From Sedimentisphaerales bacterium (GTDB taxonomy: Bacteria; Planctomycetota; Phycisphaerae; Sedimentisphaerales; Anaerohalosphaeraceae), in NCBI GenBank assembly GCA_016926155.1, contig JAFGPC010000155.1, forward strand, positions 1 to 55,170: a stretch of DNA of 55,170 nt, given 5' to 3'. Shown here in pieces: positions 1 to 55,170 of the stretch. The notes under the pieces were generated by a model. It searched no databases, was not told where the DNA came from, and worked only from the letters and a program-made list of their open reading frames with translations. Position 1 is the first letter of the stretch; each line of letters opens with the position of its first letter. Position numbers and translations under genes: made by a program.

Positions 1-96
1 GTAGTTTCCCCCATAGGATTTCAAGTGAGGAATGGTATACTGTAATCGTAACCTCCGCCCGATGCAATGTCGGGCCGACCGTCCGCGGAAGATCAC
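1..96 (-). CDS. Possible partial gene start running off the left edge
   Basis: On the minus strand a GTG at 96-94 follows a perfect AAGGAGG (108-102) by 5 nt, and the frame stays open for all 32 codons to the window edge. The visible N-terminus is basic and gives no family. The Shine-Dalgarno match is the main support. An ATG two bases earlier is followed at once by TGA, so only the GTG frame works. It lies within the accessory flank that also carries the integrase. It could equally be chance. Confidence 0.3.
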   Translation of the reverse strand, partial: MIFRGRSARHCIGRRLRLQYTIPHLKSYGGNY

Positions 97-116
97 ATGA
101 TCCTCCTTATGTGATC
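91..116 (-). promoter_or_regulatory. Hairpin enclosing a Shine-Dalgarno and start codon
   Basis: GATCACAT (91-98) and ATGTGATC (109-116) form a perfect 8-bp stem with a 10-nt loop. Read on the minus strand, the loop holds AAGGAGG and the 3' arm holds the GTG start of the partial gene at 1-96. This arrangement could hide the ribosome binding site. It may alternatively be a protein-binding palindrome. Confidence 0.4.
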
Positions 117-147
117 CGACTTTCCATACCGGGAAATATGAACGCGG

Positions 148-420
148 ATGGTCACTGTCCAAAAAGTAGTTATCCCGCCCCTTCATCAAGCCGATCAGTA
201 CGGCAGTATGTATTCACTGCTGATCCATCACGATGACGAAGGCCTGCCCGCATGCCTGGAAATGCGGAAAGATGATCTGACCATCGGGGTGAGCTCCACA
301 CCGTTAGAAGAAGAATTTTGCTCCATGCAGGAAATGTTCTTCGAAACCCTTGATGAGGCATTCACGGAATTCAGTTGGATATCTAAGGTGTTCGGATTGG
401 ATGTTGTAGAAAGCTCTTAG
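148..420 (+). CDS. Small hypothetical protein
   Basis: A 90-aa acidic, soluble protein with no signal peptide or membrane segment. I do not recognise the family. The first half reads as beta strands with a LLIHHDDEGLPACLEM segment and the second half is rich in Glu and Phe. No good Shine-Dalgarno precedes the ATG at 148, so the gene call rests on a plausible amino-acid composition and on length. It sits in the integrase-bearing flank left of tRNA-Val, where small unknown cargo proteins are common. Confidence 0.5.
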   Translation: MVTVQKVVIPPLHQADQYGSMYSLLIHHDDEGLPACLEMRKDDLTIGVSSTPLEEEFCSMQEMFFETLDEAFTEFSWISKVFGLDVVESS

Positions 421-710
421 GTATTGAATTTCCTTCCCCATTTCTTTACCAATTTTCTACGGACAATGGTTCATATTCGGAAAAATTAGCCCTGACAGTT
501 CATTAAGTATGGGCTGTCCAATAAACCTGTAAAAAGTGCTTACGAAAAAAAATCCCTGTTCTATGGTTGAAAATCACCATCTGAGATATTAAAATTAAAC
601 ATATTGGGAGATATCAGGGAAGAAAACCCCCTTTTTTAAACTAAAAATGACGTTATGTCATGGATTCCTTCTCTGGAATACTATTTGCATGGGTCTTTGA
701 GGAGTGCAAA
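421..710. other. AT-rich intergenic region before the ClpP-like gene
   Basis: About 290 nt with no credible gene. It is AT-rich, with runs of A (about 545-552) and C/T (about 625-637). CCCTG (554-558) recurs inverted as CAGGG (617-621), but the match is too short to call a stem. The last bases contain GAGGAG (699-704), the ribosome binding site of the next gene. No clear promoter is seen. Confidence 0.5.
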
Positions 711-1427
711 ATGGCTCAAAATATGCAAAAAGCGGACAAAGAAGTATATATACGATTTATGGCACCGGTAATACCCATAACGGCACACCGGTTGTTGCAA
801 CTTCTGGATATTAAAATTCGTGAAGGTTATACGAAGATTCATTTGCTTATATCGTCGCCAGGAGGCTCAGTTTTCCATGGATTGGCTGTTCACAATTTTA
901 TCAAAGGCTGTCCAGTTGAGATAGATACATATAATTTTGGAAGTGTTGATTCAATAGGCGTCATAATATTTTGCGCTGGAACAAATCGTTTTTGTGTTCC
1001 TCACGCACGCTTTTTGATCCATGGCGTAAGATTACAGGTTCAGGGTAATAATAGTTATGACGAAAAACAGTTGGAAGAACATCTGAAGGGTCTTCAGATA
1101 GACCAGAAAAATATTGCAAGAGTAATCGCAGATACAACCGGTAAAGATCAAGACCAAGTGGAGCAAGATATGCATAACCGAACAACTTTAAATCCAGAAG
1201 AAGCGAGGGATTACGGTTTGGTGCAGGCAATTAAGTCACAACTTTTCCCTGCAAATGCTGAGTTTCACTCGATCGATGATCCAACTGCAGGTTTAATGCC
1301 TCCTAAACAACTTCAACAAATTATACCTGTACAAATGCCTCAAGCCACAACCGAATTTGATCCACATAACGAAAATTATACATCATGGTTTGATACAGGA
1401 TTCACCTATACAAGCAGTGAATCTTAA
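711..1427 (+). CDS. ClpP-like (SDH-type) serine protease, accessory version
   Basis: This 238-aa protein has the ClpP/crotonase fold pattern: HLLISSPGGSVFHG (residues 44-57, the Gly-rich oxyanion region), the nucleophile segment VDSIG with Ser81, and FLIHG with His104. The closing segment NPEEARDYGLV (161-171) matches the ClpP C-terminal motif, but the catalytic Asp that normally precedes it is not evident (Asn-Arg-Thr there). The start is set at the ATG at 711 because GAGGAG lies 6 nt upstream; an in-frame ATG at 660 has no such site. ClpP-like proteins of this kind occur in phages as head-maturation proteases and in mobile regions. It could be a divergent or inactive ClpP relative. Confidence 0.8.
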   Translation: MAQNMQKADKEVYIRFMAPVIPITAHRLLQLLDIKIREGYTKIHLLISSPGGSVFHGLAVHNFIKGCPVEIDTYNFGSVDSIGVIIFCAGTNRFCVPHARFLIHGVRLQVQGNNSYDEKQLEEHLKGLQIDQKNIARVIADTTGKDQDQVEQDMHNRTTLNPEEARDYGLVQAIKSQLFPANAEFHSIDDPTAGLMPPKQLQQIIPVQMPQATTEFDPHNENYTSWFDTGFTYTSSES

Positions 1428-1454
1428 TCTTTGATATTTCTTTGAAAGAGAGTC

Positions 1455-2627
1455 TCACCCTCTCCGTCGTGCCACTTCCACTGCCCGGCTGAGGTCCTGC
1501 TCGGCGTAGATCTCTGTAGTCTGGATACGCTTCTGGCCTAAGACGGCCTTTGCTGTTTCAAGATCATACTCCTTGCGTATCCGCGTGGCGGCGGCATGGC
1601 GTAACTGGTGGGGTGTCCAGTGAGGGACAAGGACAGGCTTTTCGATACCCTTCTCTTTAGCTTTCTTGCGGATATCCCGGTTGGCGGCGTTGATAGCGTA
1701 CTGAATTGCCCGGCGATAACTGTTCTTATCGTATCGCTCATTAAAACAGTCTTTCACGCCAAGGCCCTTTTGTGTCTGTGATTCGGCCGGTTTGAAACAA
1801 TAGTCTTCTGCCGGCCGCAACAGAAACGGCCTTAGTATTTCCTGTGCCTGTGGACCGAGAGGAACTACGCGCTCGTAATCTTCAAGGTGACGGCCTTTGT
1901 GTTCGACAGGCCGGTAGATCCACACTGAATCGGAACGGTCGATGTCGCAGGGCCGCATGATGCATACCTCTGTACTCCTCATGCCGGTAAGCCAGTGAAT
2001 GCGGACCATTGCCTTCATCGTCTCGCTCATGTACGGCAGGACAGCCTCTACCGTCTCCTCTGAGACCGGAGAGACTTTGCGGGGCTCTTTGGCCTGGGAC
2101 CGTCCTTTTTTCAAACCCTCGAGGGCATCTAATCGCTGGAAGATATGAGCAGGAACCATCTCCTGAGAAACACCCCACTTGAACATACGCTTGATCATGC
2201 TGATGCGACGGTTGATTGTGGATCGGCTTAATTTCTGTTTGATCATATTATCGCGAAGTGCACGGAGCAAAAGAGGGCCGAAGTCCTCAACAGGTAAGTT
2301 GCCTTGTTCAGCAACAAGGAGATCCAACGCATACCTGATGTTTTCCGGTTCATTCGACTTATAATGATCTTTGATATAGTCTGTGTACAGTGAAGCGAGC
2401 TTGGCAATCGTTTCCGGTATATAGACGACTTTGTTTTTATCCAGGTGCTGACGAAGCAATTCTTTGGCCACTTCGACAGCGACTTGATAATCCTTTGTGG
2501 CGTATCTGGCTCCTGCCGGTTTGAGAGGAATAGACTTTCTTTTTTCTTCCCCCGGTAAGGTTACATTCCACCAGTAACGATCCCTGTTTAAGTAGATGCT
2601 TCCCGGAACTGCTTTTGTGTCTGACAT
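1455..2627 (-). CDS. Tyrosine recombinase / phage-type integrase
   Basis: A 390-aa site-specific recombinase. It has an N-terminal arm-binding-type domain (to about 65), a SAM-like core-binding domain (70-175, LYTDYIKDHY onward) and a C-terminal catalytic domain. Catalytic residues visible are Arg217 (TGMRSTE), Lys244, His340-x-x-Arg343 (HQLRH) and the nucleophile Tyr374 (TTEIYAEQ). The His/Trp expected after box II falls in LGQKRIQ, so it is not conserved. The start at 2627 is chosen because GGAGGG sits 6 nt upstream; a longer frame to 2663 would run over that site. It reads away from the adjacent tRNA-Val, the usual layout of an integrase whose attachment site is the tRNA 3' end. Confidence 0.93.
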   Translation of the reverse strand: MSDTKAVPGSIYLNRDRYWWNVTLPGEEKRKSIPLKPAGARYATKDYQVAVEVAKELLRQHLDKNKVVYIPETIAKLASLYTDYIKDHYKSNEPENIRYALDLLVAEQGNLPVEDFGPLLLRALRDNMIKQKLSRSTINRRISMIKRMFKWGVSQEMVPAHIFQRLDALEGLKKGRSQAKEPRKVSPVSEETVEAVLPYMSETMKAMVRIHWLTGMRSTEVCIMRPCDIDRSDSVWIYRPVEHKGRHLEDYERVVPLGPQAQEILRPFLLRPAEDYCFKPAESQTQKGLGVKDCFNERYDKNSYRRAIQYAINAANRDIRKKAKEKGIEKPVLVPHWTPHQLRHAAATRIRKEYDLETAKAVLGQKRIQTTEIYAEQDLSRAVEVARRRG

Positions 2628-2639
2628 CACCGGCCCTCC

Positions 2640-2680
2640 AAAAATACTACACCAAAACGGCAAAAAAGTGTAGTATTTTT
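2640..2680 (-). repeat. Perfect 13-bp inverted repeat over the integrase promoter
   Basis: AAAAATACTACAC (2640-2652) and GTGTAGTATTTTT (2668-2680) are exact reverse complements separated by 15 nt. The right arm covers the -10 hexamer of the integrase promoter, and the left arm lies just upstream of the integrase ribosome binding site. A repressor or recombination directionality factor binding here would shut off the integrase. A related GTGTAGT half-site occurs at 2864-2870, upstream of the tRNA. Confidence 0.7.
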
Positions 2681-2695
2681 GTTTTTGGCCGTCAA
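2667..2695 (-). promoter_or_regulatory. Sigma-70 promoter of the integrase
   Basis: On the minus strand TTGACG (2695-2690) and TACACT (2672-2667) are 17 nt apart, giving a start point about 30 nt before the integrase ATG. The -35 lies immediately after the T-rich tail of the tRNA terminator. The -10 is inside the inverted repeat. Confidence 0.7.
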
Positions 2696-2699
2696 GGGG

Positions 2700-2740
2700 A
2701 AAAAGAAAAAGGCTTGTAACTCCTCTTAATTACAAGCCTT
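2700..2740 (-). terminator. Intrinsic terminator of tRNA-Val
   Basis: AAGGCTTGTAA and TTACAAGCCTT (2709-2719 and 2730-2740) form a perfect 11-bp stem with a 10-nt loop. On the minus strand it is followed by TTTTCTTTTTCCCC. It begins 8 nt after the tRNA 3' end. Confidence 0.85.
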
Positions 2741-2747
2741 ATGAAAC

Positions 2748-2821
2748 TGGGCGGTACAGGACTTGAACCTGTGACTTCCTGCTTGTAAGGCAGGCGCTCT
2801 AGCCAACTGAGCTAACCGCCC
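2748..2821 (-). tRNA. tRNA-Val(UAC)
   Basis: Full cloverleaf on the minus strand. The acceptor GGGCGGT (2821-2815) pairs with ACCGCCC (2755-2749), with discriminator A at 2748. The anticodon stem CCTGC/GCAGG encloses the loop CTTACAA, so the anticodon is TAC (reads GUA, valine). The T arm contains GTTCAAGTC. CCA is not encoded. The 3' end faces the integrase gene, which makes it the likely chromosomal attachment site. Confidence 0.95.
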
Positions 2822-2832
2822 GGAAACCACAA

Positions 2833-2860
2833 AGTATACTGAGATACGACTGTTCGTCAA
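2833..2860 (-). promoter_or_regulatory. Sigma-70 promoter of tRNA-Val
   Basis: Minus-strand TTGACG (2860-2855), 16-nt spacer, TATACT (2838-2833), about 11 nt before the mature tRNA 5' end. Near-consensus, as expected for a tRNA gene. Confidence 0.75.
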
Positions 2861-2947
2861 GATCGTGTAGTGGATTTTATCCGATTCGTCCCCTTGACGG
2901 GTACACTGAACCGGAAGCGTTTTGCTTCAGATTTAAATACGCCTTTT

Positions 2948-4222
2948 CTAATCGGATGGCTGAAGCCTATCTCTTCCATGGTTTAAATCCCGTAGAACAT
3001 CCAAAGAAGCATTCTTTTTACGACGCTCGATCATAGCACGGATACCCGCCAGAGGCAGCGAAGCACTGGCAAGATAATTGGGTAGCCTATGATTTTCTCC
3101 AAACACCCACTCGCATGCACCGTTCTTTTTACAACAGGCCACCAGATCAATGATGGTTTGGTTTGCGAGTGTGGGATCAACGATATCCAGCGTATAAACA
3201 AACCAGCCGGTGGGTGTCGCCCAATAAGCACCGTTTTGGTATGTGTCAAGAGCCGTACTACACATTTCCCAATAAACACCCCCTGGCAGATGACGGATCT
3301 GACCCTCTTGTACGATCTGTACGTAGTTGTCCCTGAAGTATTCGGCGATTACCTTGGATTGTCTGTCGTCAGCGACTCCAAGGTAAACCGCAAAAGCAGA
3401 GCCCCAGATATGATGTTCTCTGCAGCGTATCGTAGCCGCTCTGAATAAGCCGACTTGTGAATCCCAAAGTACTTCCCGGATACTTTTGGCTACGACATTA
3501 GCCTTGTGTTTCCATTCAGCCGCCTTATGATTCTGATCGGCTGCACTCAACAAATCAGACAGCCTCTGGCAGGCTTCGACATACAAAAGAGAACAAAAGA
3601 GGATATCGCCCTGCATACGAACGGAGTCCGTAAAGCCGTAAGGGCATCGATCCCAGTTGCCGCTCTTAATATGAACGAGTCCCGTCTCAGGATTACGCGG
3701 CACAGAATTCATGGTTTTTACAAGAACATCGATCATCTCATCAAGAAACTCTAAATCCTTTGTCTTCTGATATGTATGCCAGGCCACGTCAACAGTGAAT
3801 TGCGAACCGTCGGCAACCGGATGTCTGCCCATTGTCCCGTAGCCGGGGTTATATATTGGAGAGCCGTCAAATTTTACACAATCCACTCCAGCGCCGTCTT
3901 GACTGACATTGTCAATAAAAAGCTTGCATGCCTCACGCAGCTCTTTTTCGGAATATGAATCGATAGATCCTTCCAGTGTATAGACAAAGTCTCGCAGCCA
4001 AAACGCCTCATAGCCAATGCCCACCTGGGGAGGAAATACGGCTGTGCCGTCCTTCATTGTCCGCCGACTGGCACGAATCAAGCGGTGGGATTCATCCTTG
4101 AGCCAGACGACAGCCTCAGACAAGTCTCCGTGTACGGCAAGGACATCTGTGATTTGTACGATTGATATGAAAATACCAATAAAAAGAAGTAATAGGATAT
4201 CCCTTCCCTCGGAATTCACCAT
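2948..4222 (-). CDS. Secreted (alpha/alpha)6-barrel glycosidase-like protein
   Basis: About 424 aa. The N-terminus has a hydrophobic segment, ILLLLFIGIFISIVQI, consistent with a signal peptide. The body has the periodic helical pattern of six-hairpin glycosidases, with FWLRDFVYTLEGS near the start, HIKSGNWDRCPYGFTDS in the middle (acidic and aromatic residues typical of a sugar-binding cleft) and GGVYWEMCSTALDTYQNGAYW towards the end. I cannot assign a GH family. The ATG at 4222 is chosen over a GTG at 4231; the upstream site is weak (GGTGG). It lies 38 nt downstream of the DegT-type gene and is probably co-transcribed with it. The job is inferred to be trimming of an extracellular or periplasmic glycan. 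Confidence 0.75.
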   Translation of the reverse strand: MVNSEGRDILLLLFIGIFISIVQITDVLAVHGDLSEAVVWLKDESHRLIRASRRTMKDGTAVFPPQVGIGYEAFWLRDFVYTLEGSIDSYSEKELREACKLFIDNVSQDGAGVDCVKFDGSPIYNPGYGTMGRHPVADGSQFTVDVAWHTYQKTKDLEFLDEMIDVLVKTMNSVPRNPETGLVHIKSGNWDRCPYGFTDSVRMQGDILFCSLLYVEACQRLSDLLSAADQNHKAAEWKHKANVVAKSIREVLWDSQVGLFRAATIRCREHHIWGSAFAVYLGVADDRQSKVIAEYFRDNYVQIVQEGQIRHLPGGVYWEMCSTALDTYQNGAYWATPTGWFVYTLDIVDPTLANQTIIDLVACCKKNGACEWVFGENHRLPNYLASASLPLAGIRAMIERRKKNASLDVLRDLNHGRDRLQPSD

Positions 4223-4260
4223 GTTTACCACCCTAATCCGGAGATACCGCTCTGTTCTAA

Positions 4261-5619
4261 TTACGCAAGTGATTCACGATTTTCATAGATTTTTTCGATC
4301 GCGTCAGCTATGTCATCCATATCCCTTTTTGTGCCGAGCAGAAGGCTATGGAAAAGCCACACCGCCTCGTCACACAATTGGTCGCCATCGGGACAGGAAT
4401 TCAACTGTCGGCATCGGTCCAGTTTCTTTGCAGGGTACGCTTTGCGGAAATTCTTGGACCGCAGCGCATTCTCGAAAAAGGCGTTTTTGTTCACACGATT
4501 GTAACCACTGGAACAAGGAATACCCTCCGCCCGGAGAGCAGCTATAAACCTGCCGCGGGAGATATTGTTAAAATATTCTTTTTTATACCGGAAGGGATAG
4601 AGATGATAGGCGGCTCGAGTAACGCCTTCATATAACCTGCAGGGGATAATGCCAGGAATATCTTTTATGCGAGATGTAAGATACTCTGCGTTCTCATTGC
4701 GGGTCTGGGTTTGTTGCTCTAGGCGTTTCATCTGTGCAAGTAGGATCGCTGCCTGATATTCCGCCATGCGGCATTTGTTTCCCATGATACGAAAACCTGT
4801 GCCTTCTACCTGTCCTATATCCCCATATCCTCTGCCAAAATCATGGTACGAATAACACCTGTCCATGAGTTTATCATCATTTCCAACAATGGCGCCTCCT
4901 TCTCCACAGGGCAGGTTCTTGGAGTTTTGAAAGCTGAAACAACCCAGGTCACCCAGCGTGCCGCACTTTTTCCCCTTCCATTCGGCCAACCAGGCCTGAC
5001 AGGCATCTTCTACGACGGCTAAATTGTGTTTCCCGGCAATCGTATTGATCCTGTCCATATGCGCCGGAAGGCCTAGAATATGAACTGGAAGAATAGCCTT
5101 GGTGTCTTCGCTGATCTTTTCCTCCATCTTGTCGGGGTTGATCTGGAAGGTTTCTGGATCCGGGTCCACCATGATCGGTAATGCACCGCTCAGGAAAATA
5201 ACTTGTATTGTTGCTACAAAAGTGTACGGGGTGACAAGAACCTCATCCCCAATACCCACGTCCAGGCAATGCAGGGCCGTAAGCAGCGCATTTGTCCCGT
5301 TCGTTGTGCCGATACAGCGTTTTGCGCCAATCAGATTGGCATATTGACTTTCAAATTCCTCCACGATTTTATTTCTTGACCACACACCACTTCGTAATAC
5401 CTCGATAACAAGCTCCTCATCATGGTTCTTGTCCCATATCGGCCAGGAAGGCCAAGGCCTGGTCCGTACCGGCTGTCCGCCCTTGAGAGCCAGGATTGTA
5501 GCTTTCTTCCCTGCCTTTCCATACACGGATGTCCCGTAGAAGGAAACGGTTGCAAGAGGACCTATCGTCATCGTATTTACGAATTGTCGTCTGGTCAGAC
5601 TGCCATGTGCCTTGTCCAT
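4261..5619 (-). CDS. Tat-type DegT/DnrJ/EryC1 family aminotransferase
   Basis: A 452-aa PLP-dependent enzyme of the sugar aminotransferase fold. SGVWSRNKIVEEFE and the cofactor-site segment TTNGTNAL (105-112) are typical. VVEDACQAW carries Asp205, which would bind the pyridine nitrogen, and SFQNSKNLPCGEGG carries the Schiff-base Lys234. The N-terminus reads LTRRQFVNT then a hydrophobic stretch, a twin-arginine signal (Arg10-Arg11). Known members act on cytoplasmic nucleotide sugars, so a Tat signal is unusual; such exported versions recur in Planctomycetes. It starts an operon with the glycosidase-like gene at 2948-4222. A degraded copy of its 3' end lies at 7320-7394. Confidence 0.88.
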   Translation of the reverse strand: MDKAHGSLTRRQFVNTMTIGPLATVSFYGTSVYGKAGKKATILALKGGQPVRTRPWPSWPIWDKNHDEELVIEVLRSGVWSRNKIVEEFESQYANLIGAKRCIGTTNGTNALLTALHCLDVGIGDEVLVTPYTFVATIQVIFLSGALPIMVDPDPETFQINPDKMEEKISEDTKAILPVHILGLPAHMDRINTIAGKHNLAVVEDACQAWLAEWKGKKCGTLGDLGCFSFQNSKNLPCGEGGAIVGNDDKLMDRCYSYHDFGRGYGDIGQVEGTGFRIMGNKCRMAEYQAAILLAQMKRLEQQTQTRNENAEYLTSRIKDIPGIIPCRLYEGVTRAAYHLYPFRYKKEYFNNISRGRFIAALRAEGIPCSSGYNRVNKNAFFENALRSKNFRKAYPAKKLDRCRQLNSCPDGDQLCDEAVWLFHSLLLGTKRDMDDIADAIEKIYENRESLA

Positions 5620-5784
5620 TTATTCCGCCCTTTCCACGATTTGCCATGATCCTCCAGAGATTACCCTCCGACATCTGCATAATGCCATATTATATCAGCA
5701 GGGTCTGAAAAAGCAACCGGCATCTCCTATCGAATCAGCGTTAAGAAATCCCCTTGTTTGTGGACTATAGGAGATATCTTGCTC

Positions 5785-5813
5785 TTGTGGACCGGACCGA
5801 CTTTCTTTATAAT
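5785..5813 (+). promoter_or_regulatory. Promoter of the ceramidase-domain gene
   Basis: TTGTGG (5785-5790), 17-nt spacer and a perfect TATAAT (5808-5813). It would give a leader of about 65 nt before the GTG start at 5885. The -35 matches consensus only in its first half. Confidence 0.55.
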
Positions 5814-5884
5814 ATGTATAAGAAAGAAGATATCGCGGCGATAAATCATCTTTATGGCAGGCGGCATAGGCAGGTAATCAAAAG

Positions 5885-7261
5885 GTGCGAAAACGATATG
5901 GCATAACACTCAGTATGTTATCCGGCGTGATGCTGTGTGTCTGTTTCTTCTCTTCTACGGCATTAGCGATTCTCCGTGGGGGTTGTGCAAAGGTAAATAT
6001 CACTCCTCCTGTAGGGATATGGCTGTCGGGCTATCCTCGAGACAGATCCAGTGACGATATTGCCGATGAACTTTTTGCCAGAGCGTTAGTACTCGGTAAC
6101 GAAAACGATACAATAGCCATTGTTTCTGCCGACCTGCTATGGGTGACCATGGAGATCACGGAAGAGATTCGCAAGCAAGTGAAGGAAAAGATTGGCATAG
6201 AGGAAAAGAACATCCTTGTCTGCGCCACGCATACTCACTTTGGTCCCAGGCTCTCTTCCAAAACAAAAATGGGGCCCGAATCTCCCGAGAACACTGTGGA
6301 TGAAGCCTACATAAAAACCCTCGTGAAGAAGATGTCAAGTGCGATTGTCATTGCATACAAGAATAGGCAGGATATTAAAGTTGGTGCTGTCAAAGGGAGG
6401 ATTCCTGAAATCGTATTTAACCGACGGCCTAAAAAGCCGGACGGTTCCCTTGTGATGACCTTTTCAATTTCGGATACAGTTGCTTCCACAAGACAGATCC
6501 GGCAAGATTCGTGCGGCTCGACAAGAGTGACGTTTTCTCCAGAACCGAATGAGCCGCCATTGACGTTCGGTCCCGTCGACCCTGATGCCTGGATACTCCG
6601 AATCGAAGATATGGAAGGGCGGATTGTCGGCTCACTGGTCAACTATGCCTGCCATGCCGTCAGTGGCAGCACATTCCCCGATTGGTTCTATTCCATTTCA
6701 GCAGATTATCCCGGAGCGATGATGCGGATTGTTGAACAAATTGAGGGGGGGATCTGTCTTTTTACCTCAGGGACGGCGGGAGATATAGTCCCGCTAAGTC
6801 GAGGGCAACGACCTCGTTTCCAAATAGGAAAGGCCCTGGCGGGAGAAGTTATCAGAAGGCTTCAATTCGTCCCCACATCCAGTGAGATTGACATCAAGGC
6901 GATGACAGCTCCGATCGAACTCCCAATAAAGCAAGACCTTTCCCTTGACAGGATATCCGACACAGGTAAAGAAAAGGATTATTTGGTCACAGAGATTCAG
7001 ATCTTGAAAATTGGTGAATTCTATGTGTTAGGTCTGCCCGGAGAAATCCTTGTCGAAGTAGGCCTGGAGATCAAGCAAAAGGCAGGATTGAAAAACCTCA
7101 TCATCGTATCACTCAGCAACGATACCATTGGATATGTCTGTCATAACCAAGCCTATGATGAGGGTGGATACGAACCGGACTTGGGAACCAATCTAGCCAA
7201 AGGCGCCGGAGAGATTATCATCAAACAGGCACTAAAACTCATCAGCCGGATACAATCCTAA
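5885..7261 (+). CDS. Secreted neutral/alkaline ceramidase-domain protein
   Basis: A 458-aa protein with a signal peptide (MLSGVMLCVCFFSSTALA at 11-28). It matches the N-terminal domain of non-lysosomal ceramidases: CAKVNITPPVGIWLSGY near the start, ALVLGNENDTIAIVSADLLW, and the zinc-ligand segment ATHTHFGP; a second site is NYACHAVSG. In the family this zinc hydrolase splits the amide bond of N-acyl sphingosines. At 458 aa it lacks the C-terminal Ig-like domain of full ceramidases. Planctomycete relatives are numerous and their substrates are mostly unknown, so true ceramidase activity is uncertain. The GTG start is weakly supported. It is divergent from the DegT operon. Confidence 0.85.
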   Translation: MRKRYGITLSMLSGVMLCVCFFSSTALAILRGGCAKVNITPPVGIWLSGYPRDRSSDDIADELFARALVLGNENDTIAIVSADLLWVTMEITEEIRKQVKEKIGIEEKNILVCATHTHFGPRLSSKTKMGPESPENTVDEAYIKTLVKKMSSAIVIAYKNRQDIKVGAVKGRIPEIVFNRRPKKPDGSLVMTFSISDTVASTRQIRQDSCGSTRVTFSPEPNEPPLTFGPVDPDAWILRIEDMEGRIVGSLVNYACHAVSGSTFPDWFYSISADYPGAMMRIVEQIEGGICLFTSGTAGDIVPLSRGQRPRFQIGKALAGEVIRRLQFVPTSSEIDIKAMTAPIELPIKQDLSLDRISDTGKEKDYLVTEIQILKIGEFYVLGLPGEILVEVGLEIKQKAGLKNLIIVSLSNDTIGYVCHNQAYDEGGYEPDLGTNLAKGAGEIIIKQALKLISRIQS

Positions 7262-7266
7262 ATATA

Positions 7267-7287
7267 AGCCATCGCCCATCGATGGCT
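7267..7287 (+). terminator. Hairpin after the ceramidase-domain gene
   Basis: AGCCATCG (7267-7274) pairs with CGATGGCT (7280-7287) around a 5-nt loop, 6 nt past the stop codon. There is no T-tract, so it may be a weak or factor-assisted terminator or an mRNA 3' protective hairpin. Confidence 0.45.
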
Positions 7288-7319
7288 CTATTGATCTGCC
7301 TGACTAAGGTAGTTTCTGT

Positions 7320-7394
7320 TTAATAAACTGTAATGATTACATCAACGATGTCATCCATATTTCCTTTGATACCGAGTGTACTATCCGAGATCTA
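7320..7394 (-). pseudogene. Remnant of a second DegT-type aminotransferase 3' end
   Basis: On the minus strand the frame ending in TAA at 7322-7320 reads LGIKGNMDDIVDVIITVY. This lines up with the C-terminal LGTKRDMDDIADAIEKIY of the intact aminotransferase at 4261-5619. At DNA level ATGTCATCCATAT is identical in both. Upstream of it the frame soon meets a stop and no further homology is evident. It is therefore a decayed fragment of a paralogous gene copy. Confidence 0.65.
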
Positions 7395-7631
7395 TAATAC
7401 CAGGCTTTTTTTGTAGATGGCACTACCGTTCGGATAAATCCCATTACGACCCCGCTATTTTTCTTGGCTGAGTGATCCGATATTCGGATAGGATATGCCT
7501 CTATTTGATTGTGGCGTATTCGCAGATACTGGAAAGTCAATGTAAAATACTGTAAATACTAGAGTTATACACCAAATAGAGAATTGATGAACAAATGCAT
7601 AGATTACAGACGTAAAAAAACGTCCTAAGTA
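7395..7631. other. Intergenic region without a recognisable gene
   Basis: AT-rich, with short open frames only on the minus strand and no Shine-Dalgarno sites. It is probably decayed DNA behind the DegT remnant, leading into the promoter at 7632. Confidence 0.5.
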
Positions 7632-7660
7632 TTGACACCTGTCGAATTTCCCTGTACAAT
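7632..7660 (+). promoter_or_regulatory. Promoter of the first giant secreted protein
   Basis: TTGACA (7632-7637), 17-nt spacer, TACAAT (7655-7660). The block AAGTATTGACACCTGTC covering the -35 and early spacer differs by one base from the block at 10209-10225 before the next gene, so more than the hexamers is conserved. Confidence 0.85.
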
Positions 7661-8042
7661 AAAAAAGTTGTTCATTCGATGGAGAAGGAATGATCATATG
7701 CAGGGAGAAGGGTTTTGACTCCGAAATAGGATAGAGGCGATGCAAATCGTACGCAGGAGAAGGAAAGAGCACAATGATTTGGGGTCAAGTGGATTCCCTT
7801 TATTCTCTGCGCTGTTATTTGTGCACAAATTTCCCATCGACATAGCAGGGGAAGGTCTATCTTTTAATCGAGAGACGACCACAAGTCTTGATATTTGAGT
7901 TTCGGGGCAGTGTAACTATTGGGAATGATATGATTGAATGGAGGGTATGAAAAAGAAGATATTTTATGAGTAGGATTAGAGTTTACGACGTCAAATGGGA
8001 AATGTCGATTAATATTACTTTCTCTATTTAAGGAGGCACAAG
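7661..8042 (+). promoter_or_regulatory. Long conserved 5' leader (copy 1)
   Basis: A 382-nt untranslated leader between a near-consensus promoter and the ATG at 8043. It is homologous to the leader at 10241-10585. Shared blocks are a GGAGAAGG-containing segment near 7680-7715, a roughly 80-nt block at 7789-7874 (starts GTGGATT, then TGTGCA-AATTTC, TCGA, GGTCT), and ACGACGTCAAA at 7985-7995. The last block lies 58 nt before the start codon, against 57 nt in the other copy. No known riboswitch class is recognised. The GACGTC block could alternatively mark a second, proximal promoter (TTTACG, 17 nt, TCGATT). AAGGAGG (8031-8037) is the ribosome binding site. Confidence 0.65.
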
Positions 8043-9920
8043 ATGAAGAAGCAGTGGTTATGTTTTGTACTGTCAATTTCACTGATATCGGTGGCCTGGG
8101 GCCTGGGAGGGGATGTAACCCAACCCGGCGATATCGTAGTCGGTGTGCCGAATAACGGCGACTGGCCGGGTGGGGAAGCCCCGCCTTTGGCCATCAATAA
8201 CGACACCGGAACCAAGTTTCTGCATTTCACCGGCGAGACCGAACCCACCGGATTTCGAGTCACTCCCTCGAGAGCGCAAACGATTGTAGGCGGCATGACG
8301 TTTACGACCGCCAACGATGCTGTCGAACGCGATCCCATGACCTTCGAACTGTGGGGTTCGAATGTCAGCATAAACGGGCCATATACCCTGATTGCAGCCG
8401 GATCCACCTATCTTCCCGAGACTCGTATCGCTCTAAATACTCAACCAATCGAATTCCCACCCCTCGGAGCGTTCGATCACTATCAGGTTATGTTTCCTAC
8501 CATACGGGATGCCGGCGCCGCCAACAGTATGCAGATTGCCGAAGTGGAACTGCTGGAAGGTTATCTGCCGGTTTTCAGCCCCTTACCGAGAGATACATTC
8601 GAAGACATTCCCACGAATACGATGATCAGTTGGGATGTTGATTCTGAGAAAGTCGATCCGGTGTTTACAGTGTATTTCGCAGCCGATCCCAATGACTTTG
8701 CTACCAATTTCGTAACCGATGTCACGGAGACGGAACTGGATCCTTCGACCATTCTCGGCGAGCCTCTGGCTTATGAAACTACGTATTACTGGAGCGTTGA
8801 AATCGTCGACGACGTGAACGATTGGCCGATCTGGAGTTTTACCACGGCACCGGCGATACCGGTGATAACGCAGGAACCGGAAGATGTCTGGAGCGTCGAA
8901 GGTGGTACCGCAGTCTTTCAAGTTGCTGCTGAAGTGGTAGGCGATCCCGGACAGGTGCTCACATTCCAATGGTATTACGAACCGAATGGTTTACCAGATG
9001 TGGCATTGGTTGATGGGCCCGACACATCCGGGGCCACGTCCGATACCCTGATTCTAACGAATCTGGTACCGACGGATGTCGGTTTATATTATTGTGTAGC
9101 GACCGGCGATGCGGGTTCGGCCGAATCCCAACGGGCAAGCTTGCGGTTGATCGAACTTTTGGGACACTGGCCGCTCGACGGTGACGCCACCGATATTTCC
9201 GGGTACGGCAATGATGGTATCGCCCGTGGCGAGGCGTTTGGCTTTGAAGAGGGTATAATCGGCCAGGCTGCTAATATCAACAACCTCGGATTGTTTGAAA
9301 TTCCCAATCCGTCACACTTCGACCAGGCAAACAGCAATATTACTGTGTATTGCTGGGTGAAGACCGGCGGTACGGGGGACTGGGAGCCGTTCGTGGCCAA
9401 ATACGGGGAAAACGAGCAGGGCTGGCAGATCCGCAAACGCGGTGTCAGCGCTATCCATACGTTTACACTTCGTGGAACCACCGGCGATGACGATCCTACA
9501 CCGACGGCGCCCAACCTCTTTGACAATCAATGGCATCAGGTTATCGGCACGTATGACGGAGTGACCCGTAAAATCTACATGGACGGTGGAGAGATCATGT
9601 CTTTCAATGACACCGGCGACATTGCCTTTACTACCGCACCGGTATCGATTGGCGGCAGGATTACGGATGCCGGCGTATACGAGGCGTTTTTCAACGGCAT
9701 GGTTGACGATGTTCGCATCTATAAAGGGGTCATGCCTCCCTTAATGGCGGCGCAGTTGTATACAGAAGCCACCGGTATTGAATTTTGTGCTACCCCAATC
9801 CCCGGCGACGTATCCGGCCCGATTGGTCTACCGGATTGTGTCCTTGACCTGTACGACCTTGCATCTTTCGCAGCGAATTGGCTGACGTGCACGAATATTG
9901 ATGTGTTAAGATGTCCGTAA
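8043..9920 (+). CDS. Large secreted LamG/Ig-like protein with dockerin-like tail
   Basis: A 625-aa protein with a signal peptide (1-20). Domains in order: a discoidin-like beta region (about 21-172, FELWGSNVS and MQIAEVELLEG), an FN3-like region (175-268, YETTYYWSVEIVDD), an Ig-like domain (273-370, GLYYCVATG), a LamG/concanavalin-type domain (373-575, HWPLDGDATDISGYGNDG) and a C-terminal dockerin-like tag (596-613, CVLDLYDLASFAANWL). These are carbohydrate- or protein-binding modules and no catalytic domain is seen. Inferred role: surface or extracellular adhesion or glycan capture. AAGGAGG lies 5 nt before the ATG. It is followed by its own terminator. Confidence 0.88.
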   Translation: MKKQWLCFVLSISLISVAWGLGGDVTQPGDIVVGVPNNGDWPGGEAPPLAINNDTGTKFLHFTGETEPTGFRVTPSRAQTIVGGMTFTTANDAVERDPMTFELWGSNVSINGPYTLIAAGSTYLPETRIALNTQPIEFPPLGAFDHYQVMFPTIRDAGAANSMQIAEVELLEGYLPVFSPLPRDTFEDIPTNTMISWDVDSEKVDPVFTVYFAADPNDFATNFVTDVTETELDPSTILGEPLAYETTYYWSVEIVDDVNDWPIWSFTTAPAIPVITQEPEDVWSVEGGTAVFQVAAEVVGDPGQVLTFQWYYEPNGLPDVALVDGPDTSGATSDTLILTNLVPTDVGLYYCVATGDAGSAESQRASLRLIELLGHWPLDGDATDISGYGNDGIARGEAFGFEEGIIGQAANINNLGLFEIPNPSHFDQANSNITVYCWVKTGGTGDWEPFVAKYGENEQGWQIRKRGVSAIHTFTLRGTTGDDDPTPTAPNLFDNQWHQVIGTYDGVTRKIYMDGGEIMSFNDTGDIAFTTAPVSIGGRITDAGVYEAFFNGMVDDVRIYKGVMPPLMAAQLYTEATGIEFCATPIPGDVSGPIGLPDCVLDLYDLASFAANWLTCTNIDVLRCP

Positions 9921-9950
9921 CCGTAAGTTAATTGATTGTAATTATGTTGT

Positions 9951-9991
9951 CGGGTGTTTGCCGCAGGAGTGCAAACACCCGGCTTTTTTTT
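9951..9991 (+). terminator. Intrinsic terminator
   Basis: CGGGTGTTTGC (9951-9961) pairs perfectly with GCAAACACCCG (9971-9981) around a 9-nt loop and is followed by GCTTTTTTTT. It ends the transcript of the gene at 8043-9920. Confidence 0.93.
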
Positions 9992-10211
9992 CAATACAGT
10001 ACAGCCGACATAAACATCTTCCCAGAACGCAAAGCGATAATATACCTCCATAAGTCTTATCGGCTTCCGGAAGCCCCGACAATCCCTGCCAATGCTGTTT
10101 CCATAGCCGCTCGATTGAGATCCCAATTGGGGCGATCTGAACGAGGTAATATTCCAAATTTTCAAGAAGCTCTTCTGTTCGCACACTGCTCCAGAGAAAA
10201 ATAGAAAAGTA
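9992..10211. other. Intergenic region without a recognisable gene
   Basis: Open frames of about 90-170 codons cross this stretch on both strands, but none has a start site or family features, and the longest runs into the coding sequence of the gene before it. I see no support for a gene here. Confidence 0.5.
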
Positions 10212-10240
10212 TTGACATCTGTCATTGTACTCTGTATTAT
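10212..10240 (+). promoter_or_regulatory. Promoter of the second giant secreted protein
   Basis: TTGACA (10212-10217), 17-nt spacer, TATTAT (10235-10240). The surrounding AAGTATTGACATCTGTC nearly repeats the promoter region at 7629-7645. Confidence 0.85.
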
Positions 10241-10585
10241 GAATGTAATATATAGCCATCATAGGGTGATGGGCTCAGTGTGGGACATTGAGGATGAGGA
10301 CCATACAAAGGAGAAGGTGTTTATCCATTGTTCGGGGGAGTAGTGGATTATCCGTATTTTCCACGGCACTTTTTGCGTGCAGATTTCATGTCGAATATCA
10401 GAGGGAGGTTTTTCTCATAATTGGAAGGAAGGCTCATATACCAATGCCGAAGTGTTGAGATTCCTGAACAGAATTACAACTGGGAAAATCATTCATTATA
10501 TGAGGAAGGAATACAAGCGAATAGGTTGACGACGTCAAACAGAAAATGTAGGAATAACTTTCATTGTTGAACGGAGGACTAGAAA
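10241..10585 (+). promoter_or_regulatory. Long conserved 5' leader (copy 2)
   Basis: A 345-nt leader homologous to 7661-8042. The best conserved parts are 10343-10427 (GTGGATT, then GCGTGCAGATTTC, GTCGAATAT, GGGAGG) and ACGACGTCAAA at 10529-10539. The gene bodies downstream differ in domain make-up, so the leader is conserved independently of the protein. A proximal promoter reading (TTGACG 10526-10531, 17 nt, TAGGAA) is possible at the GACGTC block. CGGAGGA (about 10572-10578) is the ribosome binding site. Confidence 0.65.
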
Positions 10586-13500
10586 ATGAAGAGAATATTG
10601 TTAATGACAGTGGTTACCTGTCTGGCGCTGGTGGTTGGTCAGGCTGGTGCACAAGTAGTGGGCGAGGCCTGGGCACCCCACGCCGGCGCACAGGCGGACC
10701 CCACGGCGTATTACACAGGGCTGAGGAACCCGAACGACACGCGCGTCACCAGCCCGTTCGTGTTGGCGGACTTCGGCATTCCTGCGGCGCTGGATGGCGA
10801 CACCCCCGAGCAATTTACACTTCGCGAGGTAAGCTTGATCCAGATCGCCACGGGAGGAGATTATACCTTCCAGACGAACTCGGATGACGGCAGCTTGCTG
10901 TGGATCGGCGACTGGTGGTGGCCGCTGGGATATGGCATCCTGACGGAGGGTCTGCCGGAATTGCCGCAGTTAATGCCTCTAACGCTGGTGGTCAACAATG
11001 ACGGTGATCATGGTACACAGGTCATTACCGGAGCAATCCATCTGGAACCTGGCATTTACGGCATTATGGTGGGCATGTATGAAAACGGGGGCGGTGAAGT
11101 CCTCGAGATGGGATATAGTGGTCCCGATACAAGTAATACGACTACTATCACGGCCGATGCACTGATAGCGCCTCCGGCCTTGCCCACATCGGGAGCAACA
11201 AATCCCTCGCCCGTTATCGACCAGACCGGCGTAGAACCCGGCACCCAGCCTCTGAGTTGGGAAGTGATGGAAGGGACTTCTGAGCTGCAGGAATGGCGTA
11301 TTTATGTGGGTGAGAGTCTTGCTGATGTGAATGACCTTGTTACTCTTGGCACTCCGACAGCAACCCTGGCCGGTGATGCAACAGAATTGACAATTGATAC
11401 TACAGTGGAAGATACAAGTACATACTACTGGCGTGTAGACGCTGTTGGAACCGGTGATGCGAATAACATAGAAGGTTTCGTATGGCGATTCCACACTGTC
11501 AGTTACGGTCCCCAGATTGTCCAGCAGCCTCAGGATCAGAAATTCGGTCCGGCCTGTCAGGTTTCTCTGACGGTTCTTGCCGAACCCAGAGTCGAAGGTC
11601 AGGGTGGCGAGATCACATATGCCTGGTATCGTGAAATGACTGACGGTGACGACGTACTGGCAGGCACAGGCAACACGTTGGTCACCGATGTGCCAGGCCG
11701 ATATTATGTAATTGCCAGTAACGATGTCACCAGTGAGAAGTCCGAGACAGCCAGCGTGGCTTCGGCTCAAATAGGGTCCGGTGGCGAAGGCGTGCTCTAC
11801 GACTTTGAGGGCGGCCCGGGCTTCACGGTCAACGGCAGTGCTGTTGTCGCCAATGGTTATATGCAGTTGACTCAAAACGTGGGAAGCCTACAAGGTTCGG
11901 TTATATTCGATCCGATCTCGACCAACCCGGTAACGGACTTCCAGGTTTCTTTTGACTTCATGACAGCACAGGCAGGTGCCGACGGAATGAGTTTTGCCCT
12001 GATAGATCCCAGCATCTATAATCTGGCGACGACATTTGGCGAATCAGGTCCTGGAAACGGCTCCCTGTCTGTCGGGATCGACCTGTACGACAACGGCGGA
12101 GAAGCCCAAGCGGGCGGTAACTATCTCGACATTCGACTAAACGGTACAATAATTGCATCTGCTATCCCATCCTTTACTATGGAAGCGACGGGGTGGCATC
12201 ATGTGGAGATAGCCTTCGTCGACAATAAGCTGACACTGGAGATAACTCCCGCAGGCGGCAGCCCAGAAATTCTATTCGATGAAGTTGCCGTAAGCGGATA
12301 TACGCCCTTTGTCGGCCAGTTCGGCTTTGGCGCCCGCACCGGCGGCGCATGGATGGAACAGGGTATCGATAATGTAAGATTCGGTGGCCCAACCTGGGCT
12401 ACACAGAACATTGAGATTTCGCCGGTCGACGGCAATGGCTGGCTGGACTACGACGCCGAGAGCGTGACGGTAACATGGGACAAGGCCGACTACGGTCCCT
12501 GCGATGCGGTCTACAGCCTGTACATGTCGCAGGATTCCGAAGCGGTATCCGATCCCAACAGCGGATTGACGCCGGTCTACGAAGGCACCGATATGTCCGC
12601 GGTGATCCCGAACGTCGGCACGCTGGATCTGGTCCATGACCAGATGTGGTACTATCGTATCGATGTGTCGAGCGAAGCCGGCGCCGGTACTCAAGTGGGT
12701 GAGACCTTCAGCTTCCTCACGGTCAAGTGGGTACCTGAAATTGCAACGAATCCTGCCGTGCAGAATGTGATGCCTGCCGGAAGTGATTTAACGCTGACGT
12801 ACATTGTTACGACCATAAACGATGATGTTTCCGACCTTCAGACCGTGACATGGAAACGTGTCGTTGGCGAAAAAGACGGAGCGGAAGCCGGTGATGATGA
12901 TATCATCTCCGTACAAGCCCCTGTATTCCTTGGTGTTAACGGAAAGAAGGAATGGGACTGCTCGGTGACGCTTACAATCGAGAATATTAGCCATGAAGGT
13001 GTGTACTATTGTGTCGCAGAGAACAGTTCGGGCGCTGCCGTGTCCAGCGATGCAGTTGTGCTTACCGAGCGTCTGATGATTTGGTATGAATTCGAAGCGA
13101 TCAATAATGGTGTCGTGGTGGATAGTTCACCCACCCACGCCGATGGTACGTTGACCAGTCCTCTTACATGGGCCGATCGGCAGATCACAGGTGGTGTTGT
13201 GGAGGGTGTTCTCGGCAATGCCATCGACCTGATCGGAGCTTCCGATCCAAATGCAGCCTATCTAGACAGCGGCAAAAAGGCATTGGATCTGGGAATCATG
13301 GGTGCCGCTCCCCGATCGGTCAGTGTTTGGGCCAGGACCCGGGATATGGCTCGAAGCGGAATCTATTCAATCGGCGAATTCGACACCGGTATGGCTGTTT
13401 TTGGTGTGCATAACCAGAACCAGCCCGGTGAAGATTACATCTATCAGTTTGATCACTGGGGTTCCAACTTCAATTACGCCGACTGGGACGCTTTTGACAC

Positions 13501-13873
13501 ATGGGTGCACATCGCGCACGTATATGACGGTCAGAACATCCGGATCTACGTTAATGGCGTGAAAATAGCCGATTACGCCGCCTCGTTGAATACGTCCTCT
13601 TCGACGGCGTCTGCACCACTGGCTGTGGGATTCTGGGGCAGTTATGATGCCAGTTACCAGCATGGTGTATTCGATGGCATGATCGATGAGTTCCGTCTGT
13701 ATAACTATGCGTTGTCAATCCAGGAAATCGGTCAACTTTGGATCGAAGGTGGCGGCGCTGGCGGTTGTGTCGATCCGTTGCCGCAGGATGTCAACGACGA
13801 CTGCAAGGTCGATCTGCAAGACTTTGCGGCTTTTGCCGCTTCGTGGATGGAGAGCAGTCTTGTATCTCCCTGA
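10586..13873 (+). CDS. Giant secreted PA14/lectin/LamG protein with dockerin-like tail
   Basis: A 1095-aa protein with signal peptide (1-22). Domains in order: PA14-like (about 30-195, DDGSLLWIGDWW and GIYGIMVGMYENGGGE), FN3-like (200-305), Ig-like (308-393), an L-type-lectin-like beta sandwich (398-600, FQVSFDFMTAQAGADGMSFAL), FN3-like (605-715), Ig-like (717-830, EGVYYCVAENSSG), LamG (830-1060, WYEFEAINNGVVVDSS) and a dockerin-like tag (QDVNDDCKVDLQDFAAFAAS). No catalytic site is apparent. PA14, L-type lectin and LamG are all glycan-binding folds, so glycan capture or cell-surface scaffolding is the likely role. It is probably co-transcribed with the gene 68 nt downstream. Confidence 0.88.
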   Translation: MKRILLMTVVTCLALVVGQAGAQVVGEAWAPHAGAQADPTAYYTGLRNPNDTRVTSPFVLADFGIPAALDGDTPEQFTLREVSLIQIATGGDYTFQTNSDDGSLLWIGDWWWPLGYGILTEGLPELPQLMPLTLVVNNDGDHGTQVITGAIHLEPGIYGIMVGMYENGGGEVLEMGYSGPDTSNTTTITADALIAPPALPTSGATNPSPVIDQTGVEPGTQPLSWEVMEGTSELQEWRIYVGESLADVNDLVTLGTPTATLAGDATELTIDTTVEDTSTYYWRVDAVGTGDANNIEGFVWRFHTVSYGPQIVQQPQDQKFGPACQVSLTVLAEPRVEGQGGEITYAWYREMTDGDDVLAGTGNTLVTDVPGRYYVIASNDVTSEKSETASVASAQIGSGGEGVLYDFEGGPGFTVNGSAVVANGYMQLTQNVGSLQGSVIFDPISTNPVTDFQVSFDFMTAQAGADGMSFALIDPSIYNLATTFGESGPGNGSLSVGIDLYDNGGEAQAGGNYLDIRLNGTIIASAIPSFTMEATGWHHVEIAFVDNKLTLEITPAGGSPEILFDEVAVSGYTPFVGQFGFGARTGGAWMEQGIDNVRFGGPTWATQNIEISPVDGNGWLDYDAESVTVTWDKADYGPCDAVYSLYMSQDSEAVSDPNSGLTPVYEGTDMSAVIPNVGTLDLVHDQMWYYRIDVSSEAGAGTQVGETFSFLTVKWVPEIATNPAVQNVMPAGSDLTLTYIVTTINDDVSDLQTVTWKRVVGEKDGAEAGDDDIISVQAPVFLGVNGKKEWDCSVTLTIENISHEGVYYCVAENSSGAAVSSDAVVLTERLMIWYEFEAINNGVVVDSSPTHADGTLTSPLTWADRQITGGVVEGVLGNAIDLIGASDPNAAYLDSGKKALDLGIMGAAPRSVSVWARTRDMARSGIYSIGEFDTGMAVFGVHNQNQPGEDYIYQFDHWGSNFNYADWDAFDTWVHIAHVYDGQNIRIYVNGVKIADYAASLNTSSSTASAPLAVGFWGSYDASYQHGVFDGMIDEFRLYNYALSIQEIGQLWIEGGGAGGCVDPLPQDVNDDCKVDLQDFAAFAASWMESSLVSP

Positions 13874-13941
13874 ATGTGATGACATCATAACCTTAAGCGA
13901 AAGATAAAGATGAGATATCAGTTGAAACGGAGGATCATAAA

Positions 13942-16900
13942 ATGAAGAAATTACTGATCTTACTTTTAGTCACATGTTTGGGATTGCTCTCGGTCCCTCT
14001 CCATGCTGAGAAAATCCGCGTGGAAGTATGGGATAACGATGACGGCACGGCGAAGGACAGTTGGAGTGTAGCTGACCGGCTCAACTACTATGTTAACCTG
14101 TCGGTTGATCCGGCGCTGACCTTTTACCAGAGCAATTTCAGCGTAGGATCGTATTCAGGTACGGATAACTATACCTTGCGCCAGACAGCGTATATCAATA
14201 TCACCCAGGCCGGGGATTACTTCTTCGAAACCGGCTCGGATGACGGCAGCAACCTATGGATCGGCAACTGGTGGGACTATCTCAGCACCGGTATCGATCC
14301 GATGGTGTGGTATAGCACATTTGCCGACGACGTCGTGAACTTCCCATTGACCGAGGTCGTCATGAACGATTACTACCAGGGCGTTACCTGGCGGGGTGGT
14401 ACAATTTACCTTGAACCGGGTGTCTATGGGATCATGGTCAGCTTTTATGAAGGCGGAGGCGGTGATAGTGTCGAAGTCCGATATACCAAGCCGGGCGCCG
14501 GTAATGCGGTCTCGCTTGAAAACGATCTGATGGATTTGGAAGTGTGGTGGCCTGAACCGGTACAGCCGACAATAAATCTCGTTGACTACGAGATCTGGTA
14601 TCAGGTCAACACGGAGAACGGCGACACGTCCGGCTTCAACAGTACGGCTTATACTTCCTTGGGTTATGACAACACCGGCTTCCCGCCACTGGATATTGTG
14701 CTGTCGATCGAAGGCGATCCGGATGCGACCGGAAGTGTCGACGGGTTTACACTTGATGGCGTCGCGCTGCCCGATCCGGCAGAGTATTTTGTCACCCGTC
14801 ATCGAGGTATATTCAAGCTCGATGAGGCGATGAGTCTCGGCCTGGGGACAGACTCGGATGATGGGAGTCTGCTGTTTGTAGGCCCCTGGTGGGAAGAAAA
14901 TCCTGAAATGGTGCTTGTGGCTGACAATGACGGCTTACATGGTAATAGCCATTGGCGTGGTGGTTTTCTTGAGGATGTTGAAGCGGGATATATCGGAATC
15001 GAAACCTGGATGTATGAACATGCCGGTGGTGAATATCTGGCTGCAGCCTATTGGACTACGGGAGTACCCCGTACGTTATTGAACAACGATTCGTTGGTTT
15101 CCCGCGCTTATGCCAGCGGTCCCAGTCCGGCCAATGGCGCCCTGAGAGTCTCACCCGATGCTATCCTGTCCTGGACGGCGCCGGTCGGTACATCTGATCC
15201 GGAAATGTTCGTCTACTTTGGCGAGTATGGCGCCACGATGACTCAAGTCGCGCCGGACACCGAGACCAGTTACGATCCGGATCTAAAGTCCGGCGCTGTG
15301 TATCACTGGCGGATCGATGTTCTTGACCCGAATGAGAATCCATGGGGTAATGTTCCTACGCTGTTAACGGGTTCAACCTGGACATTTGCAACAGCCGGCT
15401 CGGACATTACGATCTTGCAATCACCGGCGGCAATCATTGCCGTCGACTACATGGCTGACGTAACCCTGAGCGTGGAGGTGACAAGCGCTTTACCGCTGAG
15501 TTATCAGTGGAAGAAGGGCGGTGAAAACATCACTGGCGCCACCGAAGCTTCGTATGTGATTCCCACGATGGAGAAAGATGAAAACGGTATCTATAGCTGT
15601 ATGGTCACCAATGACGACGACAGTGTGGAAACCCCCGGATCGCGTGTTTTTGTCAAGGAGCTCATGGCATACTGGCCGCTCGATAGTGATCTGCAGGATT
15701 GGGCTGAAATCGTAACAGCACCCGAACTGGCGCTGGCTGTCGGGGACAAGGATGCGATATACATGGTCAATGATCCTAACTTATTTGATGATAATGTGCC
15801 GGACATGACCGTGCCTTTCATTACAGGCAAGGTGGGTAACGCTGTTGATTTCAACGGTCAGACGAATTTCGCCTATGCCGGCACATGGAATCCCACAGCC
15901 GATTCAGGCCAGATGACAGTTGAGTTCTGGGCTAAATGGAAAGGCAGTGCGGGCCACTGGGAAGGCCCGATCGGCAAGCGTGATTCGTGGGATCCTGTGA
16001 ATATGATGTGGCAGATCGAGCTGGATGAAGACAATGACGATGTCCTCAAGACGCTGCAATCCAATGGCGGTGGCGGTGGGGCCCAAACAGTCCGCCTTCC
16101 CGAAGCGGGCACATACAACGTAGCTGCCGGCGCCTATATCAGCTATAGCGCTCAGCACACATCGAATGTTGATGAGGAAGCCTTCCGTGGATTCGATGGA
16201 CAGAAGGACACCAAATGGCTGGCTTTCTTCAACACTGCTTGGCTCCAGGTAACGTTCCCCGATAAGAAGACTTATGTAGTTACTTCTTATGCGATTACTT
16301 CCGGTAACGATGCCGACGGACGCGATCCGGACAACTGGACACTACAGGGCTCCAATGATGGCACGAACTGGGATATTCTGGATACCAAGACCAGCTCAGC
16401 CGGTAGTTGGACGGCTCGAAATCAGACCGTCGCATTTGATCTGAGTAGCAACACAACAGCTTATAGAATGTACAAGCTGGACATTACCAAGGCCCGTGAT
16501 CCCAGTCTTAATATCCTCCAGCTTTCTGAGGTGGAATTGTTTGCCGCCGCTCCGATCGCAGACGATGGCTGGGTATTCGTCACCACGACCTACGATGGTA
16601 CAACGGCTACGACGTATGTTAATGGTCACCCTGTCCGCAGTGCGGCTATGACTTTTGCCGGCGATACCGAATCCAGTGTAGTATTTGGAGGCTGTGAAGC
16701 TAATCCGACTGGTGGCTCAGACGTGAGCAGCAAACCGTGGGGCGGCAACCTGTTCAATGGGGCCCTGGATGAAGTAAAGATCTACAACTATGCTCTGAGC
16801 GAAGTGGAAGTGCTGCAAAATTACTATACCATGGCTGACGGCGATCCGGTCTGTTTCCCGGGCACGGAGCCGGCCCTGGACCAGGATGGAAACTGCGTGG

Positions 16901-16962
16901 TAGATATGGCGGACCTGCTTTCTCTTGTAAGCCAGTGGATGCAGAATAACTTCGTCGATTAG
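13942..16962 (+). CDS. Giant secreted double-PA14 protein with discoidin nested in LamG
   Basis: A 1006-aa protein with signal peptide (1-22). It has two PA14-like domains (about 25-195 with SDDGSNLWIGNWW, and 215-390 with DSDDGSLLFVGPWW), FN3-like (393-485), Ig-like (487-572, GIYSCMVTNDD) and a LamG domain starting at 575 (YWPLDSDLQDW). The LamG is interrupted at about 707-869 by a complete F5/8 type C (discoidin) domain (KWLAFFNTAWLQVTF, WTLQGSNDGTNW, LQLSEVEL) and resumes at 871 (GWVFVTTTYDGTTATTYVNG) to 960. The tail is dockerin-like (DQDGNCVVDMADLLSLVSQW). Glycan binding is inferred. CGGAGGA precedes the ATG. Confidence 0.88.
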   Translation: MKKLLILLLVTCLGLLSVPLHAEKIRVEVWDNDDGTAKDSWSVADRLNYYVNLSVDPALTFYQSNFSVGSYSGTDNYTLRQTAYINITQAGDYFFETGSDDGSNLWIGNWWDYLSTGIDPMVWYSTFADDVVNFPLTEVVMNDYYQGVTWRGGTIYLEPGVYGIMVSFYEGGGGDSVEVRYTKPGAGNAVSLENDLMDLEVWWPEPVQPTINLVDYEIWYQVNTENGDTSGFNSTAYTSLGYDNTGFPPLDIVLSIEGDPDATGSVDGFTLDGVALPDPAEYFVTRHRGIFKLDEAMSLGLGTDSDDGSLLFVGPWWEENPEMVLVADNDGLHGNSHWRGGFLEDVEAGYIGIETWMYEHAGGEYLAAAYWTTGVPRTLLNNDSLVSRAYASGPSPANGALRVSPDAILSWTAPVGTSDPEMFVYFGEYGATMTQVAPDTETSYDPDLKSGAVYHWRIDVLDPNENPWGNVPTLLTGSTWTFATAGSDITILQSPAAIIAVDYMADVTLSVEVTSALPLSYQWKKGGENITGATEASYVIPTMEKDENGIYSCMVTNDDDSVETPGSRVFVKELMAYWPLDSDLQDWAEIVTAPELALAVGDKDAIYMVNDPNLFDDNVPDMTVPFITGKVGNAVDFNGQTNFAYAGTWNPTADSGQMTVEFWAKWKGSAGHWEGPIGKRDSWDPVNMMWQIELDEDNDDVLKTLQSNGGGGGAQTVRLPEAGTYNVAAGAYISYSAQHTSNVDEEAFRGFDGQKDTKWLAFFNTAWLQVTFPDKKTYVVTSYAITSGNDADGRDPDNWTLQGSNDGTNWDILDTKTSSAGSWTARNQTVAFDLSSNTTAYRMYKLDITKARDPSLNILQLSEVELFAAAPIADDGWVFVTTTYDGTTATTYVNGHPVRSAAMTFAGDTESSVVFGGCEANPTGGSDVSSKPWGGNLFNGALDEVKIYNYALSEVEVLQNYYTMADGDPVCFPGTEPALDQDGNCVVDMADLLSLVSQWMQNNFVD

Positions 16963-17009
16963 TTATGATTCTTTGCGGGTCTTCAGATCCGTGAGAGTGA
17001 ACCGTGAAA

Positions 17010-17044
17010 GCGGGACCTGTGTTGTCTGACAATACAGGTCCCGC
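17010..17044 (+). terminator. Hairpin terminator after the giant-protein operon
   Basis: GCGGGACCTGT (17010-17020) and ACAGGTCCCGC (17034-17044) form a perfect 11-bp GC-rich stem with a 13-nt loop. No long T-tract follows. It lies 47 nt past the stop codon. Confidence 0.65.
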
Positions 17045-17170
17045 TCCTTATGCACTGAGAACCTGTGTCCCGGTTCGCATCTTGTAGTGTGGATTTCTTC
17101 CATGCACAATTTTCTTTCATCGGCTTGAAAAAAGCCCTTTTATGAGCTTGTTAATAGAGCCGGATTATAC

Positions 17171-19519
17171 TTATTTTCCCACCCCATCAGCCATAATTGT
17201 CTGGTATGGAAGCCAACTATTGAGTACGTATTCACAGTTCAACACTTTCTCAACCAGATCCAACGGCACATAATAGTACTGGTTCGATGCCTCAAAACCA
17301 ATTCGGGGATCATTTCGTGTCAAGGTGAACAGGCGTTTGGCATTCTGTATCTCATCTGTCACGATGGTCTTGATTTCTGTCAGTCGGTTTTCTCGCTTTG
17401 CCTGATTAAGGGAATCTGACAGAAGTGCGTTCCTGGCCAATGTGAAACGGACCAGGTTGGCCACACTCTTGCAGTGAAGATAAACAGCCTCCGCCACTCC
17501 AAAATCTTCCCAGGCATGGGTACGCAACTCCTGGTCGGTTATCCTGGGTAGAACTTTTTCAAAACTGAAAAGGCCTTGACGCCATTCTTGGGCCATTGTC
17601 TCAAACTGTCGGGCTAAGACATCCGCCGGGTAAATTCCTTGCCAGCCCTCGAGGTCATCATAGGGGAATCCGATCATGGTGGCCCGATAGCCTGTAGGTT
17701 TGGTATAGAGTAGATTCGCAGGCCCATACTGTGCAGGACCTGAATAGACAAAGCCAATATGAAATGGATATTCTGTAAATGCACTGCTGAATTGGGACCA
17801 GGCATCTAAAACAACCTCAGTGGCTTCTTGCCCATACCGAGATTTAGCCACATTTGTCAGCGCCTCTTTGACTGTCGGTATCGGTGCTGATTGGAATTGT
17901 TGGACAAGATCCAGGTTCGGTGACGGATAGCCGCCCACCGTCCAGCTCAACATAAGGCCGTCGATGCCGGCGTTTGACAGGTTGCTGCAGTGTTGTGCAA
18001 TAAGATGCATAGACGGGATAAAAGGCACGGCAGACAGTTCCCAGGAACTGTTGACCTGTACCTTGGCAATTGTCTTAAGCCCGCGTTTTTTGGCCAAAGC
18101 CCAATGCCTTTGGGCGCGAGGCCCCGGTCCTACGGAGGAAATCGAATATTCCCCTACGGCACTGGATATCCCACCGCGTATGATCGGTTTTCCCCACTCG
18201 CTGACACTCATCAGATAGATATTGTCAGGTAATGCCTCAATAATCTTTTCCGCCCAATCCGGCCGGCCCCAACCGGCAGCGGTACCATCGGGCCAGCCCC
18301 AGTCCCAGACAATAACCACCGCATCGGGATTTCCTTCCCAAACACCGGCAGCAATCGTGCGATTTACCTCCGCAATAACTTCCGGGCCGGATCGTTTGGA
18401 GCAACGCGGGCATCCCGTGGCATGACGGTTGTGACTGTAACAATTCGTCAGATTCTCCGAGGCCGTGATCGTAAAGACACCTCCCAGATCCGGCACGTGA
18501 CTGAATACATAACGGAGGGACTCTTTTAGCCATTGCCGTACCGATTCATTGGATGTACACAGGGAAAAGTGATCCCCTTCACGGAAGCCTTTTAGTTCCT
18601 CTCTGTCTTTGAAAAATAACTCCGGCATTGCTCGTGGTTCATTTATATAGAGATACACCTTGATTCCATACTTCCCGGCACGGTTGACTAACCGTCTGAG
18701 GTTGGCGGTTCGCACAGCCGAATCGACACCGAATTCCGGGAAAAGCGTGCTGGGGGCCAACTGGCGGAGAACCACATGTAGCCAGATTCCATTCACTCCT
18801 CGTTCCGATAGTGATTGAAGCAATGTATCTGGATACGGATCCAGCTCCGGATTAAGGAGTGGATCCCCGAAAACGCCAAAATAGGAATACAGGAATCGGA
18901 TCGGCTGTTCCGTATCTGGATTTCTCTTTGGCATATGTTGTATATCGATTGGTGATACATCCTCAAGAAAGTCAAATCGCGGCCTGGCAGGCTGGTCAAA
19001 TGGTTCCTTAAAATGGGATAATACAGTAGCCCGTATCTGGCCACACCGCTTCATTGTCGATTGATCTGGGGGCATGTACTGAAGTGTTTGACAAGACGGC
19101 TTCAGGGAACCAAGTTTGATCCAAAGGAAATCGTCTTCCCGAAGAGTGAAAGCAAGTTTCTGAGCATCCCAATCCAACAGCGTTAACAGTTGGTTATAGG
19201 GTAAAAGGTGCCAATTGCGGCGAATAATGGATATATAAGCACGCTGCTCGTACGTATCCGGATATACCATAGCAAGCGGCAGTCCCATCGACTGTCCCAT
19301 CCTTCGGATGTTGTCCGGAGTCGTATCCAACACCCTGGCCATCCGCTCGGCAGATACCAATTCCCAGTTCCTCCAGACAAACGCATGCAGACGATCAGGA
19401 AAATGCTCGAATTCAATTGCCGCTGGAGCACTGCCGGTTGGCAGAATTTCTGCGACAGAAACGACATTCAAAAGACAAGCCATTATTGTACATATGTAAA
19501 GTACAATCATTCTATTCAT
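17171..19519 (-). CDS. Secreted TIM-barrel-like protein, putative glycosidase
   Basis: A 782-aa protein with signal peptide (MIVLYICTIMACLLNVVSVA). The N-terminal 60-175 reads as two helical, HTH-like units (WELVSAERMARVLDTTPDNI and WHLLPYNQLLTLLDWDAQKL). From about 205 a (beta/alpha)8-like core follows: GVNGIWLHVVL, YGIKVYLYINEPRAM, GGVFTITASENLTNCYSHN with CPRC, VVIVWDWGWPDG and IDGLMLSWTVGG. Acidic residues at strand ends (NEPR, ASEN, WDWGWPDG) fit a retaining glycosidase of the GH20/GH84 style, but I cannot name a family. It is monocistronic, facing the giant-protein operon. Substrate unknown. Confidence 0.75.
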   Translation of the reverse strand: MNRMIVLYICTIMACLLNVVSVAEILPTGSAPAAIEFEHFPDRLHAFVWRNWELVSAERMARVLDTTPDNIRRMGQSMGLPLAMVYPDTYEQRAYISIIRRNWHLLPYNQLLTLLDWDAQKLAFTLREDDFLWIKLGSLKPSCQTLQYMPPDQSTMKRCGQIRATVLSHFKEPFDQPARPRFDFLEDVSPIDIQHMPKRNPDTEQPIRFLYSYFGVFGDPLLNPELDPYPDTLLQSLSERGVNGIWLHVVLRQLAPSTLFPEFGVDSAVRTANLRRLVNRAGKYGIKVYLYINEPRAMPELFFKDREELKGFREGDHFSLCTSNESVRQWLKESLRYVFSHVPDLGGVFTITASENLTNCYSHNRHATGCPRCSKRSGPEVIAEVNRTIAAGVWEGNPDAVVIVWDWGWPDGTAAGWGRPDWAEKIIEALPDNIYLMSVSEWGKPIIRGGISSAVGEYSISSVGPGPRAQRHWALAKKRGLKTIAKVQVNSSWELSAVPFIPSMHLIAQHCSNLSNAGIDGLMLSWTVGGYPSPNLDLVQQFQSAPIPTVKEALTNVAKSRYGQEATEVVLDAWSQFSSAFTEYPFHIGFVYSGPAQYGPANLLYTKPTGYRATMIGFPYDDLEGWQGIYPADVLARQFETMAQEWRQGLFSFEKVLPRITDQELRTHAWEDFGVAEAVYLHCKSVANLVRFTLARNALLSDSLNQAKRENRLTEIKTIVTDEIQNAKRLFTLTRNDPRIGFEASNQYYYVPLDLVEKVLNCEYVLNSWLPYQTIMADGVGK

Positions 19520-19783
19520 ATTCTGTTTTCCATTCCGTCAGCAGTTCTGATTGATCTGTTGTTTTCCATATCTCCTTATGATCTCAAGTATTGGCATAAA
19601 ACGCAATCATAGTGTAAACGGGCGGAAATCCGGATTTTTCTATTCATTCGGCCTTTTTATGCTTTATATCAATCCATTATATACACAACTGGTGTTCTTC
19701 ACAATCTCCACTTGGCAAAGCTTCCTTCCTCGGGTAAAATATAATCAGGGTTGGAGTTCGTCTATATTGGAAAGGAGATAGAA

Positions 19784-21385
19784 ATGGGTAAATTACAAAG
19801 GGCACATACTCGTCTTCTTCGAAAACAAGCTAAGAAAACAACTCGAAAAAAGGTTCGTCGAATTGCCTTACATGCTGGAACAGCTGCTTTTTTTACTCTT
19901 TCCGGGAATACCTTACTGCATCAGAAGGTCTTTGCCGACGAAATACCGGATCCACATTTTTTGGAAATAACGGCAGATATCGATGCCGATGGTCTAGCGG
20001 ATTGGGAAGAACGAGTGCTGGGTTATGATCCCGCTGATGCGGATGAAAATCAAACTGAGATAGAAGATGGAATCGAGTTGGCAAGATGTTGTGCAGAGAC
20101 AATTCATTCCCTTCCTGTACAACAGCCCGGAGATCCAATACCCGAGGGTATTTATCGTACGGAGATATTGACATACGGATTAGAACAGTGTCATATCTGC
20201 GGTGAGTCGTTCAACATGGGGGAGATAGTGATTCACAATCCTGACCTGTCCGAAGAAAAATGGATCTGCTTTCTTGGTCTGCATTACCTCGAGCACGGTT
20301 CTTTCAGCTACTCGGGAACCGTTCATGAAGGACGAATCAATGTCCCGGCATTGGCTCGTATTTTACAAATCGAAGTGCCCAATCACGGTGATCACCAGGT
20401 GCCTGTATCGGGTGACAGCGATAACGATCAGATGACGGATCATGAAGAGTACGGACTGGGGTATCATCCTTTCGATGGGGATCAGAACGACAACCTCGTA
20501 ATTGACGGTGCCGATCTGGGGAAACGTATTGTCGCGCGAGTCGAGGAAGTAATTGCTTCCGATCCCACACCGGGATATGAGATATTCCGACACGAACTGG
20601 ATGGACTGGAGCAATGCCATATCTGCGGTCGGTATATTCACATGGGCGGAACAACCATTGCCAATACGCGGCTGGATTTGAAATATCCACAAGATGAATC
20701 GGGATTCTTACCCGATCTGGCCCTCCACAGCATGTCACACGGATCGTTCGATTACTTTGGAACCGAGCATATGGGGCGTGTCAACCTGAATTTGCTGATG
20801 AGGGTACTGGAGCTGCAGCTTCCGCATGTCCCGGACGAGCATGAACTGCCTCTCAAAGATACAGATACCGACCAGGACCAGATCAGTGATAGCGAAGAAA
20901 TAAACGCACAATTCAATGTACAGGATCCCGACCAGAATGAAAATCTAATCCCCGATGGCGTGGATCTGGCCAAACAATGCAAGCGGATTCTTGATGCCTT
21001 GCCCGTATATGAAACACCGCAGACACAGATGGATAGACCCTACAAGATCAACCGCTTTATGAGAGGATTGGAACAATGCCATGTTTGCGGAGAAAATGTC
21101 AATATGGGTTATTGGGAAGTGCATAATCCCAAGTTGGACCAGTCCATGGAAGTGCCGGAAATCGCCTGTCATTATTTGGAGCATGGAACGTTTGAATATA
21201 ACGGCGACGTTCATGGTCGCGGACGGGTAGATGTCAACAAACTGCTCACTCTTCTTGAAATGCCGGTAGATTGCGGCGATCTGGGGACAATATATCATCC
21301 GGCCGATCTGAATAGAGACTGTGAAGTAAATTTGAAGGATGCGGCGGAAATGGCCCAGCAATGGCTTCTTAAGACTCTCCCATAG
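19784..21385 (+). CDS. Secreted protein with three Ca-loop plus CxxC/His repeat modules
   Basis: A 533-aa protein. The start at 19784 is set by AAGGAG 6 nt upstream; a TATAAT at 19740-19745 lies just before it. A long basic n-region precedes a signal peptide (about 28-52). Three modules of about 135 aa follow (65-197, 210-345, 359-493). Each has two acidic Ca-type loops (for example DIDADGLADWEE, then DGDQNDNLVIDGADL) and then a conserved unit GLEQCH-I/V-CG, MG, H-x3-HG-S/T-F, Y-x-G-x2-H, GR-I/V-N/D. Two Cys and three to four His per module suggest a metal site or redox Cys pair. A dockerin-like tag (DLNRDCEVNLKDAAEMAQQW) ends the protein. I know no named family for this module. The next gene starts 3 nt later. 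Confidence 0.88.
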   Translation: MGKLQRAHTRLLRKQAKKTTRKKVRRIALHAGTAAFFTLSGNTLLHQKVFADEIPDPHFLEITADIDADGLADWEERVLGYDPADADENQTEIEDGIELARCCAETIHSLPVQQPGDPIPEGIYRTEILTYGLEQCHICGESFNMGEIVIHNPDLSEEKWICFLGLHYLEHGSFSYSGTVHEGRINVPALARILQIEVPNHGDHQVPVSGDSDNDQMTDHEEYGLGYHPFDGDQNDNLVIDGADLGKRIVARVEEVIASDPTPGYEIFRHELDGLEQCHICGRYIHMGGTTIANTRLDLKYPQDESGFLPDLALHSMSHGSFDYFGTEHMGRVNLNLLMRVLELQLPHVPDEHELPLKDTDTDQDQISDSEEINAQFNVQDPDQNENLIPDGVDLAKQCKRILDALPVYETPQTQMDRPYKINRFMRGLEQCHVCGENVNMGYWEVHNPKLDQSMEVPEIACHYLEHGTFEYNGDVHGRGRVDVNKLLTLLEMPVDCGDLGTIYHPADLNRDCEVNLKDAAEMAQQWLLKTLP

Positions 21386-21388
21386 GCT

Positions 21389-21934
21389 ATGCAGATGGAG
21401 ATCCCGCCTTTGAATCCTGAAAACAAGATGTGCATATATCATGGACTTAATATCCCAAGGTATTGTTTAAAAGCGTTGAAGGAGATCGACCAACAGTTAG
21501 CATATTTGGCTCTTTTGACACTCGTGGGAATCAAACCAATGAGCCGATGGGAAAAGTCGTTGGGTTCCGAGCCAATCAAATTATTACAGCAACTCGGACT
21601 CTATGTGGTTCAGGTACATCGAACAGCCTTAAACGGGACGGAAGTCAAAGAAACCCTTTTTAGCACAACAAAAGCATATATTGAAATTTACAAAAACCGC
21701 TGGGAGGGGCAACTGTTGGACAAATCGCCGCAAACGGTTCGGTTTGAAGGTTTTCTCTTCGGTTATCCCCCCTGCTGTGTGGAAGCCTATATCGAGAATC
21801 CATACACCCCGAATGACATCGATCCGGTTCAGCAGGAAGCCTTGTTTCATTGGGCATGCAAAGGCTGCACAATTACCCCTCTCTTGCTTCCATTATATCA
21901 AAAACTCAATTCAATTCTTGTGGACTGCGATTAG
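21389..21934 (+). CDS. Cys-rich DUF483-like protein partnered with the repeat protein
   Basis: A 181-aa cytoplasmic-type protein without a signal peptide. The C-terminal half has FEGFLFGYPPCCVEAYIENP (about 119-138) and then FHWACKGC, giving a Cys-Cys pair plus His-x2-Cys-x2-Cys, which is plausible metal ligation. The GYPxCCVEAY phrase recalls DUF483, a family I remember from archaea; that assignment is from memory and tentative. The start lies only 3 nt after the stop of the repeat protein, with no clear Shine-Dalgarno, so translation is probably coupled. The two products are likely to act together. Confidence 0.7.
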   Translation: MQMEIPPLNPENKMCIYHGLNIPRYCLKALKEIDQQLAYLALLTLVGIKPMSRWEKSLGSEPIKLLQQLGLYVVQVHRTALNGTEVKETLFSTTKAYIEIYKNRWEGQLLDKSPQTVRFEGFLFGYPPCCVEAYIENPYTPNDIDPVQQEALFHWACKGCTITPLLLPLYQKLNSILVDCD

Positions 21935-21976
21935 GTATAGTTCTTGTCGTTTATAAGCATGAGAAAGGATATTCTT

Positions 21977-23119
21977 ATGAGGATTCATATTGTATATATA
22001 GCTGTCTGGGTGCTGATGATATCGATTTTAATCCAGCCCATTTCATGGTCGGCAAATGATAATTGGATGAACTTGCCTTTCATCAAGAAGGATATCGAAA
22101 CGGGATTCAGTAACGGTGGATGGGAAGCTGACCGATACAGGAACATGGAGACACTGGGAGCACATAAAAGCATCGTTATTGCCGATTTGAAAGGCCCCGG
22201 GATAATCCGACATATTCACACGACACGGCATTATCAGCGGCCAATCTCAACTCGTGGAGTTGTGCTCTTGATCACTTTTGACGGCGCCGAGGAACCAGCA
22301 GTGCAGTGCCCGTTGGGAGATTTCTTTGGTGACGGCTGTAATGGTAAAAGCATGCATTTCAGTACACCCCTGATCGAATGCGCCCCAGGCAGCTATAACA
22401 CCTATATTCCCATGCCTTTCAGGATAAGCGCCAAAGTAATCTTGCGTAATGACACAGATATCAAACTGGACAATTACAGTTATGTGGAATGGGAACCTCT
22501 GACGGAATGGAATCCTGAACTGGGTTATTTTCACGCGACATATCAACGTCGGATTTTTCAACTGGCCGACGACACGCACGAGACGTTCTTCCATACCAAA
22601 GGAAGCGGACACCTTGTAGGCAGACAGTTTACAGTGGCAACCGATGAACCTCTTTTTAAGAACTTTCATTTTGTGATGGAAGGCAATAATGAGGTGGATA
22701 TAGATGGTTATGAACGAAGGCTGGATTATTTGGGATCGGAGGACTCATTTACTTTCAGTTGGGGATTTCAGTGTACTTTTGCGGGATGCCATGCAGGTAT
22801 GCCCCTGGTCAGAACGGGCGATCTGAACCTACTGTCAATCTATCGTTTTCACGACCATATGCCCATTCGATTTACGAAGGAACTGAAATGGTCGATCAAC
22901 TGGAAGTATGAATTCTGGAAGACTCCCCAGTGGCTGACTCCCATTCGACAGCGCAAACAGGAAGATGGCTGCTGGGTGGATTATGCAAGCGTTTTCTACT
23001 GGTACCAGGACACTCCGGCCGGTTTTAAGCATCGGCCGATTGAATCCCTCGATCAGCGTATCAAGGATCTTCTCAAGTCATCCAAAACAAAGACCGAGAC
23101 GGAAGTTTCGAGTCGATAA
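21977..23119 (+). CDS. Secreted DUF2961 (GH172-type) glycoside hydrolase
   Basis: A 380-aa protein. The ATG at 21977 is chosen because AAGGA lies 8 nt before it and a signal peptide follows directly (IHIVYIAVWVLMISILIQPI); upstream ATG (21959) and TTG (21944) starts lack a site. DUF2961 hallmarks are LKGPGIIRHIHTT (71-83), CPLGDFFGDG (111-120), GSYNTYIPMPF (138-148) and the two candidate catalytic Glu in VMEGNNE (Glu235) and LGSEDSF (Glu255). Characterised GH172 enzymes act on fructofuranosyl or D-arabinofuranosyl linkages. It converges with a second family member at 23139-24719. Confidence 0.88.
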   Translation: MRIHIVYIAVWVLMISILIQPISWSANDNWMNLPFIKKDIETGFSNGGWEADRYRNMETLGAHKSIVIADLKGPGIIRHIHTTRHYQRPISTRGVVLLITFDGAEEPAVQCPLGDFFGDGCNGKSMHFSTPLIECAPGSYNTYIPMPFRISAKVILRNDTDIKLDNYSYVEWEPLTEWNPELGYFHATYQRRIFQLADDTHETFFHTKGSGHLVGRQFTVATDEPLFKNFHFVMEGNNEVDIDGYERRLDYLGSEDSFTFSWGFQCTFAGCHAGMPLVRTGDLNLLSIYRFHDHMPIRFTKELKWSINWKYEFWKTPQWLTPIRQRKQEDGCWVDYASVFYWYQDTPAGFKHRPIESLDQRIKDLLKSSKTKTETEVSSR

Positions 23120-23138
23120 TGAGTGGTAATCCACTATG

Positions 23139-24719
23139 TCATGACAGGGTTTTTCTCTTACGATCCCAGCGTTTACGGAGGCGAACGGAATCCAGCCCGA
23201 GTCGATTGCCTCTCGAGAGAGGATTGCGGCCCATACACTCAAAACGTAACGTGTGCCTGCCCGGCGCGAGTTTGAAGCTTCCAAGATAATGATCTTTTAC
23301 CTCGAGGGTTTTGGTATAGAAATCATAATCCTCGATCTTCTCGCCTGCCATATAGTCTTCCGGCTGGCGGATATTCTTACCGTCGAGGAAAATCCTGTAA
23401 ATGCCATAGTCCTCGCCGTATGTCATTCGAAGCATCAGACCACGATACTCCTCTTTCTCGATGTTGAAATCGACTTCCAGAAGGGGGTGACCCGAAGCCG
23501 GCATAAAGGAAAGTTGCCCTTCTTTGGTCCAGTCGTAACCTTTCTGGAGTTCTAAAATCCCGGGTGAGTGTTTGGCCGTTGCAAGAAGGGTTTTCCCTTC
23601 GATGATCATGTCGAGATTCGGTACAAGACGCTGGGCGAGTGGCGGCAGTTCCGTGAACCGGTGAGGCGGACCGACTTGATACCAAAATGCGACGGTGGCA
23701 ATATCATCCTCACGCTCGACATGCCCTTCGGTTTTGCCGCTCTCGGTCTCATCCCCGGTGATCCAGCCGGTATGTTCAATCTCGAAACGCAACGATTTCG
23801 CAAAACGGACAGGATCGGCGATATGCCACCTGTACAGGCAGTACTCTGTACCTAAATCTTCGAAGTCCGAACTCATATACGTGCATCCGAAATAAGGGAA
23901 GGAGGTCGGATTGAGGCCCCAGGCCATGAGGAAGTAGTCTTCAGTGCCTGTGCCCTGGATGGAAGGCTTCGTATCGCCGTCGATATAAAAACGGGCGTCT
24001 CCTTCGCCAAACCAGTACGGACTACGCGAGCGTACGGACATCACGGTCCCCACGTAATGACCTTGTCCCCGGATGTCGGCGATGAGATAGTCCTGCCCCA
24101 GCTTCTCTGGGAATGCCTGATTATACTGGGCACAAAAGTAAGCCGTCTTCGGGGTGAGGGTTTCCTCTTGCGTGTAGTCGATGTGGTAATAGAAGCTCCG
24201 GACGTTTTTGTCACCCTCATTCGTAACGGTAATTAGACCACGCTTGAAAAACGGCATAGGCCAGTAACAGTTGTAACCGTCACCTCCTTCGACCTGGATG
24301 GGAACTGATTTCAACTCCAATCGGCGTCCGAATCCTGCACCAAAGAAATCGCCGATGGGGGCCTCGACGGCGGGCTTATTCCCGTCGTCCCAATACATGC
24401 GCAGGACGATCTCATTCGGTGCCGCCGAGCCTGTCGCCTCGAGCCAATTTGGACGTGCCTCGTTAAAAGTAAGCCAAATATGCCGGATGACAGCCGGGCC
24501 TTTGATATCTGCCAAAATCTTGGTTTCACCGGGCGTGACGTACTTAATTCGGTCAGCATTGCCGGAATAGCTTGAATCGGTTGAGGTAATTGCTCGTGCT
24601 CGCCCGGGTTGAACTCTCATCAGAGCATCCATATCCTGGGCAGATAGTGAAGAGATTATTATCTGTAGAAACAACCATATAAAACAAACAATCGTGTTTC
24701 GCATTCTCCTTTTAGTCAT
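23139..24719 (-). CDS. Secreted DUF2961 (GH172-type) glycoside hydrolase with extra C-terminal domain
   Basis: A 526-aa protein with signal peptide (about 8-27) and AAGGAGG 7 nt before the ATG. DUF2961 core: ILADIKGPAVIRHIW (68-82), APIGDFFGAGFG (120-131), GYNCYWPMPF (148-157), WFGEGDARFYIDGD with Glu239 and GTGTEDYF with Glu260. The 21-residue spacing of the two Glu agrees with the catalytic pair I recall for the characterised Bifidobacterium enzyme. Residues about 395-520 form an additional beta-rich domain (FRLAPGRHTLRFE-like), possibly carbohydrate binding. It is 38 nt downstream of the GH36-like gene, so the two are an operon. The substrate is probably a furanose-containing glycan. Confidence 0.9.
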   Translation of the reverse strand: MTKRRMRNTIVCFIWLFLQIIISSLSAQDMDALMRVQPGRARAITSTDSSYSGNADRIKYVTPGETKILADIKGPAVIRHIWLTFNEARPNWLEATGSAAPNEIVLRMYWDDGNKPAVEAPIGDFFGAGFGRRLELKSVPIQVEGGDGYNCYWPMPFFKRGLITVTNEGDKNVRSFYYHIDYTQEETLTPKTAYFCAQYNQAFPEKLGQDYLIADIRGQGHYVGTVMSVRSRSPYWFGEGDARFYIDGDTKPSIQGTGTEDYFLMAWGLNPTSFPYFGCTYMSSDFEDLGTEYCLYRWHIADPVRFAKSLRFEIEHTGWITGDETESGKTEGHVEREDDIATVAFWYQVGPPHRFTELPPLAQRLVPNLDMIIEGKTLLATAKHSPGILELQKGYDWTKEGQLSFMPASGHPLLEVDFNIEKEEYRGLMLRMTYGEDYGIYRIFLDGKNIRQPEDYMAGEKIEDYDFYTKTLEVKDHYLGSFKLAPGRHTLRFECMGRNPLSRGNRLGLDSVRLRKRWDRKRKTLS

Positions 24720-24757
24720 CGGTAAACCTCCTTAATCAATATTTACACGGATACCCG

Positions 24758-26587
24758 TCATCCTCTCACGAGTGACTTGATATCCCCGATCATTTGCCGT
24801 TTAACGTTCTCAGATAGGCGAGCCAGCCCTAGGTTATCGCCCCAGCCGTTGGTGACACCCACGCCTGCTCCGACCTTGCGGGCCAGATCAACTTGCGCCG
24901 GCCATAGTGACTTGAAAAGCCACGCACAGGGCTGCCACGCTTTATTGCCTAACGCAGCCATGTAACGCACCGGCTGCTGGCGGTACAGCGAATTGCCAAG
25001 CAAGCGGTCATAACAATGATCGCCACCCTCTCCATCGCCCCAGAGGCAAAAGTTGCCCATGGAACAATCACTTGCGAACAGAGCCTTATTGGAGCCGAAG
25101 GAGCGTACTGTCGCACGAAGCCTGCGCATCAGTTCGATGCCACCCGGCGAAAGCGGACCGATACGATCGGGATGGTAGTCATACCCCCAGGCGGTAAATG
25201 TTTCATCCAGCACAATACCGTCCGGATCAAGCAGTTCCATGATCCATTGGGCCTGCTGAACGAGGTGATTTCGCCAGGCTAGTGAAGCCACAGACATTTT
25301 CCATGTTTTCTTGATGACGTCCGGTCCGATCCAGCCAAAGGAGATAGGATTGCCTGCGGCGTCCACCTGGATGGAATCCTTTAATTTCTCGAAAAGAGGG
25401 GATCCTTCGTCAAGAATCGTGTAATGTAAATAGATCATGGGATGTACACCGGCGCGGCGTGTCGCTTCGATCCGGGCTTTCATCTTCTCCAGAGACATGG
25501 TCACCGGACCTTTCGAATCATTCGGCATAGCGGGCCATTCCTTGCGATCGGGATGAACGAAGTCGCCATAGGAGAGGTAGTAGCCATGCTGGGTGGCCAT
25601 TCCCACGTGGAATTCGTTAAAAAGTTTCAGATCCGCATCGTAGCCGCCTCCACGGGGACCATCGGTTTGGACAGCGGAAAGGAAATCGTAATAATGTACC
25701 CGAAACGATCGCGTCCATTCGACAGGTGAAAAATCCTCCTGATGCCCAAACTGATGGAATACAGTCCAGGCCGTATCTGCCTGGCCGGAATGCAGCAGTA
25801 GATACGCTTTCATCTTCAGAGACTGACCGGGATTCAGCCGCATCCAACGGCCGATTCGCCACGCAGTGGACGACGGACCCTCCAATGCCTGGAAAAAGAC
25901 CGGCTCCATGGACGAGGTGAAAAAGGCTATGCGGCATGGTCCATTATTGGCGAAGATATCCACCACCGGAACTAACAACTGGGGCCGGGCCGGTAATCCT
26001 CGTGGATCGCTTGCCTGCGGTTCAAGGTAATGCGTCAGGTAGCCTTCCGGCCCGATTGTCTGATGACAGTTATACTTTGCTTCATTACCGGTCATTCCCC
26101 GGGCTGTAGTCGGCAGATAGATGTGTTGCTCGTCGGCGCGTCGGCATGGCCGGACACCGCTAAGAAAACCTGACACTACTTCACATATCTGACCAGAGGT
26201 GTTTACGAGCTCCAGAGTCGCCTCAAGAAGGTCTTCATTACGGTTGCCTTTGGATCTGTCCAGACGATGAGACAGGGATAGCTTGACGGGTCCACAATTT
26301 CCTTTCGGTTTGTCAGCGGTCAACAAGGTGTCTGGTCCTGGTTTACCATCTCCCAGCAGGCCGCAGAAGCCGTCAAGAATCCCCACACCTTCTCCATAGA
26401 TCAATGACACGCCATTACATGTGACATGTTTGTAGAGGTTCGAGGCTTCTTGCAGGCCCCAGCGAATTCGCTCACCATCCGGCAAGATTGATTCTTTACC
26501 GAAAGTTCGTTGGGCCATAGAAGTTAATTGCCAAAGACCTAGGCTGCCGATGGCAAAAAAATTGCGCCGATTCAGATGATTAGCCAT
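24758..26587 (-). CDS. Tat-type secreted GH36/GH-D-like putative glycosidase
   Basis: A 609-aa protein. The start at 26587 is used because GGAGGG sits about 8 nt upstream, inside the longer frame that begins at 26605. The N-terminus carries HLNRRNFFAIGSLGLW, a twin-arginine signal. Residues about 45-300 are beta-rich. The C-terminal half has a TIM-barrel pattern with HPMIYLHYTILDEGSPL, then LLDPDGIVLDETFTAWGYD, where the Asp/Glu pair is placed like the catalytic acids of clan GH-D (alpha-galactosidase-like), and FASDCSMGNFCLWGDGEGGD. The exact family is not recognised (DUF6259-like at best). First gene of an operon with a DUF2961 enzyme. Confidence 0.78.
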   Translation of the reverse strand: MANHLNRRNFFAIGSLGLWQLTSMAQRTFGKESILPDGERIRWGLQEASNLYKHVTCNGVSLIYGEGVGILDGFCGLLGDGKPGPDTLLTADKPKGNCGPVKLSLSHRLDRSKGNRNEDLLEATLELVNTSGQICEVVSGFLSGVRPCRRADEQHIYLPTTARGMTGNEAKYNCHQTIGPEGYLTHYLEPQASDPRGLPARPQLLVPVVDIFANNGPCRIAFFTSSMEPVFFQALEGPSSTAWRIGRWMRLNPGQSLKMKAYLLLHSGQADTAWTVFHQFGHQEDFSPVEWTRSFRVHYYDFLSAVQTDGPRGGGYDADLKLFNEFHVGMATQHGYYLSYGDFVHPDRKEWPAMPNDSKGPVTMSLEKMKARIEATRRAGVHPMIYLHYTILDEGSPLFEKLKDSIQVDAAGNPISFGWIGPDVIKKTWKMSVASLAWRNHLVQQAQWIMELLDPDGIVLDETFTAWGYDYHPDRIGPLSPGGIELMRRLRATVRSFGSNKALFASDCSMGNFCLWGDGEGGDHCYDRLLGNSLYRQQPVRYMAALGNKAWQPCAWLFKSLWPAQVDLARKVGAGVGVTNGWGDNLGLARLSENVKRQMIGDIKSLVRG

Positions 26588-26813
26588 CGTTTTTCCCTCC
26601 CTCATAATAACCTTCTTTACTGTTTGAAAAAGAGAATGTCCTGCTCTTCCTCCGCAAGAACTATCATACAGCGAGGCTGCCCAAAAGGCAAGCGGCTTGA
26701 TTATGGATGCTTACATAAACACATTATTCCTCGGGGCAAGAAATACAACAAACATTTTTGTGAAATGCACATATAATAGTACACTGTACTAAACCTGATG
26801 TAAGGTGTAACGA

Positions 26814-27143
26814 ATGAAATTAAATGACCTGAATTTTCTACTGAGTACTGCATGGATAATATTTTCCGTACTTTTGGTTATGAATATTTATACTTTTAAC
26901 GACTTCACAGAGACCGGCAACGATCTCGTCGACATATTTTCTGTGGATCCCAAAGAACGCAATAAATACAGAATCCCTACGTCTTTCCAATTCAGGCCTT
27001 TACTCGCACAACGAGTGACCCGACAGTGTACCCTGTTGCCCACTTGTTTTTTCCTCGTCTATTCCTGCCGGGATGAGAAACGATTGTTTTTGAAGTGTCG
27101 ATGGAAGCATCTCATGTTGCATTTTGGCATCATTTCGAGTTGA
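26814..27143 (+). CDS. Possible small membrane-anchored protein
   Basis: A 109-aa frame with one N-terminal hydrophobic segment (FLLSTAWIIFSVLLVMNIY). Support is contextual: TATAAT at 26772-26777, AAGG about 8 nt before the ATG, and a hairpin with T-tract directly after the stop. The C-terminal half is rich in Cys and Arg and does not look like a normal domain, so either only the first part is meaningful or the frame is spurious. No family recognised. Confidence 0.35.
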   Translation: MKLNDLNFLLSTAWIIFSVLLVMNIYTFNDFTETGNDLVDIFSVDPKERNKYRIPTSFQFRPLLAQRVTRQCTLLPTCFFLVYSCRDEKRLFLKCRWKHLMLHFGIISS

Positions 27144-27144
27144 C

Positions 27145-27191
27145 AGTGCCACCATTATGGCACTCTCAGTAAAAATTTTTTCTTTTTCTTC
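27145..27191 (+). terminator. Intrinsic terminator candidate
   Basis: AGTGCCA (27145-27151) pairs with TGGCACT (27158-27164) around a 6-nt loop, followed by CTCAGT, AAAAA and a T-rich run (27176-27190). The stem is short and the T-tract is 11 nt away, so efficiency is uncertain. Confidence 0.45.
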
Positions 27192-27417
27192 CATATTCAA
27201 GCTTGGCCTTCCCCAGGATCCCCTGAAATACTGGATTCAAACCCATACCGGGGGGATTTGCTGATCTATGGAGGTGACGGCGCTGCTCAGTGCCGCACCT
27301 CCTGTATTACCCGTAGTATTTGAGGAATCTCCGGGTATCCCAGTATCAGTCTTGACAAACCATTCGTTGGGTTTCACAATGAGTATCGGTTCATCAAGTC
27401 CTTTGAAAGGGCAAACA

Positions 27418-27879
27418 ATGAAACGCATATGGATTTCCTGTCTGATAGCCTATGGAATGATGTTTACCGACACACCGGATCAGCATGCATCCCAGCAGAA
27501 AGAAGCAACAGTAACTCAGCTTCAACAGCAGGTCCGTCAGCTTCATGCCCAGCTTGCAGATAGGGATGAGAAGATCCGCGAATTGCAAGCCCGGGTACAG
27601 GCTTATCAGGAGCAGCTAACTCGGTTGAAGGAACGATATGAACAGATCACCGAGCCGATACAGAAACAACGGCTCAAAATCTATCATCAGGAATTACAGG
27701 CCCGTCAGGCAGCTGAACAACGCGCTGCTGAAGTACGCCGACAGACAGCGCGGGCCAGAAGCGAACGTATCCGACGAAACATGGATCCGATGGGTTATTG
27801 GCTGCACGAAAATCCTGTACCGTACTACTTCTCACCAACCTACCGCTTGTATGGGTACAGGTATCCCTACGCATGGTAA
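27418..27879 (+). CDS. Small secreted coiled-coil protein
   Basis: A 153-aa protein from the ATG at 27418, which has AAAGG 8 nt upstream; the frame is open earlier to 27268 but that part has no site. A short N-terminal hydrophobic segment (IWISCLIAYGMMF) suggests export. Residues 20-115 are a long heptad-type coiled coil rich in Gln, Arg and Glu (QLQQQVRQLHAQLADRDEKI). The tail is Tyr/Pro-rich (YYFSPTYRLYGYRYPYAW). It is probably an envelope or structural protein. No family assigned. Confidence 0.65.
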   Translation: MKRIWISCLIAYGMMFTDTPDQHASQQKEATVTQLQQQVRQLHAQLADRDEKIRELQARVQAYQEQLTRLKERYEQITEPIQKQRLKIYHQELQARQAAEQRAAEVRRQTARARSERIRRNMDPMGYWLHENPVPYYFSPTYRLYGYRYPYAW

Positions 27880-27883
27880 ATCG

Positions 27884-27908
27884 CCCCCGGAACGGAACGC
27901 AACCGGGG
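27884..27908. terminator. Bidirectional hairpin between convergent genes
   Basis: CCCCGG (27885-27890) and CCGGGG (27903-27908) are flanked outside by AAAT and ATTT, which extend the stem with a small bulge. It lies between two convergent stop codons (27879 and 27911), so it can serve both genes. Confidence 0.55.
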
Positions 27909-27910
27909 AT

Positions 27911-29452
27911 TTATCTCCGCAGGTATGATAATCCTTCAGGCAGGGGAATATTATTGCCAAAATTGTCTTCTCCATAACCGCATTCGGCCAGAAGTCGAAT
28001 GTCGGCCAGTACTCGTTTATCTCCGATAAATCGAATCTTGAGATCCGTGCCAATGTCGATTTTCCCGGTAGCCATTAGATGAGCGATTTCATCCGTGACC
28101 TGCTCAATGGGTTTGGCATCCTGACGAATGGGATATTCAGCCAGAGTAAGCGGCTGTTCATAAATAATAATCTTGCCTCGCTCGGCCAGTGTCAAGACGA
28201 CTTCTCGAATCACGGTCCGGGTGTCTTTTTCGCCAACCTCATCCGGGACAAGCCGAAGCCGGACGATTTCCTGGGCCAGCCAGCGGCGCTTCTGGGCGTT
28301 AATTGTTTCATTCGCGCGGAACAATTCCAGCGGCGAGGCGGCATCGTAATACTCTTCGTCCATTTCCATCTGGACTTTGCTGCCATAGTGGAGTACCAGT
28401 TTGGAAACCAGGGTTGAGGGGCGTACATGGAAACCGCGATATTGCGGGACTGTAACTTCGATCTTGTCAATTTCAGTGTAACGTTGCAGCATTTTCTGGC
28501 AAAGAACCTCTGCAGACGCAAGATATTGACCGGCAAAACACACTGAATAGTTCATTAATTTGGCCAATAGCATTTCCGGATCTACCAAACGAAGAACGTA
28601 CTCGCCTGAAAGCTGCGTCTTGCTGTCCACGTGGCGTTCATAATAATGAGCAAAATCTTTTCCTGTTCGCAGCAGGTGCATCACAACGCTGATATGGCCA
28701 CGGAGAACAGGAAGGTCCTGATCCATACCTTCCGTTTCGGTCTTGGAGACATAGGTGTCATAAAGCGATTGGAGATTATGAAACTGGAATTCGATGGAAC
28801 GGAGGCTTTCTTCTGTAACCGGTCCGGAGATATACGATTCATACTGATCCGGAGAAATCCGACCGGAAGGCAGAGAAGGCTTGCTTTCGGCAGCCAGGTT
28901 TAAAAACGCGGTAGCCAGCAGGGTAACCGTCTTGGCGACGGTCTCACTGCGGCGTGTTGCGAGGTTTTGTTCTAGTTTGCCTTGGAGCAGGTTCTCATTG
29001 TACATCTCTATACAGGGGGCCAATTCGGGAATACGTAAACCCAAATTCAGCGCTTGGGCGATGGTTCGCTCCGTTGCCTGGATGAGGATGCCAGCCGAAA
29101 ATTCCAGGGCATGTTCTGTAGCGCAGTTAAAATCCTGTTCCAACGGTAACAGATGATACCCCAACAGGGAATGTTGGATATGCAGTAATTCGTAACTGAC
29201 ATTGGAAAATAATTTGATCGCTGCAATCAACGAACGGAACGTATGCCATAGACTGTTGTATCGAGCGCCATAGGAATCAAGCAATTCTTCTACCTGGCTG
29301 GCCTGATTGAGAAGATCCCCCAACAAAGGGCGAGTTAGGGGGACGGATTCCTCTTTATGTGCGGATAAATAGACCACGGCGCACATGAGTCGCTGTGCCC
29401 GAAACCGCATTAAATTACTGAATTCGTCGTTCGATACCGTTCCCGATGTCAT
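27911..29452 (-). CDS. Unknown 513-aa protein with embedded HPr-like domain
   Basis: The first 320 residues are helical with no recognised domain. Residues about 329-400 resemble the PTS phosphocarrier HPr: IEVTVPQYRGFHVRPSTLVS places His342 and Arg344-Pro345 where HPr has its active His-x-Arg-Pro, and YYDAASPLELFRAN matches the Ser46 helix region (Ser373). The C-terminal 110 residues are alpha/beta. No PTS enzymes are nearby. The family is seen in Planctomycetes as uncharacterised HPr-family proteins (memory). Role unknown: a phosphorylatable regulatory or scaffolding protein is inferred. It lies 102 nt downstream of exonuclease III on the same strand and may be co-transcribed. Confidence 0.8.
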   Translation of the reverse strand: MTSGTVSNDEFSNLMRFRAQRLMCAVVYLSAHKEESVPLTRPLLGDLLNQASQVEELLDSYGARYNSLWHTFRSLIAAIKLFSNVSYELLHIQHSLLGYHLLPLEQDFNCATEHALEFSAGILIQATERTIAQALNLGLRIPELAPCIEMYNENLLQGKLEQNLATRRSETVAKTVTLLATAFLNLAAESKPSLPSGRISPDQYESYISGPVTEESLRSIEFQFHNLQSLYDTYVSKTETEGMDQDLPVLRGHISVVMHLLRTGKDFAHYYERHVDSKTQLSGEYVLRLVDPEMLLAKLMNYSVCFAGQYLASAEVLCQKMLQRYTEIDKIEVTVPQYRGFHVRPSTLVSKLVLHYGSKVQMEMDEEYYDAASPLELFRANETINAQKRRWLAQEIVRLRLVPDEVGEKDTRTVIREVVLTLAERGKIIIYEQPLTLAEYPIRQDAKPIEQVTDEIAHLMATGKIDIGTDLKIRFIGDKRVLADIRLLAECGYGEDNFGNNIPLPEGLSYLRR

Positions 29453-29554
29453 TGGATTAAAGTCTCATCACAAACCCATACGTAGCCATCGCATCTAAAG
29501 GTATTTTGCCATTTTTGGCACCTATCGGCAAATCGGCATTTTACCGAAATGTAC

Positions 29555-30325
29555 TTAAAAGTCAAATTCTGCGACAAGAAAGGTGTGGTCGGACGGTTTT
29601 TCGAATGCCCGGGCTTTTGTGTCAATTTGGCAGGCCATCGCCTTTATGGCGACAGATTGGGTCGCCATAATGTAATCCAACCTCCAACCCAGATTTTGTT
29701 GCAATGCACGCGGCATCCGATAATCCCAGAAGGTATAGTGACCCGGCTCCTCACAAAACTGTCGAAACAGATCGATAAAACCCCAGTCCATCAGATCCTG
29801 CAGCACGTCCTGGACTTCCTGACAATAGCAGACATGCCCCCAGAGCCTCTTGGGATCATAGACATCCCGTTCGTCCCGTGCCACATTGAAATCACCCATC
29901 CATAGAATCCGATCAGTGGGGGTAAACCTACGATTCAGAAAGATTTTGAGCCTCTCGAACCATCGAAGTTTGTAAGCGAACATCTCAGAATCGCGAGCCC
30001 TGCCCTGAGGGATATAGGTGTTGAGAATCCAGGTGGATTCCAAACGGGCACAGATCAACCGGGCCGGATCTTTAGGCTCATCGTCCAGGCCAAAAACAAT
30101 GTCGTTCAATTCACAACGGCTTAATATTGCTACTCCGTTATATTTTTTTTCCCCGCAAAAGATCGTCTGATACCCGGTCTCGGCAATAACGTCAATAGGA
30201 AACTCATGGTCCTGGACTTTTGTTTCCTGAATACAAAGGATATCCGGCTGATTGGCCCCAACCCAGGGCAGGACAATGTGCAACCGACTGCGAAGCGAAT
30301 TGGCGTTAAATGTGGCTACCTTCAT
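29555..30325 (-). CDS. xth: Exodeoxyribonuclease III (AP endonuclease)
   Basis: A 256-aa enzyme of the exonuclease III/APE1 family. It removes nucleotides 3'-5' and cuts at abasic sites in base excision repair, in the cytoplasm. Motifs: FNANSLRSR at the N-terminus, CIQETK with metal ligand Glu34, NTYIPQG, WMGDFNVARDERDV (catalytic Asp and Asn), RLDYIMAT and the C-terminal SDHTFLVAEF with the catalytic His. Length is normal for the family. AAGGA lies 3 nt before the ATG. It sits 47 nt downstream of the GT4 fusion on the same strand. Confidence 0.95.
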   Translation of the reverse strand: MKVATFNANSLRSRLHIVLPWVGANQPDILCIQETKVQDHEFPIDVIAETGYQTIFCGEKKYNGVAILSRCELNDIVFGLDDEPKDPARLICARLESTWILNTYIPQGRARDSEMFAYKLRWFERLKIFLNRRFTPTDRILWMGDFNVARDERDVYDPKRLWGHVCYCQEVQDVLQDLMDWGFIDLFRQFCEEPGHYTFWDYRMPRALQQNLGWRLDYIMATQSVAIKAMACQIDTKARAFEKPSDHTFLVAEFDF

Positions 30326-30372
30326 TGGTCCTTCGGATTCAAATAAAGTTCACGTTCGGCTATTCCAATAGA

Positions 30373-32733
30373 TTACCGTGTTTTTTCAGTCCGATTTTGA
30401 TGTGGGACGACGGGGGAAGGCAATTCTTCTATCTTTCTTGGCAAATCGAGCGATTGTAGAGTCGAAGCCGTTTTTTTTTCTGTAATCGTCTCATCAAACA
30501 GATGCGAGCTTTCCACAACACACAACAAACTCAGGAAAAAACTGACCATGCTTTCCGCGCCTTGATTCATATTGACACCCGTTCTTTCGAGACCATCACT
30601 GCATCCCTTGGTTTGAAAGTCAAATATGGGAACATGCAGGTCGTTACGGCCTAAAAACCAATCAAACGCCAGTCTTTGCAGAGTCAGCATGGACAAATCG
30701 CCGGTAACATTATAAGCCGCCCTTAACATCATAACCGTACTAACTGCCTCAATGGGCTGCTGCCCAAAGGAAGAACGATGGCCTCCTCGGGGATACCACC
30801 CATTGCAACCAATGAAACGAAACCGCCCATCAATGAAGGTGTTGTCTAGAAGAAAACGGGAGGTCTTTTCAGCGACATCTAAATATTTCTGTTCGCCGGT
30901 GACCTGGGCGGCAACGTACATAGCATGCGGTAAGACAGCATTGTCATAGGCTAAAATATCTTCAAACCAGAGCCACTTTTCATCATGAGTTCGGTGAAAT
31001 AAATCCCAAAGAAAATCGGCCGCCAGGAGGAAATGCCGTTTTATATCGCTGGCGCCGGGAAACTGTTTCAGGTATTCGGCCATGCCAAAGATGGAATAGG
31101 CCTTTCCCCTCGGTGAAAGCACTGGAACATGCTGGACCGAATGGTCGAAACAATCTTTGACCAAGGGCACATAACGCGACGCCGGGGGTTGCGACAGGAC
31201 AGCACCAAACGCCCACAATGTTCGTCCCAGAGCATCATGAGCCGGTTCTTCGGCCCACCAGCGACGATCATATCCCATGAAATTCCGCACCAGTCCGTTG
31301 GCGTCCTGCGCATAATGGAGGAACGACAAATAGATATCAAATAAACGAAGTGATTCAGGATCGGAATATTGAGCATAGTGCTTAGCCATTACCACGACGG
31401 CACGAGCGTTATCATCGGTACAGTAACCGTGATCCCGGTCTGGAATCGTGGACTTGGCATGCTGGAGCAGGCCCGTATCATCCGTAAGTCGTTTGATGTG
31501 ATCCAGAGAACATTCGGGAAGTTCTTTCAGAGAAAGAGGCTCCTGTGTGGGTATAACAATCTGACGGGCCAGTTTTTCAACAATGGGCGTTTGTGTGTTG
31601 AAGAGTTTCCAATATTGATTTCCGATCTCCGGCCAGGTTCGTTCCCGACCATAGTCATACGCTTTTCTCCGTATGGAATGGAACCGGCCCTCGTTCTTCA
31701 GAAGTGAGATTACAGCTTTGGCAAGGTTTTTCGGATCGTCGAAATTGACCAACTTTCCTCGTCCATTACGGAGCAATTCCTCGGCAGCCCAGTATCGAGT
31801 AGATACAACGGCTTTTCCCGCTCCCACCGCAAACGCCAGTGTTCCACTGGTAAGTTGTTCACGACTGCGATACGGTGTGACATAAATATCCGACGCACAC
31901 AGGAAGTCATGAAGTCGATCATCGGTGACGAATCGATTATGAAATATGACATGCTCACCCAGTCCCAATTCCTTGACAAGCTGCTGCAGGCCGAAACGAT
32001 AGGCTTCACCTTCGTATTGAAGAACGCCGGGATGGGTAGCGCCCAGGATGATGTATAGCACTGAAGGATCGACTTGTATGATTTCGGGCAGGGCATACAA
32101 CATATTTTCGATCCCTTTATTTCGGCTCAACAAACCAAACGTAAGGATCGTTTTTCGCCCTTCCATGCCAAATCGATGCTTATAATAGCTGCTATCGACA
32201 AATGGCAGATCCGGAATACCGTGAGGGATGAGAACTACTTTGTCGGTATTTACTCCATACACTTCTCGAAGCATATCAATACCGCGTTCATTCATTACGA
32301 CCAGATTATCAGACATATCACAGATGTCGAGGGTCGCCTTTCTATACTCCTCCGTCGGATCGGCTAATACCGTATGTAATGTCGTAACAATTGGGGCATT
32401 AACCCGCCGCAGTAGAAGGTTTAGATAACCGCCTGCCGGTCCCCCGAATATACCAAATTCATGTTGAACACTGATCAGGTCAATATGGCTGAAATTGAGA
32501 TAGTCGGCGGCACAAAGGTAATCGTTTTTGACCTGCGTCCGAATTTCAAACTTGACCGAGGAAGGATGTGAGCAAGGTTGATCTGATTGCATGGCAACGA
32601 CTAGGGGCTCAAAATACTGCCCCGCGTTGGCAGAAACACTTGTGATTAAGTCAGCCGTAAATGTGGCAATTCCACATCGTCGTGGCGGGTAGGTTGCTAC
32701 GAAAGCTACTTTTTTGGTTGAATTGAACGTCAT
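30373..32733 (-). CDS. GT4 glycosyltransferase fused to a helical (alpha/alpha)-barrel domain
   Basis: A 786-aa cytoplasmic protein. Residues 1-380 form a GT-B glycosyltransferase of family 4: FVATYPPRRCGIATFTADL, SVQHEFGIFGG, LIPHGIPD, LTFGLLSRNKGIENML, YVTPYRSREQLTSGTLAFA and the donor-site E-x7-E-type segment. Residues about 410-770 are a second domain with six-hairpin barrel repeats (DHGYCTDDNARAVVVMAKHY, YDRRWWAEEPAHDALGRTLW, RSSFGQQPIEAVSTVMML). Such two-domain proteins occur in bacteria with mannan- or trehalose-like sugar metabolism; the acceptor is not predictable. The barrel may be a phosphorylase- or hydrolase-like partner. A GGGAGG lies about 10 nt upstream. Confidence 0.88.
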   Translation of the reverse strand: MTFNSTKKVAFVATYPPRRCGIATFTADLITSVSANAGQYFEPLVVAMQSDQPCSHPSSVKFEIRTQVKNDYLCAADYLNFSHIDLISVQHEFGIFGGPAGGYLNLLLRRVNAPIVTTLHTVLADPTEEYRKATLDICDMSDNLVVMNERGIDMLREVYGVNTDKVVLIPHGIPDLPFVDSSYYKHRFGMEGRKTILTFGLLSRNKGIENMLYALPEIIQVDPSVLYIILGATHPGVLQYEGEAYRFGLQQLVKELGLGEHVIFHNRFVTDDRLHDFLCASDIYVTPYRSREQLTSGTLAFAVGAGKAVVSTRYWAAEELLRNGRGKLVNFDDPKNLAKAVISLLKNEGRFHSIRRKAYDYGRERTWPEIGNQYWKLFNTQTPIVEKLARQIVIPTQEPLSLKELPECSLDHIKRLTDDTGLLQHAKSTIPDRDHGYCTDDNARAVVVMAKHYAQYSDPESLRLFDIYLSFLHYAQDANGLVRNFMGYDRRWWAEEPAHDALGRTLWAFGAVLSQPPASRYVPLVKDCFDHSVQHVPVLSPRGKAYSIFGMAEYLKQFPGASDIKRHFLLAADFLWDLFHRTHDEKWLWFEDILAYDNAVLPHAMYVAAQVTGEQKYLDVAEKTSRFLLDNTFIDGRFRFIGCNGWYPRGGHRSSFGQQPIEAVSTVMMLRAAYNVTGDLSMLTLQRLAFDWFLGRNDLHVPIFDFQTKGCSDGLERTGVNMNQGAESMVSFFLSLLCVVESSHLFDETITEKKTASTLQSLDLPRKIEELPSPVVPHQNRTEKTR

Positions 32734-32919
32734 CTTTCAGATGCCTCCCTGCCTTTTCAAATCAGGAACAGACCCAAATTCGTACGAATTATAGACCGGG
32801 AAAAAGGGATTGTCAACGACAAAGCCACTTCGTAACCTTTTATAAATTCAGCATTTAATTTCAGTTTGTTGGTATACCCCGGTGATTTTTCTCAAAAATG
32901 CAATTTTTCCAGAAACGTA

Positions 32920-32948
32920 TTGACAAAAAAGTCGTATCTATGTATAAG
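32920..32948 (+). promoter_or_regulatory. Promoter and probable Rrf2 operator of the sulfur operon
   Basis: TTGACA (32920-32925), 17-nt spacer, TATAAG (32943-32948). An imperfect palindrome, GTATTGAC-6A-GTCGTATC, overlaps the -35 and early spacer and resembles the GAC/GTC dyads of IscR-type sites. Repression of its own operon by the Rrf2 protein encoded next is the natural reading. Confidence 0.7.
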
Positions 32949-32981
32949 CTAGTAAAATGGTAGGTTTATAGGGGAAAGATT

Positions 32982-33419
32982 ATGAAATTATCATCAAGAA
33001 GCAGATATGGTTTTCGAGCAATTCTCGAACTGGCTGTAGGATACGGCAATGGACCCATTCAGATTAAGACAATTGCTGACCGGGAAGACATTTCCAATAA
33101 GTATCTGGAACAATTGATCGCCATGCTCAAGGCGGCAGGATTGGTCCGTAGTATACGGGGTCCGCGGGGGGGGTATACACTTGCCAAACCACCCAGTGAA
33201 ATCCGTTTGGATGAAGTCTTTTCCACACTGGAAGGGCCGCTTGTGGCTGTAGATTGCCTTGAACATCCAAGTTTCTGTCCCAAGTGTACCGATTGTGTAA
33301 CCCGCCGAATTTGGTCGGAAATGCAGGATGCGGTCCTGAATGTCCTGCGTTCCAAAACACTACAAGATGTGGTTGACATGTCTAAGGGGACGGATCGCGA
33401 CGCTAATTACACCATTTAG
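32982..33419 (+). CDS. Rrf2 family (IscR/CymR-like) transcriptional regulator
   Basis: A 145-aa winged-helix regulator. SSRSRYGFRAILELAV and EDISNKYLEQLIAMLKAAGLVRSIRG form the HTH, with the wing in RGGYTLAKPPSEIRLDEV. A Cys cluster (VDCLEHPSFCPKCTDCVTR, four Cys) lies where IscR binds its [2Fe-2S] cluster, so it probably senses Fe-S or sulfur status; CymR-type relatives sense O-acetylserine through CysK. First gene of an operon with cysK, cysE, nadA, metY, nifU and nifS, 24 nt before cysK. Confidence 0.92.
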   Translation: MKLSSRSRYGFRAILELAVGYGNGPIQIKTIADREDISNKYLEQLIAMLKAAGLVRSIRGPRGGYTLAKPPSEIRLDEVFSTLEGPLVAVDCLEHPSFCPKCTDCVTRRIWSEMQDAVLNVLRSKTLQDVVDMSKGTDRDANYTI

Positions 33420-33443
33420 CAACAAATAGAAAGGAGGTTCGCA

Positions 33444-34364
33444 GTGGCACGGATCTATTCCAATATCACGGCTGCTGTCGGATCAACCCCTTTGGTCAGG
33501 ATTAATAAACTAGCCCATCCCGATACCGTTGTGTTGGCCAAGATGGAGTCCTTTAATCCCTGCTCGAGTGTAAAGGACCGAATCGGACTGGCCATGGTCG
33601 AAGCCGCTGAGAAAGCCGGTAGAATAACCTCCGAGACGGTTCTGATTGAACCGACCAGTGGTAACACAGGGATTGCTTTGGCATTTGTGTGTGCCCAGCG
33701 AGGGTATACGTTGAAGTTGACCATGCCTGAATCTATGAGCATAGAACGGCGTAAACTTCTGCGAATGCTCGGTGCCGAAATTGTTTTGACTCCTGCTGAA
33801 AAGGGAATGAAAGGCGCTGTGGAAGAGGCGATGCGACTCAAAGAAGAATTGCCCAATGCCCTGATGCTGCAGCAGTTTTCCAATCTGGCCAATCCGGATA
33901 TTCATCGACATACTACAGCAGAAGAGATATGGAACGACACCGACGGACAGGTGGATATCTTTATCGCCGGCGTGGGCACAGGGGGAACCGTGACCGGTTG
34001 CGGAGAGGCATTGAAAGAGAGAAAGCCTGAGATAAAAGTCATTGCAGTCGAGCCGGCCGGTTCACCGGTTTTATCGGGCGGCAAACCGGGTAAACACAAG
34101 ATCCAGGGAATCGGCGCGGGATTTGTACCGGATGTATTAAATCGTGACATTCTTGATGAAGTCTTTCAGGTAACTGATGAACAGGCCATGGACACATCCA
34201 AACTCATGGCGGTCAAGGAGGGGATTCTCGGGGGAATCAGCGCTGGGGCGGCCCTGCACGCAGCGATTGAAATATCTAAACGGCCCGAAAGCAAAGGCAA
34301 AACCATCGTGTTTATCATGTGTGATACCGGTGAGCGGTATCTATCTACGGAATTGTACGCCTGA
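33444..34364 (+). CDS. cysK: Cysteine synthase (O-acetylserine sulfhydrylase)
   Basis: A 306-aa PLP enzyme that makes L-cysteine from O-acetylserine and sulfide. The Schiff-base Lys44 is in [11 protein letters not shown], substrate loop [10 protein letters not shown] follows, and the phosphate-binding [15 protein letters not shown] and C-terminal [10 protein letters not shown] are typical. The start is GTG at 33444 with AAAGGAGG 6 nt upstream. Its substrate is supplied by the serine acetyltransferase encoded 14 nt downstream. Confidence 0.95.
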
Positions 34365-34378
34365 CGAGATCATTTGAA

Positions 34379-35320
34379 ATGGGCCAGACACCAACAGATA
34401 AATCGAATGAGGCTCTGATACGGTCGCTTATCGAGACTTATCAAGGCGATTCGGGAATCAATTTTATCGACGTACGGAATCTTCCGGTTCGTGAGAAGAT
34501 TCTGCACATCATGGAGATGCTGTATGAGTTGTTGTTTCCCGGCTACGGTGGTCGGCGTCAGGTCACGCGGGAAAATATCCATTTCATCGTTGGAGACCTG
34601 ATCTGTCATATCCGATCCGATTTGGTCGAGCAGATCAAACTTGCATTACAGTATCAATGCCGGATCGAAAATTGTTCGACCAGCGGGTGCGAACAGATGG
34701 CCGAGCAGGTAACCGAAAGGCTTTTATTTTCACTGCCGGAAGTGCGACGGAAGCTTAAAGCGGATGTGGAGGCCGCTTATGAAGGCGATCCGGCGGCCAA
34801 GAGCTTCGAGGAAATTGTCATCAGTTATCCGGGAATTATGGCGATTGCCACTCACCGAATCGCGCACGAACTGTACCTGAGCGAGGTGCCGCTGCTGCCA
34901 AGATTGATGAGCGAACACGCCCATTCCCTGACGGGGATTGACATTCATCCCGGGGCTCGGATTGGAAACAAATTCTTCATCGATCACGGCACAGGAGTGG
35001 TCATCGGAGAGACCTGCATTATCGGCAATAATGTCAAAATTTACCAGGGCGTGACACTTGGCGCCTTAAGTTTTCCCAAGGATGAACGGGGGAGGGTGAT
35101 CAAAGGGGGCAAGCGACATCCTACGATCGAGGATGATGTTACGATCTATGCAGAAGCCACGCTGCTGGGAGATATTACTATCGGCAAAGGTGCGGTCATC
35201 AGCGGGAACGCATGGGTCAAGGAATCGATCCCTCCGGGTGCGATTGTCGCACCAGCCACAGCCCAGTCACGAGTCCGCAATGCCAAGGAACAGGAACTGA
35301 TCGTGGAGTACTACATTTGA
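34379..35320 (+). CDS. cysE: Serine O-acetyltransferase
   Basis: A 313-aa enzyme that acetylates L-serine with acetyl-CoA, the first step of cysteine synthesis. The N-terminal helical part (to about 170) is long, as in EpsC-type SATs. The C-terminal left-handed beta-helix carries hexapeptide repeats: HPGARIGNKFFIDHGTGVVI with the catalytic His, GETCIIGNNVKIYQGVTLGA, and HPTIEDDVTIYAEATLLGDI. The C-terminal residue is Ile, as in SATs that dock into CysK. The stop overlaps the next start. Confidence 0.95.
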   Translation: MGQTPTDKSNEALIRSLIETYQGDSGINFIDVRNLPVREKILHIMEMLYELLFPGYGGRRQVTRENIHFIVGDLICHIRSDLVEQIKLALQYQCRIENCSTSGCEQMAEQVTERLLFSLPEVRRKLKADVEAAYEGDPAAKSFEEIVISYPGIMAIATHRIAHELYLSEVPLLPRLMSEHAHSLTGIDIHPGARIGNKFFIDHGTGVVIGETCIIGNNVKIYQGVTLGALSFPKDERGRVIKGGKRHPTIEDDVTIYAEATLLGDITIGKGAVISGNAWVKESIPPGAIVAPATAQSRVRNAKEQELIVEYYI

Positions 35321-36234
35321 GCCGGGATCTGATCGAAAAGATTGACCGACTTCGCCGGGAACGTAACGCTGTTATTCTTGCACATAATTACCAGATTGGC
35401 GAGGTGCAGGATATTGCCGATTACGTTGGTGATTCCCTGGGTCTTTCGCAGCAGGCTTCCCAGACCGGCGCCGATGTGATTGTCTTCTGCGGAGTTCTGT
35501 TCATGGCCGAAACCGCAGCAATTCTTTCGCCGGACAAAACAGTTCTACTGCCTGAAAAGACCGCAGGCTGTCCTCTGGCGGATATGATCACGGCGGAGGA
35601 ACTGGCCAAACTCAAATCCAAGCATCCCGATGCGCTGGTTGTGTCCTACGTAAATTCTCCCGCTGAGGTCAAGGCAATGAGCGATTATTGTTGCACCAGC
35701 GGCAATGCCGTGGAACTGGTAGCTTCATTGCCGCAGGATCGTGAAATCCTGTTTGTCCCCGACCAGCACCTGGGACGACACGTAATGAATGTAACCGGAC
35801 GAGAAATGCTCCTCTGGCCGGGATATTGCCCAACACATGCCAAAATGGATCCCGATGAGATTAAGGAGGCCCTGAGCCGTCATCCCAATGCGGTTGTGAT
35901 GGCTCACCCCGAGTGTAACGACTCCGTCAAGGAACTGGCCGATGAACTGTTGAGCACGGGCCAGATGTTGCAGTTTGTCCAAAAAAGCTCGGCCCAATGT
36001 TTCATTGTCGCCACGGAAAATGGCCTGATCCATACACTGAAAAAACAGAATCCCGAAAGGGAGTTTATCGCAGTCTCCGATAGAACAATTTGCCCGAACA
36101 TGAAAAAGATCACCCTGGAAAAGGTCGCATGGTCGCTGGAAGACATGCAGTATGTGATCGAGGTCAACGAAGAGATTCGCACACGTTCCATCGCAGCGCT
36201 GAATCGCATGCTGGATGTGTTGCCGAAAAAATAG
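35317..36234 (+). CDS. nadA: Quinolinate synthase
   Basis: A 305-aa [4Fe-4S] enzyme that condenses iminoaspartate and dihydroxyacetone phosphate in NAD synthesis. The three cluster Cys are in the segments MSDYCCTSGNA, WPGYCPTHAKMDPD and ICPNMKKITL; AHNYQIGEVQDIADYVGDS is the substrate loop. The start is read as TTG at 35317, overlapping the cysE stop (ATTTGA), with GGAG 8 nt upstream; an upstream ATG at 35212 would only add 35 residues that are cysE in another frame. Its place in an Fe-S/sulfur operon fits its dependence on a cluster. Confidence 0.93.
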   Translation: MSRDLIEKIDRLRRERNAVILAHNYQIGEVQDIADYVGDSLGLSQQASQTGADVIVFCGVLFMAETAAILSPDKTVLLPEKTAGCPLADMITAEELAKLKSKHPDALVVSYVNSPAEVKAMSDYCCTSGNAVELVASLPQDREILFVPDQHLGRHVMNVTGREMLLWPGYCPTHAKMDPDEIKEALSRHPNAVVMAHPECNDSVKELADELLSTGQMLQFVQKSSAQCFIVATENGLIHTLKKQNPEREFIAVSDRTICPNMKKITLEKVAWSLEDMQYVIEVNEEIRTRSIAALNRMLDVLPKK

Positions 36235-36266
36235 AGCAAATCCCTTTACTATAAAAAGGTGTAATT

Positions 36267-37556
36267 ATGACACAGGACAATGGTTATCGTCTGGCGACGC
36301 TGGCGCTTCATGCCGGCCAGCAGCCGGATTCGGATACGCTCAGTCGGGCTGTTCCGATCTATCAGACAACAAGTTATGTATTTAATGACACAGATCACGC
36401 GGCCAATCTGTTCGCTCTGAAACAGTTTGGCAATATCTATACGCGCTTGATGAATCCGACAACCGATGTGCTGGAAAAACGAATTGCTGCCATGGAAGGC
36501 GGTGTGGGAGCTCTAGCGTTCAGCTCGGGCATGGCGGCGATTACCAACGCCATCCTGAACATCTGTGGATCAGGACAACATCTGGTTTCTTCGACATCGT
36601 TGTACGGAGGAACGTACACCCTCTTCAGCCAGACATTTCCCAAGCTGGGAATCGATGTGACTTTCGTTGATCCAAGAGAACCCAAGAATTTCGCACGGGC
36701 AATCAAGGACAATACACGCCTGTTCTACATCGAAACCATCGGCAACCCGAAGAACGACATCATAGAGTACGAACAGGTAACGCAGATTGCCCGCGAAAAC
36801 GGTCTGCCGGTGATCTGTGACAATACAGTCGCTTCCCCTGTTCTCTTTCGACCTATCGAGCATGGTGTCGATATCGTCGTACATAGCTGCACCAAGATCA
36901 TTGGCGGACACGGCACCAGTATCGGCGGGATCGTGATCGATTCCGGCAAGTTTGACTGGACCAGAAAAAAGTATCCTGAATTAACCGAGCCGGACCCGAG
37001 TTATCACGGCATTAAATACGTCGAAAGTTTTGGCCCGTTGGCGTATATAATCAAGCTGCGAACGCAATTTTTGCGGGATATGGGCGCTTGCCTGTCACCA
37101 TTTAATGCGTTCCTGTTTTTACAGGGACTTGAGACGATCCACCTGCGGGTGCCGCGGCACTGCGAAAACGCGCTGGCCCTGGCCAAGTTCCTGGAAAAAC
37201 ACCCGGCCGTCAATTGGGTGAATTACCCGGGGCTCAAATCGCATCCGGATTATGATCGGGCCGCTAAATACCTGCCGGACGGGCAGGGCGCCATCGTCGG
37301 CTTCGGCATCAAAGGCGGGCTTGAAGCGGGTATACGATTCATTAATCAGGTCAAGCTGGCCAGTCATCTGGCCAATGTGCTCGACAGCAAGACGCTGGTA
37401 ATTCATCCGGCCAGCACAACGCACCAGCAGCTCAGCGAAGAAGAGCAGAAAAGCGCCGGTGTGACGTCTGATTATATCCGAGTATCGGTAGGTACCGAAG
37501 ATATCAGCGATATTATGGCCGATTTTGATCAGGCGCTGAACGCCAGCCAGAAATAA
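36267..37556 (+). CDS. metY: O-acetylhomoserine sulfhydrylase
   Basis: A 429-aa PLP enzyme of the Cys/Met metabolism family that makes homocysteine from O-acetylhomoserine and sulfide. Seen: [65 protein letters not shown] with the PLP Lys, and the C-terminal [15 protein letters not shown]. Length is right for MetY. AAAGGTG lies about 7 nt before the ATG, and the gene follows nadA by 32 nt. It links the operon to methionine synthesis. Confidence 0.95.
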
Positions 37557-37612
37557 AATTCCCTGTTCGATTTCCAATTTTCGGTTGTGTGTCACCGGAA
37601 GATCTCAGTACG

Positions 37613-37675
37613 ATGAAAAGGATGATGAACAGGAAATACGTTCCGACAGTAGTAGAACCGGAGAATATCCGTTAA
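37613..37675 (+). CDS. Possible 20-codon leader ORF before nifU
   Basis: The 131-nt gap between metY and nifU contains ATG...TAA encoding MKRMMNRKYVPTVVEPENIR. It ends 12 nt before the nifU start, and AAGGA just past its stop is the nifU ribosome binding site. No own Shine-Dalgarno is seen, so this may be chance, but the position suits translational coupling. Confidence 0.2.
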   Translation: MKRMMNRKYVPTVVEPENIR

Positions 37676-37687
37676 GGAATTGGGATT

Positions 37688-38566
37688 ATGTGGGACTATA
37701 CCCAGGACGTGATGGATCATTTCATGAATCCACGAAACGTCGGCTTTATTGAAGACGCCGACGGCGTGGGTGAGGTAGGCTCTCTGGCCTGCGGAGACGC
37801 CTTGACATTAACGTTTAAATTAGACAAACAGGGGCGGATTGCGGATGTCAAGTTCAAGACATTCGGTTGTGCCAGTGCGGTTGCATCGTCTTCGGTATTA
37901 ACCGAATTGATCAAAGGCATGACTCTGGAGGAAGCCGCCAGGGTAACCAATCAGGACATCGTCAAGCATCTTGGAGGCCTGCCCGATCAGAAGATGCACT
38001 GTTCGGTCATGGGCCAGGAAGCCCTGGAAGCGGCCATCAATGATTACTACAAACGCAAAAAAGGCATGCCCTCAGGCAGTTCCAAGGGCAATATCGTCTG
38101 TACCTGTTTCGGCGTGACCGATCTGGAAGTCAAGAAGGTCGTCCATGAAAACAATCTGACGACTGTTGAAGAGGTAACCAATTATTGCAAGGCCGGCGGC
38201 GGCTGCGGCGGCTGTCATGGTCGGATTGCCGAATTGATCGAAGAGGTACAGGGCGAAAAGGCCCGCACAAAAGCCGAAAAAAAGCCGACACGACCTGCGC
38301 GCCTGACTAATATCCAGAAGATTCAACTGGTCCAACAGACCATCAACGAACAAATCCGCCCGGCCCTTCGTGCCGATGGGGGCGATATCGAGTTGATCGA
38401 CGTGGACGGCAATACCGTGCTTGTCGCCCTCCGCGGTATGTGTGCTCAATGCCGCCTGGCCGAGTTTACCATGAAGGATGTCGTACAGGCTAAACTGCGG
38501 GAGTTTGTCAGCAACGACCTGATTGTTGAAGAACAAAAAGACACTGCCGGCACATCGGAGGCCTGA
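37688..38566 (+). CDS. nifU: Three-domain NifU Fe-S scaffold protein
   Basis: A 292-aa scaffold that assembles Fe-S clusters with sulfur from NifS. N-terminal IscU-type domain (1-125) has cluster Cys35 (ACGDAL), Cys61 (FGCASA) and Cys105 (MHCSV). A central BFD-like [2Fe-2S] domain has Cys138, Cys140, Cys173 and Cys176. The C-terminal Nfu domain (208-285) has Cys252-x2-Cys255 (MCAQC). The full-length Nif type in an operon without nitrogenase genes suggests it is the general Fe-S system. Two nt separate it from nifS. Confidence 0.96.
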   Translation: MWDYTQDVMDHFMNPRNVGFIEDADGVGEVGSLACGDALTLTFKLDKQGRIADVKFKTFGCASAVASSSVLTELIKGMTLEEAARVTNQDIVKHLGGLPDQKMHCSVMGQEALEAAINDYYKRKKGMPSGSSKGNIVCTCFGVTDLEVKKVVHENNLTTVEEVTNYCKAGGGCGGCHGRIAELIEEVQGEKARTKAEKKPTRPARLTNIQKIQLVQQTINEQIRPALRADGGDIELIDVDGNTVLVALRGMCAQCRLAEFTMKDVVQAKLREFVSNDLIVEEQKDTAGTSEA

Positions 38567-38568
38567 TC

Positions 38569-39729
38569 ATGAATCCTGTCATATATATGGACAATAACGC
38601 AACCACCCGTGTGGCCGACGAGGTCGTGGAAGAAATGCTGCCGTATCTGACTGAAAAATACGGCAATCCGTCCAGTATGCACTCCTTCGGCGGGCAGGTG
38701 GGTAAGAAAATCGCAGAGGCCCGTCAGCGGGTATCGTCGCTGCTGGGCTGTCATCCGGAAGAAATACTGTTTACCAGTTGCGGCACCGAAAGTGACAATA
38801 CGGCGATCAAGGGCACCCTGGCCAGTTTTCCGAACAAACGCAAGGTCGTCACCACCCGCGTCGAACACCCGGCCGTGCTGACCACCTGTCGGGATCTGGA
38901 GCGGCATGGGTACAGCATCAGCGAGATCGGAGTGAATCGTGCGGGTCGACTGGATCTGGATGAGCTCGGTTTTCGTCTAGACGACAACACTGCCATCGTT
39001 TCGATCATGTGGGCCAACAATGAGACAGGCACGATCTTTCCGATCGATCAGATCGCTGAAATCGTCAAAGGACGCGGCATCGTTTTTCACACCGACGCCG
39101 TCCAGGCCGTGGGCAAGATCCCCATGAACCTTCGGGAAAACAACATCGACCTGTTGAGCCTGTCCGGTCATAAACTGCATGCTCCCAAGGGTGTGGGTGT
39201 GCTGTATGTGCGTAAAGGCACACGCCTTTCGACGTTTATGCACGGAGGCCACCAGGAAGGCGGCAAACGCGGCGGCACGGAAAACGTACCCGGCATCATC
39301 GCTTTGGGCAAGGCATGCGAGCTGGCTAAGAAACATCTGGAGGAGGAAAACACCCGCGTAAAGGCCCTGCGTGACCGTCTGCAGGAAAAAATCCTGGCTG
39401 GCTGTCCGGACTGCATGATCAACGGTGACACACAGGATCGTCTGCCCAACACGCTCAACGTCAGCTTTGAATATATCGAGGGTGAGGCGATCCTGCTGAT
39501 GCTCAATAAATTTGGCATCTGCGCTTCCAGCGGCTCGGCTTGCACCAGCGGCGCGCTTGAGCCGTCACATGTTCTCCGGGCGATGGGAGTGCCGTTTACC
39601 GCGGCGCACGGTTCGATTCGGTTCAGCCTGAGCCGGTATAACACACAGGAAGAGGTGGATTTTGTCGCCGATAAGCTGCCCGGTGTGGTTAATCGCCTCC
39701 GCGAATTGAGCCCTTTCGTCACAACCTGA
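38569..39729 (+). CDS. nifS: Cysteine desulfurase NifS
   Basis: A 386-aa PLP enzyme that takes sulfur from cysteine as a persulfide and hands it to NifU. NATTRVADEVVEEM opens the protein; the PLP Lys202 is in LSGHKLHAPKG, and the persulfide Cys324 is in SSGSACTSGALEPSHVL. The compact active-loop sequence is that of class I (NifS/IscS) enzymes. It ends the operon that begins with the Rrf2 regulator, so cysteine synthesis and cysteine use are encoded together. Confidence 0.96.
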   Translation: MNPVIYMDNNATTRVADEVVEEMLPYLTEKYGNPSSMHSFGGQVGKKIAEARQRVSSLLGCHPEEILFTSCGTESDNTAIKGTLASFPNKRKVVTTRVEHPAVLTTCRDLERHGYSISEIGVNRAGRLDLDELGFRLDDNTAIVSIMWANNETGTIFPIDQIAEIVKGRGIVFHTDAVQAVGKIPMNLRENNIDLLSLSGHKLHAPKGVGVLYVRKGTRLSTFMHGGHQEGGKRGGTENVPGIIALGKACELAKKHLEEENTRVKALRDRLQEKILAGCPDCMINGDTQDRLPNTLNVSFEYIEGEAILLMLNKFGICASSGSACTSGALEPSHVLRAMGVPFTAAHGSIRFSLSRYNTQEEVDFVADKLPGVVNRLRELSPFVTT

Positions 39730-39771
39730 CCCCCCTTGTGTGTGCAAAAAAGCGGATCGGCGGCTCCGAAC

Positions 39772-39800
39772 TTGACGCTGCTGTCCGGGGTGTGTAGGAT
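39772..39800 (+). promoter_or_regulatory. Promoter candidate of the Nudix gene
   Basis: TTGACG (39772-39777), 17-nt spacer with TGTG just before TAGGAT (39795-39800), 66 nt before the next ATG. No terminator is seen after nifS. Confidence 0.5.
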
Positions 39801-39866
39801 CAATCCTGATCGGATGAAACGAAGTACTTGCCTATAGATACCTCCATAACGAAAGGGAGCGGATGA

Positions 39867-40493
39867 ATGGCGCAGGATGAACAGGTACTGGTGATCGAGC
39901 GAAGTGTATATGAACGGGCGGGGACATTCCACGGACTGGCGATGGATGTGGATCGTTATATCGAGCAGATCTTCGCCCCGGGTGTAACCCGATATATGCC
40001 GCGCTCTCAGGCCGAGACCGATCCATGCTTCAAGCAGGTCATTCCCTATGTACTCATGACCTGCGATGGAAAATATCTCAGCTATGTGCGCGGTAAGCGC
40101 GCCGGCGAGACCCGGCTGGTAGGTAATCGCTCCATCGGTATCGGCGGCCATATCAATCCCACTGACGACATGTCGTTGTTCGATCCATATGAAACCTATC
40201 TGAACGCTGTCCGTCGCGAGGTGGAGGAGGAAGTCAACGTCGAGACAAAACACTCCGATCGGGTGATCGCCCTGCTCAACGACGATACCAATGAGGTCGG
40301 ACGGGTGCATCTGGGCATTGTTCACCTGTGGACACTGGATGAGCCGAATGTGACACGCCGCGAACAGATGATCACGCAGATGGGCTTTATGACATTGGAA
40401 GAGCTTAGCCAAGTCCGTGACACAATGGAGACCTGGTCGCAACTGTGTCTCGATGGCCTGGAAGAAATGGCCCGGGAACAATCCGGGGTCTGA
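39867..40493 (+). CDS. Nudix-fold hydrolase-like protein
   Basis: A 208-aa protein. GIGGHINPTD (91-100) followed by AVRREVEEEV (114-123) is a Nudix box, but the spacing between the Gly and the REVxEE helix is about 10 residues longer than in classic Nudix enzymes. Metal-binding Glu are present. The nucleoside-diphosphate substrate cannot be predicted. GGGAG lies about 10 nt before the ATG. It stands alone between nifS and the GDPD-like gene. Confidence 0.8.
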   Translation: MAQDEQVLVIERSVYERAGTFHGLAMDVDRYIEQIFAPGVTRYMPRSQAETDPCFKQVIPYVLMTCDGKYLSYVRGKRAGETRLVGNRSIGIGGHINPTDDMSLFDPYETYLNAVRREVEEEVNVETKHSDRVIALLNDDTNEVGRVHLGIVHLWTLDEPNVTRREQMITQMGFMTLEELSQVRDTMETWSQLCLDGLEEMAREQSGV

Positions 40494-40541
40494 ACAGGCG
40501 ATTTTAAAAATGCGGCAGTAGTGTCGTTAGCTGAGATTACT

Positions 40542-41342
40542 ATGAAAGTATGGATTTCACTATTTATAAGCCTTGCCTCTTTTATACTTCCCGGGTGTGT
40601 GCGATCTGTTATCACACCCTTGTCTACGGCACATGCCCATAATGATTACGAACATGAACGACCACTTTTAGATGCCCTGGACCGGGGCTTTTGCAGTGTC
40701 GAGGCGGATATTCATCTGCACGAAGGACAACTGCTTGTCGCACATGACAGGGAATATTTACAGTTTGACCGGACATTGGAAGCCCTGTACCTGAAGCCCC
40801 TGAAGGAACGAATTATTGCTAACGGAGGTCGCGTCTACCGTAACGGTTCAGAGTTTGCCCTGCTGGTGGATATCAAGAGCGAGGCGGAATCAACGTACAA
40901 GGCCCTGCATGAAGTGCTTGCCCGTTACTCCCAGATATTGGTGGCGATTACCGACGGCGTTGAAAAGGCGGGATCGGTTCGCGTGATTGTCAGCGGCAAT
41001 CGAGCATGGGAAACCATTGCCGCCCAATCAACACGATATGCAGGCATTGACGGAAGATTGAGCGATCTGGACTCCGACATGCCCATCCATTTATTACCTT
41101 GGATCAGCGATAACGCATCACGGATCACCGATTGGCATGGGGAAGGGCCGTTTCCTCAGTCCGACAAAGATAAACTTAAAGACATCACAAAACGAGCACA
41201 TGCCAAGGGACGAAAAGTTCGCCTCTGGGCGACACCGGATCGGCCGGATGTTTGGCAAATTCTTCAGGAATGCAATGTTGATATCATCGGCACGGATGAT
41301 TTAGATGCACTCGCAGACTATCTTCGGAGCAATCCCGACTGA
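40542..41342 (+). CDS. GDPD/PI-PLC-like phosphodiesterase lipoprotein
   Basis: A 266-aa protein from the ATG at 40542 (a GTG at 40521 would put seven residues before the signal). The N-terminus is a lipoprotein-type signal ending LPGC (Cys19), then AHAHNDYEHERPLLDALDRG, FCSVEADIHLHEGQLLVAHD and the acidic DIKSEAES. His, Glu and Asp are placed as in the PLC-like phosphodiesterase TIM barrel. The pattern HNDY is seen in the AIM6-like branch. Substrate unknown, possibly a phosphodiester of a membrane lipid. It converges with the glycosylasparaginase gene, 2 nt away. Confidence 0.82.
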   Translation: MKVWISLFISLASFILPGCVRSVITPLSTAHAHNDYEHERPLLDALDRGFCSVEADIHLHEGQLLVAHDREYLQFDRTLEALYLKPLKERIIANGGRVYRNGSEFALLVDIKSEAESTYKALHEVLARYSQILVAITDGVEKAGSVRVIVSGNRAWETIAAQSTRYAGIDGRLSDLDSDMPIHLLPWISDNASRITDWHGEGPFPQSDKDKLKDITKRAHAKGRKVRLWATPDRPDVWQILQECNVDIIGTDDLDALADYLRSNPD

Positions 41343-41344
41343 AT

Positions 41345-42322
41345 TTACGTAATGGGTGTGGGTTTGTTACGCTGTGGACTGTCTCCGTCCGAGTAGTAAA
41401 AAACGAAGTTGTCGCTGTTCGTGGCGCAGCCGACCTGCCCTTTCTTGTCGATGGCGATAAAGGCTTCCTGTGTTGTCCGAGCCGAGGGGATCTTGTCGCA
41501 CATGCGTTCAAAAGCCGCCCGGCAGGCCTCGTGCGGAGCCAGCCCCTGCCGCATGAATTCCACGATGGTAAACGAAGTTAGTGTCTGCATGACCAGCTCC
41601 CCCACCCCCGTCGCCCCGGCTGCGCCTACTTCATTATCCACATACAGCCCCGCCCCGATAATGGGCGAATCGCCGACCCGGCCGTGTACTTTCCAGGCCA
41701 ACCCGCTGGTCGTGCATGCCCCGGCAATATCGCTGTTTTGATCCACACACAGCATCGTAATCGTGTCATGCGTCTCATTAAGCCAGTTATCATCCTTGTT
41801 AAGGTTGCGTCGCCATTGGAGCCATTTTTCGCGGGCGCTCTCCGTCAAGAGGTTTTCTTCGGGAAAGCCCATCTTTCTTGCAAATTGCAGCGCCCCGTCG
41901 CCGGTCAGCAGGACGTGTTTGGTCACCTCCATCACCTTGCGGGCGACCGAGACCGGATTCTTTATATTCTGCAGGTTTGCCACAGCCCCGGCCCGATGCC
42001 GTTTGCCGTCCATGATGCACGCATCCAGGGTTACAAGACCATTCTCGTCGGGAAGACCGCCGTAGCCGACACTGGTAACCTCCGGATCGTTCTCAGTGAC
42101 GTTGACGCCCTTTTCCACTACATCCAGTGCCAAAGCCCCCGACCGGAGCAATCCGCCGGCAATTCGTACGGCCTCTTGGCTATGCTCCCATGTGGCGATG
42201 ATACCGGGTTTGAACTTGGCCGATGCATGGGATTTAGCGGCGGCTTCGGTCTGGATCATACCGGTGGCTCCTACAAGAAGAGTGGAATACAGAAAATCAC
42301 GACGATCAATAGAGGTCTTCAT
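41345..42322 (-). CDS. Tat-type N4-(beta-N-acetylglucosaminyl)-L-asparaginase
   Basis: A 325-aa Ntn hydrolase precursor. The start at 42322 has GGAG 8 nt upstream; the longer frame to 42373 is not needed. DRRDFLYSTLLVGATGM is a twin-arginine signal. Mature features: ATWEHSQEAV, DPEVTSVGYGGLPDENG, the autocleavage site HDT with nucleophile Thr187, then GACTTSGLAWKVHGRVGDSP and ATGVGELVMQ. The family removes glycans from asparagine by cutting the GlcNAc-Asn bond, here outside the cytoplasm, fitting a glycan-degrading lifestyle. Confidence 0.93.
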   Translation of the reverse strand: MKTSIDRRDFLYSTLLVGATGMIQTEAAAKSHASAKFKPGIIATWEHSQEAVRIAGGLLRSGALALDVVEKGVNVTENDPEVTSVGYGGLPDENGLVTLDACIMDGKRHRAGAVANLQNIKNPVSVARKVMEVTKHVLLTGDGALQFARKMGFPEENLLTESAREKWLQWRRNLNKDDNWLNETHDTITMLCVDQNSDIAGACTTSGLAWKVHGRVGDSPIIGAGLYVDNEVGAAGATGVGELVMQTLTSFTIVEFMRQGLAPHEACRAAFERMCDKIPSARTTQEAFIAIDKKGQVGCATNSDNFVFYYSDGDSPQRNKPTPIT

Positions 42323-42458
42323 TGCTCTTACTCCGGACGTTTTAGTTTGATGGACTTCGACGAAACCGTTCATTGGAGTTTAGATACCAATATACTTATT
42401 CAAGCGGAATTATGCAAAGACCGAGAGAGGTGATTTCCCTATTTTTACGCAGGGCTGA

Positions 42459-42488
42459 GATTCACAAGGATGCGTTTTATTGTGAATC
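42459..42488 (-). terminator. Hairpin over the end of the anti-sigma gene
   Basis: GATTCACA (42459-42466) and TGTGAATC (42481-42488) form an 8-bp stem with a 14-nt loop that spans the stop codon of the sigma operon. No T-tract follows directly, so it may act as an mRNA end-stabilising hairpin. Confidence 0.35.
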
Positions 42489-43064
42489 CGGTGGAGTTGT
42501 CGATTTGACGGAACTGGGGATCAATGTACGATCCTGAAGATCAATCCCGACACACAACGCGACAAATTTGACACCGGATTCTGCCTCTCGTGTCAGACGA
42601 GTCAGTTCGCGCGAATAGGGATCGGTGATTAGGCCTGAGACTGTCAAAGGCCGCCCCTGTGTCCGGACGGGCGTTACCTCGGCAAACACCTCTTTCAAAT
42701 ATCCTACCGGATCGGTGGAGCCGATCGGTGGTTCAGGTCTTGCCAGAATCAGCACGATAACCACGGAAATCCCGATCAGAAGAAATCCGGCCGCCGCCGC
42801 CATGGTCGGCCCGAAATAACGCCTATGGCGTTTCCGCCTGTTTAGTTTAGCGGTTTCTATAGAAGACATAATGCGCTGGTGTAGGGCGGTAAGCTTTTCA
42901 GGGGCAATCGGATCCGTTTGCAGACTTTCGGCCAGGTCTATGGAGTGTCGGTAAAACTGCCGGCAGGAAGTACATTGCTGCAGGTGTTGCCGGGTCGATT
43001 CGGACAGACGGCTTTCCCCATTGACCGCATCGGAAATCTTCCATCGATACCACAAACAGATCAT
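42477..43064 (-). CDS. Anti-sigma factor with zinc-finger-like N-terminus
   Basis: A 195-aa membrane protein. The N-terminal cytoplasmic part has HLQQCTSCRQFYRHS, a His-x3-Cys-x2-Cys motif as in ZAS anti-sigma domains. One membrane segment follows (about 89-110, AAAGFLLIGISVVIVLIL), then a periplasmic tail of about 85 residues. Its start overlaps the stop of the sigma gene by one base (TAATG), so the pair is translationally coupled. It is expected to hold the sigma factor at the membrane. Confidence 0.85.
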   Translation of the reverse strand: MICLWYRWKISDAVNGESRLSESTRQHLQQCTSCRQFYRHSIDLAESLQTDPIAPEKLTALHQRIMSSIETAKLNRRKRHRRYFGPTMAAAAGFLLIGISVVIVLILARPEPPIGSTDPVGYLKEVFAEVTPVRTQGRPLTVSGLITDPYSRELTRLTREAESGVKFVALCVGIDLQDRTLIPSSVKSTTPPDSQ

Positions 43065-43717
43065 TATACACCTATCCTTTCCTGCATAAACCGCTCATCG
43101 GCGATCTGCGGATGTCTTTGGATTGCCCGATTGTGTTGTAGCTTTCGCGCAAGAGCCACCCTTGCTCGAAATAGTAACACTTTGACATGTGTTTGACTTT
43201 TTCCCATTACCTTGGCCGTTTCCCGGATGGATAACTGTCCGGCATAATGCAACTCCAACGCTTGCTTTTGATTGTTTGGCAATTGTTCCGTAAGAATCCA
43301 GAGCTGATCGGATTGTTCTTTTTGTTCTATGATCTGATGTGGTTCGGGCCGCTTGGCCGGAATGTCCCGGATCGGTACAACGGCCCGGACCCTCTTTCGC
43401 CGCAGGTGCGTTACTGCCAGACGCGAGGCAATCGTAAAGACCCACGTCGAAAAACTGGCCAGATTTCTGTATTCATGCAGGTTCCGGTACATCCGGACGA
43501 ATGTCTCCTGGGTCAGATCTTCGGCATCTCCGAAATGGCCTGTGCGTCGTCTTAGAAAACGAAGCAACCGCGGACTATACCGATCCACCAGTTCCGAGAA
43601 ACTGGCCGAGCAACCCTGCTGGGCTGCCCGGACCAGGTCGGCTTCATTTCGGATTTCCATCGGCCCAGAATTAATCTCGGGCAAGTATGAATTGTGTTGT
43701 TCTGAGGGGTCTTTCAT
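43064..43717 (-). CDS. ECF-type RNA polymerase sigma factor
   Basis: A 217-aa sigma-70 family protein with region 2 (FSELVDRYSPRLLRFLRRRT, DAEDLTQETFVRMYRNLHEY, FSTWVFTIASRLAVTHLRRK) and region 4 (LPNNQKQALELHYAGQLSIR, ETAKVMGKSQTHVKVLLFRA). The next gene is its anti-sigma partner. The preceding gene in the operon, 22 nt away, encodes a secreted protein. The ATG at 43717 has only a weak site (GGGAA); an ATG at 43660 is the alternative. Confidence 0.94.
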   Translation of the reverse strand: MKDPSEQHNSYLPEINSGPMEIRNEADLVRAAQQGCSASFSELVDRYSPRLLRFLRRRTGHFGDAEDLTQETFVRMYRNLHEYRNLASFSTWVFTIASRLAVTHLRRKRVRAVVPIRDIPAKRPEPHQIIEQKEQSDQLWILTEQLPNNQKQALELHYAGQLSIRETAKVMGKSQTHVKVLLFRARVALARKLQHNRAIQRHPQIADERFMQERIGV

Positions 43718-43739
43718 TTCCCGTCACGATTTTTTGGAT

Positions 43740-44705
43740 TTACTTGATTGCTGTTGAAACTGCCTCGACTGCTTCGGCTTCGTGTTTCTCAGCTATTTCT
43801 TTCAAAACAGATACCAGTTTCTTGCTGTCCCAGTCTAAATGGACTCGGACAACATCATCCTGCCATCCAATTTCAATAGATTCGGCCAACTTGGCTAATT
43901 CCGGGGCTTCCTCAGTTATAGCTAGTGTCACAAAAGCTTTAAGCCCCGTCAAAATTTGGGCGATTTTTGTCGTTGCGTCGTAGCTGACAGCCTGAATCGT
44001 CAGATCCACATATGTACTGGCGTCATCTTCTCCCACTGCTAAAGCAAATCGTTCGGTCTGCTGTAGTAAGCCCGAATCATCTATGCCATCCAGATGTTCG
44101 TTGACGTTCTGGGCGGCGATGAGAAGAAACATACCCGGATGTTCCTGCTCGAAATCAGCCAAGTCATAATTGTACATCATGCTGTTGGCTTCACCGTCAA
44201 AAACATCAAGTACGTGTTGGAGAGTTAATTCCCCCATGCTGATTAAGACCGTATCGCTGCCATAGAATGCACCATACTGTCGTTGTCCATTGGAACCCTG
44301 TTTTTCATCAATCCAGCTATGGATTGTGTGCTCGCCGTGTTTGGAAGTTTCATAAAATGGATTCATAGAAACCAGCGAAGTCAAAATGGACTGATCATAT
44401 TTGCCTTGGGCGATAGCCACGGCTTCATGTGGATCTTTACCACGGCCACAGAGTGTGATGTTCTGAATGTCATCCAGCGGATGGAAGGAAAATACCTGGG
44501 CAAAGCCCTGAAGCTTTTGTTCGATTTCACTGTTACGGATTTCCTCACGTCCCAGTTTTCCGATTGTACTTTTTCCCAGTTGATCAACATCCAGATGTAC
44601 AACCCAGTTTGCCAGACTGCTGACGCGAGCCTTATTCAGCGGGGCCGCAACAAGACTTGAGCTGCATACCGCAAGAAGTACCAATACTAAAATGCTCTTT
44701 TTCAT
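43740..44705 (-). CDS. Secreted protein of unknown function in the sigma operon
   Basis: A 321-aa protein. The ATG at 44705 is preferred because AGGAG is 7 nt upstream; the ATG at 44711 would be only 1 nt from it. Signal peptide 1-21 (ILVLVLLAVCSSSLVAAP). The mature part has repeated alpha/beta elements and no recognised domain (ANWVVHLDVDQLGKSTIG, GMFLLIAAQNVNEHLDG). It is first in the operon with the ECF sigma factor and anti-sigma factor, so it may be the main target or the signal input of that system. Short similar secreted proteins are common in planctomycetes (memory). Confidence 0.8.
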   Translation of the reverse strand: MKKSILVLVLLAVCSSSLVAAPLNKARVSSLANWVVHLDVDQLGKSTIGKLGREEIRNSEIEQKLQGFAQVFSFHPLDDIQNITLCGRGKDPHEAVAIAQGKYDQSILTSLVSMNPFYETSKHGEHTIHSWIDEKQGSNGQRQYGAFYGSDTVLISMGELTLQHVLDVFDGEANSMMYNYDLADFEQEHPGMFLLIAAQNVNEHLDGIDDSGLLQQTERFALAVGEDDASTYVDLTIQAVSYDATTKIAQILTGLKAFVTLAITEEAPELAKLAESIEIGWQDDVVRVHLDWDSKKLVSVLKEIAEKHEAEAVEAVSTAIK

Positions 44706-44850
44706 CTTCATGCTCCTTTCGTTCTTTCTCTATTATACCAATTTCTCTTACAAATTTCCCTGCCCAAATGCGTCCCGGGTGGGCATTCGACATGTTATAC
44801 GCGCAGTAACCGTCATCGGTTACACGAAATGGGCATGAAAAATTGGGTTT

Positions 44851-45825
44851 TCAGACCGAAAACCACTGCGAAACCGTCGACCGGAGCCGCTCCGGGGACT
44901 TGGCTGCAAGAATGTCTAAAAGGGCTTTTTTTCGCTGCGGATGGCGTTTACAGTAGTGGACGGCAAACTTGCGAAAGAACGGCACCGCCTTTCGTGGGGG
45001 GTACATTGCCAGGATCATTTCGATATGTTCCAGCATCAGCCGGCCGACCTGGTCGACCGAAGGTGCCGGGGGGGTGGGTTGACCTTCTAACAAGGCACGA
45101 GCCTCATGGAAAATCCATGGATTACCGATAGCCCCACGGGCAATCATCACCCCATCCACATCGCCGCTTCCTATTCGCTCGGCAATATTCTTCGCTGTCA
45201 TCAGGTCACCGCTGCCGATCACAGTTATCGATGGGAAACGGTGTTTGACCTGAGCAATTGTATTCCAATCGGCCTTTCCGCGATATTTTTTACTGACGGT
45301 TCGTCCGTGAATCCCTACAGCATCCGGCTCAAGGGCGGCAGCCCGTTCGCAGATCTCCCAGAACAGATCTTTTGACTCCGAACTCTCATCCCATCCAATC
45401 CGCAGTTTCATCAGAATGGGAATCGTGACGGCTTCCTTAACCCGTTCGAGAGTTTCGATGATGGTGCTGGGTGTATTCAAGAGAGCCCCTCCTCGACCAC
45501 GCCTGAGGACCTTGGGGGCCGGACAGGCGAAGTTCAGATCGATAGCGTCAAAGCCGACCGACTGAAACATGGCAGCCGAACGAGACATGGTCTTCGGATC
45601 TTCTCCAAGAATTTGTGCTCCTACAGGATGCTCATCCTCGCATGGTTGAAAATGCAGTTTTTTGATTGCTTTCGCATTCAACGCGATCTTGTCCAGCAGT
45701 ACTCCGGTGAAAGTCAGCGGACAACCAAATCGACGTGCCAGACGACGCATCCCTCGGTCTGTATACCCACTCAATGGGGCTTGGTAAAAAGGTACATCCA
45801 ATTTTAGACGGCCAATATTTAACAT
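44851..45825 (-). CDS. dus: tRNA-dihydrouridine synthase
   Basis: A FMN enzyme that reduces uridines in the tRNA D loop. YQAPLSGYTDRGMRRLARRF binds FMN, NFACPAPKVLRRGRGGALL carries the catalytic Cys, and MKLRIGWDES, GIHGRTVSKKYRGKADW and GVMIARGAIGNPWIF are typical. The start at 45825 (AAGGA 8 nt upstream) gives 324 aa; the frame is also open to an ATG at 45894, which would add 23 residues with a CAQC motif. Which Dus subgroup it belongs to (DusB-like is likeliest) cannot be settled here. Confidence 0.93.
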   Translation of the reverse strand: MLNIGRLKLDVPFYQAPLSGYTDRGMRRLARRFGCPLTFTGVLLDKIALNAKAIKKLHFQPCEDEHPVGAQILGEDPKTMSRSAAMFQSVGFDAIDLNFACPAPKVLRRGRGGALLNTPSTIIETLERVKEAVTIPILMKLRIGWDESSESKDLFWEICERAAALEPDAVGIHGRTVSKKYRGKADWNTIAQVKHRFPSITVIGSGDLMTAKNIAERIGSGDVDGVMIARGAIGNPWIFHEARALLEGQPTPPAPSVDQVGRLMLEHIEMILAMYPPRKAVPFFRKFAVHYCKRHPQRKKALLDILAAKSPERLRSTVSQWFSV

Positions 45826-46155
45826 CTGGGGATCCTTACCGGCAGGTCCGCATTGAGCGCAAGGGTCACTCTCAATTCTAAGCAATTTAAACATATCCTA
45901 GCACTAGTAGTGATGTTGTGCAAGCGGTCTGGATTCGTGATGATGGACGTCCGATAAGCACGACAGAAAGAAATTTCTTGAAAACAACTGTATCAACAAG
46001 ATTTATGTCTTTTTATAATAAGAAGTTATGCACTTTTAATTCTGGAATTAAAAAATCGCCTTCTTTGCCCAAAGCACCCTGTGTAAATATCCGATGATAA
46101 TCCAAATTAAGAGGATTCTGTGATGATGGCACAACGATAAATCGGAATATCTTCC

Positions 46156-48180
46156 ATGAGACTGCGAGACAGGATATATTTATTTTCAGTCATTATACCG
46201 GCTCTGATGGCATGTACAATCGTGTTAGTTGGTGTGTTCAGTATTAATCGCATTCTGTATCCACTCAATCGTGACAACCTTATCCATCAAATCGATCATT
46301 TTGTTAATGAAATGGATATCGAATACACTACGCTTCGAAAAACAGGCGTATGGGATATTCCTCAATCCCGAAAGGCATCCGTGGATCGGTTGTTAGAGAA
46401 GCTTACGGGCGGGCATCTTGTCAAATACAGCAAAGATAATCACGGTTTTTTCTTTATCGTTTCCACGGATGGAAACATTGTTTATCACCCTTTCCTGCCT
46501 GCGGGCACCAACGTATTAACCCGGTTCTCCCCGGCGCTGTGGAAGGATCAGGATGGGGACTTTACCTACTTGCTAGACAATCAGCCGCACTTTTGTGTGT
46601 ATAAATCCTGCCCGGAATGGGGATGGATCGTGGGTAAAAGCATCCCTCAGGCCCAGATGTATCGACAGCGAAACGAATATCTGGGATATGTCCTGGCAGT
46701 AACAGGCCTTCTTCTGGTAGTGAGCCTTTCACTGGCTTATCATTTTTCCATGCGACTGAATCGACGCATCGACCGATCATTGGAAGCCGTACAGCAGGTG
46801 GAACGGGGCAATCTGGATGCACACATTGAAGATACGGAAGATCCGGATGAACTTGGTTCGCTGCAGCGTGCATTTAACCTCATGATTCGCCGGATCCGCG
46901 AAGTAATCGAGCGTCATATACGCACCAGCGAAGAACTGGCACAGGCACACAGTCAGATGGAACGGCGGATCGAAGAACGGACAGCGGAACTGGAGGCGGC
47001 CAAACAACAGGCCGAACAGGCAAACCAGGCCAAAAGTGATTTCCTGGCCAACATGAGTCATGAAATTCGCACTCCAATGAATGCCATTCTCGGCTTTTCG
47101 GAATTGCTATCCAAAGAGGATCTGGAACCTGCACATAAAGATTTTGTACGGACTATTGTGCATAGCGGTGAAAGCCTTTTGCAGATCATCGACGACATTC
47201 TTGACTTTTCTAAAATTGAAGCGGGCAAAATCAACATCCAGGTAGAAGAATGCTGTCTGTCCGAGTTGCTGCATGGGCTGGAATCAACTTTGCGACCGCT
47301 GGCATATAAAAAGAAGCTGGATTTCAACATTCTTCAATGCGGAGAATTGCCGGCCCGGATTCACACCGATCCGGTGCGTTTGCGACAATGTCTGATCAAT
47401 CTGATCAATAACGCAATCAAATTTACTTCCCAAGGCCATGTCTATGTTAACGTATCGATCGAATCGGACGACAATCAATCGCTGCTCCGTTTTGATGTGG
47501 AGGATACGGGAATCGGAATCAACGAGGCTAAGCTGGAGAGTATTTTTGAATCGTTCCAACAGGCCGACGGAAGCACAACACGACAATTTGGAGGTACAGG
47601 CCTGGGTCTGACGATTACACGTCGATTGACCGAGTTGATGGGAGGCAGAGTCAGCGTTACCAGTACGCCGGACAAGGGATCGGTTTTTACGCTTCTGTTT
47701 CCCTTGGAGATTGGAGAACTGCAATCCGAATGTATGGACCGATACAATGTTGCCAACGAGACAACCCATAAAACCAAAAACACTGCGATAACCCTTTTTG
47801 CCGGTAAGGCACTGGTCGCCGAAGACACACCAGCTAATCAATACTTGATTCAATTGCTCCTGGAACGTCTTGGTCTGGAGGTTACTGTCGTTGCTGATGG
47901 CGTTCAAGCGGTGGAGAAAGTCGGCATAGAATCATTTGATGTCATCATCATGGATATGCAGATGCCCAATATGAATGGTTTCGATGCGACAAAAATCCTG
48001 CGTGACCGCGGCTGCCGGACGCCTATTATCGCTCTGACAGCGTATGCCATGAAAGGCGACGAACAGAAATGCTACGCTGTCGGTTGTAACGCATACCTTA
48101 CCAAACCGGTTAACAGGGATAGCCTGAAGCAAACCCTGGCCCAATACCTTGACGCCAAAGCCTCACAAAGCGAATTCTAA
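46156..48180 (+). CDS. Hybrid sensor histidine kinase with receiver domain
   Basis: A 674-aa inner-membrane protein. Membrane segments at about 10-33 and 178-200 flank a Cache-type sensor ([29 protein letters not shown]). Then HAMP (200-255), coiled coil (255-295), HisKA with phospho-His302 ([19 protein letters not shown]), HATPase_c (405-515: [27 protein letters not shown]) and a C-terminal receiver (552-668) with phospho-Asp600 ([12 protein letters not shown]). No separate response regulator or Hpt is encoded nearby, so the output partner is elsewhere. The 260-nt gap before it holds a perfect TATAAT at 46014-46019. Confidence 0.95.
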
Positions 48181-48294
48181 TCTTTAATTGACACGTCGGA
48201 AACATCCGTCCTTGACAGAATCCCCCGGATAAACAACAATATTATAAAGCAATATAGCTTTTTTCAGTAACCGGGTGAACATGGGACTCGTTGT

Positions 48295-49047
48295 ATGGCA
48301 ACACAATCCGACAATCTTGCCGGCCGGACGGCCCTGATTACGGGCGCCGCTCATCGCCTGGGTCGAACGATAGCCCTTGCTTTGGCCGAGCAAGGCGTGA
48401 ATGTGATCGTCCATTTCAACACCAGCTCTACTGACGCTGAGGCTCTTGTCGATGCCCTGCGGCATAAAGGTGTTCGTGCATGGTCCCTGCGAGCCGACCT
48501 TACCGAACCAGGCACACCTGAGGCCCTATTCAGCGAAGCCTGCGCCTTGGCCGGCCCGATTGAGATTCTAATTAACAACGCATCGATTTTCACTTCAGAC
48601 ACCATTCAGTCGCTCACCGAAGAGGCCCTTTGGTATAACGTTCGTATTCATGCTCTTGCCCCACTACAACTGGCCCGTGTTTTTGCCGCGTATAAGGAGG
48701 CTTCACAGATTATCAACTTTCTCGATTGCCGTATCGTCGATTATGACAGCAAACATGCTTCGTATCACCTGAGTAAACGCATGCTCTTTAGCCTCACTCG
48801 GATGTTGGCTATGGAACTGGCTCCGCAGATCCGCGTGAACGCCATCGCGCCGGGACTGATCCTGCCACCCAAGGGAAAGGATGAAACATATTTGCAGGAA
48901 CTGGCCCATACCAATCCGTTGCGGCGCCATGGTAATCCGACTGATATCATCAATGCCGTACTGTTTCTGCTAAACGCTTCGTTCATTACAGGCCAGGTCA
49001 TTTTTGTCGATGGTGGCCGACATATGCGGGGAACCATGTATGGTTAA
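48295..49047 (+). CDS. SDR-family pteridine reductase-like protein (FolM-like)
   Basis: A 250-aa short-chain dehydrogenase. The NAD(P) motif reads ALITGAAHRLGRTIALALA; the Arg-Leu-Gly in place of Gly-Ile-Gly is typical of pteridine reductases and FolM. ILINNAS and the catalytic YHLSK (Tyr, Lys) follow; the usual catalytic Ser position is in FLDCRIVDYDS. Its end overlaps folB by 8 nt and folK follows, so a reduced-pterin role (dihydromonapterin or dihydrofolate reduction) is more likely than fatty-acid synthesis. Confidence 0.85.
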   Translation: MATQSDNLAGRTALITGAAHRLGRTIALALAEQGVNVIVHFNTSSTDAEALVDALRHKGVRAWSLRADLTEPGTPEALFSEACALAGPIEILINNASIFTSDTIQSLTEEALWYNVRIHALAPLQLARVFAAYKEASQIINFLDCRIVDYDSKHASYHLSKRMLFSLTRMLAMELAPQIRVNAIAPGLILPPKGKDETYLQELAHTNPLRRHGNPTDIINAVLFLLNASFITGQVIFVDGGRHMRGTMYG

Positions 49048-49399
49048 AATACTCGATGCAATTCACATTCACGATCTGCAATTTCGATGTGTCATCGGTG
49101 TCAACGACGACGAACGTCGTGAAAAACAGGATATCCTTGTCAATCTCACTCTCTATGTCGATCTGCGGGCTGCAGGAGCAAGTGATAATATCGAAGACAC
49201 GATCAATTACAAGTCTGTCAAACAGTCTATCCTCGCCATGGGGGAAACATCACAGTTCCTTTTAGTCGAACGGCTAGCTGAACGTATTGCTGCGATCTGT
49301 CTGAGCTTCGAGAAGGTTGCCCGCGTTCGTGTCTGTGTAGAAAAACCCAGCGCTCTTCGTTTTGCTCGCAGCGTCGGTGTGGAAATTGTCAGACCTTGA
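49040..49399 (+). CDS. folB: Dihydroneopterin aldolase
   Basis: A 119-aa enzyme (start ATG at 49040, inside the end of the SDR gene) that splits dihydroneopterin to 6-hydroxymethyldihydropterin. Motifs: IHIHDLQFRCVIGVNDDERR, DTINYKSVKQSI, LVERLAERIAAICL and RVRVCVEKPSALRFA with the catalytic Lys. Length is normal. It is followed 4 nt later by folK, the next enzyme of the pathway. Confidence 0.94.
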   Translation: MVKILDAIHIHDLQFRCVIGVNDDERREKQDILVNLTLYVDLRAAGASDNIEDTINYKSVKQSILAMGETSQFLLVERLAERIAAICLSFEKVARVRVCVEKPSALRFARSVGVEIVRP

Positions 49400-49403
49400 T
49401 TTC

Positions 49404-49961
49404 ATGGAACGGCCCAAGCACGCCCATATTGCCTTCGTCGCTGTCGGCTCCAACATCAAGCCGGAGACGAATATCCCTGTGGCCCTTTCGCTGCTGCGAC
49501 AGCATGTAAACGTTGTCGCATCATCGACGTTTTATCTGACCAGGCCTGTTGGCCCGGCAGACCAGTCGGCTTTTATCAATGGCGTATGGCAAATCGAAAC
49601 TGTCCTGGATCCCCAGAATCTCACTGATATTCTTCATCAGGTGGAACGCGCTCTGGGAAGAATTCGAACAGAGGACAAGTTTGCTCCACGCCCCATTGAT
49701 CTGGATCTGATCCTTTACGGCGGTTTTATGGGGGATTTACCCGGTCTACACCTGCCCCATCCGGACCTGATACGTCCATTTGTCTATATTCCAATCCTGG
49801 AGTTAATCGGTAATGTTACCGATATGCAAGAGGCCTTTCAAGGACCGATAATCCAATATCTTAGCCAAAGACACATTCAAATCTCATCGGATGCTCCATC
49901 TCCAGGAAAAATCCTTGGACAGATCACCCATAATCTAAAACTTCTTTTGTTGGAGAAGTGA
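49404..49961 (+). CDS. folK: Hydroxymethyldihydropterin pyrophosphokinase
   Basis: A 185-aa enzyme that pyrophosphorylates 6-hydroxymethyldihydropterin. AFVAVGSNIKPETNIPVAL binds substrate, FYLTRPVGPADQSAFINGVW and RIRTEDKFAPRPIDLDLILY (catalytic Asp pair) and LPHPDLIRPFVYIPILEL are the family signatures. The start at 49404 is just past the folB stop; an upstream ATG at 49362 lies inside folB and would add 14 residues. Confidence 0.95.
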   Translation: MERPKHAHIAFVAVGSNIKPETNIPVALSLLRQHVNVVASSTFYLTRPVGPADQSAFINGVWQIETVLDPQNLTDILHQVERALGRIRTEDKFAPRPIDLDLILYGGFMGDLPGLHLPHPDLIRPFVYIPILELIGNVTDMQEAFQGPIIQYLSQRHIQISSDAPSPGKILGQITHNLKLLLLEK

Positions 49962-50106
49962 AAACATCACGGGCCAATAATATCCCTGTTTTTTGAGGAT
50001 ATATTAGGTTTTCAAGAACACCGACAGAACAAACCACAATTAAACACAGAAAAATGAGAAATCCAACCTGTGTAAAAGATTTTCTGGAGTATTTCTGTTA
50101 TTTCAC
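49962..50106. other. AT-rich spacer after folK
   Basis: AT-rich stretch with no gene and no clear terminator for the folate operon. It is the first part of a 515-nt gap; the rest holds the RNA candidate and terminator listed below. Confidence 0.5.
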
Positions 50107-50136
50107 TTGAACAAAATCGGGGAATATACTTATTAT
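50107..50136 (+). promoter_or_regulatory. Promoter upstream of the RNA candidate
   Basis: TTGAAC (50107-50112), 18-nt spacer, TATTAT (50131-50136). It has no open reading frame downstream before the terminator at 50310. Confidence 0.5.
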
Positions 50137-50142
50137 AAGTAG

Positions 50143-50346
50143 TGGAAAATACCTATCTGGACGATATACTGAATGTTGATCAACAAACAACATGGATGAG
50201 CACAAGCAATTGTAGCCGCCGAGGAAAGCAGTATAAAAATCCTGGTCGGATGCCGCGGAATAGATGTAATTAGCGCTGCAAACTGGATTTATGCGGCAGC
50301 GGGGGTTTCAGGGAGACATTGCCTGCCAATGCCTCCCTTTCTTTTT
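50143..50346 (+). ncRNA. Candidate small RNA or leader of about 200 nt
   Basis: A promoter-like site and an intrinsic terminator bracket about 200 nt without a coding frame, in a 515-nt gap between folK and the QTMAN-like gene. Internal stems include CGCTGC (50274-50279) with GCAGCG (50296-50301) just before the terminator hairpin. It could be a trans-acting RNA or an attenuated leader of the gene at 50477. I compared it by eye with 6S, SRP, tmRNA and RNase P hallmarks and found no match. Confidence 0.35.
50310..50346 (+). terminator. Intrinsic terminator
   Basis: AGGGAG-A-CATTG (50310-50321) pairs with CAATG-C-CTCCCT (50327-50338), one mismatch, 5-nt loop, followed by TTCTTTTT. It lies 349 nt after folK and 130 nt before the next gene. 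Confidence 0.8.
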
Positions 50347-50476
50347 ACGCGGAGGTTCCTTTTTCCCCTGTTTATCTATAAATCAATCGGTCTAACTGGC
50401 AATCGGCTCATTTTTGCCTTACTATATCTGCAGTGAACCGGTTTCTTGTGTTAAAAACGAATGAAACAGGAAAAAG

Positions 50477-51601
50477 ATGCGGATTCTGTCGTTGGAAGCC
50501 TATTACGGGGGGAGCCACCGGGCATTTCTGAACGGCTGGGTTGCACATAGTCAACATCAGTGGGATCTCTTTACTTTGCCTGCCAATAAATGGAAATGGC
50601 GGATGCGGCACGGGGCCATCACCTTTGTCGAACAAGTCAACAAGGTCATACAATCAGGCCCGGATGCTTGTCTGTGGGATATCCTTTTCTGTTCGGATAT
50701 GGTCAATCTAGCCGAATTTCGAGGCTTGGCCGATTCCTGCGTCGCCCGACTGCCAACGGTCGTCTATTTCCATGAAAACCAGCTTACCTATCCGGTTCGC
50801 TTTGAAAGCGAGCGTGACTATCAATATGCTCTGACCAATTTTACCACGGCCCTGGTGGCCGATGCGGTATGGTTTAATTCGGGGTTTCATCGGGACCAAT
50901 TTCTATCGGCTTTGGAGGTATTTTTCAAGCGGATGCCGGACTACGCTCCTTTGGATCAGATTGACGATATCCGTGTCAAATCCGCAATCTATCCACCAGG
51001 CATTGAACCTTTTCCTAAACGTGACAAAAGAAAATCCGGACCCCCGCGAATCCTATGGGCTGCACGATGGGAGCACGATAAAAATCCCGACGATTTTTTT
51101 GCCGCGTTACAGATTCTTAAGAGTAAGGGCCTTGCTTTTCGAATCAACGTGATCGGCGAACAGTTTCGGGAAATACCGGAAGTGTTTCCATGGGCGAAGG
51201 ATTATTTTACTGAACACATTGACCATTGGGGCTATCAGCCCACTCAACAAGCGTATTGCGATGTGTTAGCTGATGCTGATATTATTGTCTCGACTGCACA
51301 GCATGAGTTTTTTGGTCTAAGCATCGTCGAAGCGATTGCCGCGGGCGCCTATCCGGTCCTGCCCGAACGACTGGCTTATCCGGAAGTACTGTCTGAAATG
51401 GAAATCCTGGAGCCGGATGAGTTTTTCTACGACGATACGGTGCAAGGATTGGCAGGTAAACTGGAATTCTTGCTGCATCAAACGCAACAGGGCCAATTAT
51501 GGCGCGGAAAGCCGCAGCGCGGGATTGCGGCTATGCAGCGATTCGAATGGATAAACACTGCTGACAAAATGGACCATGCATTGGAGGAGATGCGCCGATG
51601 A
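50477..51601 (+). CDS. GTDC1/QTMAN-like (DUF3524) glycosyltransferase
   Basis: A 374-aa GT-B glycosyltransferase. LEAYYGGSHRAFLNGW (6-21) and VVYFHENQLTYPVRFE are signatures of the DUF3524/GTDC1 family, whose vertebrate member mannosylates queuosine at position 34 of tRNA-Asp (established for the animal enzyme). ILWAARWEHDKNPDDF and STAQHEFFGLSIVEAIAAGA are the GT4 nucleotide-sugar site. AGGA lies 8 nt before the ATG. It overlaps the U32 gene by ATGA, so the two are coupled. The bacterial substrate is inferred only: a tRNA queuosine derivative is a reasonable guess. Confidence 0.88.
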   Translation: MRILSLEAYYGGSHRAFLNGWVAHSQHQWDLFTLPANKWKWRMRHGAITFVEQVNKVIQSGPDACLWDILFCSDMVNLAEFRGLADSCVARLPTVVYFHENQLTYPVRFESERDYQYALTNFTTALVADAVWFNSGFHRDQFLSALEVFFKRMPDYAPLDQIDDIRVKSAIYPPGIEPFPKRDKRKSGPPRILWAARWEHDKNPDDFFAALQILKSKGLAFRINVIGEQFREIPEVFPWAKDYFTEHIDHWGYQPTQQAYCDVLADADIIVSTAQHEFFGLSIVEAIAAGAYPVLPERLAYPEVLSEMEILEPDEFFYDDTVQGLAGKLEFLLHQTQQGQLWRGKPQRGIAAMQRFEWINTADKMDHALEEMRR

Positions 51602-52818
51602 CACCGGAACTGCTGGCGCCGGCAGGAACTTTGGAAAAACTGCAATGGGCGGTTGCCTATGGTGCTGATGCAGTCTATTTCGGATGCGAATTCGGTTCAC
51701 TGCGGAGCTATGCGGGCAATTTGACCTTTTCCGAAGCAAAAACAGGCCTGCAAATTCTACATGACCACGGGCGCAAGGGGTATGTTGCCCTGAATATTTA
51801 TCCATTCACAGAAGAATACCCGCAACTGGTCGAGACGGCAAAGACGCTGGATGCGATGGGGGCCAACGCTTTTATCATCTCGGACCTGGGCGTACTCCGA
51901 ACGTTGAGCCAACTCGACCTCAACGCGGCGATCCATATTAGCACCCAGGCCAACACCGTCAGCGCCCAGACCGTGGCGACCTATAGGGAACTCGGTGCCG
52001 CACGGATCAACCTGGCCCGAGAACTGTCGCTGGGGCAGATCGGGCAGATCGCCGCCGAGACCGCCGGTTCGGTTGAGCTGGAAGTGTTCATCCACGGCGC
52101 TGTCTGCTTTTCCTATTCGGGCCGTTGCGCGATCAGCGATTACCTGACCGGACAGCGTGCCAACCGGGGCGAGTGCAAGCACCCATGCCGATGGAGCTAT
52201 GCCCTGGTCGAGGAGAAACGGCCCGGCGAATACTTTCCCGTCTTTGAAGACCAGCGTGGATCGTATCTGTTCAATAGCCGGGAACTGGCCCTGTTCGAAT
52301 ATATACCCCGCCTGGCGGAGCTGGGGATTCGCTCGTTCAAGATCGAGGGACGCATGAAATCGGTCTACTACCTTGCCTCGATTGTGTCGTTTTACAGGCA
52401 GATCCTTGACGGACGTCACTTCTCTCGTGAGGAAGCGTTCGGTCTTCTCAACCGCGTATCCAACCGGGGTTATTCGACCGGCTTTCTCAAAGGTAAAATT
52501 ACGGAAGACGATTATGCAACGCAACAGAGCAGATCGCAGGGGCATGCCGTTTTTGTGGGCGATGTCCTTCCCGAAAAGATCGACAACAAAACAGTGGTGA
52601 GGGTCCGCAATACGATCCGGGCCAGTGATGAATTGGAACTTCTGACACCGGGTGGTACACTAACCCGGATTGTAATGCCACCGGTCTTCGCCACGCCACA
52701 GGGACAGGCCACCGATACAATGAATCATAGCCAGTTCTTTCTGATTGAGGCCGACCTGCCGGCCTATAGCATCCTGCGCCGTATTATAACTGAAACGGAA
52801 AAGGATGAGACAGCATAG
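51598..52818 (+). CDS. U32 family protein (TrhP/RlhA-type, Fe-S)
   Basis: A 406-aa protein of the so-called peptidase U32 family. ELLAPAGTLEKLQWAVAYGA and DAVYFGCEFGSLR open the TIM-barrel part; EVFIHGAVCFSYSGRCAISD and GECKHPCRW carry four Cys that would ligate a [4Fe-4S] cluster; SFKIEGRMKSVYYLA follows. Characterised members (TrhP, RlhA, UbiU/V) hydroxylate tRNA U34, rRNA or ubiquinone precursors, so a proteolytic role is unlikely. Coupling to a QTMAN-like enzyme points to tRNA wobble-base modification. Confidence 0.9.
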   Translation: MTPELLAPAGTLEKLQWAVAYGADAVYFGCEFGSLRSYAGNLTFSEAKTGLQILHDHGRKGYVALNIYPFTEEYPQLVETAKTLDAMGANAFIISDLGVLRTLSQLDLNAAIHISTQANTVSAQTVATYRELGAARINLARELSLGQIGQIAAETAGSVELEVFIHGAVCFSYSGRCAISDYLTGQRANRGECKHPCRWSYALVEEKRPGEYFPVFEDQRGSYLFNSRELALFEYIPRLAELGIRSFKIEGRMKSVYYLASIVSFYRQILDGRHFSREEAFGLLNRVSNRGYSTGFLKGKITEDDYATQQSRSQGHAVFVGDVLPEKIDNKTVVRVRNTIRASDELELLTPGGTLTRIVMPPVFATPQGQATDTMNHSQFFLIEADLPAYSILRRIITETEKDETA

Positions 52819-52878
52819 ATTTAAAAAACGAATCCGTCCTATCCGATCTTGTTGTGAACGATTCTATTTGGAACGACT

Positions 52879-53718
52879 ATGAAGGCATGGGGCTATCTAC
52901 TAGTGGGATCGTTTCTGGCGGCTGGGACAGCAGTATTCTGGCTCACGTGGCGGCGTCTGCGCCGGGGGGCCCGACGCGAGCGACTTCTCCGGCAGCCGCT
53001 TGCCGAAGGATTCGAATCCATCCTACTGCGTAATGTGCCGCTGTATAAACGGCTGCCTACGGATTTGAAGAATCAGCTCCATGGACTAATCAACGTCTTT
53101 CTGGCCGAGAAAACCTTTATCGGCTGCAAAGGGCAGGAGATTACCGACCAGATCCGCGTTACCATCGCCGCCCAGGCCTGTATGCTCCTGCTGAATCGCC
53201 CAACCCGGTTCTTTTTAAAGCTCAAAACTATCTATGTCTACCCGCATACATACGTGGCCCGGCAGGCCAGTTCGGATGGAGTAATCGTCACCGAAGGTCC
53301 ATCAGCACGGGCGGGTGAATCCTGGCAGAACGGCCCGGTGGTCCTGGCCTGGGACAATGTTGCCGGCGGGGCGCGCAATATCCAGGATGGACACAATGTT
53401 GTTCTGCATGAACTGGCCCACCAGCTCGATCAGGAGGACGGATCGGCGGACGGGGCGCCGATTCTGAACAACCGATCCAGCTATCGATCCTGGGCACGGG
53501 TGCTGGGGCACGAATACGAACAACTCCGCGACAAGAGCCGTTCACGGCGTCGGTCTGTTCTGAACAGTTATGGGGCTACGAATCCCGCTGAATTCTTTGC
53601 CGTCGCCACCGAGACCTTCTTCGAAAAATCCCGACAGATGCAAAAACGGCACCCGCAGCTTTACGAAGAACTTAAGGACTATTACCATCTCGATCCGGCC
53701 CAGTGGGAGGAGAATTGA
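52879..53718 (+). CDS. mtfA: MtfA-like zinc peptidase, membrane anchored
   Basis: A 279-aa protein with an N-terminal membrane segment (YLLVGSFLAAGTAVFWLTW). The family signature is complete: VLHELAHQLDQEDG with zinc ligands His177 and His181 and catalytic Glu178, PVVLAWDNVAGG before it, and NPAEFFAVATETFFEKS with the third ligand after it. In E. coli MtfA titrates the repressor Mlc and has aminopeptidase activity; no Mlc is seen here. It stands alone, 60 nt after the U32 gene. Confidence 0.92.
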   Translation: MKAWGYLLVGSFLAAGTAVFWLTWRRLRRGARRERLLRQPLAEGFESILLRNVPLYKRLPTDLKNQLHGLINVFLAEKTFIGCKGQEITDQIRVTIAAQACMLLLNRPTRFFLKLKTIYVYPHTYVARQASSDGVIVTEGPSARAGESWQNGPVVLAWDNVAGGARNIQDGHNVVLHELAHQLDQEDGSADGAPILNNRSSYRSWARVLGHEYEQLRDKSRSRRRSVLNSYGATNPAEFFAVATETFFEKSRQMQKRHPQLYEELKDYYHLDPAQWEEN

Positions 53719-53758
53719 ACTATTACACTTAAACTGACCTTGCTCCCACTGCTCAGGT

Positions 53759-54370
53759 TTACTTTTTCACTGTATGGACACTGAGTGTGCCATAGCGTAG
53801 GTGGATATAGAGGATCGCCCAGGTCACCCCGACCAGATCGGAGCACAGGTCCAGGGCAGTGTTCAGGTAGCCGCCGACTCCGGATTCGGGAGTGACCACC
53901 GTGATGACAAACTCGACGATCTCATTGAAGGCTCCGACGCCGAGACCGGCCATGCCCACGACGATCGACAGTGAGATGAGATTGTTACGTGCCTGCTCCC
54001 GCAGAGAGGGCCGTAACAGACAATACATTACCAGCGTCGCCGAGCCGAAGCCCCATATATGAACCAGTTGGTCGTATCGTAGAACAGGATAGGTAGTAGA
54101 CAGGGGAATAAGGATGGCGTCATAGAGCCGCTCGGCGCCGACGGGCACCGCACCGCCGGCCAGGTGCATGGCCGACCAGATCGTCAAGCTGATCAGCGCG
54201 GCAGGTGTGTATTCGATTCGTCGCAGGCTGATTGCGATCAGACACAGAAAGAACAGGATCACCGCGACATAAATAATGAATTCGTAATTGAGCCGCACAG
54301 CATACATCGCGCCGAATCCGAGCAACAGCGCCAGGTTGATCGCTCCAAGCACCCAATGGAATGGTTTCAT
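53759..54370 (-). CDS. DUF2238 (YjdF-like) membrane protein
   Basis: A 203-aa protein with about six hydrophobic segments. AFNEIVEFVITVVTPESG and LNTALDLCSDLVGVTWAILY are the conserved acidic membrane motifs of the YjdF family, and YPVLRYDQLVHIWGFG matches its central loop. Function unknown. Its start overlaps the stop of the flavoprotein gene by 4 nt (ATGA), so the two are co-translated. Confidence 0.87.
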   Translation of the reverse strand: MKPFHWVLGAINLALLLGFGAMYAVRLNYEFIIYVAVILFFLCLIAISLRRIEYTPAALISLTIWSAMHLAGGAVPVGAERLYDAILIPLSTTYPVLRYDQLVHIWGFGSATLVMYCLLRPSLREQARNNLISLSIVVGMAGLGVGAFNEIVEFVITVVTPESGVGGYLNTALDLCSDLVGVTWAILYIHLRYGTLSVHTVKK

Positions 54371-55170
54371 TTCAAACTCTCTTCATCAGGAGGATAGGAA
54401 GTGACAGATTGACCTGCCAGGTATCCGGTGGAGAAGGCGATCTGGAGGTTGTAGCCGCCGCAGGGGCCATCCACGTTGATCACCTCGCCGGCAAAGTACA
54501 GGCCGGGACAAAGCCGGGACTGCATGGTCTCTGGATCGATCTGGGCGGTATCCACGCCGCCGCGGGTAACGGTCGCTTCTTCGATAGGTCGCGTGGAGAC
54601 AACATGCAGCGGCAGGGCCTTACACAGATCAAGCAGGCTGTTTCGTTTGTCTTTGGGTAGTTGTGAAGCTGATACGTCGGAACAATCGGTCAGACGACAT
54701 AGCGTCTCGCACAAGGCGCGGGGCATCAGTTCACAGAGCAATCCGGGCATCTTTTTTTTCGGATGCGCGTTACACAAAGCAATCAGCTTTTGCTCCAGCG
54801 GCTTTCGATCCATGCCGGGAAAAAAATCGATCCGCAGCTCGATCGGCGTTTTCGAATCGCACCATCCGGTCAAGTGCCGGCTCAGATCAAAAACCACCGG
54901 GCCCCCGATCCCATCCTGCGTGAACATCATTGCTCCGATGGATGAGCTTATTTTAATCCCTGTTATGAAAGCCTTGATCTGTACCTGTTCCAGGCCGAGC
55001 CCCTGAAGATCGCTCACCCATGGTTCTTTCGTGACGAGCGGGATCAGCGCCGCCTGCGGCTTGACAATCGTATGCCCGAAGGATGCGGCTATGGCGTACC
55101 CATCTCCGGTAGAGCCGGTCTCGGGCCAGGAGACGCCTCCGGTAGCGAGGATCACCGAACGGGCATGGAA
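54367..55170 (-). CDS. HI0933/YhiN-type FAD oxidoreductase, 5' part outside the window
   Basis: The visible 267 codons are the C-terminal part of a flavoprotein; the frame stays open to the right edge. VILATGGVSWPETGSTGDGY is the FAD-binding ATGG motif, followed by the substrate region (AALIPLVTKEPW, GGPVVFDLSRHL) and the C-terminal second FAD motif GLYFAGEVINVDGPCGGYNL then FSTGYLAGQS. The family function in bacteria is largely unclear. Coupled to the DUF2238 gene. Confidence 0.92.
   Translation of the reverse strand, partial: FHARSVILATGGVSWPETGSTGDGYAIAASFGHTIVKPQAALIPLVTKEPWVSDLQGLGLEQVQIKAFITGIKISSSIGAMMFTQDGIGGPVVFDLSRHLTGWCDSKTPIELRIDFFPGMDRKPLEQKLIALCNAHPKKKMPGLLCELMPRALCETLCRLTDCSDVSASQLPKDKRNSLLDLCKALPLHVVSTRPIEEATVTRGGVDTAQIDPETMQSRLCPGLYFAGEVINVDGPCGGYNLQIAFSTGYLAGQSVTSYPPDEESLK

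Follow-up and report, generated by a model that had tools for sequence, protein, structure and literature searches.

An unnamed family of probably exported repeat modules with predicted calcium and zinc sites and a conserved partner gene in the bacterial order Sedimentisphaerales

Introduction

Several described domains resemble parts of the locus that is reported here. In the zf-C2HC_2 family (PF13913), a short strand comes after a CxxCG zinc knuckle, and the third-ligand His lies about 12 residues past the knuckle and is followed by the fourth-ligand Cys. EF-hands and the bacterial TSP3 repeats (PF18884, EF-hand_1/6) carry two 12-residue loops of the D-x-D-x-D...E type, and type I dockerins (PF00404) and planctomycete tails end in a DxNxDxxVNxxDxxxxAxxWL loop. 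DUF483 (PF04467), which is itself of unknown function, contains a segment around FLFGYPxCC. One study (PMC11437467) describes DUF483 genes that adjoin radical SAM genes in phages of Thermus, as well as fusions of DUF483 with radical SAM or methyltransferase domains.

The proteins encoded at our locus share each of these features but differ from every one of these families. The CxxCG knuckle and short strand are present, but the later His and Cys of the Pfam family are unconserved, and the module instead uses an HxxxH motif about 25-40 residues further on, after an inserted hairpin. The EF-type loops are joined to this zinc-type domain in a fixed repeat and score only weakly against Pfam. Most members have a single loop in the dockerin-like tail, together with a Cys pair, and no good dockerin match. 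The neighbouring gene product has the FLFGYPxCC segment of DUF483, but no radical SAM gene was found as its conserved neighbour. In what we consider the best explanation, an exported surface protein made of calcium- and zinc-binding repeats has a cytosolic partner of its own, which would act on its leader; judging from the sequences, we give this reading a probability of roughly 0.4.

The module defines an unnamed domain family in which an EF-type pair is combined with a C2H2-like predicted zinc site with an inserted hairpin. Its copies stand in tandem in a protein that is probably extracellular, a setting in which zinc sites of this type are uncommon, and it is tied to a specific cytosolic partner and a specific leader. 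Should the partner indeed work on this leader, the two proteins would be an export or maturation pair of a new kind, and a family near DUF483 would gain a function.

The module gene and its family

The window, by which we mean the whole analysed stretch of 55,170 nucleotides, contains an open reading frame at 19784-21385 on the forward strand that starts with ATG, is preceded by a GGAGA ribosome site, and encodes 533 aa. In the protein, a basic leader precedes three repeats, each about 140 aa long, and a dockerin-like tail, and the next gene 3' encodes the putative partner. The features are as follows.

19712..19740, + strand: candidate sigma-70 promoter TTGGCA-17-TAAAAT, 5' of the two-gene unit; weak, as the number of such sites is not above that in shuffled sequence
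19784..19936, + strand: family-specific basic leader/signal region MGKLQRAHTRLLRKQAKKTTRKKVRRIALHAGTAAFFTLSGNTLLHQKVFA, from leader HMM, alignment and pairwise identity; cleavage after VFA set by eye
19952..20374, + strand: module 1, EF-type loops DIDADGLADWEE and DENQTEIEDGIE plus CxxC/HxxxH core (core 20177-20368)
20390..20818, + strand: module 2, EF-type loops plus CxxC/HxxxH core (core 20603-20812)
20837..21265, + strand: module 3, EF-type loops DTDQDQISDSEE and DQNENLIPDGVD plus CxxC/HxxxH core (core 21065-21259); modelled with AlphaFold2
21272..21382, + strand: C-terminal dockerin-like tail CGDLGTIYHPADLNRDCEVNLKDAAEMAQQWL, conserved across the family, with a single Ca-type loop and a pair of conserved Cys
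21389..21934, + strand: partner gene, 181 aa, Cys-rich, predicted cytosolic, distantly resembling DUF483

The three modules are 38-40% identical to one another in the alignment, and the D/E residues of both loops, GLEQCH-CG, MG, HxxxHG, F, Y-x-G, H and GR are identical in all three. A preliminary description of the window had proposed a secreted, modular protein with three copies of one motif order; every motif that it named was found in all three modules, and the sequence agrees with export and modularity. An HMM of the core, built from nine modules, matched exactly three places in the 5.0 Mb window genome, namely the three modules (E 6e-31 to 4e-36), and thus the repeated pattern is not due to chance.

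The same HMM was run on a 392-genome sample of the phylum and on 161 genomes of the order, where it recovered the related loci of a true family. Matches were found in 34 of the 161 genomes; because one of these (G047) is marginal, covering 22 residues only and at most a degenerate remnant, we count 33 genomes that carry the family. Almost all of them belong to family f7; the window genome belongs to f1, and f5 contributes a single genome. In the phylum sample, modules were found in the window genome only; a further match, in G124 (L024), sits beside a terminase-like gene and was rejected as a false positive. With 35 further stretches from relatives added (two entries, L016 and G458, are the same contig), 81 distinct modules could be compared, and complete module proteins in the related loci contain two to five modules each. 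No relatives of the module protein were found in viral contigs or plasmids, none of the module by sequence in the PDB, and no paper on the family was found in the literature. The proposal that the module belongs to no named domain holds in the sense that no model in Pfam, NCBIfam or PHROGs covers it whole. Taken at the level of sequence, the module is a real, unnamed and lineage-restricted family.

Predicted calcium loops and the Cys2His2 site

Each module begins with two 12-residue EF-type loops about 22 residues apart, with ligand spacing 1, 3, 5, 12 (e.g. DTDQDQISDSEE and DQNENLIPDGVD). The D-x-D-x-D...EE pattern of loop 1 and the DQ...DG pattern of loop 2 are near-invariant over 77-78 modules; in loop 2, positions 3 and 5 are often Asn, with Glu or Asp at position 12 in 70 modules and Gln there in 6. 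Profile scores are low: EF-hand_9 reaches 13.5 bits on the window protein against a cut-off of 37, PF18884 (TSP3_bac), PF13405 and PF00036 match some relatives weakly (E 0.012-0.027), and the model for the gliding lipoprotein CglD (NF033765) gives weak matches in 18 of the 29 members. The loop pair of each repeat would be expected to stiffen with calcium.

The core that follows carries the most strictly conserved residues. CxxC is kept in 80 of 80 modules, the first His of HxxxH in 81 of 81 and the second in 79 of 81, with Cys in the other two; the Gly after HxxxH, a Met and the Arg of GR are each present in all 81. The preliminary description had noted that a Cys pair, at least three His and the HG-S/T-F motif are invariant in the three modules of the window, and had taken this to point to a metal-binding or redox module. 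Over the larger set the Cys pair and HG were borne out, but 20 of the 81 modules lack the third His, which the other 61 have, and the residue inside 'CHxC' is His in only 10 of 80, so that the metal site reduces to Cys2His2. Since the His pair is conserved as strictly as the Cys pair, and His is replaced by Cys in the manner of a ligand swap, this set points to a zinc site and not to a redox site, and of the two earlier suggestions the invariant ligands favour metal binding. We infer zinc and calcium as the metals from established ligand patterns, and it is likely that calcium binding, zinc binding and export all apply to this protein.

The CxxC could instead be a redox or disulfide site, with HxxxH serving another purpose. 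Free thiols are rarely kept in exported proteins, where a CxxC could oxidise, and both the ELAxxC Cys, present in 63 of 78 modules, and the Cys pair of the tail could form disulfides. However, such a reading does not account for a His pair as invariant as the Cys pair, nor for the His-to-Cys change in two modules, which is a typical zinc-ligand swap, although both cases come from one genus and probably represent a single event. The model described below shows a knuckle-plus-helix arrangement and no thioredoxin-type match was obtained, and we regard this alternative as improbable.

AlphaFold2 was applied to module 3 with a shallow alignment of 7 rows that excluded the loci from whole-genome searches. 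The model has a pLDDT of 78 overall, 81-92 in the core and 50-61 in the first 40 residues, which comprise the EF loops. The CxxC (C81, C84) forms a knuckle between strands 78-80 and 87-89, followed by an inserted hairpin (92-107) and a helix (108-115) that bears H112, with H116 just past it. At the level of predicted secondary structure, the Cys and His residues that were proposed to cluster thus follow a C2H2-like order, with HxxxH at the helix after the knuckle, and the invariant two Cys and two His together with knuckle and helix fit the C2H2-type site as a broad structural class. A Foldseek search of the PDB with the module gave nothing significant (best Z 2.6 after re-alignment). In the sequence search of the PDB, its knuckle resembled that of the LysW zinc ribbon (5k2m) at chance level. 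Among viral models, Bodo saltans virus A0A2H4UUD9 was matched with probability 0.98, but with E 0.016 and TM 0.38. VIA-align and Foldseek thus returned no meaningful match, which does not by itself make the fold novel.

On the strength of a Pfam match overlooked earlier, the protein might be taken for a plain zf-C2HC_2 zinc finger whose export is incidental: PF13913 scores 38.3 bits on the window protein, above its cut-off of 27. This match spans only 20 residues of the knuckle, so that the module as a whole remains without a named domain; it occurs in 8 of the 29 family members, and it stops at profile position 21 of 25, short of the fourth ligand. The CxxC knuckle of PF13913 is present, but the column of its third-ligand His holds His in 3 of 81 modules, and its later ligands are not conserved. 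We consider this explanation very improbable.

In the reading that we favour, CxxC and HxxxH would together bind a single structural zinc ion within a small C2H2-like domain, so that the gene product, exported and probably held at the surface, may be a spacer or a platform for binding that is locked by its metals, and not an enzyme. Alternatively, as each of its two to five modules has predicted sites for one zinc and two calcium ions, the protein might be a surface sponge or store for these metals. About one zinc site in 140 residues is little for such a role, and the conserved non-ligand M, N, G, S and R residues fit a structural site better; a storage function seems distinctly improbable to us.

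The partner gene

Two features of the locus had escaped the preliminary description, a gene that almost always neighbours the module gene and a leader specific to the family. The partner gene starts three bases past the stop codon of the module gene, and its product has no evident signal sequence. A homologue lies directly downstream in 32 of the 33 loci with sequence 3' of a module gene or fragment (L083, L088 and L089, cut by contig ends, were left out). The exception is the second module gene of G467 (L075), which is followed by a truncated leader copy instead. Among the 161 genomes of the order, 33 have modules, 35 have the partner and 32 have both; in the one genome with modules only (G522), the contig ends right after the module gene. 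Two genomes (G443 and G475) have an open partner gene between the same kinds of flanking genes and no module gene was found in them. The module gene is therefore practically never without the partner, which can itself stay alone, a pattern that would fit a partner in the service of the module protein; the partner may also have a second role or may outlive its client. The two genes are a conserved two-gene unit, outside which the other genes of the window lie, and no conserved third gene, radical SAM genes included, was found beside it among the loci. In G488 (L122:6995-7283), the third genome in which the partner was matched but no module, a degenerate leader almost abuts the remnant of a partner C-terminus, and both genes seem to have been lost through one internal deletion.

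The partner alignment shows invariant KPxSRWE, GYPxCC (Y or F) and HWxCxxC motifs. Membership in DUF483 was considered and rejected, because the score of 16.5 bits is below the Pfam cut-off of 25 and the match covers about 30 of 122 positions rather than the domain, with 4 of 16 members matching; a search of 59 related genomes for DUF483 itself gave no match. No relative of the partner was found by sequence in the PDB, or in viral contigs, phages and plasmids. Outside the order there is one relative, in G246 at a contig end, and in the partner tree the window sequence lies outside the f7 group next to this distant homologue, a tentative placement given the long G246 branch. An AlphaFold2 model from an alignment of 2 rows, again without the loci from whole-genome searches, has a pLDDT of 64, with the Cys region below 50 and a helix-helix-strand-helix-strand-strand region at 74-88. 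Its best structural neighbour is 2guk (Z 7.5), and the N-terminal part is predicted to be winged-helix-like.

The leader and the possible role of the partner

When 8-10 genomes were scanned with an HMM of the 44-residue leader, every match was to a module protein, apart from one truncated copy next to such a protein. Ordinary signal peptides diverge much faster than the mature parts of their proteins, and here the mean pairwise identity of the leader is 0.47 against 0.51-0.58 in the mature parts. A leader so specific to one family suggests a dedicated reader, for which the partner is the obvious candidate. A Tat substrate was considered and rejected, since the twin Arg before the hydrophobic stretch is absent in L061 (KNKFKQKAIVAG) and L070 (GSFKHKALTAG). 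At L075:8835-9041, 3' of the second G467 module gene, a truncated copy of the family leader stands before a LamG-like gene, apparently broken by a frameshift.

We conjecture, tentatively and from these sequence patterns, that the partner is a leader-reading or zinc-loading helper. It would most likely recognise the family-specific leader, or the unfolded modules, and make the module protein ready for export, for instance by zinc loading or by protection of the zinc site. The more specific form of this idea is dedicated metalloprotein export, in which a cytosolic, winged-helix, Cys-rich escort reads the leader, loads or protects the zinc sites and passes the protein to the export machinery; in this full form we consider it rather unlikely.

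The main rival explanation, which we also hold to be fairly unlikely, casts the partner as an autoregulator. It would bind DNA as a winged-helix protein, sense metal or redox state with its Cys cluster and control the operon, and no helper of its own would then be required for the exported protein. Its secondary structure is winged-helix-like, with loose structural similarity to the winged helices of CtsR and TFE/TFIIE, its Cys cluster is of a metal type, and its retention without a client in G443 and G475 would suit such a role. Nevertheless, the would-be recognition helix is variable, yet KPxSRWE, GYPxCC and HWxCxxC are invariant, no common palindrome was seen by eye in the upstream alignments, and the conserved family-specific leader would be left unexplained. 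A dedicated partner acting on the leader is the reading that we prefer.

The tail and the gene context

The preliminary description had taken the tail as dockerin-like and as a hint that the protein joins the same surface system as the giant LamG proteins. The tail is real as a sequence feature, but it has a single loop and lies below every Pfam dockerin cut-off; PF00404 does not match the window protein and matches 4 of the 29 members with E no better than 0.065. Similar tails occur at about 27 other places in the window genome, many of them weak matches, and the tail is thus a general feature of exported proteins in this genome. In several loci, large secreted LamG or beta-helix proteins are encoded close to the module gene, as they are in the window (13942-16962). 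A shared surface system is no more than a plausible inference that rests on this widely shared tail.

Some further observations were made around the unit. The module proteins of L022 (9424-11055) and L060 have an extra Cys-rich domain (NCC ... PCxCxC) past the tail, common to G048 and G470. In the window, a probably secreted protein of 782 aa (17171-19519, - strand) has a sub-threshold match to the GH67 middle domain and is perhaps an unassigned glycoside hydrolase, and two convergent genes for DUF2961 proteins (21944-23119, + strand, and 23139-24719, - strand) lie directly 3' of the two-gene unit. Finally, a stretch of 12 bases about 200 nt upstream of the module gene, TGTCCAATAAAA, is identical in five genomes of genus g296 (L081, L084, L077, L080 and L074), among which the sequence around it diverges.
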